A stretch of DNA of 64,000 bases from Silvibacterium dinghuense (lineage in GTDB: Bacteria > Acidobacteriota > Terriglobia > Terriglobales > Acidobacteriaceae): the NCBI RefSeq assembly GCF_004123295.1, contig NZ_SDMK01000002.1:310001-374000 (forward strand). The letters run 5' to 3'. The notes under the pieces were generated by a model that saw nothing but the letters and a program-made list of their open reading frames with translations, was not told where the DNA came from and did no database searches. Shown here piece by piece: positions 1 through 64,000 of this stretch (position 1 is its first letter; every line of letters begins with the position of its first letter). The position numbers and the translations under genes were made by a program.

Positions 1-771
1 CACCAGGGAACGGGAGCCTTCGGCCTCCAGGGTATCGTCGCCGGAGCCTCCTCGGTCTTCTTCGCGTACATCGGCTTCGATGCCGTTTCGACCGCGGCGC
101 AGGAGGCGAAGAATCCGCAGCGCGATATGCCGATCGGCATTCTCGGCTCGCTGGTGGTCTGCACCATCCTCTACATTCTGGTCTCGCTCACGCTGACCGG
201 CCTGGTCAATTACCACTCGCTGGATGTGGCCGAGCCGGTAGCGCTGGGCATCGACGTCACAGGTGTGACCTGGGGCAGTCTGCTGGTAAAGATTGGCGCG
301 GTCTTCGGCCTGGGCACAGTCATGCTGGTGATGCTCCTCGGTCAGTCGCGTGTCTTCTTCTCCATGTCGCGTGACGGGCTGCTGCCCAAGTGGGCCAGCT
401 CGATCCATCCTAAGTTCCGTACGCCGTGGATCTCGAACATCGTCGTCGGCACCATCGTGGCCTTTCTGCCCGCGCTGCTGCCCATCGACAAGCTCTCCGA
501 GATGGTGAACATGGGCACGTTGCTCGCTTTTGCCATCGTCTCGGCCGGCGTGTGGATTCTGCGTCGCCGTCACCCGGATCTCGAACGTCCCTTCAAGACG
601 CCGTTGGTGCCGCTGGTGCCGATCCTCGGCGTGCTGAGCGCGGGATATCTGATGCTCAACCTGCCCATGCTCACCTGGATCGTGGTGGGCGCGTGGCTGG
701 TGATCGGCCTAATCATTTACTTCACCTATTCGACGAAGCACAGCAAGGTGCAGGCAGGTCTGCTCAAGTAA
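1..771 (+). CDS. APC-family amino acid permease, 3' part
   Basis: The gene enters from the left edge with no start in the window; the frame is open from base 1 and 256 residues are visible. The first residues contain FFAYIGFDAVSTAAQEAKNP, typical of the cationic amino acid transporter branch of the APC superfamily (YfnA/CAT-like), just after a transmembrane helix. At least five further hydrophobic segments follow, ending in a short basic tail. It would carry amino acids across the inner membrane, probably as a proton symporter; the substrate cannot be read from this part. A strong hairpin terminator follows directly. Family is secure, substrate unknown. Confidence 0.9.
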   Translation, partial: HQGTGAFGLQGIVAGASSVFFAYIGFDAVSTAAQEAKNPQRDMPIGILGSLVVCTILYILVSLTLTGLVNYHSLDVAEPVALGIDVTGVTWGSLLVKIGAVFGLGTVMLVMLLGQSRVFFSMSRDGLLPKWASSIHPKFRTPWISNIVVGTIVAFLPALLPIDKLSEMVNMGTLLAFAIVSAGVWILRRRHPDLERPFKTPLVPLVPILGVLSAGYLMLNLPMLTWIVVGAWLVIGLIIYFTYSTKHSKVQAGLLK

Positions 772-790
772 GCCGCATTTTCAGAAAGCA

Positions 791-832
791 GAAGCCGCAA
801 TGGGATCGCCCCCATTGCGGCTTTCGCTTTTT
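791..832 (+). terminator. Rho-independent terminator of the permease gene
   Basis: A perfect 12-bp stem, 793-804 paired with 811-822, with a 6-nt loop, is followed by a T-rich stretch (ttcgctttt). It lies about 20 bp after the permease stop codon. Confidence 0.85.
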
Positions 833-1144
833 ACGGCAGCGCAACAGAATGCATCTATCTGCAGAGGGCGTGGTCTTGGAAGAATATTTGCCCGCGCAGC
901 AGGTTGCGATTTGAGCATTTCTCCTGAAGGTGTAGAGTACGGCGAGATCGCCAGTGCCGTTTTCTATCAAGGGAAACGGGATGGAACGTCTGAGGACTCC
1001 ACAGTATCAGGAGAAATGCTTTAGAGTTTGTGCAGTCATTGGCGCGCACGCGGGAGAAAACGCGTTCGCCGGTAGCGGAAAGCGCCAGCCCCGAAGGGCT
1101 GGCCGGGACACGAGGGAGTGCGGCAAGTGAGAAGATGTCCGGCC
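833..1144. other. Intergenic leader before the GH13 gene
   Basis: About 310 bp without a convincing gene. The only structure seen is a hairpin near the 3' end, with 8-bp arms 1084-1091 and 1096-1103 around CGAA and no T-run, lying in the leader of the GH13 gene. No clear promoter was recognised. Confidence 0.4.
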
Positions 1145-4100
1145 ATGGAGTTCCATATCTCGCGTGAGGCGCGGCAGAAGTACGACGTCGACGAGACGCT
1201 GTTCAGCTACACCGGCAACGTAGTCTTTGCCAACCTTGCGGCCAGCAGGGAACTGGCTGCGAAGGTGAATAAGGTACGAGGCGCCGATCTCGCGCCTGAG
1301 CGGGCCATACACGCAGCGGCGCTCTTTGCCATGGGACTCATCGACGAGCTCAGCCACGCGATCATCGCGCGCTTCCGCACCATGCAGGACCCGGGCGTAT
1401 TGACTGAAGCGCTTCGCTGGTTCGGCGAACGGCAGAATCAGCCCGAAGTGGAAAAGCTGCTGCGCACCTTCACCAGCCAGTTTCCGAATACGCCGATTTA
1501 TCGCGGCGAGATCACCGTGGAGCAGTGGCTGGATGGCGTCACGGAGGATCTGCCCAATCGCGAGGCGGCTTTCGAGGAGCTGGTGCTGCTGTGGCTGGCG
1601 AACGTCAATCCCGCATTCCGCCCCTTCCGCGAATTCTTCGATGATCGGAAGCTGAGCGAGCAAACCGTCTATAAGGAAGTGACACCGGAGCTCGATACGT
1701 ATTTCGCGACACGCCCGCGGATCACCCTGGAAGGCGGGACACTGCTCGAAGCGCTGAAGGCGCCCATGCTCGCTTCGCCTGATTCGCTCAGCGGACAACT
1801 TTCCTACATTGGCGAGCACTGGGGGGAACACCTGGGCCCGGAGCTGGACAAGGCCCTCCGGCAAACATTGCTGGCCATGGATGTGCTCAAGGAAGAAGAG
1901 ATCGCCATCTGGCTGCAGTTTCATCCCCCATCTGCTTCGAAGTGGCATGAGTACCGCGCCGACCAGGGCTGGGGCGCGGAGGGTTTCGAAGGCGACGAGT
2001 TCCAGGGTTTTATGCATGCGCATGGAGTCATGTCCGGCTCCGGCATGCCGGAATATGAAGCCTTCAGCCCGGATACGGACTGGATGCCGAATGTCGTGCT
2101 CATCGCCAAGAGTACCTATGTGTGGCTCGAACAGCTCTCGAAGAAATACGGCCGCCACATCGCGCGGCTCGACCAGATTCCGGATGAGGAGCTGGAGCTG
2201 CTGGCCCGGCGCGGCCTGAATGGTCTCTGGCTGATCGGCCTGTGGGAACGCAGCGATGCTTCACAAACCATCAAGCGGATGCGTGGGCAGATCGACGCGG
2301 TGGCTTCAGCGTACTCGCTCAAGGACTACGCCATTGCCCAGGACATCGGCGGCTATCTCTCTTATACGAACCTGCGCGACCGTGCCGCGCGCTATGGCAT
2401 TCGCCTGGCCAGCGACATGGTGCCGAACCACATGGGCATCGATTCGTACTGGGTCATGGACCACCCGGACTGGTTTCTCACCCGCCCCGACTCGCCCTAT
2501 CCGTCGTACACGTTTGAAGGTCCGGATCTCTCGAACGATCCGCGCGTCGAGATCAAGATCGAGGATCACTACTACGATCAGACGGATGCCGCAGTGGTCT
2601 TTCGTCGCCGCGATCGCTGGACCGGGCACACGGAGTACATCTACCACGGCAATGACGGCACGCAGTTCGCCTGGAACGATACCGCGCAGCTCGACTACTC
2701 CAAGGCGCATGTCCGCGAGCAGGTCATCCAGACCATCCTGCATGTGGCGCGGCAGTTTCCCATCATCCGCTTCGACGCGGCCATGACGCTTGCGAAGAAA
2801 CACGTGCAGCGACTGTGGTTCCCGCTGCCGGGGGCGGGGGGAGCCATTCCGTCACGGGCCGAATTCGCCATGACGCAGGAGCAGTTCGACGCGCTGATGC
2901 CGCATGAGTTCTGGCGCGAGGTCGTGGATCGCGTCGCTGCCGAAGTCCCAGGCACGCTGCTGCTGGCCGAAGCCTTCTGGCTGCTCGAAGGCTATTTCGT
3001 CCGCACGCTGGGCATGCACCGCGTCTACAACAGCGCGTTCATGAACATGCTGCGCGATGAGGAGAACGCGAAATATCGTTCCTATCTGCAAAAGACCATT
3101 GAGTTCGATGCCGATATTCTCAAGCGCTACGTGAACTTCATGAGTAATCCCGATGAAAGAACGGCGATTGATCAATTCGGGACCGGCGACAAATACTTCG
3201 GTGTCTGCACCATGATGGCGACCTTGCCCGGCCTGCCCATGTTCGGCCACGGGCAGATCGAAGCCTTCACCGAGAAGTACGGCATGGAGTTCAAGAAAGC
3301 CCGCTACGACGAATGGCCGAATGAGGATCTCGTCGCCCGGCATATGCGGGAGATCGCGCCGCTGCTCAAGAACCGCGCGCTTTTTGCCGAAAGCCAGAAC
3401 TTCGCTTTCTACGACTTCTGGACCGAGAGCGGCACGGTCGACGAGAACGTCTTCGCCTATTCCAACCGCCGGGGAGATCAGCGAGCGCTGGTTCTCTTCC
3501 ACAATCGTTATGGCGAGACGCAGGGCACAGTACACAACGCGACCCCGATGATGGACAAGGGCGCAGGTGGACTGGTGCAGCGGCGTCTGCACGAGGCGCT
3601 GGCACTGCCGTCTGGCAACGGCGCAATCCTGGCCTGCGAGGATACAGCCTCCGGACTGAAGTATCTCTTCCGTGCCGGAGCCATCGAGCACCACGGCCTC
3701 CGCTTCGAGCTGCGTGCCTACCAGTACGCGGTGTTGCAGGGCTGGCGGGTGATGGTGCCCACGGCGGAATATCCATGGGATCAGTTGTGCGACGTACTCG
3801 GCGGCGCAGGCGTGCGTGATCTGGACGAGGCACTGGTACGCCTGCGGCTCCGGCCCGTCCACGAGGCGCTGAAAGAGGCACTGAGCCCGGTGCTGGTCGA
3901 GGGCTTTATCGAGACCGTGGAAGCCACCGCAGCGCCTGCAAGGATCAACAAAGCAGAGACGCAGGCCACTCCTGCAGCAGGTTCTGTTTTTGTCCTCGGG
4001 CTTGCTGACCGCGCAGAAGACTTCTACCGCCGGGTTTCGGAGAGGGTAGATCTTCCGCTCCCCGGGAAGGCTCTGCAGGAAAACCTCGACGGCCTTCAGA

Positions 4101-4780
4101 AGCTGCCGGGACTGCTTGAGAAGCTCAACGGCGAGGCTGCCGAGGGCGCGCGGCGCATCCTGCCGATGGCGCAAAGCGCGGAGCGTGCAAGCGCGCTATG
4201 GGCGCCAATCCTGGCCTGGCAGATGTTAACGTCACTGGCTTCGCAGCCTGAGGAGAGAGGGGAACTCTTTGACCGGCTGCGTCTACGGGAGGCGCTCGCA
4301 GAAGCCTTCTGGCGGCTGGGCCTAGTGGGCGAAGGCGCATGGCGGGCAGCGGCTCGGGTCCGCATCCTGCTCTCGGAAGAGTTTGCGGGCAGCGGCCTGG
4401 AGAGCGAGACAGAGACGCGGAACTCCCACTTCTGGGAAGATCCGGAGGTTCGCTGGCTGCTGGCGGTGAATGAGTCCGACGGTATCGCCTATTTCAACCA
4501 GGAATGCCTGGAGGAACTCTTCTGGTGGGTCCAGCTTCCCGGTCTTCTGTCCGGTGAGGAGACAGCGGCAGACATCACGGAGCGCTTCACCCTGTGGATG
4601 CAGCGGGCCGAGGAGTCAGGCTTCCAGCTGGAAGCGTTCCTCAAGCCAGAGCAGGAAGAAGCCAAGGATGCCGAAGCGGAGGAGAGTGAGGTCTCCGAGA
4701 CAGTGAAAATGGTCGAGATTGCGGAGGATAAACCTGTAATCGAAGAGGAACCGGCCAGCAGCAAAGCGGGCGTGGAATAG
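1145..4780 (+). CDS. Very large GH13 (alpha-amylase superfamily) protein
   Basis: 1211 residues. The central part (about residues 355-770) is a GH13 TIM barrel: region I DMVPNH, nucleophile Asp544 in RFDAAM, acid/base Glu609 in LLLAEAFW, and Asp670 in NFMSNPDE, where the usual NHD is NPD. The catalytic triad therefore looks complete. About 350 N-terminal residues are largely helical with no recognised domain; about 400 residues after the barrel are helix-rich and end in a Glu/Lys-rich acidic tail. No signal peptide is visible, so it is probably cytoplasmic and acts on alpha-glucans or maltodextrins. Start: the ATG at 1145 gives MEFHISREAR, which I recall as the family N terminus; GTG at 1127, with GAGGGAG 8 bp upstream, is an alternative. 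Its exact reaction (hydrolase or transferase) is unknown. Confidence 0.85.
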   Translation: MEFHISREARQKYDVDETLFSYTGNVVFANLAASRELAAKVNKVRGADLAPERAIHAAALFAMGLIDELSHAIIARFRTMQDPGVLTEALRWFGERQNQPEVEKLLRTFTSQFPNTPIYRGEITVEQWLDGVTEDLPNREAAFEELVLLWLANVNPAFRPFREFFDDRKLSEQTVYKEVTPELDTYFATRPRITLEGGTLLEALKAPMLASPDSLSGQLSYIGEHWGEHLGPELDKALRQTLLAMDVLKEEEIAIWLQFHPPSASKWHEYRADQGWGAEGFEGDEFQGFMHAHGVMSGSGMPEYEAFSPDTDWMPNVVLIAKSTYVWLEQLSKKYGRHIARLDQIPDEELELLARRGLNGLWLIGLWERSDASQTIKRMRGQIDAVASAYSLKDYAIAQDIGGYLSYTNLRDRAARYGIRLASDMVPNHMGIDSYWVMDHPDWFLTRPDSPYPSYTFEGPDLSNDPRVEIKIEDHYYDQTDAAVVFRRRDRWTGHTEYIYHGNDGTQFAWNDTAQLDYSKAHVREQVIQTILHVARQFPIIRFDAAMTLAKKHVQRLWFPLPGAGGAIPSRAEFAMTQEQFDALMPHEFWREVVDRVAAEVPGTLLLAEAFWLLEGYFVRTLGMHRVYNSAFMNMLRDEENAKYRSYLQKTIEFDADILKRYVNFMSNPDERTAIDQFGTGDKYFGVCTMMATLPGLPMFGHGQIEAFTEKYGMEFKKARYDEWPNEDLVARHMREIAPLLKNRALFAESQNFAFYDFWTESGTVDENVFAYSNRRGDQRALVLFHNRYGETQGTVHNATPMMDKGAGGLVQRRLHEALALPSGNGAILACEDTASGLKYLFRAGAIEHHGLRFELRAYQYAVLQGWRVMVPTAEYPWDQLCDVLGGAGVRDLDEALVRLRLRPVHEALKEALSPVLVEGFIETVEATAAPARINKAETQATPAAGSVFVLGLADRAEDFYRRVSERVDLPLPGKALQENLDGLQKLPGLLEKLNGEAAEGARRILPMAQSAERASALWAPILAWQMLTSLASQPEERGELFDRLRLREALAEAFWRLGLVGEGAWRAAARVRILLSEEFAGSGLESETETRNSHFWEDPEVRWLLAVNESDGIAYFNQECLEELFWWVQLPGLLSGEETAADITERFTLWMQRAEESGFQLEAFLKPEQEEAKDAEAEESEVSETVKMVEIAEDKPVIEEEPASSKAGVE

Positions 4781-4805
4781 GGCAGCAGTTCCGCGACGAT
4801 TGCAA

Positions 4806-4837
4806 ACTTCCCCTCAAGCTTTTGCTTGAGGGGAAGT
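4806..4837. terminator. Bidirectional terminator between convergent genes
   Basis: A perfect 14-bp stem, 4806-4819 with 4824-4837, around a TTTT loop. It sits between the GH13 gene (+) and the sugar transporter gene (-). No long T-run follows, but the position and stability fit a shared terminator. Confidence 0.7.
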
Positions 4838-4870
4838 ATCTGTAAGGCGAAAGCGCCCTGCGTGCAGCAG

Positions 4871-6199
4871 TTACTCGATGCCGAGCTTCTTCTGCATCTG
4901 CTCGAGGGAAATGCCCTTGGTCTCGGGATAGACGAAGAGCACGACAAAGAACTGCAGCGCCATCATGGCCGCGAAGAACGCGAAGGGCGCTCCGGCCGAG
5001 TGCTTCGCCACCGGCGGGAAGGCGAAGGAGATGGCGGCGTTCATGATCCAGTGCGAAGAGCTGCCCAGGCTCTGCCCCTTGGCGCGAACGCGCGTGGGAA
5101 AGACTTCGCTGATATAAACCCAGATCACCGATCCCTGCGAGATCGCGAAGAAGAAGATAAAGCCGACGATGAGCCACAGCAGGGCATCCTGGTGCTGGTG
5201 CGTGTGGAAGACATAGGCAACACCGGCCAGTGCAACCGTGGTGCCGACCGAGCCGACGAGCAGCAGCGTCTTGCGGCCCAGCTTATCGATCACGCTCATG
5301 GCCAGCAGCGTCGCGACCAGATTCATCAGGCCGACGAGCACCGATTGTTTATCCCCGGAGAGCTTGCTGAAGCCCGCTGAATTGAAGATCGACGGCAGGT
5401 AATACAGGATCGCGTTGATGCCCGAGAGCTGGTTGAAGCAGCCAATGCTGGCCGCAAGAAAGATGGGCAGCCAGTACTTCTTGCGGAAGAGCGGCTCGTT
5501 CCGCGATGCCCGCTCGAGGTGGATCGAATCGACGATCTCCTTGAGTTCCTGTTCGGTGTTCGTCGAGCCCATCATGCGAAGAACTTCGCGGGCCTCATCC
5601 ACGCGGCTCTGGGTCACGAGCCAGCGTGAGCTGCGCGGAATGCCGAAGAGCAGTACGAGAAAGAGCAGCGCAGGGAGTGCTGCCACGCCCAGCTGCCAGC
5701 GCCATTCCAGGGCGCCAAGGTTCATGCCGGCGATCAGGAAGTTGGAGGCATACGCCAGCAGAATGCCGATGACGATATTGATCTGGAAGAGCCCGACGAG
5801 CCGTCCGCGCCATTGCGCCGGCGCAAGCTCGGCGATATAGACCGGGCCGAGCACCGAAGAGCCGCCGATGCCCAGGCCGCCGATGAAGCGGAATGCAATC
5901 AGCATCGGCCAGTTCCAGGCGAAGGCGCAACCTACGGCGGAGATCACGTAGAGGAAGGCCATGATGCGCAGCGCCTCACGTCCACCGATCTTCTGGCCGA
6001 GTTCGCCGGAGGTCATCGCCCCGATCACTGTGCCGAAGAGCGCGATCGAAACGGTGAGCCCAAGCTTGAAGGCGGAAAGATGAAAGACGTCGGTGAGCTG
6101 CTGCGTTGTGCCGGAGATGACGGCCGTATCGAAGCCGAAGAGCAGGCCGCCCAGAGCGCCGACAAGCGTGCCTTTTGCGAGATAGTAGTTGATTCGCAT
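4871..6199 (-). CDS. MFS sugar porter (XylE/GlcP-like)
   Basis: 442 residues with 12 predicted transmembrane helices. The N-terminal GALGGLLFGFDTAVISG motif, the GG-R signature after helix 2, PVYIAELAPAQWRGRL after helix 4 and PETKG near the C terminus are marks of the sugar porter family of the Major Facilitator Superfamily. It should bring a hexose or pentose into the cell with protons. It lies 102 bp downstream of the ROK glucokinase gene on the same strand, so glucose or a related hexose is the likely substrate: uptake followed by phosphorylation. Expression would come from the operator-controlled promoter upstream of the kinase gene. Family certain, substrate inferred. Confidence 0.93.
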   Translation of the reverse strand: MRINYYLAKGTLVGALGGLLFGFDTAVISGTTQQLTDVFHLSAFKLGLTVSIALFGTVIGAMTSGELGQKIGGREALRIMAFLYVISAVGCAFAWNWPMLIAFRFIGGLGIGGSSVLGPVYIAELAPAQWRGRLVGLFQINIVIGILLAYASNFLIAGMNLGALEWRWQLGVAALPALLFLVLLFGIPRSSRWLVTQSRVDEAREVLRMMGSTNTEQELKEIVDSIHLERASRNEPLFRKKYWLPIFLAASIGCFNQLSGINAILYYLPSIFNSAGFSKLSGDKQSVLVGLMNLVATLLAMSVIDKLGRKTLLLVGSVGTTVALAGVAYVFHTHQHQDALLWLIVGFIFFFAISQGSVIWVYISEVFPTRVRAKGQSLGSSSHWIMNAAISFAFPPVAKHSAGAPFAFFAAMMALQFFVVLFVYPETKGISLEQMQKKLGIE

Positions 6200-6301
6200 C
6201 CTGGCGAAGAGGTCCTTCCCAGAGGATTGGCCCAGGTATGGGCCCGGATAGTGATTGGGCCCGTGATCGCGAGCCCGGCCTAAAAACCTTAGATCGGAAG
6301 C

Positions 6302-7309
6302 TTAGTTGGCTTCTAATTCGAGAAAGGGAAGAATACATGCGCCGAGCAACCCTGCGTCAGGGCCAAGCTCTGCGGGGAGAACTCGCGTCGCTCCGCGCGG
6401 ATGGCCGGCGGCAATCTTGCTGCCAGGTGCAGTGAGACGGTAAACGTAGCTGCGGCGATTCAATTCTTCGAAGAGCGCGCCTTCCATCAGATGCCAGGCC
6501 TGAACCAGACCGCCGCCGAGAGTATAGAGAGGCAGGTTCAGCGTGTTGACGAGCGCAGCGAGTCCGATGCCGAGAGCGCGGCCTGCGTCGGCGAAGATGC
6601 GAGCGGCGTCGGCATTGCCGGCATCGGCCGCATGAGCCAGCGAGCGGGCTGTCCAGCGCGGAGCGCCTTCCGACTGCACAAGTTCAGGAGCCGAGCCATC
6701 GGCAATGCGCTCATACGCAATGCGGACGACGGCAGTGGCCGAGGCGTAGAGCTCAAGGCAGCCGTTGCTGCCGCAGGTGCATGCGGGGCCATCGACATAA
6801 ATGGTTGCGTGACCGGCTTCCCCGGCCATGCCGTGCGCGCCATCCCATACACGGCCATTCAGGATGATGCCGTTGCCGACGCCCGTGCCGAGCGTCAGCA
6901 TGCAGAGGGAATCGAGGCCGAGGCTCTTGCCGAGTCCGAGCCGAACTTCCGCGAGAGCGGCGAGATTCGCATCCGATTCGACGATCACGTCGCGCCGCAG
7001 GCGGGCATCGAGGCGAGCCTTCAGTTCAAAGCCATCCCAGCCAGGAAAATTGGGAAGGTTATGCAGGCGGCCGGTTGGAAGTTCGAGCGGTCCCGGAGTG
7101 CCGACACCGACACCCACCAATGTGTGGGCGGACGAGAAGCGTGCTTCGAGGGTTTCGATGGCCTGACACATATCCTCGAGGACCGCGTCACGACCGGCGG
7201 CTAAACGGGTAGGCAGGAGGATGGAATCGAGGATGGAATCCGCTTCGGTATAAGCTGCGATTCGAAGATTCGTGCCTCCGAGATCGACGCCGATGCTGTA
7301 TTGTGCCAC
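6302..7309 (-). CDS. ROK-family glucokinase
   Basis: 335 residues. The N-terminal phosphate motif GVDLGGTNLRIA, the sugar-binding stretch with NFPGWDGF, the catalytic region ESDANLAALAE, the GTGVGNGII loop and the zinc-binding CTCGSNGCLE (the CxCGxxGCxE ROK signature, preceded by GEAGH) are all present. It phosphorylates glucose, or possibly another hexose, with ATP in the cytoplasm. No N-terminal DNA-binding helix-turn-helix is present, so it is a kinase rather than a ROK repressor. The start is a GTG at 7309 with AGAGG five bases upstream. It is the first gene of a likely two-gene operon with the sugar porter. Confidence 0.92.
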   Translation of the reverse strand: MAQYSIGVDLGGTNLRIAAYTEADSILDSILLPTRLAAGRDAVLEDMCQAIETLEARFSSAHTLVGVGVGTPGPLELPTGRLHNLPNFPGWDGFELKARLDARLRRDVIVESDANLAALAEVRLGLGKSLGLDSLCMLTLGTGVGNGIILNGRVWDGAHGMAGEAGHATIYVDGPACTCGSNGCLELYASATAVVRIAYERIADGSAPELVQSEGAPRWTARSLAHAADAGNADAARIFADAGRALGIGLAALVNTLNLPLYTLGGGLVQAWHLMEGALFEELNRRSYVYRLTAPGSKIAAGHPRGATRVLPAELGPDAGLLGACILPFLELEAN

Positions 7310-7392
7310 TTCAACCTCTTTTCAGATGAGCGGGCGATACCCCGTCCCTGGGTGGCAAAACTGCCTTCTATTGGAACGCCAAAACTGCACCC

Positions 7393-7421
7393 ATGGTATC
7401 GATACCGAGCCGGAAATTCAA
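7393..7421 (-). promoter_or_regulatory. Promoter overlapped by a LacI-type operator
   Basis: Read on the minus strand, TTGAAT (7416-7421) and TACCAT (7393-7398) are spaced 17 bp apart and resemble sigma70 -35 and -10 boxes. The perfect palindrome GGTATCGATACC (7395-7406) covers the -10 box. A palindrome with a central CG is the usual form of a LacI/GalR-family operator, so repression of the glucokinase/sugar-porter unit in the absence of its sugar is likely. No LacI-type gene lies in this window. Confidence 0.65.
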
Positions 7422-7485
7422 GCAACTTCAGTAGTTAGACGCTATGAAAAATGGAAAGTTTGAGGCCGGACTGCACCGTCCGGCT

Positions 7486-7525
7486 CGAAAAAGACACAGG
7501 CTGCGCGGAAGGCGCAGCCTGTGTC
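7486..7525 (-). terminator. Terminator of the peptidoglycan-binding protein gene
   Basis: A perfect 14-bp stem, 7493-7506 with 7512-7525, and a 5-nt loop, followed on the minus strand by TTTTT (7488-7492). A second small GC hairpin lies just beyond (about 7464-7484). Confidence 0.85.
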
Positions 7526-7545
7526 CATGCAGAAAAACTGGCCGT

Positions 7546-8025
7546 TCAATTTTGGATGGAATGCGTCTCGGCCAGAGAGTTCGCGGCATAGGCCGATCTC
7601 TGGGGCAGAGCTGTGGTATCGGCTTTCGCAGTGGCGGAGTCCGCAGGCTGATTCGGTCCCAGTCCCAGCTTGATGAGCGCGCGGGAATCGGGGGTGAGCT
7701 TGGTCTGCCAGCCGTGATCGGACTGGTACCGGATCATGGCCGCCTGGGTATCTGCATCCCACTGGCCGCTGGGCGTGCCGGTAAGGTAGTTCTCGCGGAT
7801 GAGCGCCGTCTGAATCTCTCTGGCGCGATCGGAATCGATGCCGCGCTGGCCCTGAATGACATGGTGCACAGCGACGTGCTTGGCCTTCTTCGAAGAGGTC
7901 TTGTGATGTCCGGAGGTAGGGGCGCGATGTGCTCGGCTGGCCACGGCAGGTGTGACCGCCAGCGCCGTCATGAGAAGAAATGACTTGCAGGCTCGAAAAG
8001 AAAGCATGCTTGGGAGGAACCTCAT
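7546..8025 (-). CDS. Secreted peptidoglycan-binding-domain protein
   Basis: 159 residues. The first 30 or so residues form a signal peptide (basic start, hydrophobic SFLLMTALAVTPAVA). A Lys/His-rich stretch follows, then about 60 residues resembling the PG_binding_1 fold: two short helices, IQTALIRENYLTG, then WDADTQAAMIRYQSDHG. Such modules bind peptidoglycan in the periplasm. No catalytic domain is attached, so the protein may anchor or modulate a partner. The start at 8025 is the longest reading; ATG at 8007 is possible, and neither has a clear ribosome-binding site. A strong terminator follows, so it appears to be a single-gene unit. Confidence 0.75.
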   Translation of the reverse strand: MRFLPSMLSFRACKSFLLMTALAVTPAVASRAHRAPTSGHHKTSSKKAKHVAVHHVIQGQRGIDSDRAREIQTALIRENYLTGTPSGQWDADTQAAMIRYQSDHGWQTKLTPDSRALIKLGLGPNQPADSATAKADTTALPQRSAYAANSLAETHSIQN

Positions 8026-8114
8026 TGACTGAAAATCGACGCTTAATCGTTAAACCATCATACCTGACGGGTACTGTCGCTCAGGCTAAAAGCAAATAAT
8101 CGGGAAATCAATAG

Positions 8115-8156
8115 AAAAACAAGGGCTCCCCGTTACTCCGGGGAGCCCTTGTTTTT
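8115..8156. terminator. Bidirectional terminator after the HtrA gene
   Basis: An 18-bp perfect inverted repeat (8115-8132 with 8139-8156) with A-run and T-run on its flanks. On the minus strand it directly follows the protease gene. Confidence 0.85.
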
Positions 8157-8168
8157 CCTGGTTCCATT

Positions 8169-9836
<1,668 letters not shown>

Positions 9837-10009
9837 CTCGGGTCTAACCTCGTGTCTTCCGTGAATCGGCATGAACGATGAGTGCGATCGGTGTGACTGT
9901 CTCCGCAGCCAGATGCATTCCTAAGTATAAATCTCCTGCGGAGGCGATGGTTGCCATGCCGGAGCCGGTTCTAGAGATAGACGAAGGATCGGTTGGTTGC
10001 GATGCATAA

Positions 10010-10960
10010 CTAAAGTATTGGCGCGGCCTCGTGGGCTGTTGCTTGGATGCGCGCGGGGATCAGTTCGGTTACAGCGATGCCTGCAAGGATGAGCAGCGCT
10101 CCGGATCCGGAGCGCAAACCGAGCCGCTCACGGAGAACGACAAAAGAAGTGAGCCAGGCGAAGACCGGCTCCAGGGTCAGCAGCAGTGCGGTGTGGGTCG
10201 CGGGCAGATATTGCTGTGCCCAGCTCTGGATGGTGAAGGCGGCCGCTGTCGCGAGCACGGCAGCGATGGCAATGGCAATCCATACGCGAGCGGAAAGATG
10301 CAGGTGAGGGTGCTCGAAGATGGGCAGGCTCAATGCCATGAAGAGGGTGGCGAAGCCGACCTGCAGCACTGCGAGCTGCTCGAAAGGAAATCGCGGCGAA
10401 AAATGCGCGAGGGCGAGCATATGGAAGGCGAATCCGAAGGCGCAGCCGAGTGAGAGCAGGTCTCCGAGATTGGCGGTGTGGAAATCGAGCGCGCCATGCG
10501 CCGGAGTGGTGAGCAGGACAATTCCGGTAAAGGCCAGCACCGCACCGAGGTAGGCATTCCAGGAGGGTGCGTGACTGCCCGCCGGGCGCAGGCGCGGAAA
10601 GATCAGCAGCATGGGCACGATCACCACCACCAGGCCGGTGATAAAGGCCGATTTCGCCGGGGTGGTAAGCCGCAGGCCGGCAGTCTGGAACTGGTAGCCC
10701 ATGGCAAGAAAGAATCCGACAACCGCTCCGGCCAGGATCGTCTTCCGGTTCAAACCGGCAAGGCGGCGTCCATAAATAGCTGCGAGGCAGATAGTGGCGA
10801 TCGCCATACGCAGCAGGTTGAAGAGCAGAGGCGATATGTCGGTAAGCGCGTCCTTGACGAGGACGAAGGTCGTACCCCAGATGAAGACCACAGCCAGCAT
10901 CAGGAGATGGGCGAGCGTCGAGCGGTTCTTCTCCGTGGCAGCGGCGGAGGCGGCATGCAT
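10010..10960 (-). CDS. EamA/DMT-superfamily transporter
   Basis: 316 residues with about ten hydrophobic segments in two repeats, the layout of the drug/metabolite transporter superfamily. The first EamA repeat begins with VFIWGTTFVLVKDALTDISP and the second repeat ends with EPVFAWLTSFVVLRERLG followed by a last helix, both typical. It probably exports a metabolite or amino acid from the inner membrane; the substrate cannot be predicted. I chose ATG 10960, which starts just before the first helix. A longer frame continues upstream, but it would run into the divergent MFS gene and shows no coding character. The two starts are 97 bp apart, so they share a promoter region. Confidence 0.88.
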   Translation of the reverse strand: MHAASAAATEKNRSTLAHLLMLAVVFIWGTTFVLVKDALTDISPLLFNLLRMAIATICLAAIYGRRLAGLNRKTILAGAVVGFFLAMGYQFQTAGLRLTTPAKSAFITGLVVVIVPMLLIFPRLRPAGSHAPSWNAYLGAVLAFTGIVLLTTPAHGALDFHTANLGDLLSLGCAFGFAFHMLALAHFSPRFPFEQLAVLQVGFATLFMALSLPIFEHPHLHLSARVWIAIAIAAVLATAAAFTIQSWAQQYLPATHTALLLTLEPVFAWLTSFVVLRERLGLRSGSGALLILAGIAVTELIPARIQATAHEAAPIL

Positions 10961-11057
10961 TCTGTGAGCGTAGCAGGTGCGAATTTTGACCAGAAATGCA
11001 GGGAATCTATCCATGGACCATCGCCGTTTGTGGCTCGGAGCATGGAGAATACGGGGG

Positions 11058-12326
11058 ATGGATTCTTCTGAAACGAAAGCAGCACCCATAGCAGAGGTGG
11101 AAGCAGCGCCGGCGCAGGGGCGGCGCGCAGCGGTGACCTTCATCATGGTCACTGTGGCGCTGGACATGCTGGCCATGGGGATGATCGCGCCAGTTCTGCC
11201 GCGCCTGGTTGCGGACTTTGCCGGTGGCAGCGAAGCGCATGGCGCAGAAATCTACGGGCTCTTCGGCACGGTATGGGCGGTAATGCAGTTCTTTTTCTCG
11301 CCGATGCTCGGAGCACTGTCGGACCGCTTTGGCCGCCGGCCGGTGATCCTGCTCTCGAACTTCGGGCTGGGGATGGATTACTTCGTCATGGCGCTGGCGC
11401 CCAACCTGCGCTGGCTCTTCGCTGGACGGTTGATCTCCGGAATCACGGCGGCGAGCATTCCCACGGCCATGGCCTACATCGCCGATGTGACGCCGCCGAA
11501 GAAGCGGGCCGAGGCATTCGGGATGATCTCCGCGGCCTTCGGCGTGGGTTTTGTGCTCGGACCGGCGCTGGGCGGCGTTCTGGGCAACTACAACCCGAAG
11601 CTGCCGTTCTGGGTAGCCGGCGCCATGAGCCTTCTGAATGCCTGCTACGGGTTGTTCGTGCTGCCCGAATCGCTGGGCCGTGAGCTGCGCGGAAGGTTCT
11701 CCTGGAAACGGGCGAATCCGGTGGGCTCACTTACGCTCCTCCGTCGGCATCGCGAGCTGCTGGGGCTGGCGGGGGTGCTCTTCCTGAGCTACCTGACGCA
11801 GCAGTCGCTGATGAACACCTGGGTGCTCTATCTGGACTATCGCTTCCACTGGACCAACCGGGCCGTGGGCCTGTCGCTTGCGCTGGTCGGGGTATGCTCG
11901 GCACTGGTCGGCGCGTTGCTGGTCAAGAAGACAGTGCGGGCTTTGGGCGACCGGCTGACCCTGCTTCTCGGGCTGGGAGTCGGATGGATCGGTTTTGCGA
12001 CCTTCGGGCTTGCGCCGACGAGTGCGCTCTTCGTGGCAGGCATCCCCATCATGTCGATCTGGGGGCTCTGCGGACCACCGGCGCAAGGGCTGATGACCCG
12101 TCACGTGAGCGCTCAGGAGCAGGGGCAGCTCCAGGGCGCGGTGCAGTGTATCCGTGGCCTGACCGCGCTGATCGGGCCAGGGATGTTTACCTCGGTATTT
12201 GCATGGGCTGTCCGGCCGGGAAACCCGGTGCACCTGCCGGGTGCGCCGTTTGTGCTGGCAGCAGCCATCCTGCTCGCGGCGCTGCCGCTGGCCCTGCTGG
12301 TGACACGGAACACCGCAGCCGCCTGA
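11058..12326 (+). CDS. TetA-like MFS efflux transporter
   Basis: 422 residues, 12 transmembrane helices. After a polar leader of about 25 residues comes MGMIAPVLPRLVADF, then motif A GALSDRFGRRPVILLS and GITAASIPTAMAYIADVTPP with motif C GFVLGPALGG, the pattern of the TCR/Tet drug:H+ antiporters (DHA1 family). It should pump a small molecule out of the cell; resistance to tetracycline is not implied by similarity alone. The start ATG 11058 has GGAG about 10 bp upstream. The gene diverges from the EamA gene and converges on an M20 peptidase gene across a remarkable 24-bp hairpin. Confidence 0.9.
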   Translation: MDSSETKAAPIAEVEAAPAQGRRAAVTFIMVTVALDMLAMGMIAPVLPRLVADFAGGSEAHGAEIYGLFGTVWAVMQFFFSPMLGALSDRFGRRPVILLSNFGLGMDYFVMALAPNLRWLFAGRLISGITAASIPTAMAYIADVTPPKKRAEAFGMISAAFGVGFVLGPALGGVLGNYNPKLPFWVAGAMSLLNACYGLFVLPESLGRELRGRFSWKRANPVGSLTLLRRHRELLGLAGVLFLSYLTQQSLMNTWVLYLDYRFHWTNRAVGLSLALVGVCSALVGALLVKKTVRALGDRLTLLLGLGVGWIGFATFGLAPTSALFVAGIPIMSIWGLCGPPAQGLMTRHVSAQEQGQLQGAVQCIRGLTALIGPGMFTSVFAWAVRPGNPVHLPGAPFVLAAAILLAALPLALLVTRNTAAA

Positions 12327-12365
12327 TTCCTGCCACGCGCAAGCCGACTGTCGGCCTGCGGATCA

Positions 12366-12416
12366 CTCTCTTTCTGTCCATTACTCTCTAAAAGAGAGTA
12401 ATGGACAGAAAGAGAG
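12366..12416. repeat. 24-bp perfect hairpin between convergent genes
   Basis: Arms 12366-12389 and 12393-12416 are perfectly complementary with an AAA loop. The arms are pyrimidine- and purine-rich respectively. It lies between the MFS gene (+) and the M20 gene (-). It may act as a shared terminator, but there is no T-run on either side. Confidence 0.75.
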
Positions 12417-12445
12417 ATATGCGCCAAAAGAGAGCGAACTCCGGG

Positions 12446-13678
12446 CTAGATTCCTGCCATGGCCAGCAGCAGGAGCAGGACGCGGCGCAGACCGAGTTCG
12501 CGGCCGCGGGCGTCATACCACTCGGCGCGGGTGTGAATGCCGCCGCCCTCGCCGCCTCCGCCGAGGGTGACGGCAGGCACGCCGAGAGCGAGCGGGATAT
12601 TGGCGTCCGTTGAGGCGACCCGGGGCTCGGTGTGGATATTGAGGTGCCGATCGACGGCGAAGAGGTTGTCGTAGAGGGCGGTGTCCTTGCGCAGGCGGCC
12701 AGCCGGACGGGAGCCGATCTTGTCGATCATGAAGGCCAGGGGAGCATGCTTGCGCGCGCGCTGTGCCGCCTGCTGGTTCGCCGCGAGCACGGCATCTTCC
12801 ATCGCGCGGTGGACCTCGACTTCGAGGCGGATCAGCTGCTCGGGCGCCGTGGAGCGGGTGTCGATGCGGGCCGTGGCGCTCTCCGGAATGGTGTTGACGG
12901 AGGTGCCGCCTTCGATGGTGCCGATATTGAGGGTGGTGCGCGGCGACGCGGGCATCTCCAGGGTCGCGATGCGGGCGATGGCCTGGCTGAGTACCGTAAT
13001 GGGATTCGGCCGGTCGGAGTCCGTCCAGGAATGACCGCCCGGGCCGGTGATCGTGACCTGGAATCGCTGGCTGCCCAGGGCATCGGTCACGGCGACTTCG
13101 TGACCGGCGCCATCGAGGACGAGATGCGCGGTGATGCGGTCGCGCCAGGGGGCTTCGTCATAGATATGACGCATGCCGCGCAGGTTGCCTTCGCCTTCTT
13201 CGCCGACATTGCCCACAAAGTAGATATCGCATTCAGGGACGAGGCCGGCGTGTTCGAAGGCTGCCGTCAGAGCAAGCAGGCAGGCCAGACCTGCTCCGTT
13301 GTCGCAGGCTCCCGGGGCTTCGAGCCGCGTACCGTTGAGCCTGGGTTCGATCACCGTGCCTGAAGGGAAAACCGTATCGAGATGAGCCGAGAGGAGCACC
13401 GCATCTTCGCAGGGAAGCGCCGCATGGCGCAGGCCGACCGCGTTCCCGACAGCGTCGATGCGGACATCGGAGAGGCCGAAATCCCGAAAGCGATTGCAGA
13501 GCCATTCGGCCCGGGCACGCTCTTCGAAGGGCGGCGCGGGGATCGAGACCAGTTCCGATTGCCAATGCAGAACCTGCGGCTGCTGGAGATGGAGCCAGCG
13601 AAAGGCGGCGTGGACGCGGCGATCCGCCGCAATCTGCGCCACGCGGGCGAAAGCGGAGGTGGGGGCGGCGGAAGACAT
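12446..13678 (-). CDS. M20-family metallopeptidase
   Basis: 410 residues. The zinc ligands of the M20 family are visible: LSAHLDTVF (first His and Asp), ACDNGAG (bridging Asp) and GNVGEEGEGN (catalytic Glu pair), then GHSWTDSDRPNP in the lid (dimerisation) domain and a C-terminal GGGGEGGGIHTRAEWYD segment carrying the last His. It probably hydrolyses a dipeptide, tripeptide or N-acyl amino acid in the cytoplasm. The start at ATG 13678 was chosen because the frame upstream runs through a dispersed repeat and encodes only repeat-derived residues. Family firm; substrate open (PepT-like or dipeptidase-like). Confidence 0.9.
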   Translation of the reverse strand: MSSAAPTSAFARVAQIAADRRVHAAFRWLHLQQPQVLHWQSELVSIPAPPFEERARAEWLCNRFRDFGLSDVRIDAVGNAVGLRHAALPCEDAVLLSAHLDTVFPSGTVIEPRLNGTRLEAPGACDNGAGLACLLALTAAFEHAGLVPECDIYFVGNVGEEGEGNLRGMRHIYDEAPWRDRITAHLVLDGAGHEVAVTDALGSQRFQVTITGPGGHSWTDSDRPNPITVLSQAIARIATLEMPASPRTTLNIGTIEGGTSVNTIPESATARIDTRSTAPEQLIRLEVEVHRAMEDAVLAANQQAAQRARKHAPLAFMIDKIGSRPAGRLRKDTALYDNLFAVDRHLNIHTEPRVASTDANIPLALGVPAVTLGGGGEGGGIHTRAEWYDARGRELGLRRVLLLLLAMAGI

Positions 13679-13697
13679 GAATCCCCAGCCTAACAGG

Positions 13698-13848
13698 GGA
13701 CTGGCCGTCCAGGCCTTTCGCTTCCGGCTGCTGCGCGCAGGGCGATTCGCCTTCGGCCTCCGCTCCCGCTGGTCGCGATCCGATGGCTTGGTCTTCTCCG
13801 GAACAGAAACAAAAAGCGGGTGCCCCGTCCAAGCTCTGCCTGGGCGGG
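13698..13848. repeat. Dispersed composite intergenic repeat, copy 1
   Basis: Contains ggactggccgtccaggcctt, a block around gctcccgctggtcgcgatcc, and an end palindrome with gggtgcccc (13818-13848). The same blocks recur in reverse orientation at 40986-41096. It fills the space between the TruA and M20 genes and encodes nothing convincing. Confidence 0.7.
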
Positions 13849-13932
13849 AGGTAGAAACCACTCTTTGCACTCTGTGACCTCGGTCCTCCACCCAGGCAAA
13901 AACCGGCTTTGGTTGGACCCCTGCCATCCGAA

Positions 13933-14727
13933 CTATCTTTCGGGGTTGTATTCGACGCTTTCGAGAAAGAGGCCGCGCGCCGGCGCGGTAGCTCCGGCGG
14001 CAGTACGGGTACGTGCGGCAAGGATCGCCGGGATGGCCTCGGGGGCGATGTGGCCACGGCCGATATCGAGAAAGGTGCCGACCAGGTTGCGAACCATGTG
14101 GTGAAGAAAGCCGGTGCCGCGGACGCGATAGACGAGAACCGCGCCGGAGGGATCTTCGCGAAAGAGAAATTCGGAACGGAAGATGCGGCGCACATTGCCC
14201 GGACCGCCTTCTTCCTCGTGGATCGCGGCGCGGCGCGCGGTCAGGTCGGGATCGTTGGCCGCAAACGAGGTGAAGTCATGCTCGCCTTCCACCTGGGGGG
14301 CGGCAGCCTGCATGGCCGCCAGATCGAGAGGCCAGTTCAGCGCGTAGACGTAGCGCGCCAGCCATGGCGGGCAAAGCTCGCCGCGGAAGAGGCGGTATTC
14401 GTAGGTTTTGGCGATAACAGCATGGCGGGCATGGAAGTCCGGCGCAGCCGGTTCCGCGGAAAGAATGCGGATAGGCGAAGGCAGGGAACGGTTCAGCGCG
14501 CGTTGAAGGCTGGCGGGTGGGATGTTGCCGGGAAGCTCGCAGCTCGCGACCTGCCCCAATGCGTGGACACCGGCGTCGGTGCGGCCGCTGCCCTGGGGCA
14601 GAACGACGGCGCCGGTTACGCGACGGATGGCCTCGGCAAGGTGCCCCTGAATGGTGGGCTTCTCGGGCTGGACCTGCCAGCCATGAAAGTCTGTGCCGTC
14701 GTAGGCGAGGGTGAGTTTCCAGTTCAT
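13933..14727 (-). CDS. truA: tRNA pseudouridine synthase A
   Basis: 264 residues, the normal length of TruA. It opens with LTLAYDGTDFHGWQ, carries the catalytic Asp51 in GRTDAGVHALGQ, and has HDFTSFAAND and GFLHHMVRNLVGTFLDIGRG near the C terminus, all family signatures. It isomerises uridines 38-40 in the anticodon arm of tRNAs. The start ATG 14727 gives MNWKLTLAYDG; an earlier in-frame start would add residues unlike the family. The gene diverges from the TolC-like gene across about 270 bp. Confidence 0.96.
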   Translation of the reverse strand: MNWKLTLAYDGTDFHGWQVQPEKPTIQGHLAEAIRRVTGAVVLPQGSGRTDAGVHALGQVASCELPGNIPPASLQRALNRSLPSPIRILSAEPAAPDFHARHAVIAKTYEYRLFRGELCPPWLARYVYALNWPLDLAAMQAAAPQVEGEHDFTSFAANDPDLTARRAAIHEEEGGPGNVRRIFRSEFLFREDPSGAVLVYRVRGTGFLHHMVRNLVGTFLDIGRGHIAPEAIPAILAARTRTAAGATAPARGLFLESVEYNPER

Positions 14728-14998
14728 GCGTATCGACCTAGCATTGTCGCAGATTCTGAAGCACTTCCGGCACAGCTGAGGCATGCGGACGCTGCGATAT
14801 ACTCGGCTTTCGCTGGATACCTGGAGCGAAATGCGCGCGGCGGGAACACAGGGCCAACGGGGAACGAATCCGGCGGGGAACGCGTATCTACCTGAGAACT
14901 CGAACGCAGTGGCGATTCCGGCGAAGTATCGGACGCTGAATGGGAGGTTTGTGCCGGCGATTGCGGCGCGCCTCCGGCAGATTTTCTGGAGACGGTGA

Positions 14999-17155
14999 AT
15001 GGATTTTTCAGTGACGAGGGGAAGCAGGCGCAGAGCTCAGAATGACAATGGCTGGTTCAGAAAGCTGAAAGCCGGGGCGGCGCTGAGCTGCTTACTCGCA
15101 GGAACGCTGCCGGGTTACGCGATCGGACTTCCCGGACAGGATGCGGCTGCGAAGCCCTCCTCGCTGCCCTCTGCCCCTGGCGCAATTCCGGCTCCGAATT
15201 TCACGCAGCCGCTCTTCATGCGTCCCAGCGATCGCGATTTCTCGAAGGCGCGGGGCTATTTCCGCAATCCGCTGGCGCCTTATCTGCCGACCACGGCCCC
15301 GGCAGGGAACTTTGCGAATTCACCGAAGCTCGGCGACCTGGTGAAAGACGGCAAGATCTACCTGAGCCTGAGTGATGCGATTCTGCTGGCGCTCGAAAAC
15401 AACTACGACATCGCCATCCAGCGCTACAACCTGGATATTGCCGATACGGACATTCTGCGCACGCGGGCGGGCGGCAACTTTCTCGGTGTGAGCTCGGGTC
15501 TCGTCGAAGGCACTCTGGGCGGCTCGGGGCAGACGGTGACCAGTGGCGGTGGTCCGGGCGGCACCAGCGCCAGCGCAGGCGGCGCGGCAGCGGGCGGCAG
15601 CGGTCTTGCCCTGACGACGAACGGCGGCGGTTCGACGCCGGAGACGCTGGACCCGGTGCTCACTGGAACGGTCGAGCTGCAGCGCCAGTCGACGCAGGAG
15701 CTGAGCCCGCTCTTTTATGGCACCGATAAGCTCAACCAGAACTCCGATACTTATAACTTCGCTTATAACCAGGGTTTCCTGACCGGCACGCAGCTGCAGG
15801 TCTCGTTCAACAACAGCTACACCACGTCGAACAACCTCTACAGCACCTACAGCCCGGCGCTGCAGACCACCTTCAATGCGCAGCTGACGCAGCATATTCT
15901 GCAGGGCTTCGGCTGGGGCATCAACGGCCGCTTCATGGTGCAGGCGAAGAACAATCGCCGCGTCGCCGATTCGGCCTTCCGGCAGCAGCTGCTCTATACC
16001 GTCAACCAGGTGGAGAACATCTACTGGGGCTTGGTGAGCGCGTACGAAGATCTGCAGGCAAAACGGCGCTCACTCGAGCAATCTCAGGCGTTGCTCGACG
16101 ACGACAAGCGGGCCTTGCAGATCGGCACCATGGCGCCGCTGGATGTGGTCAGCGCAACCAGCTCGGTGGAGACCGACCGGCAGGCGGAGATCAGCTCGGA
16201 GAGCAACCTGGAATACCAGCAGCTGCTGATGAAGCAGGCCATTGCGCGCAGCCTGGAAGACCCGGTACTGGCCAATGCGCCGGTGATTCCGACCGACCGC
16301 GTGAGCCTGATCGAGATGCCCGAGGAGCGCGAGTCCGCGGACGACCTGGTACGGCAGGCTGTGGCCAACAGCCCGTCCATCGAGCAGGCGATCCTGACGC
16401 TGAAGAACGATGAGATCACGCTGAAGGGCGAGAAGAACAAGCTGCTGCCGCAGGTGGATGTCTTCGCCTTTTATGGAGCTTCGGCGCTGGGCGGCAAGCA
16501 GAGCCCGAACTGCGAGGACTTCTACACCGGGACAACCTGCCCGCCCAACACGTATCCCAGCACAAACTACAGCAGCGCCTTCCAGAATCTGTTCAATTCG
16601 AGCAGCCCGGATAAAGGCGCGGGGGTGCAGATCAATATTCCGCTGCGCAATCGCGTGGCGCAGTCGGAGCAGGCGCGTTCGGAACTGGAGTACCGGCAGG
16701 CGCAGATGCGTCTGCAGCAGCTCTACGTGCAGACGCGGATGAATGTGATCAACGCGCAGTTTGCGCTGACCAACGATCGCGCGTCGGTGCAGTCGGCAAA
16801 CGCAACGCTGGAGTACGACAGGCAGAGCCTCGATGCGGAGTTGAAGAAGCTGCACCTGGGGGCTTCGACAACGGCGCTGGTGCTGCAGCAGCAGAGGGCG
16901 CTGGCGATTGCGCAGAACTCAGTGATTTCAGCGACGGCAAAGTATGCCATCGACCGGGCGGCACTGGATGAAATTCTTGCGAGCACGCTCGACCGCTACA
17001 ACATCTCGATTACCGACGCCGCGACCGGCAACGTGAAGACCGCGCCGGTGATTCCCGGGCTCAGGCCTGCCGGCAGTGAGCCCGAGGTGCAGCTGCCGGC
17101 GCAACAGCAGCGGCTTCAGCAGGAGCAACAGGGACCACCGCCGCAGCAGCAGTAA
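14999..17155 (+). CDS. TolC-family outer-membrane efflux protein
   Basis: 718 residues, longer than the usual 450-500. A basic start and hydrophobic stretch (about residues 24-42, LKAGAALSCLLAGTLPGYA) make a signal peptide. Two long helical repeats follow, first SLSDAILLALENNYDIAIQRYNL then the second around NSPSIEQAILTLKNDEI and RNRVAQSEQARSELEYRQAQ, as in TolC. The extra length comes from a Gly/Ser-rich low-complexity insertion (about 160-220) and a Pro/Gln-rich tail. It should form a trimeric channel through outer membrane and periplasm for export. No membrane-fusion protein or inner-membrane pump lies next to it, so the partner is encoded elsewhere. The ATG has GGAGAC 5 bp upstream. Confidence 0.9.
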   Translation: MDFSVTRGSRRRAQNDNGWFRKLKAGAALSCLLAGTLPGYAIGLPGQDAAAKPSSLPSAPGAIPAPNFTQPLFMRPSDRDFSKARGYFRNPLAPYLPTTAPAGNFANSPKLGDLVKDGKIYLSLSDAILLALENNYDIAIQRYNLDIADTDILRTRAGGNFLGVSSGLVEGTLGGSGQTVTSGGGPGGTSASAGGAAAGGSGLALTTNGGGSTPETLDPVLTGTVELQRQSTQELSPLFYGTDKLNQNSDTYNFAYNQGFLTGTQLQVSFNNSYTTSNNLYSTYSPALQTTFNAQLTQHILQGFGWGINGRFMVQAKNNRRVADSAFRQQLLYTVNQVENIYWGLVSAYEDLQAKRRSLEQSQALLDDDKRALQIGTMAPLDVVSATSSVETDRQAEISSESNLEYQQLLMKQAIARSLEDPVLANAPVIPTDRVSLIEMPEERESADDLVRQAVANSPSIEQAILTLKNDEITLKGEKNKLLPQVDVFAFYGASALGGKQSPNCEDFYTGTTCPPNTYPSTNYSSAFQNLFNSSSPDKGAGVQINIPLRNRVAQSEQARSELEYRQAQMRLQQLYVQTRMNVINAQFALTNDRASVQSANATLEYDRQSLDAELKKLHLGASTTALVLQQQRALAIAQNSVISATAKYAIDRAALDEILASTLDRYNISITDAATGNVKTAPVIPGLRPAGSEPEVQLPAQQQRLQQEQQGPPPQQQ

Positions 17156-17178
17156 ATTCCAGGTGGAATTCCAGACAG

Positions 17179-17213
17179 AATCTCCCGGCCGGAACAGGGC
17201 CGGGAGATTTTCT
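17179..17213 (+). terminator. Terminator of the TolC-like gene
   Basis: A perfect 12-bp stem, 17179-17190 with 17198-17209, a 7-nt loop and a short T-run (ttttct), 24 bp after the stop codon. Confidence 0.8.
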
Positions 17214-17312
17214 GCGCTTCTGTGAGAAGACGATGAAAAGAAGGGGGCTTGGAGTGTGCGGGGAGGGCTCGGAACCTGATAGAATCGATTGAATCCACTC
17301 ATTGGAGAAGCG

Positions 17313-18440
17313 ATGCAGGCGATCCTTGCGCTCGAAGACGGGCGCATCTTCCGCGGTGAGGGCTACGGCGCCAAAGGCGAGTGTTATGGCGAAGTCGTTT
17401 TCAATACATCCCTGACCGGTTATCAGGAAATCTTTACCGACCCGTCCTATGCCGGGCAGATCGTCATTCTTACCAATCCCCAGGTGGGGAATTACGGCAC
17501 CAACAACGCGGACAATGAAGCGAATAAGCCTTTTATCGAAGGGCTTGTTACCCGCGAATTTTCTCCCGTCTCTTCCAACTGGCGCTCCGAGCAGGTTGCC
17601 GACGAATATCTCGAGCGTTTCCAGATTCCTGTCATCTCTGAGATCGATACCCGCGCGCTGGTGCGTCACCTCCGCAAGCACGGCGTGATGCGCGGCGTGA
17701 TCTCGACGATTGAGAGCAACCCCGACGTGCTGGTAGCCAAGGCGCGCTCGCTTCGCAAGATGGACGGCACCGATCTTGCGAAGGTGGTTTCGACCAAGAG
17801 CATCTACGAGTGGAACGAAGCGCATGATCTGCTGCCCAGCGAGGTGAAGCAGGTTGTCGAGCCCCGCACCAAGCTGCACGTGGTGGCCTACGACTACGGC
17901 ATCAAGCGGAACATTCTGCGCATGCTGATGCAGGAAGACTGCCGCGTGACCGTGGTGCCGGCCGAGACCTCTGCCGAAGATGTGCTGGCGCTGAATCCCG
18001 ATGGCATCTTCCTCTCGAACGGTCCGGGCGACCCCGATCCGCTTGACTATGCGCAGGACGGTATCCGCAAGCTCGCCGGCAAGAAGCCGATCTTCGGCAT
18101 CTGCCTGGGGCATCAGCTGATCGGCCTGGCGCTTGGCGGCAAGACCTTCAAGCTGAAGTTCGGGCATCACGGCGGCAATCACCCCGTGAAGCAGCTGAAC
18201 ACCGGCAAGGTTGAGATCACGAGCCAGAATCACAACTACGCTGTCGATCCCGATTCGCTCAACACGAACGACGTGGAGCTGACGCACATCAATCTGAACG
18301 ACCACACGCTCGAAGGACTGCGGCACAAGTCGATGCCGATCTTCAGCGTGCAGTACCACCCGGAAGCTGCTCCGGGGCCGCATGATTCGAACTACCTCTT
18401 CAAGGACTTCCGCAAGCTGATGGAGGAGTGGAAGGGGTGA
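17313..18440 (+). CDS. carA: Carbamoyl-phosphate synthase small subunit
   Basis: 375 residues. It is the glutamine amidotransferase subunit that supplies ammonia for carbamoyl phosphate used in pyrimidine and arginine synthesis. The N-terminal domain has [20 protein letters not shown]; the class I glutaminase domain has the nucleophile Cys264 in GICLGHQL, and His349 and Glu351 in YHPEA. The ATG at 17313 follows GGAGAAG by a few bases; an upstream TTG in frame lacks a comparable site. It is followed 104 bp later by carB, but a short GC hairpin with a T-run lies between them. Confidence 0.97.
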
Positions 18441-18473
18441 AGCGGCGGCAACACAAAGCGAAATCGATAAAAG

Positions 18474-18500
18474 CGGCGGGCTTAGCGTCCCGCCGTTTTT
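18474..18500 (+). terminator. Short hairpin with T-run between carA and carB
   Basis: A 7-bp stem (CGGCGGG 18474-18480 with CCCGCCG 18489-18495) and TTTTT at 18496-18500. It could reduce carA-to-carB read-through or simply end a carA transcript. Only the sequence form supports this. Confidence 0.5.
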
Positions 18501-18544
18501 ATGGGAACAACACGAGAGATCTTTCGAAGAGGTTGAAGAATTAG

Positions 18545-21500
18545 ATGCCACGCAGGAATGACATCACCAAGATACTCGTGATCGGCTCCGGGCCGATCGT
18601 GATTGGCCAGTCGGCGGAATTCGATTATTCGGGCACGCAGGCGTGCAAGGCATTGAAGCAGGAAGGCTATGAAGTGGTGCTGGTGAATTCGAACCCGGCC
18701 ACGATCATGACCGATCCGGAGCTGGCTGACCGCACTTACATCGAGCCGCTGACGGCTGAATACGTCGAAGAGATTCTGCGGATCGAGTCGGAGATGCTGA
18801 AGGCCGAAGGCCGCAGCGGCAAGTTCGCCGTGCTGCCCACGGTGGGCGGACAGACGGCACTCAATCTTGCCGTGGACCTGGCAGACTCCGGCGTGCTCGA
18901 CAAGTATGGGATCGAGCTGATCGGCGCGAAGCTCGAGGCGATCAAGAAGGCAGAGGATCGTCTGCTCTTTAAGGATGCGATGACTCGCATCGGTCTCGAC
19001 ATGCCGCGCTCGGCCCTGGTGAACAACGTCCGCGATGGCTCTGAGTTCGCGACCAAGATCGGCTTCCCGGTCATCATCCGTCCTTCGTTCACGCTGGGCG
19101 GCTCGGGCGGCGGTATCGCCTACAACCGCGAAGAGCTGATGGACACGCTCTCGCGCGGCCTCGACCTTTCGCCGGTGCATGAGTGCCTGATCGAAGAGTC
19201 GGTGCTGGGCTGGAAGGAATATGAGCTCGAAGTCGTGCGCGACCTCGCCGACAACGTCATCATCATCTGCTCGATCGAGAACTTCGATCCCATGGGCGTG
19301 CATACCGGCGACTCGATCACCGTGGCTCCGGCGCAGACGCTGACCGACCGCGAGTACCAGGCGATGCGCGATGCGGCGATCCGCGTCATCCGTGAGATCG
19401 GCGTGGAGACGGGCGGCTCGAACGTGCAGTTTGCCGTGCATCCGAATACCGGCCGCATGACGGTGATCGAGATGAACCCGCGCGTGTCGCGCTCTTCGGC
19501 CCTGGCTTCAAAGGCGACCGGTTTCCCGATCGCGAAGATCGCAGCCAAGCTCGCCGTGGGCTACACGCTCGACGAGATTCCGAACGACATCACGAAGATG
19601 ACGCCGGCCTGCTTTGAGCCGACGATCGACTATGTCGTGACAAAGATTCCGAAGTGGCAGTTCGAGAAGTTCCCGGGCGCCGATGAGAACCTCGGGCCAC
19701 AGATGAAGTCGGTGGGCGAAGTGCTGGCAATGGGCAGAACCTTCAAGGAATCCTTGATGAAGGCGCTGCGCTCGCTCGAGACCGGCAAGAAGATCGGCTC
19801 TGAGGAACTGGAGCCGCGCCGCCTGACGCAGAAGCTGGTAACACCGCAGCCTGAGCGCCTGAACTACATCCGTTTTGCCTTCCGGCAGGGCATGTCGGTG
19901 CGCGACGTGGCGCGGATGACCTCGATGGACCCGTGGTTCCTGTACCAGATCAAGGAAATTACGGACACCATTGCCAAGGTCGGCGAAGAGACGCCTGAGA
20001 GTGTCTCTCCGGAGCTGCTGCGTAAAGCCAAGCGCATGGGTGTCTCCGACGAGCGCATCGCCGAGGTCTGGAACATTCCGACCAACGATGGCGTGGCCAC
20101 GGTGCGCGAGCTGCGCAAATCGCTGGGCATCAAGCCGGTGTACAAGCTCGTGGATACCTGCGCTGCGGAGTTCGAGAGCAGCACGCCCTATCTCTACTCC
20201 ACCTACGACGAAGAGAGCGAAGCGGAGCCGACGAGCAAGCGCAAGGTCATCATCCTGGGCTCTGGGCCGAACCGCATCGGGCAGGGCATCGAGTTCGATT
20301 ACTGCTGCTGCCATGCGGCCTTCGCGCTGCGCGAAGACGATTACGAGACGGTGATGGTGAACTGCAATCCGGAGACGGTTTCGACGGATTACGACACCAG
20401 CGACCGCCTGTACTTCGAGCCGCTGACGCTGGAAGACGTGCTGGCGGTGTATGAGCACGAGGCTTCGAGCGGCGCGGAGATCGGCATGATCGTGCAGTTT
20501 GGCGGGCAGACGCCGCTGAACCTGGCGCTACGCCTCAAGGCGGCAGGCGTGCCGATTCTCGGCACCTCGCCCGAATCGATTGATCTCGCGGAAGACCGCA
20601 AGCGCTTCGGCAAGCTGCTCGAGGACCTGGATATTCCTCAGCCTCCGGGCGTGATGGCTACGAGCGTGGAAGAGGCACTGAACGGCGCGGAAAGGATCGG
20701 CTTCCCGGTGCTGGTGCGTCCTTCCTACGTGCTTGGCGGCCGCGCCATGGTCATCGCCTACGATGCCGATGCGGTTTCGCGTTACATGAAGGAAGCGGTC
20801 GAGTACTCGCAGGAGCGGCCGATTCTCATCGACCACTTCCTCGAGGACGCGGTGGAAGTGGACGTGGACGCGCTGTGCGACACGAAGGACGTGGTCATCG
20901 CCGGCATCATGCAGCATATCGAAGAGGCGGGTATCCACTCGGGCGATTCGTCCTGCGTGCTGCCCGCGGTCGATCTTGCTCCGGAGACACTCGACACCAT
21001 CCGCAGCTACACGCGCAAGCTGGCGCTGGCGCTCAATGTGATCGGTCTGGTGAACCTGCAGTTCGCCATCCAGCGCAAGCCAGGGCAGCCGGACAAGGTG
21101 TATGTGATCGAAGTGAACCCGCGTGCCTCGCGCACGGTGCCCTATGTTTCGAAGGCGACGGGAATTCCGCTGGCCAAGATCGCATCGCGCCTGATGACGG
21201 GCCGCACGCTGCGCGAGCTGTTGCCGGAGCAGGTGGCCTCGGCCAAGGATCTGGATACCGGCGACCACTTCTTCGTGAAGTCGCCGGTCTTCCCCTGGAA
21301 CAAGTTCCAGGGTGTGGACCCGGTGCTCGGGCCGGAGATGCGTTCGACGGGCGAAGTGATGGGTGTGGCTGATAACTTCGGTGAAGCCTTTGCCAAGGCC
21401 CAGCTTTCGGCCGGCCTGCGGCTGCCGCTGAAGGGCACGGTCTTCTTTAGCGTCAACGATCGCGACAAGGCGCAGCTTGTGGAGCTGGCGCGGCAGTATG

Positions 21501-21844
21501 TCGAGCTCGGCTTCCACCTGGTGGCGACCGAGGGCACGGCGAATGTGCTGCGTAAGGCAGGCCTGGTGGTGGAGAGCGTCTACAAGGTGAAGGAAGGCCG
21601 TCCGAATGTGGTCGACTTCATCAAGGGCGAGCGCATCAACCTGATCATCAACACGCCGCACGGACAGGACCCGTTCTTCGACGAGAAGGCGATCCGGCGC
21701 GCGGCGGTGCTCAACCGCATTCCCACGATCACGACCATGGCTGCTGCCCGCGCGGCTGCCGAGGGAATCGTGGCGCTGCAAGAGCATCAGACCAACGTGA
21801 ATCCGCTGCAGCATCTGCATGCAGCGCGTGTGGCGGCGAAGTAG
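18545..21844 (+). CDS. carB: Carbamoyl-phosphate synthase large subunit
   Basis: 1099 residues, close to the usual 1070-1100. Two homologous ATP-grasp halves are visible: the first starts [22 protein letters not shown] and has [17 protein letters not shown]; the second starts [21 protein letters not shown] and has [18 protein letters not shown]-terminal MGS-like regulatory domain (about 950-1080) starts at [17 protein letters not shown]. It makes carbamoyl phosphate from bicarbonate, ammonia from CarA and two ATP. The C-terminal domain suggests allosteric control by nucleotides or ornithine, as in the family. A type-A palindromic repeat follows the stop codon. Confidence 0.98.
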
Positions 21845-21860
21845 GGCAGTTTTGTACTAT

Positions 21861-21892
21861 CCCACGTCTCAAAATCGAGACGTGGGACACCC
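21861..21892. repeat. Palindromic repeat type A, copy 1
   Basis: CCCACGTCTC (21861-21870), loop AAAATC, GAGACGTGGG (21877-21886), then ACACCC. Lies between the convergent carB gene and the methyltransferase-like gene, where it may help end transcription. One of five such sites in the window. Confidence 0.85.
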
Positions 21893-21928
21893 ATATTCAC
21901 GTTCCGCGGATATTTATTACCGCAACAG

Positions 21929-22504
21929 TTACAAAACGAAGGGAATCAGGGCGCGCGTATGCCGGCGATAGTCGGTATATTGTGCGCCAAACTGTTGCAG
22001 CATGAACTGCTCCTCGACTTTCAGCTTGAGCCAGAAACTGATGGCAATCACGAGCACGCCGGCAAAGCTGTAGGCAAAGCCGATGGCCGTCGCTGTGCCG
22101 AGGAAGGCGATCAGCAGTCCGGTGTAGATGGGATGCCGGACGATCCGGTAAGGCCCGCGCACGATGAGCTCGTGATCCTGTTTGATCGTGACGACGCCGC
22201 TCCAGTTCCGGCCGAGAATCAAGCGCGCCCAGACACAGAAGGCGAGTCCGCCGAAGGTGAGCGCGGCTCCTGTACCGACAGAAGCGAGACTGTTGGGCAC
22301 AAGCGGCGCAGCCAGCCATCCATGGCCAAGGAAATGCCGGTAGTTCATCAAAAGCGCTACGCCGAGCAACATGATCAGGCTCTGTACCAGGCGCGAACCT
22401 CCGCTCTGCTGCTGCACGGAGCGCTTGGTGGTGAAAGCGCTGAAAAGCCAGCCCAGCAGAAATACAACCCACATCCAGGTAATGGTGCGGCCTAGCATCT
22501 CCAT
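21929..22504 (-). CDS. Isoprenylcysteine methyltransferase-like membrane protein
   Basis: 191 residues with about four to five hydrophobic segments. The C-terminal half has LIVRGPYRIVRHPIYTGLL and a later EEQFMLQQFGAQYTDYRRHT, the motif pair of the ICMT/PEMT family (GPY-x-RHPxY and the EExxL...Y-x-Y-x-x-x-x core). Bacterial members are SAM-dependent methyltransferases in the inner membrane, mostly of unknown substrate. It converges on carB and is followed upstream by an unrelated gene on the same strand about 95 bp away. Confidence 0.85.
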   Translation of the reverse strand: MEMLGRTITWMWVVFLLGWLFSAFTTKRSVQQQSGGSRLVQSLIMLLGVALLMNYRHFLGHGWLAAPLVPNSLASVGTGAALTFGGLAFCVWARLILGRNWSGVVTIKQDHELIVRGPYRIVRHPIYTGLLIAFLGTATAIGFAYSFAGVLVIAISFWLKLKVEEQFMLQQFGAQYTDYRRHTRALIPFVL

Positions 22505-22599
22505 CCTTGCAGCCTCCGCGATTTCCGCCTTCTCGCGCGAGAAGGGTCGAAGCAGGGTACGCGGGACGGGGGAAAAGAGTTCCGTGCGGAGCGGGAACT

Positions 22600-23949
22600 T
22601 CAGCTAAGCAGAATACGCAGGTCGCGCAGATTGTTCCCGGTAGGGCCGGTCACGATGGTGTCGCCGAGCGCGGTGAAGAGTGGGCAGGTGTCGAAGCGGG
22701 CGAGGCTCTCTTCCGGGCTGAAGCCATAGCTGCGGGCGCGCTCTACGGTGGTGGGATCGGCAATGGCGCCAGCGGCAGGGCTGTTGCCGTCAATGCCATC
22801 AGAGCCGGCGCTGAGGACAGCGATATTCTCTCCCGGAGCTGCGGCAAGCTGCAGGGCGGCGTCGAGGGCGAACTGCTGATTGCGCCCGCCGCAGCCGCTG
22901 GGGCCGTCGATGGCCACAGTGACTTCGCCGCTCGAAAGCAGGCAGAGACGCGGAGTCGTTTCACGCAGCTGATGAAAACGGGTGAGGAGATAGCGCGAGG
23001 CGTCGCGATAATCCCAGTCGTCGCAGGAGTTATCGATGACCACCTGATATCCGAGCGAGCGGGCATGCTCCGAGGCGGCTTCGACAAAGTCGAAATTCGA
23101 GAGCAGGGTCTCGAATTGCGCGTTTGTGAAGGCAGGATGAGATTCAGGATTCTCCGGCGCAGCAGTGCGGTCCAGAGACTCGAAGTATTCGCGCACAGAT
23201 TGTGGGAATTTTTCGAGAAGATTGTAGCGCTCGAGGACGGCAAAACACTCCGCGCGTGTGGAGTGGTCGGGCAGCGTAGGCGAGGAAGCGACCGCGCCAA
23301 GGTCCTTGAGCGGCACATCGGCCAGCAGCAGCGTGAGCTTGGGCGAGTCCGGCGCGGCCATGGCAAGGCGTCCGGCTTTCACCGCGGAGAAATGTTTGCG
23401 GACCGTGTTGATCTCCGTGATGGTGGCGCCGGAGGCGACGAGCGTCTCGTGAAAGGCAATCGCGTCGTCGAGGGAGATGCGCGGGTCGAGCGGCAATTCC
23501 ATCATGGCGGAGCCGCCGCCGCTGACCAGGAAAAGGACGAAGGTGTCCTTCTTCGCATGGCGCAGCTGCTTGAGCGCTTCGCGCGCAGCGGCGAAGGAGC
23601 CTTCCGTGGGCAACGGATGACCGCCTTCGTAATAGTGGATGCGCCAGTTGCGCTTTTTGGGAATGGATGGCGCGGAACAGACACCGCGATAGGAGATCCC
23701 CGGGGGAAGTCGTTCGAGCGTTGCTTCGAGCATCGGCAATGCGGCCTTGCCGAGAGCGATGACCAGGACGCGCTTCGCACTCTCGAGCGAGAGCGACGCG
23801 GGCGGCGTCGCCGTCATGCGATGAATCGTTCGTCCCTCGAAGCGGATATGGCGATCGAACGCCGGAGCTACATTGCAGCTCTCGAGCGCATATTGAAAGA
23901 TGGCGTGGGCGTCGGCGTGGAGCGTCTCAAGAGCACTGACTGCAATCAT
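22600..23949 (-). CDS. Glycerate 2-kinase (MOFRL family)
   Basis: 449 residues. The N-terminal DUF4147 domain holds VIALGKAALPM, SGGGSAMMELP and a long KHFSAVKAGRLA helix; the C-terminal MOFRL domain has SGEVTVAIDGPSGCGGRNQQ and SAGSDGIDGNSPAAGA, the family signature. Members phosphorylate D-glycerate to 2-phosphoglycerate, and older annotation calls them hydroxypyruvate reductases. This would feed glyoxylate or serine-derived carbon into lower glycolysis. The start overlaps the stop of the upstream alpha/beta hydrolase gene by 4 bp (ATGA), a sign of translational coupling. Confidence 0.92.
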   Translation of the reverse strand: MIAVSALETLHADAHAIFQYALESCNVAPAFDRHIRFEGRTIHRMTATPPASLSLESAKRVLVIALGKAALPMLEATLERLPPGISYRGVCSAPSIPKKRNWRIHYYEGGHPLPTEGSFAAAREALKQLRHAKKDTFVLFLVSGGGSAMMELPLDPRISLDDAIAFHETLVASGATITEINTVRKHFSAVKAGRLAMAAPDSPKLTLLLADVPLKDLGAVASSPTLPDHSTRAECFAVLERYNLLEKFPQSVREYFESLDRTAAPENPESHPAFTNAQFETLLSNFDFVEAASEHARSLGYQVVIDNSCDDWDYRDASRYLLTRFHQLRETTPRLCLLSSGEVTVAIDGPSGCGGRNQQFALDAALQLAAAPGENIAVLSAGSDGIDGNSPAAGAIADPTTVERARSYGFSPEESLARFDTCPLFTALGDTIVTGPTGNNLRDLRILLS

Positions 23950-24656
23950 GGCAATGCGGCATCCAGAAAGTGACTGCGGGTCCAGCCGATGATGGCATGC
24001 TGCACCTCATCGAGCCGGCCGACAAAAAAATGATCCGCCCCTTCGACAAGAACGAGCTCCGAAGGAGGCGCTGCGTGGGCCACGACGGATTGTATCGTAT
24101 CGACCGGACCGTACTGATCACGGGTGCCGCTGATGAAGAGCTTGGGAATGGTGCAGGTGGAGAGGAATCCAAAGTCGTAATCGCGGCCTTCGGCATGTGC
24201 CGGTGCGCCGAGAAGCACCGCTCCCTTGACGCGGGCATCGCCGCAGCAGGCACGAGAGCCGACGTAGGAGCCGAAGGAGAAGCCGGCAAAGAGAATCGGC
24301 AGCCCATAGCGCCGTTCCAGCCAGTCGAGGGCCGCGCGCGCGTCGTCCTGCTCGCCCTGGCCGTAGTCGTGTGTGCCTTCGCTCAGTCCGGTGCCGCGGA
24401 AGTTGAAGCGCAGCACGGGCAGGCCCAGACTCTGGAAGGCCTTCATCGCGTGATAGACGACCTTGTTGTGCATGGTGCCTCCGCCGAGCGGATGCGGATG
24501 ACAGAGAAGCACGGCATACGGCGCGTCAGGCACACCGGGATTGAGCAGCGCTTCGAGCCGGCCGGCGGGACCACGCAGATCGTCAATCGTGACGACGGAA
24601 AAAGAGGGCGAAGACTTCAGATCACTCACCTGGATATTGTAAAAGGCTCGCGACAT
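23946..24656 (-). CDS. Alpha/beta hydrolase (dienelactone-hydrolase-like)
   Basis: 236 residues. The fold marks are LLCHPHPLGGGTMHNKVV near the N terminus (the family lid and oxyanion region), the RFNFRGTGLSEG motif, the nucleophile elbow GFSFGS, an Asp in ISGTRDQYGP and a His in GADHFFVG. It therefore has a complete Ser-Asp-His triad. Homologues of this short type are called YuxL/YpfH-like or simply alpha/beta hydrolases; the substrate is unknown. It is co-transcribed with the glycerate kinase gene and starts 38 bp from the divergent M20 gene. The ATG at 24656 was preferred to an upstream one because the extra residues would overlap the other gene. Confidence 0.87.
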   Translation of the reverse strand: MSRAFYNIQVSDLKSSPSFSVVTIDDLRGPAGRLEALLNPGVPDAPYAVLLCHPHPLGGGTMHNKVVYHAMKAFQSLGLPVLRFNFRGTGLSEGTHDYGQGEQDDARAALDWLERRYGLPILFAGFSFGSYVGSRACCGDARVKGAVLLGAPAHAEGRDYDFGFLSTCTIPKLFISGTRDQYGPVDTIQSVVAHAAPPSELVLVEGADHFFVGRLDEVQHAIIGWTRSHFLDAALP

Positions 24657-24694
24657 ACGGCCTGAAGCGGTGCGGGTCTTGTATTCTGACAGCG

Positions 24695-25753
24695 ATGACG
24701 AGCATACGCACAACGAACCTTCCGGCGCTGGACGCCATCGCGCTGACCCGGCAACTGATCGATATCGAGTCGACGACCTTCAACGAAGGCGCGGTGGGCG
24801 CATTCCTCGTAACATTCCTCGAAGAGCGCGGTTTTACTGTCGAGAAGATGGACGTGGCTCCGGGACCGCAGACGAAGCCAGGGACGGAACGCTTCAACGT
24901 CTATGCGGGATACGAAGGCGAAACGCCGGACGTGGTGCTCTCCACGCACATGGATACGGTGCCGCCGTATATCAGCTCCAGCGAGGACGCGGAGTATATC
25001 TACGGACGCGGCGCGTGCGATGCGAAGGGCATTATCGCTGCGCAGGTGGCTGCCGCCGAACGTCTGTATGCGGATGGCGTGCGCGTGGGATTGCTTTTCG
25101 TGGTGGGCGAAGAGCGTGACTCGGCCGGCGCAAAGGTCGCCAACGAGCATGCGAAGGGCAGCCGGTTTCTCATTAACGGCGAGCCTACGGATAACCGTAT
25201 CGCGCTGGCGTCCAAGGGCGCGCTGCGCGCAGAGATTTCGGCCAGCGGAAAGATGGCGCACTCGGCGTATCCGGAGCTGGGGGACAGCGCGGTACACAAG
25301 CTGGTACAGGCGCTGGAGCGCTTGCTCCGCGTGGAGTTGCCGGTCACCGAAGATGTGGGACCGAGCACGCTGAATATCGGCGTGATCGACGGAGGCCGCG
25401 CCCCGAATGTGATCGCGGACAAGGCCGATGCGCAGGTGCTGATTCGCCTGGTCGGGCCTTCGGAGTCGACGCGGCGCGCGGTAGAGCAGGCGGTCGAAGG
25501 GCTGGCGAAGGTGGAGTTCACGCTGGAGATTCCTTTTCAGCGGTTGAAGAGCCTCGAAGGCGTGCCGACGATGGTCGCGGCCTTTACCACCGACGTGCCG
25601 TGGCTCGGCAACTGGGGCGAGCCGGTGCTGCTGGGACCGGGTTCGATCCACGTGGCGCATACGCCGCATGAAAAGCTGAGCAAGCGCGAACTGGCCGAGG
25701 CGATCGAGCTATACGTCGAGGTCGCGAAGCGGCTGGTGGCGAGCGGAATCTAA
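24695..25753 (+). CDS. M20-family deacylase (ArgE/DapE-like)
   Basis: 352 residues. Zinc motifs are visible: LSTHMDTVPPY (His and catalytic Asp), GRGACDAKG (bridging Asp), VVGEERDSAG (Glu pair) and VAHTPHEKLS (C-terminal His). The lid domain has GKMAHSAYPELGDSAVHKL. Relatives remove an acyl group from amino acids in arginine or lysine synthesis, or hydrolyse peptides. It is shorter than ArgE and resembles the LysK-like subgroup. No amino-acid biosynthesis genes adjoin, so the substrate is uncertain. It diverges from the hydrolase/kinase unit. Confidence 0.88.
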   Translation: MTSIRTTNLPALDAIALTRQLIDIESTTFNEGAVGAFLVTFLEERGFTVEKMDVAPGPQTKPGTERFNVYAGYEGETPDVVLSTHMDTVPPYISSSEDAEYIYGRGACDAKGIIAAQVAAAERLYADGVRVGLLFVVGEERDSAGAKVANEHAKGSRFLINGEPTDNRIALASKGALRAEISASGKMAHSAYPELGDSAVHKLVQALERLLRVELPVTEDVGPSTLNIGVIDGGRAPNVIADKADAQVLIRLVGPSESTRRAVEQAVEGLAKVEFTLEIPFQRLKSLEGVPTMVAAFTTDVPWLGNWGEPVLLGPGSIHVAHTPHEKLSKRELAEAIELYVEVAKRLVASGI

Positions 25754-25828
25754 CCCGACTTCTGAATTGCCATGTCCCCACCCCGGCAAAGCCGGCTTGA
25801 GTAGGCCGTCGTCGGCGGTGGATGTTCT

Positions 25829-25860
25829 CCCACGTCTCAAACGCGAGACGTGGGGCACCC
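25829..25860. repeat. Palindromic repeat type A, copy 2
   Basis: CCCACGTCTC (25829-25838), loop AAACGC, GAGACGTGGG (25845-25854), then GCACCC. It lies between two genes on the plus strand, just before the thioredoxin-domain gene. Confidence 0.85.
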
Positions 25861-25906
25861 GGGTTCTTCTCTCCCACCCTGGCTGCAGGCTTGTACACTC
25901 GAGGGG

Positions 25907-28015
25907 ATGGCACACTCGCAGAACGCTCTCTCGAAGGCGCGCTCGTCCTACCTGCGCTCGGCTCAGCATCAACCGATTGAATGGCATGAGTGGGGCGAGG
26001 CGGCTTTCGCCCGCGCGAAAGAGCTCGACCGTCCTGTGCTGCTCGACATTGGCGCGGTGTGGTGCCACTGGTGCCACGTGATGGATCGCGAGAGCTATGA
26101 AGATGCGACGCTGGCCGCGATTGTGAACGAGCATTTTGTTGCCATCAAGGTCGATCGCGATGAGCGTCCCGATGTGGACAGCCGCTACCAGGCGGCGGTG
26201 CAGGCCATCAGCGGACAGGGTGGCTGGCCGCTGACGGCATTTCTCACACCGGATGGCCTGCCTTTTTATGGCGGCACGTATTTTCCACGCGAGGATCGCT
26301 ACGGCCGGCCGGGGTTTGACCGCGTACTGCTGACCATGGCGAATGCGTGGAAGACCAAGCGCGAGGATGCGCTCGATTCGGCCAACAGCGTGATCTCGGC
26401 CATTGAGCATGGTGAGAGCTTTGCCGGACGTTCGGGATCGCTTTCGCTGGAGATTGTCGGCAAGCTGGTGGAGAGCGCGGTGAAGCAGTTCGATCCGCGC
26501 TATGGCGGCTTTGGTACGCAGCCCAAGTTTCCGCATCCCTCGGCGCTCGATCTGTTGATCGACGTGGGCGCACGTACCGGACATGAGGGCGCGCTGCAGG
26601 CGGCGACGGTCACGCTCAAGAAGATGGCGCAGGGCGGTGTTTACGATCAGCTGGCGGGCGGCTTCCATCGCTACTCGGTCGATGAACGCTGGGTGGTGCC
26701 GCACTTCGAGAAGATGCTCTACGACAATGCGGGACTGCTCGGGAACTATGCGCATGCGTTCCAGACTTTTGTCGATCCCGAGTATGCGCGGGTGGCGCAG
26801 GATATCCTGCGCTGGCTGGATACGACGATGACCGACCGCGAGCGCGGCGGCTTCTATGCCTCGCAGGATGCGGACATCAACCTCGATGACGACGGCGATT
26901 ACTTCACCTGGACACGCGACGAAGCCGCGGCGGTGCTGGCGCCCGAAGAGCTGGAGATCGCCGGCGTGTACTTCGACATCGGCGAGATGGGCGACATGCA
27001 TCACAATCCGCGCAAGAATGTGTTGCATCGTACACAGACGCTGAGCGAGGTGGCGAAGGCAGCAGGGAAGAGCGAGGGCGAAGCTGCTCTCCTGCTGGAT
27101 GCGGCGCAGAAGAAATTGATGGCTGCGCGGCGCGAGCGGCCGGAGCCGTTTATCGACCGGACGATCTATACCTCGTGGAATGCGATGGCGATCTCGGCGT
27201 ATCTGCAGACCGCGCGGGTGCTGGAGCGGAAGGACACCGCAGCATTCGCATTGAAGAGCCTGGACCGCATTCTGAACGAGGCATGGAATGCGGAGCAGGG
27301 ACTGAGCCACGTGGTGGCTTATCCGGAAGGGGACGCGCGATTTGTTCCGGGAGTGCTGGACGATTACGCCTTCTTCGGACTTGCTTTGGTGGATGCGTGG
27401 GAGTCGACCGGAGAGCGGCGCTGGTATGACGCGGCGATGCAGATTGCCGAGGCTACCGTGACACGCTTCTACGATGCCACGGGCGGCGGATTTTTCGATC
27501 GCGAGATCGATGGCGCCGATACGATCGGCGCATTGGCTGCCCGGCGCAAGCCTCTGCAGGATACACCGACTCCGGCAGGGAATCCTGCGGCGGCCGCTCT
27601 GCTCTTGCGGGTCGAAGCATTGAGCGGGCGTACGGATTTCCGGGAGAAAGCTGAAGATACACTCGAGGCTTTTGGCGGTATCGTCGAGCACTTCGGGCTT
27701 TACGCGGCTACTTACGGTCTTGCGCTGGAGTTGCTCATGCTGCCGCCGGTGCAGGTGGTGGTGATCGGCGACGGCGTGGAGGCGCGATCCCTGACGGCCG
27801 CGGCTCGCGCGCGTTATGCCGTCCATAAGCAGGTGCTGCATCTGCGGCGTGAGCAGGTCACGGCGGAGAATCTGCCGCCTGTGCTGGCGGAAACACTTCC
27901 GCAACTGCCATGGTTACAAAATGAGGGGGCGTTTGCGGTCGTCTGCCGCGGCGCAAGCTGCATGCCGCCGACACGTGACGCTGAAAAGCTTCTGCGGCAG
28001 ATGGCCGGTGAGTAG
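25907..28015 (+). CDS. Thioredoxin-domain protein, YyaL/SPATA20 family
   Basis: 702 residues, normal for the family. The N-terminal thioredoxin-like domain (DUF255, about residues 1-165) has GAVWCHWCHVMDRESYED, carrying the CxxC-like active site, and VKVDRDERPDVD; the rest is an (alpha/alpha)6 toroid of the glycosidase or N-acylglucosamine-epimerase type, with FGTQPKFPHPSAL and HRYSVDERWVVPHFEKMLYDNA. The biochemical role of the family is not established. The ATG at 25907 is preceded immediately by GAGGGG; the frame upstream encodes only repeat-derived residues. It is followed 32 bp later by the GT-C-like gene. Confidence 0.93.
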   Translation: MAHSQNALSKARSSYLRSAQHQPIEWHEWGEAAFARAKELDRPVLLDIGAVWCHWCHVMDRESYEDATLAAIVNEHFVAIKVDRDERPDVDSRYQAAVQAISGQGGWPLTAFLTPDGLPFYGGTYFPREDRYGRPGFDRVLLTMANAWKTKREDALDSANSVISAIEHGESFAGRSGSLSLEIVGKLVESAVKQFDPRYGGFGTQPKFPHPSALDLLIDVGARTGHEGALQAATVTLKKMAQGGVYDQLAGGFHRYSVDERWVVPHFEKMLYDNAGLLGNYAHAFQTFVDPEYARVAQDILRWLDTTMTDRERGGFYASQDADINLDDDGDYFTWTRDEAAAVLAPEELEIAGVYFDIGEMGDMHHNPRKNVLHRTQTLSEVAKAAGKSEGEAALLLDAAQKKLMAARRERPEPFIDRTIYTSWNAMAISAYLQTARVLERKDTAAFALKSLDRILNEAWNAEQGLSHVVAYPEGDARFVPGVLDDYAFFGLALVDAWESTGERRWYDAAMQIAEATVTRFYDATGGGFFDREIDGADTIGALAARRKPLQDTPTPAGNPAAAALLLRVEALSGRTDFREKAEDTLEAFGGIVEHFGLYAATYGLALELLMLPPVQVVVIGDGVEARSLTAAARARYAVHKQVLHLRREQVTAENLPPVLAETLPQLPWLQNEGAFAVVCRGASCMPPTRDAEKLLRQMAGE

Positions 28016-28047
28016 TCAGGCCGTAACCATGTCTTGAAGGACAGGGG

Positions 28048-29373
28048 ATGACAGGGATTCAGACATTGGCAGCCCGAGGGCTGCTGGGACTTGCAGGCGC
28101 GCTGGCGACTCCGCTTGTCGCCCGGATGGCTCGCCGCGATGCAGGCGCGGGAGAGCGCTGGGACCGGGTATTTCTTGCCGTGTTCGCTCTCAGCCGCCTG
28201 TTGCTGTACGGCCTTGTTTTCGGCCTGCTGCATCTTGCGCCGCGCGGCGATATCCCCGCTTTTTACTATCCGCAGGCGTTGCATGTGCTCGCCGGACAGC
28301 GGCCTTATCGTGATTTCATCAGCAGCTATGCGCCGTTGCACAGCTATCTCGATGCAGCAGCGGTTTTGCTCTGGCATTCTCCGCTTGCGATCATCCTGCT
28401 CGCTGTGCTGGCAGAGATTGCGATGATGGCGACGTGGAGTGCGGTGACGAGAGGCTTCATCCCGGGACATTCGGGGCGGACTGCGCGATGGCTCTACCTG
28501 GTAAGCCCGCTCAGCGTGATGTTTGTCACCGTCGATGGCCAGAACAATGTCCTGATCGGTCTGCTGCTGGCTCTTGCGGTGCTGCTGGCGTTGCGCGAGC
28601 GCCGCGCACTGTCGGGCATCAGTTATGCTCTTTCGGCCTGCGTGGTGAAATTCCTCTCGCTGATCTATCTGCCGGTTTTTGTGCTCACCATGCGCCGCTG
28701 GAGCGCATGGCTTGCCGGCACGCTGCTGACGCTCGCCGTCGTGTATGGATCGTTCGCAGCGATGCACCTGCCGATTCAGCAGCCGCTTACCGCTGAAGGC
28801 GACCACCGCGGAGCGGGATGTCTGCCGTATGTGATCGAGGTCCTGGCGGGCAGGCAACTGAGCGGACACCTGTGGGATGGCCTCCTGGTGCTGGCACTTC
28901 TGCTCATCCTCGGACTGATTCTGATTGTTTCCCGCAGTCACGAGGCGCAGCGTATCGCAATGGAGAAATGGCGCGGGGTGCAGCTCTACCTGCTGCTGCA
29001 TGGCATGACTGCCATGACAATTGCCGTTCTTCTGCTCTCGAAAAAGTCCTGGCCGACATACGTGCTGATGGCGCTTTTTCCGCTGTGTGTCCTGGTCGCG
29101 CAGTCGCGGCCGCTTACGATCTGGCTCTTCGGGCTGTTTCAATGCGTGGCCGTGGTGGAACACAGCTTTTGGGCCTCGATCCTGAGCCAGCCGGATTCGG
29201 TGCAGATGCGGACGCTGCTCAGCGCGGGCAATCATGCGGCGTTTGTGCAGATGGGGCTCGAGATTCTGCTCCTGGCCGGGTATGTGCTGTTTTTAGGGAT
29301 AGCAGTCCGCGGCATTCGCAGGAGTGCGTTAAGTCGTATCCCCATATCGCCATGGGATGAGCCTGCGGGGTAG
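28048..29373 (+). CDS. GT-C-like glycosyltransferase (GT87-like), polytopic
   Basis: 441 residues with roughly ten hydrophobic helices. An acidic-containing loop after the first helix (GDIPAFYYPQALHVLAGQRPYRDFISSYAP) resembles the first extracytoplasmic loop of GT-C glycosyltransferases such as the DUF2029/mannosyltransferase group, where an Asp acts in catalysis. The rest of the protein has no soluble domain. It probably uses a polyprenyl-phosphate sugar at the outer face of the inner membrane, but this is inference. It follows the thioredoxin-domain gene closely on the same strand and converges on groEL. Confidence 0.72.
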   Translation: MTGIQTLAARGLLGLAGALATPLVARMARRDAGAGERWDRVFLAVFALSRLLLYGLVFGLLHLAPRGDIPAFYYPQALHVLAGQRPYRDFISSYAPLHSYLDAAAVLLWHSPLAIILLAVLAEIAMMATWSAVTRGFIPGHSGRTARWLYLVSPLSVMFVTVDGQNNVLIGLLLALAVLLALRERRALSGISYALSACVVKFLSLIYLPVFVLTMRRWSAWLAGTLLTLAVVYGSFAAMHLPIQQPLTAEGDHRGAGCLPYVIEVLAGRQLSGHLWDGLLVLALLLILGLILIVSRSHEAQRIAMEKWRGVQLYLLLHGMTAMTIAVLLLSKKSWPTYVLMALFPLCVLVAQSRPLTIWLFGLFQCVAVVEHSFWASILSQPDSVQMRTLLSAGNHAAFVQMGLEILLLAGYVLFLGIAVRGIRRSALSRIPISPWDEPAG

Positions 29374-29389
29374 CGAAGTGGTAGGGATG

Positions 29390-29447
29390 ACGACTCTAAA
29401 ACATTTGTTCGTGCCTCCCACCCAAGCAGAGCTTGGATGGGGCACCC
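29390..29447. repeat. Palindromic repeat type B copy with type D fragment
   Basis: Type B palindrome at 29417-29447: CCCACCCAAGC, AGA, GCTTGGATGGG, GCACCC (one mismatched pair). It is preceded by ATGACGACTCTAAAACAT (29387-29404), which resembles the type D repeat at 40957-40974. Confidence 0.75.
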
Positions 29448-29475
29448 AACCGCAGTTTTCCTTGATATGTGCAGC

Positions 29476-29513
29476 AAAAGCAGAAGCCCCGCCGGAACGG
29501 GGCTTCTGCTTTT
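29476..29513. terminator. Bidirectional terminator after groEL
   Basis: A perfect 16-bp stem, 29476-29491 with 29498-29513, includes A4 and T4 at its ends and a CCGGAA loop. It separates the GT-C-like gene from groEL. Confidence 0.85.
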
Positions 29514-29532
29514 GTGCCTGGACGGGTTAGTC

Positions 29533-31209
<1,677 letters not shown>

Positions 31210-31236
31210 TCAGATCTTTGGTTGAGCGGTCATCGC

Positions 31237-31268
31237 ACCCACATCTCAAAATCGAGATGTGGGGCACC
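31237..31268. repeat. Palindromic repeat type A, copy 3 (groES-groEL gap)
   Basis: CCCACATCTC (31237-31246), loop AAAATC, GAGATGTGGG (31253-31262), then GCACCC. Compared with the other copies, one C:G pair is replaced by T:A on both arms, so base pairing is retained. Confidence 0.85.
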
Positions 31269-31328
31269 CGGCTCTTACCGGTTATGAAAGCTTGTGCGCC
31301 GAAGGCGCGAGTCGCTGGACGCGCAGTC

Positions 31329-31640
31329 CTACTTCTTGAGGATGCCGAGGACTTCTTCCTCGCGCATGATCAGGAACTCTTCGCCGTCGATCTTGATCTC
31401 GGTGCCCGAGTACTTGCCGAAGAGGATGCGGTCGCCGGCCTTGACGTCGAGCGGGAAGGTCTTGCCTTCGTCGTTGGACTTGCCCTTGCCGACGGAGATG
31501 ACTTCGCCTTCCTGCGGCTTTTCCTTGGCGCTGTCGGGGATGATGATGCCACCGCGGATGGTCTCACCCTCTTCGACACGACGGACGAGGATGCGATCAT
31601 GCAGCGGAGTGAAGGTGGTCGCTACAGTTGCAGTTGCCAT
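31329..31640 (-). CDS. groES: Co-chaperonin GroES
   Basis: 103 residues. [32 protein letters not shown], the mobile loop region and [32 protein letters not shown] are typical of the 10 kDa cap of GroEL. The start ATG 31640 gives a short polar leader (MATATVATT) before the conserved part. It is the first gene of the groESL pair, and the promoter and CIRCE site lie about 100 bp upstream. Confidence 0.99.
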
Positions 31641-31740
31641 TGCTATGCTTCTCCTTCGCGCGGGAATATCCCGCGAAATGCTGTGCTGAGTTCTGGACTG
31701 GACAGGAAAAACGTCCGACGGTCACCCCGGCATCCGGGAT

Positions 31741-31795
31741 TTAGCACTTAGCACCGTCGACTGCTAACGTAGCTGGATTTTACGCGGGTTGTCAA
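31741..31795 (-). promoter_or_regulatory. groESL promoter with CIRCE operator
   Basis: On the minus strand, TTGACA (31790-31795) and TACGTT (31766-31771) are 18 bp apart. Directly downstream lies a CIRCE-like inverted repeat: arms 31741-31749 and 31759-31767 with exactly 9 bp between them, each arm one base off the TTAGCACTC/GAGTGCTAA consensus. HrcA binds this element and represses groESL until heat stress. Confidence 0.88.
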
Positions 31796-31799
31796 GCCA

Positions 31800-32079
31800 T
31801 AGAGCGAGAAATACAGATAAAATCTGCGTGAATTACGCTCAAGGGTAATGCGGGTAGCCACCTGTTCCGGGAAGCAAGGGAAAAGCGGTGGTCAACATGG
31901 AGTTTGAATCGCGTGTATAGGATTGATTTTGCACCGCTTCTTTGCCCTTTCAGCGGCGCCTTTGAGGAGCCGGCCAGTAGACGGACAGCCGGTTGACCGA
32001 AGCGGGGACATCCATCGAATGGATGACGCGGGATTCGTCATCTGTGCGTAATATGGGCGAATTCCTGGAGATACCCACT
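31800..32079. other. Intergenic region between groES promoter and MFS gene
   Basis: About 280 bp with no convincing gene. Reading frames here are short and lack good ribosome-binding sites. It must hold the promoter of the MFS gene, but no clear box pair was recognised. Confidence 0.4.
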
Positions 32080-33711
32080 GTGCGCAAGATGTCACTTTTT
32101 TCTTCCCCGATGCATGCCTATGCCTTCTGGGGTGGTTCTCTGGCGGTTGTGGCCGGAGTTTTGATGCATGTTCCCATGTTTCTCATGGGCCGGGCTGTTC
32201 ACTATCAGCTTGCAGGCATGCCCATGGGCAACACCATGCTCGCAGGCATGGGTTTGATCGTTGCCGGATGCATGGCCACGGCCTACGGACTGTTGCCCAA
32301 GCGTGTTGCGAAGCCCACGACGTTTGAGGAGATTGCCGCCCCCGAGGGCGCGCCGTTGAGCCCGGCGCATTGGGGACAGATCGCATTGCTTGCCGTCGCT
32401 CTGGTGATCGACGTGATGAAGGCCGCCTCGCTTGGCTTCGTCGTTCCCGGTATGCGAACGGAATATCACCTGACGAAGGCTGCTGTTTCGATTCTGCCGT
32501 TTGTCGCGCTTACGGGAACCACTGTGGGTTCCTTCCTGTGGGGGTGGCTTGCCGATATCTACGGTCGCCGCGCCACGATTCTGCTGGCGGCGGTCATGTT
32601 CATGGCTACCTCGATCTGCGGAGCCATGCCGTCGTTCGCGTGGAATATCTTCATGTGCTTCCTGATGGGTATCGGCGCAGGCGGCATGCTGCCGGTGGGA
32701 TACGCCCTGCTGGCGGAGATCATGCCCACGCGGCATCGCGGATGGTGCCTTGTGCTGGTCGGCGGTATCGGCACGGTGGGCGGGTATTTCGCCACAAGCG
32801 CCTGTTCGGCGCTGCTGCAGCCTACCTTCGGGTGGCGCATTCTCTGGCTCATCAACCTGCCGATCTCGGCGATCCTGATTGTCGTGAGCCCGCTACTGCA
32901 GGAGTCGGCCCGCTTTCTCCAGGAGATGGGCCGGGTGGACGAAGCGCGTGCCACGCTGGCTCGTTACGGCCTCACGCTGTCCTCGACGGAAGCAGGTTCC
33001 TCTACAGGTCTTCCAGCAGAGCGTAAGGCTGATTCTTCGGCAACGCGAATTGTGGCCAGGCAGCCTGGACTAGCAGGCATGACGGTGGCGTTGACCATCG
33101 CAGCGTTGTCCTGGGGATTCGTCAACTTCGGCGTGCTGCTGTGGCTGCCAGGCAGTCTGGTGGCGGAAGGCCGCAGCATGGGGGTTGCCAGCGCATTGAT
33201 TGCGCGCTCCTCCTTCGTTGCCATTCCGACCATCCTTCTCGCAGCCTGGCTCTACAACATCTGGAGCACGAAACGGATGCTGGCGCTCTCGGTCGGCTTG
33301 ACCACGCTCGGACTCGTGGCGGTTCTGCTGCGGAGTAACGGGACATTCCCCTGGCTGGCCAATCCAGCCATCCCGATTACGCTGCTCATTATCGGTTCGA
33401 GCGCTGCTATTTCGATGATGCTGCCGTACGCCGCTGAAAGCTATCCCATCCGCGTGCGCGGGCGGGCGACTGGCTGGGTGGCCGGATGCAGCAAGTCTGG
33501 CGGGCTAATCGCGCAGGGACTGGGCGTGCTCGGCCTGGTACCGGCCATCGGCCATGCCGCGGGATTGATTGCCATCCCGTCGGCACTTTCGATGATCCTG
33601 ATCCTGATTCTGGGCCGCGAGACACATGGACACGACCTGCGAGAGCTGGAAGTCCGTCCGCTAGCCGGCGAAGAGGATACTGCTACCGCCGGCACTTTGA
33701 CTGCAAGCTAG
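32080..33711 (+). CDS. MFS transporter with an extra N-terminal membrane domain
   Basis: 543 residues. Two to three hydrophobic segments (about residues 8-70) precede a normal 12-helix MFS domain that begins near WGQIALLAVALVIDVMKAASLGFVVPGM. The core has motif A LADIYGRRATILL and RHRGWCLVLVGGIGT after helix 4, and SYPIRVRGRATGWVAGCSKSGGLI in the second half, resembling the sugar-porter/SV2-like branch. It should move a sugar, organic acid or aromatic acid across the inner membrane; substrate unknown. Start: GTG 32080 has GGAG 9 bp upstream; in-frame ATG 32089 and 32053 are alternatives without such a site. No partner genes adjoin. Confidence 0.85.
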   Translation: MRKMSLFSSPMHAYAFWGGSLAVVAGVLMHVPMFLMGRAVHYQLAGMPMGNTMLAGMGLIVAGCMATAYGLLPKRVAKPTTFEEIAAPEGAPLSPAHWGQIALLAVALVIDVMKAASLGFVVPGMRTEYHLTKAAVSILPFVALTGTTVGSFLWGWLADIYGRRATILLAAVMFMATSICGAMPSFAWNIFMCFLMGIGAGGMLPVGYALLAEIMPTRHRGWCLVLVGGIGTVGGYFATSACSALLQPTFGWRILWLINLPISAILIVVSPLLQESARFLQEMGRVDEARATLARYGLTLSSTEAGSSTGLPAERKADSSATRIVARQPGLAGMTVALTIAALSWGFVNFGVLLWLPGSLVAEGRSMGVASALIARSSFVAIPTILLAAWLYNIWSTKRMLALSVGLTTLGLVAVLLRSNGTFPWLANPAIPITLLIIGSSAAISMMLPYAAESYPIRVRGRATGWVAGCSKSGGLIAQGLGVLGLVPAIGHAAGLIAIPSALSMILILILGRETHGHDLRELEVRPLAGEEDTATAGTLTAS

Positions 33712-33750
33712 TCGGGCAACTGCTCAAATTTATATTGCTCGGGCGGGAAA

Positions 33751-33806
33751 CCGCAGGTCCCTCCGCTGCGCGAGACAAAACGTCTCGCTCCGGTCGGATG
33801 ACAACC
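33751..33806. repeat. Dispersed repeat type D, copy 1
   Basis: GCAGGTCCCTCCGCT (33753-33767), then a hairpin GCGAGAC/GTCTCGC (33770-33776, 33782-33788) and CTCCGGTCGGATGACAAC (33789-33806). The end pieces recur at several other intergenic sites. Confidence 0.65.
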
Positions 33807-33852
33807 TTCGACTTACCCCTGTTATACCCATACGGCTATAGGTGGATGCGCT

Positions 33853-34266
33853 CTAGCGCCCGCCGCGGAACATGTACCGGTCTGCGGCGAGATGTCCCGG
33901 GCCGGTGCCGAGCAGGACGATTGCCAATGCGAAGAGGGCCAGGGGAAATTCAAGGCCCTGCGGCCCGACAAGCCCATGGTGCAGATGCACCTTGAAGATG
34001 GCTACGGCCATGTCGATGGCGATGCCGAGAGCGGCGATGTGAAGCAGCAGTCCGAGGATGAGGCAGACGCCGCCGAAGAGCTCGGTAAAGGCGGCGAGGT
34101 AGCCCATCCAGTAAGGCAGACCAAGATGAGCCACGGATTGCGCGAAGAGGTAGAGCGCTCCGCGAGGGAAGACCTTGTGCGCGCCGTGCGCCACCATGAT
34201 GACGCCGAGAATCAGCCTGGCGACGAGGGCTGCTGCGGGCCGAATGCGTTCAAATGCGGAAAACAT
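33853..34266 (-). CDS. DoxX-family membrane protein
   Basis: 137 residues with four hydrophobic helices. The LILGVIMVAHGAHKVFP start, GLPYWMGYLAAFTELFGGVCLILGL and KVHLHHGLVGPQGLEFPLALFALAIVLLG match the DoxX family (quinol-oxidase-linked or thiol/redox membrane proteins). The precise function is not established. The ATG 34266 has AGGAG six bases upstream. It lies 72 bp downstream of the alpha/beta hydrolase gene on the same strand. Confidence 0.9.
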   Translation of the reverse strand: MFSAFERIRPAAALVARLILGVIMVAHGAHKVFPRGALYLFAQSVAHLGLPYWMGYLAAFTELFGGVCLILGLLLHIAALGIAIDMAVAIFKVHLHHGLVGPQGLEFPLALFALAIVLLGTGPGHLAADRYMFRGGR

Positions 34267-34338
34267 GGGTAGCTCCTGAGCGGTGTATCCGAAGATGATG
34301 CTGTTGGAATCGGATACTGGCAATTTCCAAAATGATAT

Positions 34339-35235
34339 TTAGTGAAGAACCTGATCGAAGAACTGCTGGAGTGCATGCGTGGTGTCGATCTGGCTGCGCG
34401 CCTCTACGTATGTACGGGGATAGGCTGCGGCATGGAAGAGCTGCCGGGTCCGTGGCCGTTCTCCATCGCGGTCGAGGAAGAGCTTGGGAATCGCCAGCGC
34501 GCGCAAAACGGGTTCGGGATCGAAATTCTGATTCTGCAACAGCCACAGTGGCAGGATATGCGAACGGCTGTCACGCAGGAACAACGTGCGCGCGGTTTCG
34601 CTGGGGGTGTCGAGGATGATGCCCGCAGGAGAGGTTGCTGCTGCGAGCTGTGTGGCAGGGGTAGCTCCGAGCCCGGTGCCGTAAAGCACCACGGATTGCG
34701 CGGAGAGACTGCGCGTTTGCGTGAGATAGTTCCACGCGGCCTGGGCATCGGCCTGCATCGTCTGCTCTCCGGGCCGGACAGAGACGCTGCGGCCGAAGCC
34801 GCGGTAATCGAAGGCGAATACGTTCACGCCAAGATCGTGCAGCATGGCCAGCGTAGGCAGTGCATCGGAGAGCGAGCCGGCTCCATCGTGGAGATAGAGA
34901 ATGGCGGAGCTGCTCCAGCGGCTGCCGGGGTCGGCGGGAATCCACCAGCCATCGAGCTGGGACACGCCTGTTTCCGTTACGTCGAAATGGACGTCTTCGA
35001 ACTTCAGACCCTGCGCTGCGGGCGTGGCCGCGATGAGATGCGAGGGATGGAGGATGAGCTGCCATTGTCCCTGGTAGAAGAGCAGGCAGAGCGAAGCGTA
35101 CACACAGAATAGGGCTGCCGCGAGCGTGATGAGCACGGCCTTCAGCAGCCACGCGGCGCGAATGGTTTCCTCAACAGGCGCCGAGGAAGTGCTTCGATTC
35201 GGCTGGCTCTTCGGCTTAGCCAAAGGCAAGCTCAT
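34339..35235 (-). CDS. Membrane-anchored alpha/beta hydrolase (BEM46-like)
   Basis: 298 residues. A single hydrophobic anchor (about residues 28-52) is followed by an alpha/beta hydrolase domain: LYLHDGAGSLSDALPT, FAFDYRGFGRSVS, and a nucleophile elbow that reads GTGLGA instead of the usual GxSxG. An Asp in FLDRDGERP and a terminal His in IDTTHAL could complete a triad, but the missing Ser means it may be catalytically altered. Members of this BEM46/ABHD group are often membrane attached. The start ATG 35235 overlaps the small zinc-ribbon gene by 20 bp, implying coupled translation. Confidence 0.78.
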   Translation of the reverse strand: MSLPLAKPKSQPNRSTSSAPVEETIRAAWLLKAVLITLAAALFCVYASLCLLFYQGQWQLILHPSHLIAATPAAQGLKFEDVHFDVTETGVSQLDGWWIPADPGSRWSSSAILYLHDGAGSLSDALPTLAMLHDLGVNVFAFDYRGFGRSVSVRPGEQTMQADAQAAWNYLTQTRSLSAQSVVLYGTGLGATPATQLAAATSPAGIILDTPSETARTLFLRDSRSHILPLWLLQNQNFDPEPVLRALAIPKLFLDRDGERPRTRQLFHAAAYPRTYVEARSQIDTTHALQQFFDQVLH

Positions 35236-35371
35236 CCGGGGATTCGAGCGGCGTACCGCAGACGCGGCAGATGACGGCCGAGCAGTCGCCGCAGACGAGA
35301 GGGTCATCGACGACGCGAGCGCATTGTGGACACCAGAGCCCGGCCGGAGGCGATTGAGGTTCAGCAGTCAT
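35216..35371 (-). CDS. Small zinc-ribbon-like protein
   Basis: 51 residues, starting at ATG 35371. Six cysteines in three pairs (CPQC, CGDC, CRVC) form a likely zinc ribbon, and the tail reads GTPLESPDELAFG. It lies directly upstream of the hydrolase gene and overlaps its start by 20 bp, so the two are probably translated together. The cysteine pattern and coupling argue for a real gene despite its size. Its role is unknown; zinc ribbons of this size are often adaptor or nucleic-acid-binding modules. Confidence 0.65.
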   Translation of the reverse strand: MTAEPQSPPAGLWCPQCARVVDDPLVCGDCSAVICRVCGTPLESPDELAFG

Positions 35372-35551
35372 GCAGGGTTGAGCGTAGCAGGGAAGGAAGG
35401 TGGACGGAAAGGGTACGCATCCTGCACCCGCGCGTATACGCCCTGCAGGCGCCAAGACCATCGCTCTGGATTGTCATCTCCTGAGCGGAGCAGGATGTTT
35501 TATCTCGTGTCGTTATCTCGCGTCGTGGGGTGTTCGCCCGCTCTGGCAGTC

Positions 35552-35587
35552 AAAGCAGGTCCCTCCACTTTGGGCGGGATGACAACG
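35552..35587. repeat. Dispersed repeat type D, copy 2
   Basis: AAAGCAGGTCCCTCCACTTT followed by GGGCGGGATGACAACGTTTT. It shares GCAGGTCCCTCC and GGATGACAAC with other copies and lies just after the Rieske gene stop. Confidence 0.6.
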
Positions 35588-35611
35588 TTTTTGGGCCACG
35601 CCCATTAAGAT

Positions 35612-35923
35612 TCAGTCGATCTCGACGAGGACGTCGTCTCCTTCGACATGCACCGGATAAACACGGATGCGAGCGAGCGGGGAGTGTTCGGCGGCGCCGC
35701 TCTTGAGATTGAAGGCCCAGGCATGCCAAGGGCAGACGATGTTGCCATTCTCGACGATGCCCTGACCAAGCGGACCGCCACGATGCGGACAGACGTTGTC
35801 GACAGCGTGGACTTCACCATTCGCGTTGGCGATGCACAGTGTGCGGGCGCCGCAAACGGCTTCGCGAGCCTCTCCTTCGGGAGGGAGCTCGGAGCGGCTG
35901 AGAATTCGGACCGGTTGAGACAT
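35612..35923 (-). CDS. Rieske [2Fe-2S] protein
   Basis: 103 residues, essentially one Rieske domain. The cluster ligands are Cys45 and His47 in CPHRGGPLGQG and Cys64 and His67 in CPWHAWAF, spaced as in small ferredoxins of nitrite-reductase (NirD) or dioxygenase type. It would be a soluble electron carrier. No oxygenase or reductase gene adjoins. It lies 72 bp downstream of tpiA on the same strand, so it may be read from the glycolysis operon. Confidence 0.92.
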   Translation of the reverse strand: MSQPVRILSRSELPPEGEAREAVCGARTLCIANANGEVHAVDNVCPHRGGPLGQGIVENGNIVCPWHAWAFNLKSGAAEHSPLARIRVYPVHVEGDDVLVEID

Positions 35924-35995
35924 GCCTGAAATGAGCTTTCTGTGTGTGACTTACTTGCTACCGCACGCCACGGCAGGCGCAGCGCGCGGTATCTG

Positions 35996-36745
35996 CTAAT
36001 AATTTACGATTTTTGCGAAGGAATAGGGATCGAGGCTTGCGCCTCCGACCAGGGCGCCGTCGACTTCCGGCTGATTGAGCAGGGCGCAGGCATTCTCCGG
36101 CTTTACCGAGCCGCCGTAGAGGATGCGGATGCGGTCTGCCGTGTGGCGGCCGAGCAGATGCGCGATCTGCGTGCGGATGAAGAAGTGCGCCATGCCGGCC
36201 ATCTCGGGCGTCGCGGTCTTGCCGGTGCCGATGGCCCAGATGGGCTCATAGGCGATGATGAAGTTTTCTGCCACCTGCGGAATGATGCCTTTCAGCGACT
36301 CCTGGCAGTGGAGGAGAAGCGCCTCTTCGGTTCTGCCTGCTTCACGCTCTTCCAGGGTCTCTCCCATGCAGATCACCGGGGTCAATCCGTGATGGATGGC
36401 GGCATGGATCTTCTTGTTGACGATCTGATCGGTCTCTCCAAAGTACTGGCGGCGTTCGGAGTGGCCGACCAGCACGTGCGTGGCGCCGAGCGCCTCGACC
36501 ATCGAGGGAGAGATCTCGCCGGTGTAAGCACCTTCTTCGGCGTAGTGGATATTCTGCGCGCCTACAGAGACATTGCTGCCCGCGGTGGCGGCGATCGCAA
36601 CAGAGAGATCGACGTAAGAGGGAAAGAGAAGAATCTCGTCGCGCGTGTCGTCCGCGACGAGGGGTAAAAACGACTGTAGGAACTCCTGCGCCTGTGCGGG
36701 AGTCTTGTACATTTTCCAGTTGGCCGCGATAACAGGCTTGCGCAT
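35996..36745 (-). CDS. tpiA: Triosephosphate isomerase
   Basis: 249 residues. Active-site residues are Lys11 in NWKMYK, His95 in VGHSERRQYFGET and Glu167 in AYEPIWAIGTGKTA, with the phosphate-binding GGSVKPENA loop near the end. It interconverts dihydroxyacetone phosphate and glyceraldehyde 3-phosphate. It follows pgk by 117 bp on the same strand in the gap-ridA-pgk-tpiA cluster. Confidence 0.98.
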   Translation of the reverse strand: MRKPVIAANWKMYKTPAQAQEFLQSFLPLVADDTRDEILLFPSYVDLSVAIAATAGSNVSVGAQNIHYAEEGAYTGEISPSMVEALGATHVLVGHSERRQYFGETDQIVNKKIHAAIHHGLTPVICMGETLEEREAGRTEEALLLHCQESLKGIIPQVAENFIIAYEPIWAIGTGKTATPEMAGMAHFFIRTQIAHLLGRHTADRIRILYGGSVKPENACALLNQPEVDGALVGGASLDPYSFAKIVNY

Positions 36746-36862
36746 CCGTATGTGATCCCCTATTCAGGCGCCGCGGCTCTTCCCGTCGTGCTGCTGCCGG
36801 CTGCGGCGTCGCGTGACAGTATACGCAACGCCGCGCTGGCTGTTTGCTTTTTCGAAGGCGAA

Positions 36863-38077
36863 CTATTTTTCGGTGAGCGCTTCGACGCCGGGGAGCTTCC
36901 TGCCTTCCAGAAACTCAAGCGAGGCGCCTCCACCAGTAGAGATGTGCGTAATGCGGTCAGCGACTCCTGCTTTCTTCACCGCAGAGACGGAATCGCCGCC
37001 GCCGACGATGGAGATGGCGTCCTGATTCGCAGCAACCGCCTTGGCGATGGCGTTGGTGCCGACGGCGAAGGCAGGGAACTCGAAGACACCCATGGGGCCG
37101 TTCCAGACGATGGTCGAAGCCTCGGCCACTTCCTTGGCAAAGAGCTCGACGCTCTTCGGTCCGATGTCGAGACCTTCCCAGCCGGCAGGATATTCTCCGG
37201 TGCCATCGTAGATCTGCGTCTTCGCGTCGGGTGCGAACTTGTCGGCGATGACGTTGTCGACGGGCAGCAGGAGCTTGACGCCCTTGGCTTTCGCCTTGGC
37301 GAGCGTCTCCTTCGCCAGATCGACCTTGTCCGGCTCGAAGAGAGACTTGCCGATCTCAATGCCGAGGACGGTCTGGAAGGTATAGGCCATGCCTCCGCCG
37401 ATGATGAGCGCGTCGACCTTGTTGAGCAGGTTGTCGATGACCTTAATCTTGTCGGAGACCTTGGAGCCTCCGAGAATGGCGACGAAGGGCCGGGCCGGCT
37501 CTTCGAGCGCCTTACCCATGTAGTTCAGCTCTTTCTCCATGAGCAGGCCGGCGGCGGACTGCTTCACGAAGTGGGTGATGCCTTCAGTCGAGGCGTGGGC
37601 GCGGTGCGCGCTGCCGAAGGCGTCGTTTACGTAGATCTCACAGAGCGAGGCGAGTTCTTTGGCGAACTTCGGATCGTTGGCCTCTTCTTCGGCGTGGAAA
37701 CGGAGGTTCTCTAGCAGCAGAACCTGACCGGACTCGAGCTGGCGCGAGAGTTCGGTGGCGATTTCGCCGACGCAGTCGGGCGAGAAGGCGACGTTCACCT
37801 GCTCACCGAGGTGATGGTCGAGCAGCTGACGCAGACGATCGACGACGGGGCGCAGGCTGTACTTCGGATTCGGTTTGCCCTTGGGACGGCCGAGGTGCGA
37901 GGCGAGGATCAGCTTGGCCTTGTGGCGCAGGGCATATTCGAGGGTGGGAAGCGTCTCGCGGATGCGCGTGTCGTCGGTGATCTCCGAGCCGTCCTCGCTG
38001 AGAGGGACGTTGAAGTCAACGCGGATGAGGACGTGCTTATGGGCGAGATCGAGATCACGAATGGAGAGTTTTGCCAT
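36863..38077 (-). CDS. pgk: Phosphoglycerate kinase
   Basis: 404 residues. [45 protein letters not shown] and the nucleotide-binding [10 protein letters not shown] are typical. It makes ATP and 3-phosphoglycerate from 1,3-bisphosphoglycerate. The start ATG 38077 ([11 protein letters not shown]) matches family length; an upstream in-frame start would add 27 unrelated residues. The ridA stop codon is 40 bp upstream. Confidence 0.98.
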
Positions 38078-38117
38078 AGTTCGAACCGCTTTCCTTAAAA
38101 ATTTCGTCGGGGGTGAA

Positions 38118-38507
38118 TCAGGCGTGATCGAGGACGGCGTCGGCCTCGATTTCGACACGCCATGCGGGATTCAGGAGCTGGGCGACTACGACCATGGTAG
38201 CCGCTGGCCGGATGTGCGCAAAGAACTCGCCGTGAGCCCTGCCCACTTCTTCCCAGTCCTCGGCGCGAGTGAGATAGATGCGGGTACGGACGACATCTTC
38301 GAGGCGCGCTCCGGCGCGCTCGAGCACATCCCGGATGATGCCGAGGGTGTGACGGGTCTGGGCAGCGGGATCGGCCTCGTCCGCGCCGACCGGACCGGTA
38401 CCCGAGACGTGCACAGTGTTCCCGACGCGTACGGCGCGGGAGAAGCCGATGATCGGCTCGTAGGGGGAGGAGCCGGGAAAATTTGTGCGGAGGAAGTCTT
38501 CGCTCAT
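38118..38507 (-). CDS. RidA/YjgF-family protein
   Basis: 129 residues. The Rid fold is indicated by SRAVRVGNTVHVSGTGPVG, the QTRHTLGIIRDVLERAGARLEDVVRTRIYLT segment with the family Arg, and a C-terminal EIEADAVL. RidA enzymes remove reactive imine or enamine intermediates made by PLP enzymes. This one lacks several residues of the strict RidA group, so it may be a Rid2-7 type with another substrate. It sits between gap and pgk on the same strand, 75 bp and 40 bp away, so it is probably co-expressed with glycolysis. Confidence 0.9.
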   Translation of the reverse strand: MSEDFLRTNFPGSSPYEPIIGFSRAVRVGNTVHVSGTGPVGADEADPAAQTRHTLGIIRDVLERAGARLEDVVRTRIYLTRAEDWEEVGRAHGEFFAHIRPAATMVVVAQLLNPAWRVEIEADAVLDHA

Positions 38508-38582
38508 GGTCCTTATGCTGGCTGCCCCTGCAGCCGTGACGGCAGCAGGGGCAGAGGTTTCAGAACGGAATTGCGTTGATGA

Positions 38583-39686
<1,104 letters not shown>

Positions 39687-39695
39687 TTAAATCCC

Positions 39696-39707
39696 GATGC
39701 TAGCATC
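39696..39707. promoter_or_regulatory. Palindrome upstream of gap
   Basis: GATGCTAGCATC is a perfect 12-bp palindrome, about 110 bp before the gap start. It could be an operator for the glycolysis cluster, but no matching regulator or second copy was identified. Confidence 0.35.
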
Positions 39708-39831
39708 AGGGTCCATCGGCTGCATAAGAAATCTCTATGGGGCGGTTGTGGCCGGCGAATGGAATGGCTGCGTTGCCGAGGATGGCACGCTTGCGTTGCG
39801 GCAGCGGCAAGTCTGTGTTAAACCCTGAGTT

Positions 39832-40695
39832 ATGCGCGAATGGATGCGCGAGAAAATGAGAAGACGTTCCAAGCGTGGACCGAACAATTCCGAGTCCACA
39901 GGCAAGATCGGGCAGGAGATTCCTGTGAACCAGCCGGCGCCGCTGCGCCCGTCCTACGAGATACCTTCCGTAGTACCGGATGCTCAGGCCGATGACTGGG
40001 CAGAAGAGCCGGAAACTCCTGAAGAGGCGCTGGCTATTGAGCCCGCCGAAGAAGTAGCGGCTGAGCCCGCGGAAGCGGAGCCGGTCGCAGAACCAGATGA
40101 GCCCGCGGCGGAAGCCGTCGGGAAGCTGGTGATGGAAACACAGCCGGAGTCGCCATCGACTCCTCCACCTGAGCCGCAGGCTGCGGCTCAGCAGACCGGC
40201 CAGGCGAAGGCACCGAAGGGTTTTGTCGTGCTGACCATCGGCTTGCCCGGCTCGGGCAAGACAACCTGGTTCAAACGCCGCAGCGTAACGCCGCTCTCGT
40301 CGGACATGCTGCGCAGCATCCTTTTCGACGACATCACCGAGCAGCGCTACCAGGGGCTGGTGTTTTCGACGCTGCGCTCGCTGCTGCGGGCGAGGCTGAT
40401 CGCCAAGATGCCGTGGAACTATGTGGACGCGACGAACCTCTCGCCCCATGAACGGCGCCAGTGGATCAAGATGGCGAAGAGCTTCGGCTACGATGTGCAG
40501 GCCGTATTCTTCGACGTGCCGCTGGAAATCTGCATGGAGCGGAACAGCCGTCGTGAACGCGTGGTCAGCGACGAAGTGATGAAGAAGATGGCCGAGCGGC
40601 TGCGTCCGCCGTCCTTCAAGGAAGGCTTCTCGAAGATCGTCGTGGTCCGGGTGAAGAATCCGGCAGCCTCGGATGCACCTGCAGAGACGGAGTAG
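39832..40695 (+). CDS. P-loop ATPase, polynucleotide-kinase-like
   Basis: 287 residues. The first 25 residues are strongly basic; about 100 residues of acidic Ala/Glu/Pro-rich linker follow, predicted disordered. The C-terminal AAA_33-type kinase domain (from about residue 130) has Walker A GLPGSGKTT (137-145), SSDMLRSILFDD and YVDATNLSPHERRQWI, then a lid with an Arg-rich ERNSRRERVVSDEVMKKMAERL, resembling the 5'-kinase domain of T4 polynucleotide kinase. It may phosphorylate RNA or DNA ends or a small molecule; this is inferred. No ligase or phosphatase gene adjoins. The gene stands alone and ends in a strong terminator. Confidence 0.82.
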   Translation: MREWMREKMRRRSKRGPNNSESTGKIGQEIPVNQPAPLRPSYEIPSVVPDAQADDWAEEPETPEEALAIEPAEEVAAEPAEAEPVAEPDEPAAEAVGKLVMETQPESPSTPPPEPQAAAQQTGQAKAPKGFVVLTIGLPGSGKTTWFKRRSVTPLSSDMLRSILFDDITEQRYQGLVFSTLRSLLRARLIAKMPWNYVDATNLSPHERRQWIKMAKSFGYDVQAVFFDVPLEICMERNSRRERVVSDEVMKKMAERLRPPSFKEGFSKIVVVRVKNPAASDAPAETE

Positions 40696-40706
40696 TTTTT
40701 TGTGGG

Positions 40707-40744
40707 AATAGAAAGAGCCGGGCACAAGCCCGGCTCTTTCTATT
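40707..40744. terminator. Terminator of the P-loop ATPase gene
   Basis: A perfect 17-bp stem, 40707-40723 with 40728-40744, around ACAA. On the plus strand it lies 12 bp after the stop codon; no long T-run follows on either side. Confidence 0.8.
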
Positions 40745-40793
40745 GCTCGCCTGAGTGAGAGTCGGGCGCTTGTTGTTTGGTATGGGAAGAGTT

Positions 40794-40825
40794 CCCACGT
40801 CTCAAAATCGAGACGTGGGGCACCC
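40794..40825. repeat. Palindromic repeat type A, copy 4
   Basis: CCCACGTCTC (40794-40803), loop AAAATC, GAGACGTGGG (40810-40819), then GCACCC. It opens a repeat cluster of about 300 bp that fills the gap before pncB. Confidence 0.85.
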
Positions 40826-40910
40826 GAGATTTTTGTTTCTCCACTCATGCCAACTGCGGGCTTGCATGGGCCAGGACTGGCCGTTCAGGCGGTTGCGCCT
40901 TCGGCGCGAA

Positions 40911-41096
40911 CTGCAGGTTCCTCCACTGCGCTCCTTCCGGTCGCTCCGGTCGGAATGACAACTCTAAAATATTCGTGCGTATCTTCCCACCCAAGCGGAG
41001 CTTGGGTGGGGCACCCTTTTCTGTCTCCACCGCGAAGATCCCGGATCGCGACCAGCGGGAGCGGAAGCCGAAGGCGAAAGGCCTGGACGGCCAGTC
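40911..41096. repeat. Cluster of dispersed repeats (types D, B and composite)
   Basis: Type D fragment GCAGGTTCCTCCACTGCGCT through CGGTCGGAATGACAAC (40913-40962), then type B palindrome (40986-41016: CCCACCCAAGC, GGA, GCTTGGGTGGG, GCACCC). The last 80 bp match 13698-13848 in the opposite orientation (block around gatcgcgaccagcgggagcg and aggcctggacggccagtcc). No gene is seen between 40745 and 41097. Confidence 0.75.
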
Positions 41097-41097
41097 C

Positions 41098-42483
41098 TCA
41101 GGCAATCACGGGCGCATGCGATACGCCGGCGAGACCGAAGACACGCTGATAGCGCTCGACCTCGGCTGCCGGGCCCATGGCCTTTTCGAAATTGTCGGAA
41201 AGCTTGACTGCGGGGTGTCCGTCGGCATGGTTGAGCTTGCAGACCAGGCTGATGGGATCGAAGCCTTCGGTGCCGAGCGGGTTGCAGTCCCGGAAATCGT
41301 TGGTGAGCAGCGTGCCCCAGCCGGCGCTGAAGCGGATACGGCGCTCGGGGAGCCATTTCGCCCGATCTTCGAAATCGGCAGCGTTACGGAAATCGTCTGG
41401 CGTGAAGCCCGGCTGGATGCGGCCGGAAAAATAGGCGTGCAGGCCGAGAATCTGGTCCACATCGAGGGCATCCGAGGCGATGAAGAGCTTCTGGCGCGGG
41501 TCACGGCCGCGCGATTCCAGCCATGCAATGAACTCATCACCGGCGACGTATGGGTCCTTACTGTCGGCGCGCTGGCCGGTCCAGTCCGCGACCCAGGCCG
41601 GAGCGTCATGGAGGAACTGCGTGGTGCCGTAGGTATCGGGCAACAGGATGAGCAGTTCCTTGTGGTAGGTCTGCTGCCAGAGATCGAGCAGTCGATATTG
41701 CGAAGCCTTCAGCTCCTCGTCGGTGCGAGCCATGGCGGCGAGCGCCATGGGCAGTTCGTGGGCGTTGGTGCCGATGGCTTCGAGATCGTGCTTGTAGGCA
41801 AGGTAGGTGTTCGAGGTGCCGGTAAAGTGCATCCCCAGCACATCGCTCATGGCGCGGACGACGTACTCCTGCCAGAGAAAGCTGTGGCGGCGGCGGGTGC
41901 CAAAATCCGAGACGCGCAGACCGGGGACACCGCGCAGCCGGGCCATCTTTTCCCAGAGGCGAGTCTTGGCCCGGGCATAGAGGATGTCGAGGTCGAGTTC
42001 GCTGAGCCCTTTGAGGGTAGCCCGGGTCTTCAGTTCGCTGACGATGGAGAGCGTGTAGATCTCCCACATGGTGGTTTCGGGCCAGGGGCCATGGAAGGTG
42101 AGCTGGAACTGGCCGTCGACAACAGAGAGTTCGTAATCGGAAAGGCGGAAGTCCTTTTCGAGCCATTCGAGAAAGGCGGGCTCGAACATGCCCTGACGGC
42201 CATAGAAGGTATTGCCGGCGAGCCAGATGAGCTCGGACTTGCGGAAGCGCAGGCGGCGGACCTGATCGAGCTGAGCGCGGAGCTCTTCTGGCTCAATGAC
42301 CTCGGCGAGCCGGACGTGGCGGGTACGATTGAGGAGCGAAAACGAAGTCTCGACAGAAGGGAAGTGCTTCCAGATGAACTGAAGCATCAGAAGCTTATAG
42401 AAGTCTGTATCGAGCAGGGAGCGGGTGATCGGGTCCAGTTCCCAGTTGTGATTGTGCGCGCGCCGGGCGAGGTTGATGATCAC
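41098..42483 (-). CDS. pncB: Nicotinate phosphoribosyltransferase
   Basis: 461 residues. [13 protein letters not shown] near the N terminus, [11 protein letters not shown], and His242 in [10 protein letters not shown] (the residue phosphorylated during the reaction) are family marks; [12 protein letters not shown] and [13 protein letters not shown] follow. It makes nicotinate mononucleotide from nicotinate and PRPP in NAD salvage. It ends against the repeat cluster and diverges from the osmoprotectant ABC operon, whose first gene starts 68 bp away. Confidence 0.95.
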
Positions 42484-42551
42484 GGTATATTCACTTTACT
42501 GTACCGGTCTACGCTGGCCGGCGAAACCGAAGATGCGGGCATGAGGACAGA

Positions 42552-43345
<794 letters not shown>

Positions 43346-43349
<4 letters not shown>

Positions 43350-43978
43350 CCGGCTTTCTTTCCCAGTATGGAGAAGAGATCTGGCTGCTCAGCCTCGAGC
43401 ATCTGTGGCTGACGGGCGCAGCGATGCTCTTTGCCACGGCCATCGCTGTGCCCCTGGGGATCTGGCTGGCGAACTCGCCTCGCTGGGCAAAGATTGTGCT
43501 GGGTGTGGCGAATGTGCTGCAGACGATTCCGTCACTGGCCATGTTCGGCTTTCTGCTGCCGCTGCCGTGGCTGGGCGAGCGGGCAGCGCGCATCGCGATT
43601 GTGGCGCTGACCGCCTATGCGCTGTTGCCGATCGTGCGCAATACGTACGCGGGAATCCGAGGGATCGATCCGGCGACGGCAGAGGTGGCGCATGCGCTGG
43701 GTCTTACGGCGTGGCAACGGCTCTTTAAGGTGGAGCTGCCGCTGGCGGCATCGTTTATTCTCGCCGGGCTGCGTACCGCGACGGTGACCTGCGTGGGCAT
43801 TGCCACCATTGCAGCAGCCGTGGGCGCCGGTGGCCTGGGGGAGCTGATCTTCCGCGGCGTTGCGTCGGTCGACAACCGGCTGGTGCTGGCCGGAGCGATT
43901 CCAGCGGCACTGCTGGCGCTTGCCGCCGATGGATGCCTGGGACTGCTGGAGCGAGGGCTGCGGGTCGGCAAACCATGA
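43346..43978 (+). CDS. Osmoprotectant ABC transporter permease
   Basis: 210 residues with about five helices. The EAA-like loop appears as AEVAHALGLTAWQRLFKVELPLA, typical of the OpuCB/ProW family that takes up glycine betaine, choline or related solutes; QTIPSLAMFGFLLPLP is another family mark. The ATG at 43346 overlaps the ATPase stop and has GAGGAAAG upstream; the stop overlaps the next start (ATGA). It forms the membrane channel with the ATPase and the lipoprotein. Confidence 0.92.
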
Positions 43979-44853
43979 AGGCATTTGCCGCTGTCGCGGT
44001 TCCATTCCTCCTGGTCCTGATGGGATGCTCTCCGCCGCGTCCGGATTATCCGGTGATCGGGGCAAAGAATTTTACCGAGCAGGTCGTGCTTGGGGAGCTG
44101 CTGGCACAGGAGATCGAAGCCAAGGCGCACCTGAAAGTGGAGCGGCGGTTTTATCTCGCCGGCAGTTACATTTGCCAGCAGGCGTTGGAAGCGGGGCGGA
44201 TAGACGGGTACGTGGAGTACACGGGCACGGCCTTGACGGCGATCCTCAAGCAGCCGGTCGCCAAGGACCCGCAGGCGGTGCTGGATACGGTGACGCGGCT
44301 CTATGCGCAGCGGTATCACGTGGAGGTCGGGCCTCCGCTGGGCTTTGAGAATACTTTCGCCATGGTCATTCGCGGGGACGACGCGCAGCGCCCTGGCATC
44401 ACGACGTTGAGCGAAGCGGCAAAGTATACGCCGCAGTGGAAGCTAGGCGTGGGGTATGAGTTTGAGCAGCGTCCTGACGGATTGCCGGGGTTGAGCAGGG
44501 CTTATGGATTCACCTTCGACGGGCCGCCGCGAACCATGGATCTCGGGTTACTGTATCGCGCCTTGAATGCGCACCAGGTGGATATGATCGCGGGTAACTC
44601 CACCGATGGTCCGATTGCTGCATTCGGGCTGAGGATATTGCAGGATGACCGGCACTATTTTCCGCCCTACCAGGCCGTTCCGCTGATCCGGCAGGAAGCA
44701 TTGCAGCGATGGCCGCAGATTCAGATAGCCCTGGATGCGCTCAAAGGGAAAATCACGGCTGAGGAGATGCAGGCGATGAATGAAGAGGTGGACGGCGAAC
44801 ACCGCGATCCTGCTGCTGTGGTCGAAGCGTTTCGGAAGAGGAAAGGATTGTAA
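43975..44853 (+). CDS. Osmoprotectant ABC transporter binding lipoprotein
   Basis: 292 residues. A lipoprotein signal with lipobox LMGC (Cys18) anchors it to a membrane. IGAKNFTEQVVLGELLAQEIE is the typical start of the OpuCC/ProX/OsmF binding domain, followed by GRIDGYVEYTGTALT and a second lobe. The ligand should be a quaternary ammonium compound (betaine, choline or carnitine). Ergothioneine binding is possible, as some related systems use it, but the fused permease of those systems is absent. The start overlaps the permease stop. Confidence 0.9.
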   Translation: MKAFAAVAVPFLLVLMGCSPPRPDYPVIGAKNFTEQVVLGELLAQEIEAKAHLKVERRFYLAGSYICQQALEAGRIDGYVEYTGTALTAILKQPVAKDPQAVLDTVTRLYAQRYHVEVGPPLGFENTFAMVIRGDDAQRPGITTLSEAAKYTPQWKLGVGYEFEQRPDGLPGLSRAYGFTFDGPPRTMDLGLLYRALNAHQVDMIAGNSTDGPIAAFGLRILQDDRHYFPPYQAVPLIRQEALQRWPQIQIALDALKGKITAEEMQAMNEEVDGEHRDPAAVVEAFRKRKGL

Positions 44854-44855
44854 CC

Positions 44856-45377
44856 ATGAGCGTGACAAAACCTGCGACTCAGCCGGAACCATGGCTGCGA
44901 GGTACCAGGACAGAGCTTTCGGCGGTGCTGCGCGGGGTGCTCCATGCGCTCGACCTGGCACGGGAAGATGTACTGCGAGCCTGTGCGGGGCTGAGCATGG
45001 ACGAACTCTATGCCATGCCGCTGGGTCTTACGCCGCTGGCCTACCATCTGCGGCATATTCCGCGAAGTCTCGACCGCTTGCTGACCTATGCCGAGGGGGA
45101 AACACTGAGCCAGGCGCAACTCACGAAGCTCAGCAGCGAAAGCGAGCCGGATGTCGAGAGCGAGGAGCTCATCACGGAGTTTGTAGAGGGTCTGGATCAG
45201 GCCGAAGCGCGGATACGCCGCTTTGTGAGTGCGGACCTTGAGGCTACTCGCAGCGTTGGACGCAAAGAGCTCCCCACAACGGTGGGAGGTCTCCTGGTGC
45301 ACCTGGCCGACCATACGCAGCGGCATGTGGGGCAGGTGGTGACGACGGCAAAGGCGGTCAGGGCCAGCGCTGTATAG
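44856..45377 (+). CDS. DinB-family protein
   Basis: 173 residues, mostly helical. The DinB/YfiT four-helix bundle is suggested by the His-containing TPLAYHLRHIPRSLDRLLTY and by HLADHTQRHVGQVV near the end, which would supply metal ligands. Members are metal-dependent hydrolases or thiol-S-transferases (bacillithiol or mycothiol types); the substrate here is unknown. It starts 3 bp after the binding-protein stop, so it belongs to the ABC operon. This pairing may hint at a metal- or thiol-linked role of the solute, but the link is inference. Confidence 0.82.
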   Translation: MSVTKPATQPEPWLRGTRTELSAVLRGVLHALDLAREDVLRACAGLSMDELYAMPLGLTPLAYHLRHIPRSLDRLLTYAEGETLSQAQLTKLSSESEPDVESEELITEFVEGLDQAEARIRRFVSADLEATRSVGRKELPTTVGGLLVHLADHTQRHVGQVVTTAKAVRASAV

Positions 45378-45437
45378 CTGTGTTCTGCTTCCCGCACGAT
45401 CAGGAGAACAGGGTATAGGGTGTAGGGTGTAGAAAAC

Positions 45438-45481
45438 CCCGGGTGCCCCACGTCTCAACATCGAGACGTGGGGCACCCGGG
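45438..45481. terminator. Terminator formed by type A repeat, copy 5
   Basis: A perfect 19-bp stem, 45438-45456 with 45463-45481 and loop AACATC, contains the type A core and its GCACCC tail. A T-rich stretch (ttgtttt) follows. It lies between the convergent DinB-like and hppA genes. Confidence 0.85.
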
Positions 45482-45487
45482 TTGTTT

Positions 45488-47755
45488 TCAGAGGAAGAGC
45501 GGTGCGAGGACGAGCGTCACGGTTGCCAACAGCTTGATGAGCACGTGCAGCGATGGTCCGGCGGTGTCCTTGAATGGATCGCCGACCGTATCGCCGACGA
45601 CCGCAGCCTTGTGCGCCTCCGAGCGTTTGCCGCCGTGTGCGCCGGTTTCGATGTATTTCTTTGCGTTATCCCAGGCTCCGCCCCCATTATTCATGAGCAT
45701 TGCGAGAAGGATGCCGCTGATGGTGCCGACCATGAGCAGCGCAGCCACGGCTTCGGCTCCGCTGAGATTCACGGGGTGCCCATCGATCATGGGGTGATTG
45801 GTAAAGTTGGTCGGGTTATATTCCGCACCGAAGTAGCGGAAGATCAGCCCCACGGCCAGGGGCATGCCAACGGCGAGGATGCCGGGCAGGACCATCTCCT
45901 TTAATGCAGCCGTGGTGACGATGCGGACGCAGCGGCCGTAATCAGGGTGCGCTGTGCCTTGCATGATGCCGGGGTTATCCCGGAATTGAGCATGCACATC
46001 TTCGATGACGGTCTGCGCGGCTCGTCCCACGGCCTTGATGGCCAGCGAAGAGAAGAGATAGGTGAGCATCGCGCCGAGCAAAGCACCTGCGAACACGGGA
46101 ACCGAGGCCAGGTTGACATTGGAGAAGGTCCATGTGGGCGGCATCACGCCGCCTGACGCGGTCACGCGCTGGGCTACGATGTCGTGAATCGTAGCGAGGT
46201 ACGCAGAGAAGAGCAGAAACGCCGCGAGCGATGCCGAGCCGATGGCATAACCCTTGGTGAGGGCCTTGGTGGTGTTGCCGGCAGCATCGAGCTTGTCTGT
46301 TTTTTCGCGGACGGACTCCGGCTGCTCACTCATTTCGATGATGCCGCCGGCGTTATCGGTGATGGGGCCGAAGGTATCCATGGCGAGAATGTAGGCAGCC
46401 GACGACAGCATCCCCATGGTGGCGATGGCTGTGCCGTAGATGCCCTTGGCGTAGGCGTTGATGGTGGTCACATCGGCCAGGCCGCGGACACCGAAGTAGT
46501 AGCTGAGCAGGAGCGCAGCGCAGATGACGATGACCGGAATTGCAGGCGTTTCCATGCCCACGGCCAGCCCCTGGATGATATTCGTGGCCGGTCCGGTGGT
46601 GGAAGCGAGAGCGATATTGCGCACCGGGCGGAAGCGCGTTTCTGTGTAGTACTCGGTGATACGGACGAACAGGAAGGATGTGGCGATGCCGCAGATACCG
46701 CTGCCCAGCAGCCACCAGCGAGCGCCGAGCATGAAGTAGATGGCAGCGGCAAATCCGGCGAGTGCAAGCAGTGTGGTGACGTAATATCCCCGATTGAGGG
46801 CATGCATCGGGTCTTCGTCTTCTCCGCTTCGGACGACGCTGACACCGAGGATGCTGGCCACGATATTGATGGCCTGCACGATCAGGGGGAAAAGAATCCC
46901 CTTGAGCCCGAAGACGGGGTAAAGCGCGGCGCCGAGGATCATGGCTCCGACATTTTCCGCCGCCGTCGACTCGAAGATATCCGCGCCGCGGCCGGCGCAA
47001 TCGCCGACATTATCGCCAACGAGATCAGCGATGACGGCGGGGTTGCGGGGATCGTCCTCAGGAATGCCTGCTTCGACCTTTCCCACGAGATCGGCACCGA
47101 CATCGGCAGCCTTGGTATAAATGCCGCCGCCCAGCTGCGCAAAGAGGGCGACGAGCGATGCTCCGAAGCCGAAGCCTACAAGCTGGTAGGGAGCCTGGCG
47201 TGGATCGTGCAATCCGCCGAAGGCAAGAAAGAGCAGGCCGATACCGATCAGGGAGAGACCGACGACAACCAGGCCTGTGACCGCTCCGCCATGGAGCGCC
47301 AGCTGCAATGCCTTGCCGAGACTGGTGCGCGCGGCAGCCGCGGTGCGGATGTTGGCGCGGATGGAAACCCACATGCCGGTCTGCCCGGAAAGGGCCGAGC
47401 AGGTGGCGCCGATGAGGAAGCTGATAACAACCTTGTTTGCAAAGGGTGCGGTGAGGGGCGAAAGACGATAGCCAATATATAGGACGACGGCGAGGCCGAG
47501 AGCAATGAGTGCGATGGTGCTGTACTGGCGCTTCATGAAGGCTTCAGCGCCCTGCCGGATGGCATCGGAGATGCGGCGCATCTCCGGAGAGCCTGTATCC
47601 GAACCGAGCACGGAGCGCGCGAAGAAGAAGGCTGCAAGCAGACCTACGACTCCGATAGAAAGGGCAATCCAGAGGAAAAGCTGATCGTGCGCGAGGTCTG
47701 TCCCTGAAGAAGGAACCCCGGTCTGCCAGAAGGCTACCGGAAAAAAAGAGAACAT
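45488..47755 (-). CDS. hppA: K+-independent proton-pumping pyrophosphatase
   Basis: 755 residues with about 16 helices. DVGADLVGKVEAGIPEDDPRNP (the pyrophosphate-binding signature), GDNVGDCAGRGADIFES and DNAGGIIEMS identify the membrane pyrophosphatase. The position that decides K+ need reads GNTTKALTKG: Lys497 and Thr500, as in K+-independent H+ pumps (K+-dependent enzymes have Ala and Gly/Ala there). It uses pyrophosphate from biosynthesis to pump protons. ATG 47755 (MFSFFPV) has GGGAG seven bases upstream. A sigma70-like promoter lies about 100 bp upstream. Confidence 0.95.
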   Translation of the reverse strand: MFSFFPVAFWQTGVPSSGTDLAHDQLFLWIALSIGVVGLLAAFFFARSVLGSDTGSPEMRRISDAIRQGAEAFMKRQYSTIALIALGLAVVLYIGYRLSPLTAPFANKVVISFLIGATCSALSGQTGMWVSIRANIRTAAAARTSLGKALQLALHGGAVTGLVVVGLSLIGIGLLFLAFGGLHDPRQAPYQLVGFGFGASLVALFAQLGGGIYTKAADVGADLVGKVEAGIPEDDPRNPAVIADLVGDNVGDCAGRGADIFESTAAENVGAMILGAALYPVFGLKGILFPLIVQAINIVASILGVSVVRSGEDEDPMHALNRGYYVTTLLALAGFAAAIYFMLGARWWLLGSGICGIATSFLFVRITEYYTETRFRPVRNIALASTTGPATNIIQGLAVGMETPAIPVIVICAALLLSYYFGVRGLADVTTINAYAKGIYGTAIATMGMLSSAAYILAMDTFGPITDNAGGIIEMSEQPESVREKTDKLDAAGNTTKALTKGYAIGSASLAAFLLFSAYLATIHDIVAQRVTASGGVMPPTWTFSNVNLASVPVFAGALLGAMLTYLFSSLAIKAVGRAAQTVIEDVHAQFRDNPGIMQGTAHPDYGRCVRIVTTAALKEMVLPGILAVGMPLAVGLIFRYFGAEYNPTNFTNHPMIDGHPVNLSGAEAVAALLMVGTISGILLAMLMNNGGGAWDNAKKYIETGAHGGKRSEAHKAAVVGDTVGDPFKDTAGPSLHVLIKLLATVTLVLAPLFL

Positions 47756-47851
47756 GCTTCCGCTCCCAATGTCGCGAAGATGTGCGTCCTGTGCCATGCC
47801 TGCCTGTTGCGAACAATGCGTGAAACAGTGCAAGACCTTGACAGAACGCGC

Positions 47852-47881
47852 ATTAAAGCATGAGCAGAAAGCCACGGTCAA
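47852..47881 (-). promoter_or_regulatory. Likely hppA promoter
   Basis: On the minus strand, TTGACC (47876-47881) and TTTAAT (47852-47857) with an 18-bp spacer, about 97 bp before the start codon. Confidence 0.45.
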
Positions 47882-48103
47882 TGTCACGGAATAAGCAGAG
47901 GTATTCTGCATCACCGGGCATATTGGCTTCGGTATAAACGGGGACACCTGCGCAACGCTCAGGATAGCTACGTCATCTAAAACAGGCAGCCTTTTTCGCC
48001 GGCAGCAGGCGGTGTCCGGGCACTGCTTTCCGGCGCTGTACAAGGGTAGGGGCTTTCGCGTAAGAAAGAAGAGGCGAAACTTATATTGCGGAGAGGAGAA
48101 ACG
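47882..48103. other. Divergent intergenic region hppA / E1
   Basis: The gap of about 350 bp between the divergent genes has no convincing ORF. Apart from the hppA promoter, only weak AT-rich patches were seen (TATAAA at 47933-47938) and no clear E1 promoter. Confidence 0.35.
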
Positions 48104-50296
48104 ATGGCGCGTAGTACAGCCTCAGGAACAGAACGGAGCAGGACAACGCCATCGGCGACTCTATCCTCGACGCTTTCCGCGGAACAGCTTGTTTCGATCT
48201 ACCGGCTGATGTATCTCTCCCGGCGCGTGGACGACCGCGAGATCCTGCTGAAGCGGCAGCAGAAGATTTTCTTCCAGATTTCGGCCGCAGGCCACGAAGC
48301 GCTTCAGGTAGCGGCGGGCGTAGTGCTGAAATCCGGTTATGACTGGTTCTTCCCGTACTACCGCGATCGCGCGCTGTGCCTGGCATTGGGGGTAACGGCG
48401 GAAGAGTTGCTGCTGCAAGCGGTGGGCGCGGCGGCGGACCCGGCAAGCGGCGGGCGGCAGATGCCGTCGCACTGGAGCAGCCCGAAGCACCATATCGTGT
48501 CGCAGTCTTCGTGCACCGCCTCGCAGTGCCTGCACGCGGTCGGCTGCGCAGAGGCGGGACGGTACTTTACGAAGCACCCGGAAGCGGCGCAGAAGCATGA
48601 CGGCGACTACCGGCAGTGGAAGGATGTGACCTTCCATGGCGATGAAGTCGTTTACATGTCCGTGGGCGAGGGTTCCACCTCGCAGGGTGAGTTCTGGGAA
48701 TCGCTGAATACGGCTTCGAATGAGAAGCTGCCGGTGATCTTTGTCGTGGAGAACAACGGCTATGCGATCTCCACGCCGGTAGAGGTGAACACGCCGGGCG
48801 GAAACATCTCGACTCTGGTCGCCAACTTTCCGAACTTCCATTTTGCGGAGATCGACGGCACCGATCCGGTCGCATGCGTGAAGGCCTTTGAAGAGGCGGC
48901 GGCCTGGTGCCGCGCCGGCAACGGTCCGGCTTTCATTCATGGTCACGTGATTCGTCCCTATTCGCACTCGCTTTCGGATGATGACCGGCTCTACCGGCCG
49001 GAAAGCGAACGCGAAGCCGATGCGCTGCGCGATCCGCTCTCGAAGACACAGATGCTCCTGCTGCGCGAAGGCATTCTCGACGCGGACGGCATCAACAGGC
49101 TCGAGAAGGAAGTGGACGAAGAGGTGCGCCAGGCGGCAGACCGCGCGGTGCGCGCGCCTCTGCCTGAGCCGACCAAGGCGGCGATTCTGAAGCACGTCTA
49201 TTCCGAGGACTACGATCCGACCTCGCAAACGCTTGCAAGCGTACCGTTGCGCACGGCGGATAACCAGGAACGCACCATGGCCGACCTCATCAACGCATGC
49301 CTGCGCGATGAGATGCGGCGCGATCCTCGCATTGTGATCTTTGGCGAAGATGTGGCGGATGCTTCGCGCGAAGAGTATCTCAAGCAGGGACTGGTCAAGG
49401 GCAAGGGCGGCGTCTTCAAGCTGACGGCAGGTCTGCAGGCGGAGTTCGGCGGGGAGCGGGTCTTCAACTCGCCTCTGGCTGAAGCGAATATCGTCGGCCG
49501 GGCGGTCGGCATGGCCGCGCGCGGCATGAAGCCGGTCGTCGAGATTCAGTTCTTCGATTACATCTGGCCAGCCATGCACCAGCTACGCAATGAGCTGCCG
49601 CTGATGCGCTGGCGCTCGAATGGGACGTGGTCGTCTCCGGTGGTGGTGCGTGTGCCGATCGGCGGCTATCTCACCGGCGGTTCGGTTTATCACTCGCAGT
49701 CGGGCGAAAGCATCTTCACGCACACCCCGGGCGTACGCGTGGTTTTCCCCTCGAATGCGCTCGATGCCAACGGGCTGCTGCGGACGGCGATCCGCTGCGA
49801 TGATCCTGTGCTCTTCCTCGAGCACAAGCGCCTTTACCGCGAGACCTACGGCCGCGCTGCCTATCCGGGACCGGACTACACGATTCCGTTCGGCAAGGCT
49901 GCGAAGGTGCGCGAAGGGAAAGACATCACGCTGGTGACTTACGGTGCGACGGTGCCACGCGCACTGCAGGCGGCGCAGAAGGCGGAGCGGGAACAGGGTA
50001 TCCAGACGGAGATTCTCGACTTGCGCACGCTCAATCCCTACGACTGGGAGGCGATTGCCGAGTCCGTGCGCAAGACCAGCCGCGTGATGGTGGTGCATGA
50101 GGATATGCAGAGCTGGGGCTTTGGCGCCGAAATCGCGGCGCGCATTGCAGACGAGCTCTTCCTCGATCTCGATGCGCCGGTAAAACGCGTGGCTTCGATG
50201 GACACGTTCGTGGCTTACCAACCGATTCTCGAAGACGTGATCCTGCCACAGCCTGAAGATATCTACCAGGCAATCGTCGATCTGCGGGCGTTCTAG
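48104..50296 (+). CDS. 2-oxoacid dehydrogenase E1, fused alpha and beta subunits
   Basis: 730 residues. The alpha part (about 1-360) binds thiamine diphosphate: [15 protein letters not shown] and VENNGYAIS. The beta part (about 390-730) has [37 protein letters not shown], and SYHSQ-like substrate loop [17 protein letters not shown]. Fusion of both subunits occurs in some Acidobacteriota and Bacteroidota and gives a branched-chain or pyruvate-type E1. No E2 or E3 gene adjoins. The start ATG 48104 has GAGGAG 5 bp upstream. The reaction is decarboxylation of a 2-oxoacid and transfer to lipoyl-E2. Confidence 0.93.
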
Positions 50297-50314
50297 CCCT
50301 CATTCAGTCCAAAT

Positions 50315-50476
50315 CTAGTTAAGGCCGGGGGCGCGTTGCTTGTCCCCCGGGCGCAATGAGCCGGGATGGGATGGAGGTTTTACCTCCGCCGTTCCGGCTT
50401 TCTTGTGCGGTGTGAACTGGATAAGGGTGGCGAACCCGACAATCAGTGCCCCTGCCGCGAGAAAGATGATGATCAT
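50315..50476 (-). CDS. Small single-span membrane protein (53 aa)
   Basis: 53 residues: the first 20 or so are hydrophobic (MIIIFLAAGALIVGFATLIQ), then HKKAGTAEVKPPSHPGSLRP and a polar Pro/Lys-rich tail. It is too short to be found by size-limited ORF lists. A strong GGAGG lies eight bases before its ATG at 50476, which supports a real gene. It sits between the E1 gene and the ABC exporter gene, on the strand of the latter. Function unknown; the layout is that of small membrane regulators. Confidence 0.6.
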   Translation of the reverse strand: MIIIFLAAGALIVGFATLIQFTPHKKAGTAEVKPPSHPGSLRPGDKQRAPGLN

Positions 50477-50604
50477 TGGCCTTCCTCCAATCCTGAAGGT
50501 TGCCTTCTCAGATTAGAGGCCGTGGTGCCTGTACGAGGTTAGCTGCCTGGCAGCTATTTTTTGAGCGGCTACCCCACCGTGGGATTCGTGCCTGCGCAGA
50601 TAAA

Positions 50605-50693
50605 CGGCAGGTTCCTCCACTTTGCTTCTCCACCCCAGCGAGCCAACGTCGGGCACGCCGGGGACCCCGGTTCGCTCCGGTCGGAATGACAAC
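50605..50693. repeat. Dispersed repeat type D, copy 4
   Basis: ACGGCAGGTTCCTCCACTTT, a middle part with ccaacgtcgggcacgccggg, and GCTCCGGTCGGAATGACAAC (50674-50693). It lies between the 53-residue ORF and the ABC exporter stop. Confidence 0.65.
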
Positions 50694-50713
50694 GTGAAGT
50701 ATGTGGATACGGT

Positions 50714-52471
50714 CTAGCGTACTTCGGCGAGCTCTTCTTCCAGCTGCTGCTTTTCATGCAGATCGGCATAATAGCCACCGCGAGCGAGAAGCTCCTCGTG
50801 GGTACCGAGTTCGGCGATACGGCCCTCTACGAGGACGGCGATGCGATCGGCATTGCGTACCGTCGAGACGCGGTGCGAAATCAGAATGGTGGTGCGTCCC
50901 TGCATGCGCCGGCGCAGTTCTTCGAGGATCTGTTCTTCGGTGTAGGTGTCTACGCTGGCCAAGGCATCATCGAGGATAAGGATGCGCGGGTTGCGGACGA
51001 GAGCGCGGGCAATGGCTGAGCGCTGCTTCTGCCCGCCGGAGAGCGTCACGCCGCGCTCGCCGACCAAGGTCTCAAAGCCGCGTGGAAACTCCTCGAACTC
51101 CTTGCGAATGTGCGCGGCCTGCGCGGCATCGAGCATTTGTTCGAGGCTGGCATCCGGTGCGCCAAAGAGGATATTTTCGCGAATCGTCTCGCTGAAGAGA
51201 AAGGTCTCCTGCGGCACGAAACCGATGCTTTCGCGCAGGGTGTCGAGCGGATATTGCCGGATGGGGTGTCCGTCGATGAAGACGGCGTCTTCGGGCGCAT
51301 CGTAGAGGCGGGGGATGAGGTTCACGAGCGACGACTTCCCGGAGCCCGTCGGGCCGACGAGCGCGAGGCTTGAGCCGGCGGGAATGGACAGGGAAATATC
51401 GTGAAGCACCGGCTTCGCGCCACCGTCATAGGTAAAGGTCAGGTGCCGGAATTCGATCTGCCCGTGGATCTCGTGATCCTCGGCGAGTTCGATCTGGGCG
51501 TCGCGGTCATCGATGGTCGGCTCTTCGGCCAGCAGCTCATGAATGCGGGCGACCGACGCGGTGCCGCGCTCAAAGAGATTCACCACCCAGCCGAGCGCAA
51601 TGATGGGCCAGGTCAGCATGAGCGTATAGGTGGCAAAGGCAGCAAAATTGCCGACGCTGATGCGGTGCGAGAGCACTTCATGGCCGCCGACGAGCAGTAC
51701 GATCATCATGGCCATGCCGAGTGTGAATTCGAGCGTGGGCCAGAGCATGCCCATGAGTTGAACGAGGCGCAGGCCGCGGCGGATGTACTCACGGTTGGAA
51801 CGCTCGAAGGCCTCTTTCTGCGCCTCCTCCTGGGCAAAGGCACGGATGAGGCGCGCGGCGGAGAAGTTCTCCTGTGCCTGCGCTGAGATATCGGAGAACA
51901 TGGCCTGGATGCGCTCAAAGCGCTCATGGATTTTGCGGCCCATGGCCTGCACTAGGATAGAAGCAAGCGGCAGCGGCACCAGCGCCACCAAGGTGAGCCA
52001 GGGACTGATGCGGAGCAGGAAGTAGAGCGCGCCAATGGAGAAGAGCACCGTGTTGGCGCTGTACATGATCGCGGGACCAAGAAGCATGCGCACGGCGTTC
52101 AGGTCGTTGGTCATGCGTGCCATGATGTCGCCGGTGCGGCGCTGCTGGAAGTAGGCGGCGGGCTGCTTCTCGAGCTGCAGGAAAAGATCATTGCGCAGGT
52201 CGAGCTCGATGTCGCGCGAGATGCCGATCAGAATCCAGCGCGTAAAAAAGAGAAAAACGCCCTTGGAGAGGGAAATGCAGACCAGGAGACTGGCGTAGAG
52301 AACGATCTTCTGCTGGGTGACTCCATGATTCAGGTCGTCGATCGCTTTGCCAATCACGTATGGGAAGAGAATCCACACCGCATTCGAGAGTACGGTGACC
52401 AGTCCTCCCCACAGGTAGGCGCGTGTATAGCGGCGCATGTACGGGAAGAGCGGTCTGAGACGCTGAAACAT
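50714..52471 (-). CDS. ABC exporter half-transporter (MsbA/YheI-like)
   Basis: 585 residues: six-helix membrane domain followed by an ATPase domain with Walker A GPTGSGKS, signature LSGGQKQR, and Walker B ILILDD. The catalytic Glu of the usual ILDEA is Asp here (ILDDALASVD), a mark of YheI/MdlA-type subunits that often work as heterodimers; a partner is not in this window. It may export lipid or a drug. It starts 27 bp downstream of the LptFG gene on the same strand, so a role in envelope lipid movement is inferred. Confidence 0.9.
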   Translation of the reverse strand: MFQRLRPLFPYMRRYTRAYLWGGLVTVLSNAVWILFPYVIGKAIDDLNHGVTQQKIVLYASLLVCISLSKGVFLFFTRWILIGISRDIELDLRNDLFLQLEKQPAAYFQQRRTGDIMARMTNDLNAVRMLLGPAIMYSANTVLFSIGALYFLLRISPWLTLVALVPLPLASILVQAMGRKIHERFERIQAMFSDISAQAQENFSAARLIRAFAQEEAQKEAFERSNREYIRRGLRLVQLMGMLWPTLEFTLGMAMMIVLLVGGHEVLSHRISVGNFAAFATYTLMLTWPIIALGWVVNLFERGTASVARIHELLAEEPTIDDRDAQIELAEDHEIHGQIEFRHLTFTYDGGAKPVLHDISLSIPAGSSLALVGPTGSGKSSLVNLIPRLYDAPEDAVFIDGHPIRQYPLDTLRESIGFVPQETFLFSETIRENILFGAPDASLEQMLDAAQAAHIRKEFEEFPRGFETLVGERGVTLSGGQKQRSAIARALVRNPRILILDDALASVDTYTEEQILEELRRRMQGRTTILISHRVSTVRNADRIAVLVEGRIAELGTHEELLARGGYYADLHEKQQLEEELAEVR

Positions 52472-52498
52472 CGATCTGAATTCCTCCGCGCCGGAGCG

Positions 52499-54817
52499 CT
52501 AGGTGGACGACCGCAAGAGCAGGTATCCGCCGGCCAGAGCAAAGATGACGTCCGGCGACCAGGCGGCAAGGACCGCCGGCAGCAGGTTGACATCCCCCAT
52601 GGCCTCAAACGTACCGGATACCACGAAGTATGCGATCGCCACCCCGATGGCTACGCCGATGCCGGCCAGCGAGCCGCGCTTGCCCATGGTCAGGGCGAAG
52701 GGAACGGCGAGAATGGCCATCACGAACGTAATCATTGGATACGACAGCTTCTTGTTTAGCTGCACCTTTAAGCGCATGGTGTCGAAGCCGCTCTGGCTGA
52801 GATCGTGGATATAGCGCCGCAACTCCTCGAAGCTCATTTCTGTCGAGAGGCGGACTTCCTTCTTGAAGTACTGCGGCTCCTCGACAATCTCCGGGAAGGT
52901 GCTCACGTCGAAGGTCTGGTAGTTGCTGATCTCTTCGCCCGAGAAGCTGCGGTCCCAGCCATGTTCGAAGACCCACTTGTGCAGATGCGGCTCCCAGTGG
53001 GCGCTGGAGGCGTGGATACGCCGGGTGAGCGAGAAGGTGTCGCGGTTGAACTCAAAGACCGTCACGTTGCCGAAGGTGTTCTGGTCGGCGTCGAAGTACT
53101 CGTAGAAGAAGATACGGCTGGGCTGGCCCTTCTGCTGCAGGCCGAAGATCCAGTTCTGCCCCGGATGCTCCATGGTCTGTGGCGGCCGGCCTTTGATGAC
53201 ATTGCGCAGCGCCTCCTGCTTGCGGTTGGCCTTGGGCAGGTAGGCTTCGTCGAAGACAAAGAGCGAGGTGGCGAGAATGGCCGAGATCACCATGACCGGC
53301 AGCACGATCCGGTAGAGGCTGATGCCGGAGGCCTTCATCGCCGTCAGTTCGCTCGAGCGGTTGAGCAGGCCGAAGACCACCAGCACGGCAACCAGGACGC
53401 AAAGCGGCGTGATGATGTAGATCTGGCTGGGCGCGAGATTGAGCAGGTATTCGCCCACAATGAGCAAGGGCGTCCGGTTGCGGATAATGTCGCCGAGCAG
53501 TTCGAGGAAGGTGAAGACCAGGAGCAGCATCACGAAGGTGATGAGCACCATGAAGAAGACACCGAGGAACTGCTTCAGGACATATTCGTCGAGGATGAGA
53601 GGGAAGTGCCCGCGGGTGCTGCGAAGACGAGCCGTGGCGGTGCGGCCTTTGGTGCTGGCGTTTTCGTCCTTCGCCGAAGATTTGAACCACGATCCGATGG
53701 AGCTGACGGCCGCGAGCGCCGCGCCGCCGGAGGACATCTGGCGCAGCAGGAATACGCCGCAGGCGGCAAAGATGGCATTCGCGGCCCAGGCGCCGACCGC
53801 TGCCGAGACCTTGCCCTGGCGAGCGAGCGCGGTGCCCGTATAGGAAAGGATGTAGTAAAGGAAGACCAGGACAATGCTGAGCACAAAACCCGCACTCTTG
53901 CCGCCGCGCTTGGACGTAATGCCCAGGGGCACTCCGACCAGCATAAGAACGATGCAGGCGGCAGGATAGGCGAAGCGCTTATGCAGCTCGAGCAGGTACC
54001 ACTTGCCGCCTTTGAGGTGCGAACGCCGCAGCAACTCCGTGTTGGACATGGCCAGAATCGGCGACTCGCCGCGTGAGGCGTGCGAGTCCTCCTGCGGAAT
54101 CAGCTGCAGGGGCAGGTCCGTCTGCGAAAACGTGGAGACGGTGTAATGATCCGGCTGGTCGGGGTCGGATTGGTGTTCGGTTCCATCCCGCAGCCGCATG
54201 ATCGCGGCCTCACCTTTATGGTCTACGACGGTGGCGCTGGCGCCGGTCGTGATCTTTGGCGAGGTGGGGTCGGAGAGATCGGCGAGGAAGACCTGCGTCC
54301 ATTCCGCCGCGCCGGAGATAGCGCGCACATTTTCTACATAAAGGACGTAATTCTTGAAGTCTTCGTAGAAGACCCGGGGCTGAACCTCATAAGAAGCCTG
54401 GGCATTCAGCAGGTCAGCCTCGAGGTGCATGGAGGTCGCCGTAGCCAGCGGAGCGAGGTACAGCGTATTGCCGAGGCCGAGCAGCCAGCCGATGACCGCA
54501 ACACTGCTGACGACTCCTACAAACCGCCATACGCCGACGCCGGAGGCGCGCATGGCCGTGATTTCACTGTCGGCTGCGAGACGGCTGAGCCCGAGCAGGA
54601 TGCCCACAAGCACGGACATGGGAATCGTGACCGTGAACATGTTGGGCAGCATGAGGAAAAAGATGGCCGCGACGATTCCCAGCGAGGAGCTGTTCCGTAC
54701 CACCAGCTCAAGCAGGTGGTAGATGTGCGGCATGAAAAGAACGAAGGTGAAAATCGCCCCGCCGATGAGGGCGTGGGACAGCACTTCCTTGAGGATGTAA
54801 CGAGTGAGGATGCGCAC
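52499..54817 (-). CDS. LptF-LptG fused permease for LPS export
   Basis: 772 residues containing two YjgP/YjgQ domains in one chain. The first (about 1-365) starts MRILTRYILKEVLSHA and the second starts near residue 410 at LDEYVLKQFLGVFFMVLITF; each has TM helices, an Ig-like periplasmic insert (jellyroll) and a GSLAG or similar end. In E. coli LptF and LptG are separate and form the LptB2FG transporter that lifts lipopolysaccharide from the inner membrane. Fusion means a fixed 1:1 ratio. It lies 27 bp before the ABC exporter gene, so the two likely form an envelope operon. LptB and LptC are not in this window. Confidence 0.93.
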   Translation of the reverse strand: MRILTRYILKEVLSHALIGGAIFTFVLFMPHIYHLLELVVRNSSSLGIVAAIFFLMLPNMFTVTIPMSVLVGILLGLSRLAADSEITAMRASGVGVWRFVGVVSSVAVIGWLLGLGNTLYLAPLATATSMHLEADLLNAQASYEVQPRVFYEDFKNYVLYVENVRAISGAAEWTQVFLADLSDPTSPKITTGASATVVDHKGEAAIMRLRDGTEHQSDPDQPDHYTVSTFSQTDLPLQLIPQEDSHASRGESPILAMSNTELLRRSHLKGGKWYLLELHKRFAYPAACIVLMLVGVPLGITSKRGGKSAGFVLSIVLVFLYYILSYTGTALARQGKVSAAVGAWAANAIFAACGVFLLRQMSSGGAALAAVSSIGSWFKSSAKDENASTKGRTATARLRSTRGHFPLILDEYVLKQFLGVFFMVLITFVMLLLVFTFLELLGDIIRNRTPLLIVGEYLLNLAPSQIYIITPLCVLVAVLVVFGLLNRSSELTAMKASGISLYRIVLPVMVISAILATSLFVFDEAYLPKANRKQEALRNVIKGRPPQTMEHPGQNWIFGLQQKGQPSRIFFYEYFDADQNTFGNVTVFEFNRDTFSLTRRIHASSAHWEPHLHKWVFEHGWDRSFSGEEISNYQTFDVSTFPEIVEEPQYFKKEVRLSTEMSFEELRRYIHDLSQSGFDTMRLKVQLNKKLSYPMITFVMAILAVPFALTMGKRGSLAGIGVAIGVAIAYFVVSGTFEAMGDVNLLPAVLAAWSPDVIFALAGGYLLLRSST

Positions 54818-54836
54818 GAAACTTCTTTCCGAGGTT

Positions 54837-55149
54837 TAGAGCCTGTTATGCCTTTTCCGGCGGTCGTCGCTGGGCGCCAATTTTTTCGAGGTCGAGGAGT
54901 GAGTTGCGACGGATATCGGGTTATATCCGAGCAGCGAACGACGAAGAGATCGGGAAAATTGGCCCCAGCCCTTCGGGTTGCGGGGAAAATCGGCCCATAC
55001 TTCGTTGTCGGCCTCGCCTTGGAATGACCAAAGCCTTCGTCCTCCGCCTCGTCTCCCACCCCGCGGACGGAGACCTGTCCGTGGGGACCCCGGTCTGGGC
55101 CGATTTTCCCTCGCAACGACGACCACGGGAAAAGACATAACAGGCTCTA
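54837..55149. mobile_element. MITE-like element with terminal inverted repeats
   Basis: About 37-bp imperfect terminal inverted repeats, 54837-54873 and 55113-55149: the left begins TAGAGCCTGTTATG and the right ends CATAACAGGCTCTA. They flank 240 bp with no ORF of merit. The outer TA on both sides could be a TA target duplication, as made by IS630/mariner or some IS5-like transposases. Internal repeats (GGGAAAATCGGCCC at 54983-54996, inverted at 55097-55110) add structure. No transposase gene is present. Confidence 0.65.
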
Positions 55150-55186
55150 GTGTACCGTGCGCTGAGCGATGCGGGGCGCAGACAGG

Positions 55187-55642
55187 CTATTTTGCAGGTT
55201 GATAACTGCCAACTTCCGGACGAAAAGCGATGGCAATGCGATTCCAGCTGTTGATCTGGGTAATGGCAAAGGTGAGCACGGCAAGCTGGTGCTCATCGAA
55301 TTCGGCCCGGACTTCCTCGTAGACCGCGTCGGCGGCGTGTCCCTGCTGGATGTTGGTGACGGCCTCGGTCCAGGCGAGAGCCGCACATTCGCGTCCGGAA
55401 AAGAAGGGTGTCTCACGCCAGGCATTCAGGACATAGAGGCGCTGCTCCGTCTCGCCGTGGGCACGGGCGTCCTTACTGTGCATGTCCAGGCAGTATGCGC
55501 AGCCGTTCAGCTGGGAGGCGCGCATCTTTACCAGCTCGAGGAGAGAGGCCTCAAGACCGCCGCGCCGGATGACCGCTTCCAGGTGATACATCGCCTGGAC
55601 GGCTTCAGGAAAGGCCGATTTGTAATCGAGACGTTCGGACAT
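55187..55642 (-). CDS. AhpD-like carboxymuconolactone decarboxylase-family protein
   Basis: 151 residues. The peroxidase-type motif CAYCLDMHSKDARAHGE with Cys48 and Cys51 matches the AhpD-like group, as does RETPFFSGRECAALAWTEAVT. Members reduce peroxides or act as thiol-disulfide exchange proteins. It is the last gene on the strand of the desaturase/kinase/regulator set, 72 bp after the regulator gene stop, so it may be co-expressed. An upstream in-frame ATG (55705) would add 21 residues; I chose ATG 55642 (MSERLDYKSAFPEAVQAMYH), typical of the family. Confidence 0.9.
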   Translation of the reverse strand: MSERLDYKSAFPEAVQAMYHLEAVIRRGGLEASLLELVKMRASQLNGCAYCLDMHSKDARAHGETEQRLYVLNAWRETPFFSGRECAALAWTEAVTNIQQGHAADAVYEEVRAEFDEHQLAVLTFAITQINSWNRIAIAFRPEVGSYQPAK

Positions 55643-55714
55643 GTTTGCACCCGATGAAATAGATGAAGAGGCAGAGCGGAGAGTCGCCTGGAATTTTGAG
55701 AACAAGCCGCAGTA

Positions 55715-56452
55715 TCAGGCCGAACTGTGAAACCGGTATCCCACACCGCGAACGGTCTGGAGATAGACGGGGCGCGAAGGCTCGTCTTCGAGATAACGCC
55801 GCAGGCGGACAATGAAGTTGTCGATAGCGCGAGTGTCGGTGTCCTCGTGAAGCCGCCAGACCTGCTCTAAGAGCTCCTTGCGGGAGACAATGCGGCCACG
55901 GTTCTGGATGAGGTAGCGGAGAAGGTCGGCTTCCATCAGGGTGAGGTGCGTGGTGCGGCCTAACGCCGTCAGCTCGAGGGATTCGAAGTCAATGATGCGG
56001 CCGTCGAACTCGAAGCGGGCCGGCACGCTGCTCTGGACCGCAGCTATCTCGACAGGCTGCTGTGCGCTGGGGCGATGCCATTGCATGCGCCGCAGCAGGC
56101 CGTTGAGCCGGGCAAGCAGGATGGAAAGATCGAAGGGCTTGGTGAGGTAGTCGTCGGCACCGGATTCAAAGCCGAGGAGCACATCTTCGGGGCGGCCGCG
56201 GGCGGTAAGGATCATCACCGGAACGAAACTCTCGCGGGCGCGCAGCTCGGCCACGACTTCGAAACCACTTTTGCCGGGGAGCATGGCGTCGAGAAGAACG
56301 GCATCGAAGGAATCCTCGGCCAGACGCTCGAGCGCGCCCTCGCCATCGCCCTCAATCAGCACATCGTAGCCCTCGGCCTGCAGGTTAAAAGAAAGTCCCT
56401 GGGCGAGATGGGCTTCGTCTTCGACGACAAGAATGCGGGCCGGTGTGCTCAT
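55715..56452 (-). CDS. OmpR/PhoB-family response regulator
   Basis: 245 residues. Receiver domain with ILVVEDE, phospho-acceptor Asp55 in VLLDAMLPG and KPFD; C-terminal winged helix with HLTLMEADLLRYLIQNRGRIVSRKELLEQVW and a DNA-recognition RAIDNFIVRLRRYLE. It pairs with the kinase gene just upstream: the two overlap by 4 bp (ATGA), so translation is coupled. Targets are unknown. Confidence 0.96.
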   Translation of the reverse strand: MSTPARILVVEDEAHLAQGLSFNLQAEGYDVLIEGDGEGALERLAEDSFDAVLLDAMLPGKSGFEVVAELRARESFVPVMILTARGRPEDVLLGFESGADDYLTKPFDLSILLARLNGLLRRMQWHRPSAQQPVEIAAVQSSVPARFEFDGRIIDFESLELTALGRTTHLTLMEADLLRYLIQNRGRIVSRKELLEQVWRLHEDTDTRAIDNFIVRLRRYLEDEPSRPVYLQTVRGVGYRFHSSA

Positions 56453-57417
56453 GCTGTCTCCGAGCGATGAAGCGAAGTGACCGCGGGCGTCTCGAGAGCG
56501 GTGAGCAGGCGGGGAAGCTGGATGCTGACGGTCGCGCCAAGGCCGAGTCCAGGGCTGGCCGCAAAGGCATCGCCGCCGTGCTGCCTGGCGATGGTGCGGA
56601 CCAGAAAGAGTCCCAGGCCAGTGCCTTTTGTACGTAAAACACTGCGCGTGGGCACGCGGTAAAAGCGCTTGAAGATGCGCTTGAGGTGCGCGGCGGGAAT
56701 ACCGATGCCGGAGTCCGTGACGCTGAGGATAATCCAGGCATCTTTCTCGATGTGCAGGCTGACCCGGATGCGAATAGCGGAGGCCGAGTACTTCACGGCA
56801 TTGTTCAGCACGTTGAGCACGATGGTCTGCAGTTCGTCGGGATTCCCGCGCACGATCATGGGCACACCGGGATCGTCGGCCTCAAAGGAGATCGGTTGCG
56901 GACTGCCGGGTTCCGCATCCAGGTGATTGCGCGAGCGGGTGATATCGATGGAAGCGGCAACGAGGCTGCGCATATCCACCGGAACGCGGACCTGGGTGCG
57001 GGAGCGCTGGCCGACCTCGCCCGCTTTGAGAACCTGCTCGACCGTAGCCAGCAGGCGGTCACTATCCTCGCGCATGATGCCGTAGAACTTGGTGCGAGTG
57101 GCTTCGGGCAGCTCGCGGCGTTCGAGCGTTTCGAGATAAAGCCGGATCGAGGCAATCGGCGTCTTCAGCTCGTGGGTGACGGCATTCAGGAAGGCATCGT
57201 GGCGCTCGTTGCGCCGGACCTCACGCACCAGAAAGATGGTATTCAGAACCACTCCGGCGATCAGCAGCACGAAAAATGGAATGCCCAGGATCATGGGCAT
57301 GAAGCGGCGCCAGTTGAGGATGATCCAAGTGACGTTGAGCGTGACCGCGACGCCGACCAGGCAGACGCCGAGCACGATAAACAACACCATGTTCCGTTTT
57401 CGTCCGCTGATCCTCAT
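56449..57417 (-). CDS. Sensor histidine kinase with two membrane helices
   Basis: 322 residues. Two TM helices (about residues 10-33 and 40-62) are joined by only about six residues (NWRRFM), so the input is probably read inside or close to the membrane. HisKA domain has phospho-acceptor His82 in VTHELKTPIAS; the ATPase domain has NVLNNAVKY, SVTDSGIGIP, and TGLGLFLV. There is no HAMP or large sensor domain. The start ATG 57417 was chosen because the frame upstream is unlikely coding. It lies 65 bp after the desaturase gene, which suggests that lipid state or desaturation is the input. Confidence 0.93.
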   Translation of the reverse strand: MRISGRKRNMVLFIVLGVCLVGVAVTLNVTWIILNWRRFMPMILGIPFFVLLIAGVVLNTIFLVREVRRNERHDAFLNAVTHELKTPIASIRLYLETLERRELPEATRTKFYGIMREDSDRLLATVEQVLKAGEVGQRSRTQVRVPVDMRSLVAASIDITRSRNHLDAEPGSPQPISFEADDPGVPMIVRGNPDELQTIVLNVLNNAVKYSASAIRIRVSLHIEKDAWIILSVTDSGIGIPAAHLKRIFKRFYRVPTRSVLRTKGTGLGLFLVRTIARQHGGDAFAASPGLGLGATVSIQLPRLLTALETPAVTSLHRSETA

Positions 57418-57482
57418 GAGTGCAAAGAAGAAGCCCGCTCGGTCGATTGTACCGGGCGGGCTGATCGGTGAGGCGGCGCTGC

Positions 57483-58418
57483 TCAGGCGACACCGGCCGG
57501 CTTGGGGTTGGCCGGGTCCCAGTGGGCGACCTTTACATCGCGGGCGAGGCCCAGTTTTTTGAGCAGCAGGATGCCGTAGTAGTTGGGATCGAACTCCCAC
57601 CAGGTGAGGCCGTGGCGCGCAGAAACCGGATGCGCATGATGGTTGTTGTGCCAGCCTTCGCCGCCGGTGAACATGGCGAGGACGAAGCTGTTGCGGGAGC
57701 TATCCTTTGTCTCGAAGCGGCGCGAACCGACCATGTGCGTCCAGGAGTTAACCAGCCAGGTGGCGTGGAGACCGAGGGTCACGCGGAGGAAGATGCCCCA
57801 CATGATGCCCGACCAGCCGGCGATCCAGTAGAGCGGGAAAGCGACGACGACCAGCGAGAGCCAGTGCCACTTGCTAAGCCAGACATGGAACTTGTCGCGG
57901 GCGAGATCGGGAGCGTAGCGGGCGAGCACCGCGGTCTCGTCATGCAGTGCAATGCCGCAGAGAATCCAGCCGATATGCGCCCAGAAGGCTCCGTCCTTCG
58001 GCGTATGAGGATCGCCTTCATGGTCCGAAAGCTGGTGATGGACGCGGTGCGTCGCCACCCAGAAGATCGGTCCACCTTCAAGAGAAAGCGTGGCGCCGAT
58101 GGTCATGAAGTACTCGAGCCACTTGGGAACCTTGTAGCCGCGGTGGGTGAGCAGGCGGTGGTAGCACATGCCGATGCCCATGTTCGAGGCGTAGAACCAG
58201 AGCACGACCGAGCAGATCAGCGCCTTCCAGCTGAACATGAAAAGGGCCGCGATCGCTCCAAGATGGAAAACGGCCATGACAATGGTCGTTATCCAGGCAA
58301 TCGAACCACTCTGAGCCTTGCGGCCGAGGGTGATCTGCGGCTTCGTGTCCGCGGGGATGGGACGGGCCGCGGTAGCGGCAGTGCGGATTTCGGACTCTTC
58401 GAGTACATCAAACGGCAT
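57483..58418 (-). CDS. Acyl-CoA delta-9-type fatty acid desaturase
   Basis: 311 residues. The three histidine boxes of the membrane desaturase family are present: HRLLTH, HRVHH and HNNHH. Four hydrophobic segments surround them. It introduces a double bond into fatty acids of membrane lipid, with iron and oxygen. It starts the likely operon desaturase-kinase-regulator-AhpD. ATG 58418 (MPFDVLEESEIRTAA) matches the length of similar proteins; an upstream frame is open but would add residues unlike the family. Confidence 0.92.
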   Translation of the reverse strand: MPFDVLEESEIRTAATAARPIPADTKPQITLGRKAQSGSIAWITTIVMAVFHLGAIAALFMFSWKALICSVVLWFYASNMGIGMCYHRLLTHRGYKVPKWLEYFMTIGATLSLEGGPIFWVATHRVHHQLSDHEGDPHTPKDGAFWAHIGWILCGIALHDETAVLARYAPDLARDKFHVWLSKWHWLSLVVVAFPLYWIAGWSGIMWGIFLRVTLGLHATWLVNSWTHMVGSRRFETKDSSRNSFVLAMFTGGEGWHNNHHAHPVSARHGLTWWEFDPNYYGILLLKKLGLARDVKVAHWDPANPKPAGVA

Positions 58419-58628
58419 GCAGTAGGTTCTCTCAAAAATGAAAGTGTCTGTTTTGACCCTAACAGTGGAGCCATGGCCTAGGTGTAAGAGTTTTGTAATC
58501 GCGGTGACAGGTGACCGGGAGCGGCACAATCCGGCCGGAATTCCGGTAGACAGGGCGCTCCAGCAAAAGTCACAACTTGTTCATCTGGAAGACTCACAAT
58601 ACCCTGAGCAACGTGTGAGGCCCCGGCT

Positions 58629-61481
58629 GTGAATCGATCTGTAAACCAAATTGCGACGCGATCTTCCGCCATCCCTGCTCTTCTCGGCGGCATTCTCCTT
58701 TCCGCTCTCACAGCTTTCGGGCAGACCATTCCTCTGCCGACGAGCAAGCAGATCCTGGGACCTGTTCCCGGAGAGCCGGTGCGCACGAATGCCTTGCCGA
58801 TGGGCACGGCGTGGTCGCCGGATGGGCGCTATCTCGCGCTGGTGAATGCCGGTTTCGGAACAGCTGAGTCGGACTATGCGCAGTCGATCTCGGTACTGGA
58901 CACCACGACGGGCAAAGTGACAGATTTTCCCGATACGCGGACCCTGCTGCGCGCCAGGCAGACGATGTATTCCGGCATTGCCTTTTCAGGCGACGGCCAG
59001 CACCTCTATGTGAGCTTCGATTCGCTCTCCGCGCCTGAAGGCGGCAAGCCGGACGAGACCGGGAACGCGATTGCTGTCTACGGCTTTCATGATGGGCAGG
59101 TGAAGCCTGAGCGGCTGATCCCTGTTCCATTGCAGAGGCTCGCACCCGGGCGCATCCAGAACCAGGTCGGGAAGCCGATTTCCGATGGGATGGCCAATCC
59201 CGTTCCAACAGGGCTTGCGGTGCTCGCAGGTCCAGCCGGACACGACCGTCTGCTGGTAGCGGATGAATTCTCGGATGATGTGTTGCTGCTCGATGCCTCG
59301 AACGGGCGCACGCTGATACGCTTCGATCTGGCAAGCCGTTCGGTTGTCCCGTCGGCCTATCCGATTGCGGTGGTCGCTACGAAAGACAACCGGCGGGCCT
59401 TTGTCGCGCTGTGGAATGACTCCACGATTGCAGAACTGGACCTCAAGACGGGGCGGGTAACCTCGAAGACCGCTCTGCTACCTCCGGTATCCGAGATCGG
59501 GCCGAGCTCGCACCCGGTGGCGATGACACTGAGTCCCGATGAGAAGACTTTATATGTGGCGCTGGCCAACCGGGATGGGGTTGCAGCCGTGAGCGTCGCA
59601 GGGAAATTTGCGAAAGTGACGCGCTTCTACGACTCCCGGCTGCCGGGACAGCGCTACTTCGGTGCAATGCCCGACGCGGTTGCGGTCTCGGCGGATGGGA
59701 CGATGCTGTATGCGGCGAACTCCGGGTCCGATGCGGTAGCGGTCTTCCGGACGCGGGCGGAAAGTAAAGTGGGAGCACCGGAGCAGCCGATCGGGTTCCT
59801 GCCGACGGAGTGGTATCCCTCGGCAATGGCGATTCGCGGCGACAAGCTCTATGTCGCGACCGCAAAGGGACAGGGCACCGGGCCCAATGCCGCTCCGCAA
59901 CCGCCAGCGAAGGACCCAACGGACGAACAGGCTAAGCAGGCGCAGCGGCCACATACCTATATTGCGACCATGCTGCATGGATCGCTGGCGACGATCGACC
60001 TTACGGAAGCGAATAAGGACCTGGAGCGGCTGACCGGCGAAGTGCTCAGAAGCAACCTGATGCAGGCCGCGCAGACCCACCTGGCCTTCGCCGGTGGCGC
60101 GAATCCCATCCGGCACGTGATCTACATCATCAAAGAAAACCGGACCTACGATCAGATCCTGGGAGACCTTGCCGAGGATGGGAAGCCGGTGGGGAACGGC
60201 GATTCCTCGCTGACCATGTATGGCGCTGCGATTACACCGAACCAGCACAAGCTGGCGCTGCAGTTCGGCGTCTTCGATAACTTCTACGACTCGGGCGAGG
60301 TCTCGGGCGATGGGCATGTGTGGTCAACGGCCGGTATCACCAGCGACTACACCGAGCGCGACTGGCCGCAGTCCTATCGCGGCGCCGAGCGGACCTATGA
60401 CTTCGAAGGCGTGGTGCAGAACGGTTACCCGATCCAGGAGAAGATGCCGGATATCAACGAGCCGGCAAGCGGCTACCTGTGGACGGACCTGGCAAAGCAC
60501 GACAAGACGCTCTACCACTTCGGAGAGTTCATCTCGACGAAGTTCTGCGATGACTCGGGCGAAGCGCCGAAGGAGAAGTCTCCGCTCGAGGGCACACCTG
60601 AGCCGACTCACTTCTGCGAGCACGCCTTCATCGATCCGGGCGCGGAGATTCCTACGAACTATGGAGGCGGTAAGAACCCGTATCCGTGGAAGATTCCGAT
60701 GATTTATCGCAACGTGGCGACGAAGCCGGAGCTCGAAGGGCATTTCGATCCGCAGTATCCGGACTTCAACCTGAGTTTTCCGGATCAGCTGCGCATGAAT
60801 GAGTTCCTGAACTATTTCAACCACTGGGTTGAGGAGCGCAAGGCGGGCCACGACGAGATGCCGAACTTCGTAATGCTGCGCTTTCCGAATGACCATACCT
60901 TTGGTACCCGGGTAGGCAAGTGCACGCCGAAGGCCTGCATCGCAGACAACGACCTGGCGGTGGGACGCGCCGTTGAAGCGGTCTCGAACAGCCCGTACTG
61001 GGACGATACAGCCTTCTTTATCCTCGAGGACGACGCGCAGGATGGGGCCGATCACGTGGACGCGCATCGCTCGCTTGCACTGGTAGTGAGCAAGTATTCA
61101 CCACGGAACCCGGCACCGCTGGTCGACTCGACCTTCTATACGACGGTGAGCGTGCTGCGAACCATGGAAGACCTGCTGGGCATTCCTCCGATGAATAACA
61201 ACGATGCTTTCGCGCCGCTGATGGCTCCAGCGTTTACAGGAGAAGGGAATCAGCCGCCTTTCCGCGCCGATTATTCGAATCGTGACAATGGCCTGATCTA
61301 TACCGCAAATACACCGGCGTCTGTCGGGGCCAAAGAGTCGAGCAAGCTGGACTTCTCCCATGAGGATCGGGCAAATCCGGCAAAGCTTAACGTGATCCTA
61401 TGGAAGGATGCGATGGGAGCGAAACCGGTACCAGCGGCCCTCCGGCATCCTGCACATAAACAGGACGATGGTGATGACTGA
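58629..61481 (+). CDS. YncE-like beta-propeller fused to phosphoesterase
   Basis: 950 residues. A signal peptide (about residues 14-31) precedes a seven-bladed-type beta-propeller (about 40-450) with WSPDGRYLALVN, ADEFSDDVLLLDASNG and AVSADGTMLYAANSGSDAVAV blades. A phosphoesterase domain follows (about 490-890): RHVIYIIKENRTYDQILGDL, then FGVFDNFYDSGEVSGDGH and ILEDDAQDGADHVDAHRS, resembling phosphatidylcholine-hydrolysing phospholipase C (AcpA-like). It is probably secreted or periplasmic and cleaves a phosphate ester; the substrate is unknown. Start GTG 58629 with GAGG about 8-10 bp upstream. It converges on the GGDEF gene, 7 bp apart. Confidence 0.92.
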   Translation: MNRSVNQIATRSSAIPALLGGILLSALTAFGQTIPLPTSKQILGPVPGEPVRTNALPMGTAWSPDGRYLALVNAGFGTAESDYAQSISVLDTTTGKVTDFPDTRTLLRARQTMYSGIAFSGDGQHLYVSFDSLSAPEGGKPDETGNAIAVYGFHDGQVKPERLIPVPLQRLAPGRIQNQVGKPISDGMANPVPTGLAVLAGPAGHDRLLVADEFSDDVLLLDASNGRTLIRFDLASRSVVPSAYPIAVVATKDNRRAFVALWNDSTIAELDLKTGRVTSKTALLPPVSEIGPSSHPVAMTLSPDEKTLYVALANRDGVAAVSVAGKFAKVTRFYDSRLPGQRYFGAMPDAVAVSADGTMLYAANSGSDAVAVFRTRAESKVGAPEQPIGFLPTEWYPSAMAIRGDKLYVATAKGQGTGPNAAPQPPAKDPTDEQAKQAQRPHTYIATMLHGSLATIDLTEANKDLERLTGEVLRSNLMQAAQTHLAFAGGANPIRHVIYIIKENRTYDQILGDLAEDGKPVGNGDSSLTMYGAAITPNQHKLALQFGVFDNFYDSGEVSGDGHVWSTAGITSDYTERDWPQSYRGAERTYDFEGVVQNGYPIQEKMPDINEPASGYLWTDLAKHDKTLYHFGEFISTKFCDDSGEAPKEKSPLEGTPEPTHFCEHAFIDPGAEIPTNYGGGKNPYPWKIPMIYRNVATKPELEGHFDPQYPDFNLSFPDQLRMNEFLNYFNHWVEERKAGHDEMPNFVMLRFPNDHTFGTRVGKCTPKACIADNDLAVGRAVEAVSNSPYWDDTAFFILEDDAQDGADHVDAHRSLALVVSKYSPRNPAPLVDSTFYTTVSVLRTMEDLLGIPPMNNNDAFAPLMAPAFTGEGNQPPFRADYSNRDNGLIYTANTPASVGAKESSKLDFSHEDRANPAKLNVILWKDAMGAKPVPAALRHPAHKQDDGDD

Positions 61482-61488
61482 TATGGCG

Positions 61489-62490
61489 TCAGTGCCGCGT
61501 GGTAGAAGATCTCACCACGCGTAGTCCGGAAACAGCCTTCAGAGGCTGATTCTGCTCCAGCGTGGAGTAGAGCTGCTGGCGGTTTCGCCCGCCTGCTTTG
61601 GCACTGGCCAGCGCGCGTTCCGCCTCGCGAAGCACCACCATGGGCGATCTCCCCACGCTGTGGGCGATGCCGACGCTGGCGCTGATGGTCAGCTCGTCGC
61701 GGCCGATGAAGAAGGGCTTGCCGAAGATGCTTTGGCGCAGGCGCGCCGTAAAGTGCGCGGCCTCCTCGGAGCTGCTGGCCGGGAGCGCGAAGAGAAATTC
61801 GTCTTCGCCACAACGGCCGACGAGATCGTAGCTGCGCAGATGACGGCGAAAGCGTCCGGCCAGTTCCTGCAGTATTTTGTCGGCAGCTTCGTACCCGAAA
61901 TCGAGGTTGACCTGCGAAAAGTGGTCGAGGTCGAGCAGCACGAGCGCGACGGGAGAGCCCTGGCGCTGAGCGCGGTCTGTCTCCGTATGCAACAGGCGAA
62001 GTAACGCTTCGCGGTTCCAGAGGCCGGTCAAGGCATCATGCTCGGCATGAAAACGCGCCGTGCGATGCTGGTGATCAAGCTGGCGCATCAGCGCGAGCGC
62101 GTGCCTGGCTGCATGGAGGCGCGAGGTGAGCGCCTGCTCCGAGAGAGGGAGGAGCAGGGAATCCTGAACCCCATCCAAGGCTGGCCGTGCCTGATCTCCC
62201 TTGCGCAGGAGAATCGTCCAAAGAGTAGGCAGTCTCTTCTTGAAGTGCACTTCGGCGGTGAGTTCGGCATGAGAAACGTCTTGAACCCTCTCATCGAACA
62301 GAAGAATCAACGGCTCTTCGGCTTCGAGCGCATGCCGGAGCAATTCATGCCTGTCCTTTGCCCAATAGCAGGGAAGATGCGCATCTCCGAGCAGAGGCAG
62401 GATTTCGGCGGCGAGAGCCGCGTCGGCGGTTACGAGCAGCAGCGGCTCGGGCAGAGGTTCCATTTCATGGACAGGGGTAGAAACCGGCAC
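61489..62490 (-). CDS. GGDEF-domain protein with receiver-like N terminus
   Basis: 333 residues from a GTG at 62490, or 324 from ATG 62463. The N-terminal 120 residues are receiver-like; one Asp (LLFDERV) is present but other receiver residues are poor. The GGDEF domain (about 170-320) has HDALTGLWNREALLRLL, the I-site RSYD and an active loop that reads GEDEF (228-232), one residue off GGDEF. It may make or bind cyclic di-GMP; activity is not certain. The frame is open upstream to a run of seven G (62581-62587), beyond which a tandem ATG lies one base out of frame, so the true start could be altered by this tract. Confidence 0.8.
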   Translation of the reverse strand: MPVSTPVHEMEPLPEPLLLVTADAALAAEILPLLGDAHLPCYWAKDRHELLRHALEAEEPLILLFDERVQDVSHAELTAEVHFKKRLPTLWTILLRKGDQARPALDGVQDSLLLPLSEQALTSRLHAARHALALMRQLDHQHRTARFHAEHDALTGLWNREALLRLLHTETDRAQRQGSPVALVLLDLDHFSQVNLDFGYEAADKILQELAGRFRRHLRSYDLVGRCGEDEFLFALPASSSEEAAHFTARLRQSIFGKPFFIGRDELTISASVGIAHSVGRSPMVVLREAERALASAKAGGRNRQQLYSTLEQNQPLKAVSGLRVVRSSTTRH

Positions 62491-62593
62491 AGGTTGCTTA
62501 TCGGCCGGGGCATAGGATTTCAGCTGCGTCTGTCCGAAATTGAGGCCTTCGGTGACCTTGGAATCGATACGAAGAAGATTGGGGGGGCATCAT

Positions 62594-62756
62594 ATTGACA
62601 AGGACGAAAAACAGGCTCACTATCCCTTGCGTAGTTCTTCTTTCCTTTTTCGGCTCTCTTTCTTCCCAAAACGGAATGCCAGGCTCCGATCGTTAGCGGG
62701 CCTTGCCGATGTCAAGTGATTCTCCCTCGGTTACTTCCAGGCAAGGAGTGCATGCC
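62594..62756. other. Intergenic sequence after GGDEF gene start
   Basis: The DNA between the GGDEF gene start and the small Cys/His gene has no other gene candidate and no clear promoter pair. Confidence 0.35.
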
Positions 62757-62966
62757 ATGCTTCCAGCAGTTACGACCACGCATGTGAAACCAGGACGTCT
62801 TTTGGCCTCTCAGGCTCATGTCTCGTCCTCCACCGTTCGCTTCTGCAGCAAATGTCTTATGGCTATCGAAGCCGCTCCTACCTCGGCGGGCAGGGGCAAA
62901 CGCTCCGGTCATCATTGCCGGGGCAGAATGAGTGTAAAGCCGGCTATCGCTGTGCCATTCAACTAG
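62757..62966 (+). CDS. Small Cys/His protein, possible zinc finger
   Basis: 69 residues from ATG 62757, with AAGGAG eight bases upstream. The middle has CSKC and later HHC, which could bind a metal, followed by a basic RGRMSVKPAIAVPFN tail. It lies in an otherwise empty 600-bp gap. A reading frame on the other strand exists but has no good start. The ribosome-binding site and the Cys/His pattern support it; function unknown. Confidence 0.5.
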   Translation: MLPAVTTTHVKPGRLLASQAHVSSSTVRFCSKCLMAIEAAPTSAGRGKRSGHHCRGRMSVKPAIAVPFN

Positions 62967-63137
62967 TTACGGGCAAAACCGGAAGAGAATCTTTCTGGGC
63001 AGCCTCAGCTATCTATTGATTTATGGATGAAAATATCCTTATAATCATAGAGTTTGTGACATTTCCGTGGACGATTGTGCACGATCCGGCCACGGATGAT
63101 TCGTACGTCACCTTACTGTGCTGAGGAAAAATACGAG

Positions 63138-63365
63138 ATGGCAAAGCGTCGTGGCAATCCAAATTGGGGTAAGCCGGAGCCGATCGGTCCGGTCGTACCC
63201 ACTGTGACTTCTTTTGAGCAGGTTGTGAAGGAGTTCAAGCTGACTCCGGACCAGTATGTGCGGTCCACCCGTCTTCGCGAGTGGGCGCGTCGGAATCGGA
63301 ACTCCAAGTACATTCCTGAAGCGTTGCTGGAAGCCTGGGGCTTCGAGATCGAGTCCACGCTGTAG
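63138..63365 (+). CDS. Small conserved-looking hypothetical protein (75 aa)
   Basis: 75 residues: MAKRRGNPNWGKPEPIGP, then FEQVVKEFKLTPDQYVRSTRLREWARRNRNSKYIPEALLEAWGFEIEST. It is basic at the start, with a helical core; the C terminus may bind another protein. AGGA lies about 10 bp upstream of the ATG, and a perfect terminator follows the stop. The pattern RGNPNWGKP is one I recall in small proteins of this bacterial family, but the function is unknown. Confidence 0.75.
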   Translation: MAKRRGNPNWGKPEPIGPVVPTVTSFEQVVKEFKLTPDQYVRSTRLREWARRNRNSKYIPEALLEAWGFEIESTL

Positions 63366-63386
63366 TCTCGACAAGATTCGCAATTG

Positions 63387-63418
63387 AGCCGCCACCTTCG
63401 GGTGGCGGCTTTGTGTTT
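63387..63418 (+). terminator. Terminator of the 75-aa protein gene
   Basis: AGCCGCCACC (63387-63396), loop TTCG, GGTGGCGGCT (63401-63410), then a T-rich stretch. It also separates the convergent GH3 gene. Confidence 0.85.
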
Positions 63419-63440
63419 GCGCCCATAACAAATCAGGCCG

Positions 63441-64000
63441 TTACTCGATTTTGAACTGCCCTTCCTGGGAGGCCAGCGAGCTGCCTCCGATCCACACCGT
63501 GTACTCGGTCGCCTCGACGACACTGTGGCCCTGCGCATCGTAGAAGGAAAGCTCCGGGAAGCCCAGGTCGAAGGTGACCTTCTGCGACTCGCCGGGTTTC
63601 AGCGTGACACGGCGAAACCCTTCGAGGCTGCGTACCGGCTGTTCTATGCTGGCGCCACGATTCCGCACGTAGCACTGCACGACTTCGGTAGCGGTGCGGT
63701 TCCCGGTATTGGTGACCGTCGCGGTTGCATGGATCAGGTCTTTCCCTGTTTGCCTGGCTTCCCCCAGCGGCACGATGCTGCGGGAGAGCGTAGGCATGCT
63801 ATAGGCGAACTGCGTGTAGGTCAGTCCATAGCCGAAGGGGAAGAGCGCGTCATTGGGGACATCGATGTAGCGGGAAAAGAAGCGCGAGTTGCCTCCCGGA
63901 GGCTGCGAGAGATCGATATTCCGGGGCGGCCGGCCGGTTGGAAACTGGTTGTAATAAAGCGGCTCCTGGCCGACTGCGCGGGGGAAACTCATGGGCAGCC
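63441..64000 (-). CDS. GH3-family beta-glucosidase, C-terminal part
   Basis: The last 186 or so residues of a gene that starts beyond the right edge. LPMSFPRAVGQEPLYYNQF and PNDALFPFGYGLTYTQF belong to the end of the GH3 (alpha/beta)6 domain, and the rest is the fibronectin-III-like domain (VTNTGNRTATEVVQCYV, EGFRRVTLKPGESQKVTFDL, WIGGSS). GH3 enzymes of this BglX type hydrolyse beta-glucosides or beta-xylosides. The catalytic residues lie outside the window. Confidence 0.9.
   Translation of the reverse strand, partial: LPMSFPRAVGQEPLYYNQFPTGRPPRNIDLSQPPGGNSRFFSRYIDVPNDALFPFGYGLTYTQFAYSMPTLSRSIVPLGEARQTGKDLIHATATVTNTGNRTATEVVQCYVRNRGASIEQPVRSLEGFRRVTLKPGESQKVTFDLGFPELSFYDAQGHSVVEATEYTVWIGGSSLASQEGQFKIE

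Follow-up and report, generated by a model that had tools for sequence, protein, structure and literature searches.

The Element and Its Anatomy

The 64,000-nucleotide stretch of Silvibacterium dinghuense DNA analysed here (the window; C2:310001-374000 of the 5.1-Mb genome, which is in 9 contigs and is called G000 below) carries a segment that folds back on itself just upstream of a fused LPS-export gene, and the question is what this segment is, how it came to stand there and what it could do to the gene behind it. A sequence-only reading had described it as a MITE-like element with imperfect inverted repeats of about 37 bp, a shared TA at each outer end and an internal inverted repeat. The two terminal arms lie at 54837-54872 (+ strand, starting TAGAGCCTGTTATGCCTTTTCC) and 55114-55149 (− strand, starting TAGAGCCTGTTATGTCTTTTCC), each including the TA, and they are 36 nt long and 89% complementary. 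The TA dinucleotides, at 54837-54838 and 55148-55149, are assigned to the target duplication on the sequence and on the borders across copies; between them is the MITE proper, GAG...CTC, of 309 bp (54839-55147). Two internal inverted repeats were found: a left inner foldback at 54873-54966 (arms 54873-54889 and 54950-54966), and a right one at 54983-55110 (arms 54983-55000 and 55093-55110), which encloses a further hairpin module. The + strand is predicted to fold at −175.9 kcal/mol (z = −10.7) and the − strand with z = −9.7, and in neither case did any of 100 shuffles equal the value.

That no similar element occurs elsewhere in the window holds true for these ends, the 11-nt end TAGAGCCTGTT being present once per strand. 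A scan of the 64 kb for arm pairs (exact seeds of 12 nt; 36-nt arms that match at 30 positions or more and lie no further than 450 bp apart) gave the pair at 54837-55149 and otherwise nothing but its shifted registers.

Copies in the Genome and in Relatives

Further copies are numerous outside the window. The element used as query matched 60 pieces in G000, which resolved into 26 two-ended copies, the one in the window included, plus fragments; two copies with a missing or diverged end (L041, L042) and the partial ones L043-L046 were excluded from the 26-copy alignment and from the border counts. The two-ended copies measure 267-312 nt from AGAG to CTCT and share 75-98% identity in pairs, the nearest to the window copy being L017, at 95%. 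No two of them are identical, the closest pair standing at 97.8%, and very recent movement is therefore not indicated. As anticipated, the element contains no ORF of merit: the mechanical ORFs of 100 aa (−) and 78 aa (+) were not kept, and neither gave a Pfam family at E ≤ 1. The minus frame is open to the end in 9/26 copies and the plus frame in 11/26, and the remaining copies stop at varied positions, so that nothing suggests a conserved protein.

G000 also has isolated ends, about 11-25 nt long, at C1:892599, C4:257251, C5:104093, C5:106310 and C1:120117 (L047-L050). None of the five has a partner end closer than 3 kb, and they are probably remnants. Inspection by eye placed two of them where a proC-like and a ctaA-like gene stop, one at a kinase-like stop, one in a rimM-trmD gap and one ahead of the start of another gene. 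Close to the contig ends of G000 the only exact end belongs to L041, a fragmentary copy at C4:1426; all further matches there are inexact.

Matches to the element were obtained in 12 of 61 genomes, with cores at 71-78% in G006, G020, G004 and G002; several of the remaining ones consist of a 38-nt module alone, and G280 holds longer relatives of the MITE, about 75% identical over part of their length. Of the nine genomes in the genus, only G000 and G006 contain the 13-nt end in exact form.

Borders and Target Rule

With the element taken as GAG...CTC, TA stands on both sides in 13 of the 26 copies, the window copy among them, and nine of these 13 read CT|...|AG, like an interrupted CTAG. Three more copies have an identical TNA at both borders, and the other ten have neither arrangement; several of the ten show T-N-A on a side, with an N that differs between sides, a pattern that an exchange of flanks, or one extra base taken along, could give. 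In the window CTAG is some ten times rarer than base composition predicts (21 observed against 223 expected), hence the CTAG borders are not due to chance.

The element ends read TAG outward, and in six copies (L019, L020, L021, L025, L027 and L029; in L027 on both sides) the end of a gene abuts the border, according to a rough GC3-based reading. In the case of L027, the orthologue in G006 shares the position of its stop codon. These stop-codon sites follow from a CTAG/CTNAG target and do not call for a special function. By the same rough reading, possible frames span 9/26 of the joined sites, so that not every site is proved intergenic.

Empty sites were sought within the genus for six copies (L020, L021, L024, L027, L029 and L035). 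The flanks of L021, L024 and L029 had no match in the genus outside G000, and those of L020 only a one-sided match, in G001. The genes that flank L035 are also present in G006, where the element is missing; for L027 and L035 the genes match and the intergenic DNA has diverged, so that the comparison demonstrates the absence of the element and nothing finer.

A Probable IS5-Type Partner

If the element is moved by an enzyme encoded elsewhere, the same ends should be found around a transposase gene. The sequence TAGAGCCTGTTATG was present in 35 of the 397 genomes searched in the order, and in one of them (G297, locus L093) an intact 271-aa transposase lies between two of these ends, in an element that measures 893 bp from A to T. 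Both 18-nt ends of this locus agree at every position with the consensus for the ends of the G000 copies, and its borders are CTAG. The protein matches PF01609, PF13340 and NF033580 (transpos_IS5_3, IS5 family; 201.1 bits, with a cut-off of 110). A second such element, with a shortened transposase frame, is in G247.

A scan of named genomes with a 19-mer gave at least 120 stretches, 80 of which were fetched, and the counts that follow therefore describe a sample; the taxa listed for these stretches comprise Acidobacteria, Anaerolineae, other Chloroflexi, Armatimonadetes, Burkholderiales and others. Together with 20 loci from the search of the order, 100 loci were inspected, in which the same contig appears under two names in the pairs L106/L163 and L103/L166. 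In 12 loci a pair of ends encloses a transposase match, not always intact, and in 50 a pair of ends encloses none; of these 50, 49 measure 53-519 bp and one (L188) 1202 bp. In another 13 loci a single end stands next to a transposase match, and 25 show neither arrangement. All 12 transposase-bearing two-ended loci have TA on both sides, and seven have CTAG, though the search pattern itself fixed the T at one end. Likewise, their ends are within a few changes of AGAGCCTGTTATGAACTT, one end of each having been fixed by the pattern. The ends of the window copy depart from those of the insertion sequences at positions 14-16, where they read CCT or TCT, not AAC. The agreement of ends and target in these 12 loci indicates that the MITE and the IS5-type element share both.

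Two-ended elements of 140-455 bp at L095-L098 (in G372), L113, L126 and L132 have the common ends and no further match to this MITE; several MITE families thus seem to use the same IS5-type ends.

The search for an autonomous transposase with these ends, which the sequence-only reading had proposed, was successful in other genomes (L093 and 11 further loci) and gave nothing in the readable DNA of G000. There, the search covered PF01609 and the L093 protein, with C8 (1155 bp) and C9 (344 bp) read as N. Among 67 exact 10-nt AGAGCCTGTT ends no +/− pair lay 400-5000 bp apart, and the L093 protein had no match in G000; in G006, G001 and G007 it matched only pieces at 26-41% identity. For G006, the list of exact ends was inspected for pairs by eye only. 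The PF01609 matches in G000 (three, two of them with a stop) belong to just two decayed IS5-like remnants, which were rejected as the partner because they are decayed and their visible ends are different, CTAGGGCGTGT in one and CTAGGGCGTAT in the other. A separate IS5-like element of 905 bp was noticed in G006 (C23:1772-2676; L071 1466-2370), with perfect 20-nt TIRs of another sequence, TAGAGCGTGTTTCATAAACA. As no intact IS5-type partner is in the readable DNA of G000, the family looks stranded there, its partner apparently lost.

The description as MITE-like is borne out by its shortness, the lack of a transposase, the TIRs, the TA borders, the 26 dispersed copies and their polymorphic presence. 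The element is multi-copy, it has ends and target in common with IS5-type insertion sequences, and it is absent at the orthologous site of relatives. From these comparisons of sequences, we consider it very probable that the segment is a MITE and that a DDE transposase of the IS5 family moved it in trans. The enzyme (NCBIfam transpos_IS5_3) would recognise ends of the AGAGCCTGTTATGAACTT type and would insert at CTAG, or CTNAG, duplicating TA, or TNA; the transposition itself is inferred.

The Insertion Site Upstream of lptFG

The gene behind the element is indeed a fused LPS-export gene, on the − strand at 52499-54817, which encodes 772 aa with LptF at 3-359 and LptG at 408-769. Only 19 nt (54818-54836) separate its start codon from the element with its TA, and they contain, as judged by eye, a putative ribosome-binding site GGAAAG (54825-54830, − strand), outside the hairpin. 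On the other side, a conserved −10-like motif (55149-55158, − strand; ACGGTACACT in the sense of the gene, GATAMACT in four aligned relatives) adjoins the insertion.

Six of the eight other genomes of the genus gave a match to lptF, while G002 and G003 gave none, and the element was unmatched at this locus in all six relatives fetched. In G001 (L066) the empty site reads GATAAACTAGGAG, with CTAG at the position of the element, and the window reads GGTACACTAAACC once the element is removed; with TA at both borders here, the comparison agrees with the proposed TA duplication. GATAMACT stands just upstream in four of the five relatives aligned by their start codons (L065, L066, L067 and L069). 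At its position L070 reads GAATCGACT, and L068, which is outside the start-anchored alignment, reads GATAAAAT by eye. The insertion thus lies between this motif and the start of lptFG, and the claim that the element sits in the promoter region is strengthened by having the conserved −10-like motif directly beside it. A promoter scan of 54700-55760 found no sigma-70 site; for this reason it is from the comparison of relatives that we infer that GATAMACT, whose TAMACT resembles a −10 box, may be a promoter.

What would follow for lptFG? The element would have entered a TA directly downstream of the −10-like motif, and a transcript from that putative promoter would start in or at the element and carry a hairpin leader of about 313 nt. 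For this leader together with the start of the coding sequence, 360 nt in all, the predicted folding energy is −171.6 kcal/mol. In this predicted fold GGAAAG is outside the big hairpin, with a pairing probability of 0.19-0.62 per base, and the ribosome-binding site would therefore stay outside the leader hairpin. The likeliest effect would concern the stability or the processing of the lptFG mRNA (by RNase III), and not the accessibility of its start codon.

Further upstream, a CMD/AhpD-type gene (55187-55705) lies between lptFG and a gene that, by eye, is response-regulator-like. In G006 and G005 the response-regulator-like gene is 335 and 114 bp from lptF, respectively, and the CMD/AhpD-type gene is unmatched there; in G001, G008 and G007 the gap is filled by other DNA, about 2.5 kb long. 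More than one insertion seems to have occurred at this spot upstream of lptF.

Concerted Change of the Two Arms

In the 26-copy alignment, read on the fold of the window copy, 93.1% of the cells pair, in comparison with 91.1 ± 0.2% after shuffling. The pairs changed on both sides are 20, compared to 6.9 ± 1.4 after shuffling (0/500) and 3-8 in slid versions, and 11 of the 20 sit in the 28-pair terminal helix. Examples are AGAGGGTG...CACCCTCT in L018, L019 and L023, and TTCACGATC...GATCGTGAA in L039. A fold taken from one of the 26 sequences favours paired cells, and relatedness among the copies inflates the counts; even so, double changes are more numerous than in the slid controls. On the other hand, the terminal helix has three pairs that are not formed in 19-22 of the 26 copies, contrary to strict pairing. 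The two arms change in concert; either copying from arm to arm or selection on the fold would give the pattern of double changes.

These compensatory changes, together with the strong fold on both strands and the position 19 nt from the lptFG start codon, are what one might expect if the segment were a conserved structured RNA, or a cis-regulatory element of lptFG, which happens to fold back on itself. This reading is highly improbable. It is largely refuted by the 25 other two-ended copies across the genome; moreover, Rfam gave 0 matches at gathering score in 54500-55500, the element is unmatched at the lptF locus of the six relatives, and the TA borders speak against it. The 26 natural copies of the MITE suit the study of how such arms evolve in concert.

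A Hairpin Module Inside and Outside the MITE

The right inner foldback encloses, on the + strand, a hairpin module that a GTCT repeat delimits on either side (55051-55054 and 55093-55096; 55051-55096 as a whole), in which CACCCC-stem-GGGGACCCC occupies 55057-55091. The full 42-bp module is in three of the 26 copies (window, L016 and L037), only its edges are in L040, and it is absent from 22. The pattern, with exact ends and a middle of 16-22 nt, occurs in 21/61 genomes with 205 matches, 78 of them in G045, versus 2 for the reversed control; in G000 its three matches are the three MITE copies. A 38-nt variant of CACCCC-stem-GGGGACCCC was also noticed in the window at 50631-50668, between ORFs ending at 50296 and 50714. 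The stem covaries: over 26 distinct 35-nt module sequences taken from these 205 matches, positions 8/25 are C-G in 15, G-C in six, T-A in three and A-T in two.

In places the modules stand in tandem, at spacings of 39-43 bp. Tandem modules were seen in the G280 relative of the MITE L107 (1561-1939) and, free of any MITE, in G016 (L062 2020-2150); in both, the spacer is alike within an array and different between arrays. The long relatives in G280 (L107 and L108) have the module at the corresponding place, L107 with three tandem 43-bp modules.

The long form could be a younger composite, in which the module was inserted into a 270-bp MITE with GTCT as its duplication. The full module in only three of 26 copies, with a remnant in one, the GTCT on both its sides and its existence outside MITEs would fit such an origin. 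However, the diverged copy L040 retains the module edges, and L107 and L108 carry the module at the matching place; these two observations favour an ancestral module, lost between the GTCT repeats in the short copies, and we regard the younger composite as doubtful.

The module also bears on whether the element is a repeat of the REP/REPIN or 'TIRYT' type, spread by a tyrosine (Y1) transposase and not by a DDE enzyme. The 42-bp module is REP-like in being short, palindromic, dispersed and tandem, and CGTC stands a few bases to its left in the window copy, L016, L037 and L108. G000 has one Y1 transposase locus, and one Y1 locus of G016 is ringed by other palindromes; in addition, tyrosine transposases flanked by TIRs are on record as a sharply defined group in Acidobacteria, according to the portion consulted of PMC3733652. 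Still, the element as a whole has TIRs and TA borders like DDE elements, its ends match those of IS5-type elements, and free modules mostly lack CGTC. In seven genomes searched, five of which had any Y1 match, none of the nine Y1 loci carries the ends of the element or the module, even allowing one mismatch for the latter, and the palindromes beside the two Y1 loci that were viewed have other sequences. A Y1 origin therefore has a very small chance of being right, and a DDE-mobilised MITE stays the preferred reading. As to those two loci, in L264 (G016 C2 near 19727) a GCTCATCGC-type palindrome that ends in GGGGCACAG or similar is present five times or more, and L265 (G000 C1 near 2075683) has a 40-nt, 93% inverted pair beside the Y1 transposase; both differ from the MITE and from the module, and are built in a way similar to the latter.

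A wider picture can be sketched, namely a stranded MITE whose arms are kept alike by hairpin-templated copying or by selection on the fold, which gives a ride to a structured module found class-wide, and whose insertion at lptFG has replaced a short leader by a 313-nt hairpin that sets the level of the lptFG mRNA. We offer it as a speculation that, taken as a whole, is unlikely to be correct.

Comparison with Known Systems

In the literature consulted on Acidobacteria there was nothing on a MITE of this kind. The present data describe an Acidobacteriaceae MITE family for which the type of transposase is identified, a target rule can be stated and an empty site is known almost exactly. One insertion adjoins a conserved motif before an LPS export gene, and bears on whether such hairpins regulate; a possible effect on lptFG expression and the possible copying from arm to arm would be parts of the chief further interest.

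As for the module, the literature consulted does not appear to describe it, a weak hint that it may be new. The portion consulted of PMC4596501 reports that the BrickBuilt MITE of Porphyromonas gingivalis has an internal minisatellite, and L107, with its three tandem 43-bp modules, is comparable as a MITE with an internal repeat array; the module here differs in being palindromic and in occurring also free of the MITE in other genomes. The GTAG/CGTC-tagged REPs and TIRYT-associated repeats, as described in the portion consulted of PMC3733652, are likewise short dispersed palindromes with lineage-specific stems, as the 42-bp module is. For the module, no consistent GTAG/CGTC tag was seen and, among the nine Y1 loci, no adjoining Y1 transposase, which sets it apart from them by description only.

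For the whole element, Correia elements offer a parallel, being short, non-coding, fold-back and multi-copy as well. They insert at TA. Their ends, host phylum and partner are different from those of this MITE. When present in mRNA, Correia elements can be cut by RNase III, as the consulted portion of PMC10969869 states.

The closest relationship is with the IS5 family (NF033580, transpos_IS5_3), with which the MITE shares the 18-nt ends AGAGCCTGTTATGAACTT, the CTAG target and the TA borders, while it has no transposase and an interior of its own, with no match to the full-length insertion-sequence loci. The sub-group names that go with this family are IS427/IS1031. That the element is a MITE of a known kind, with its partner type identified, is well supported.
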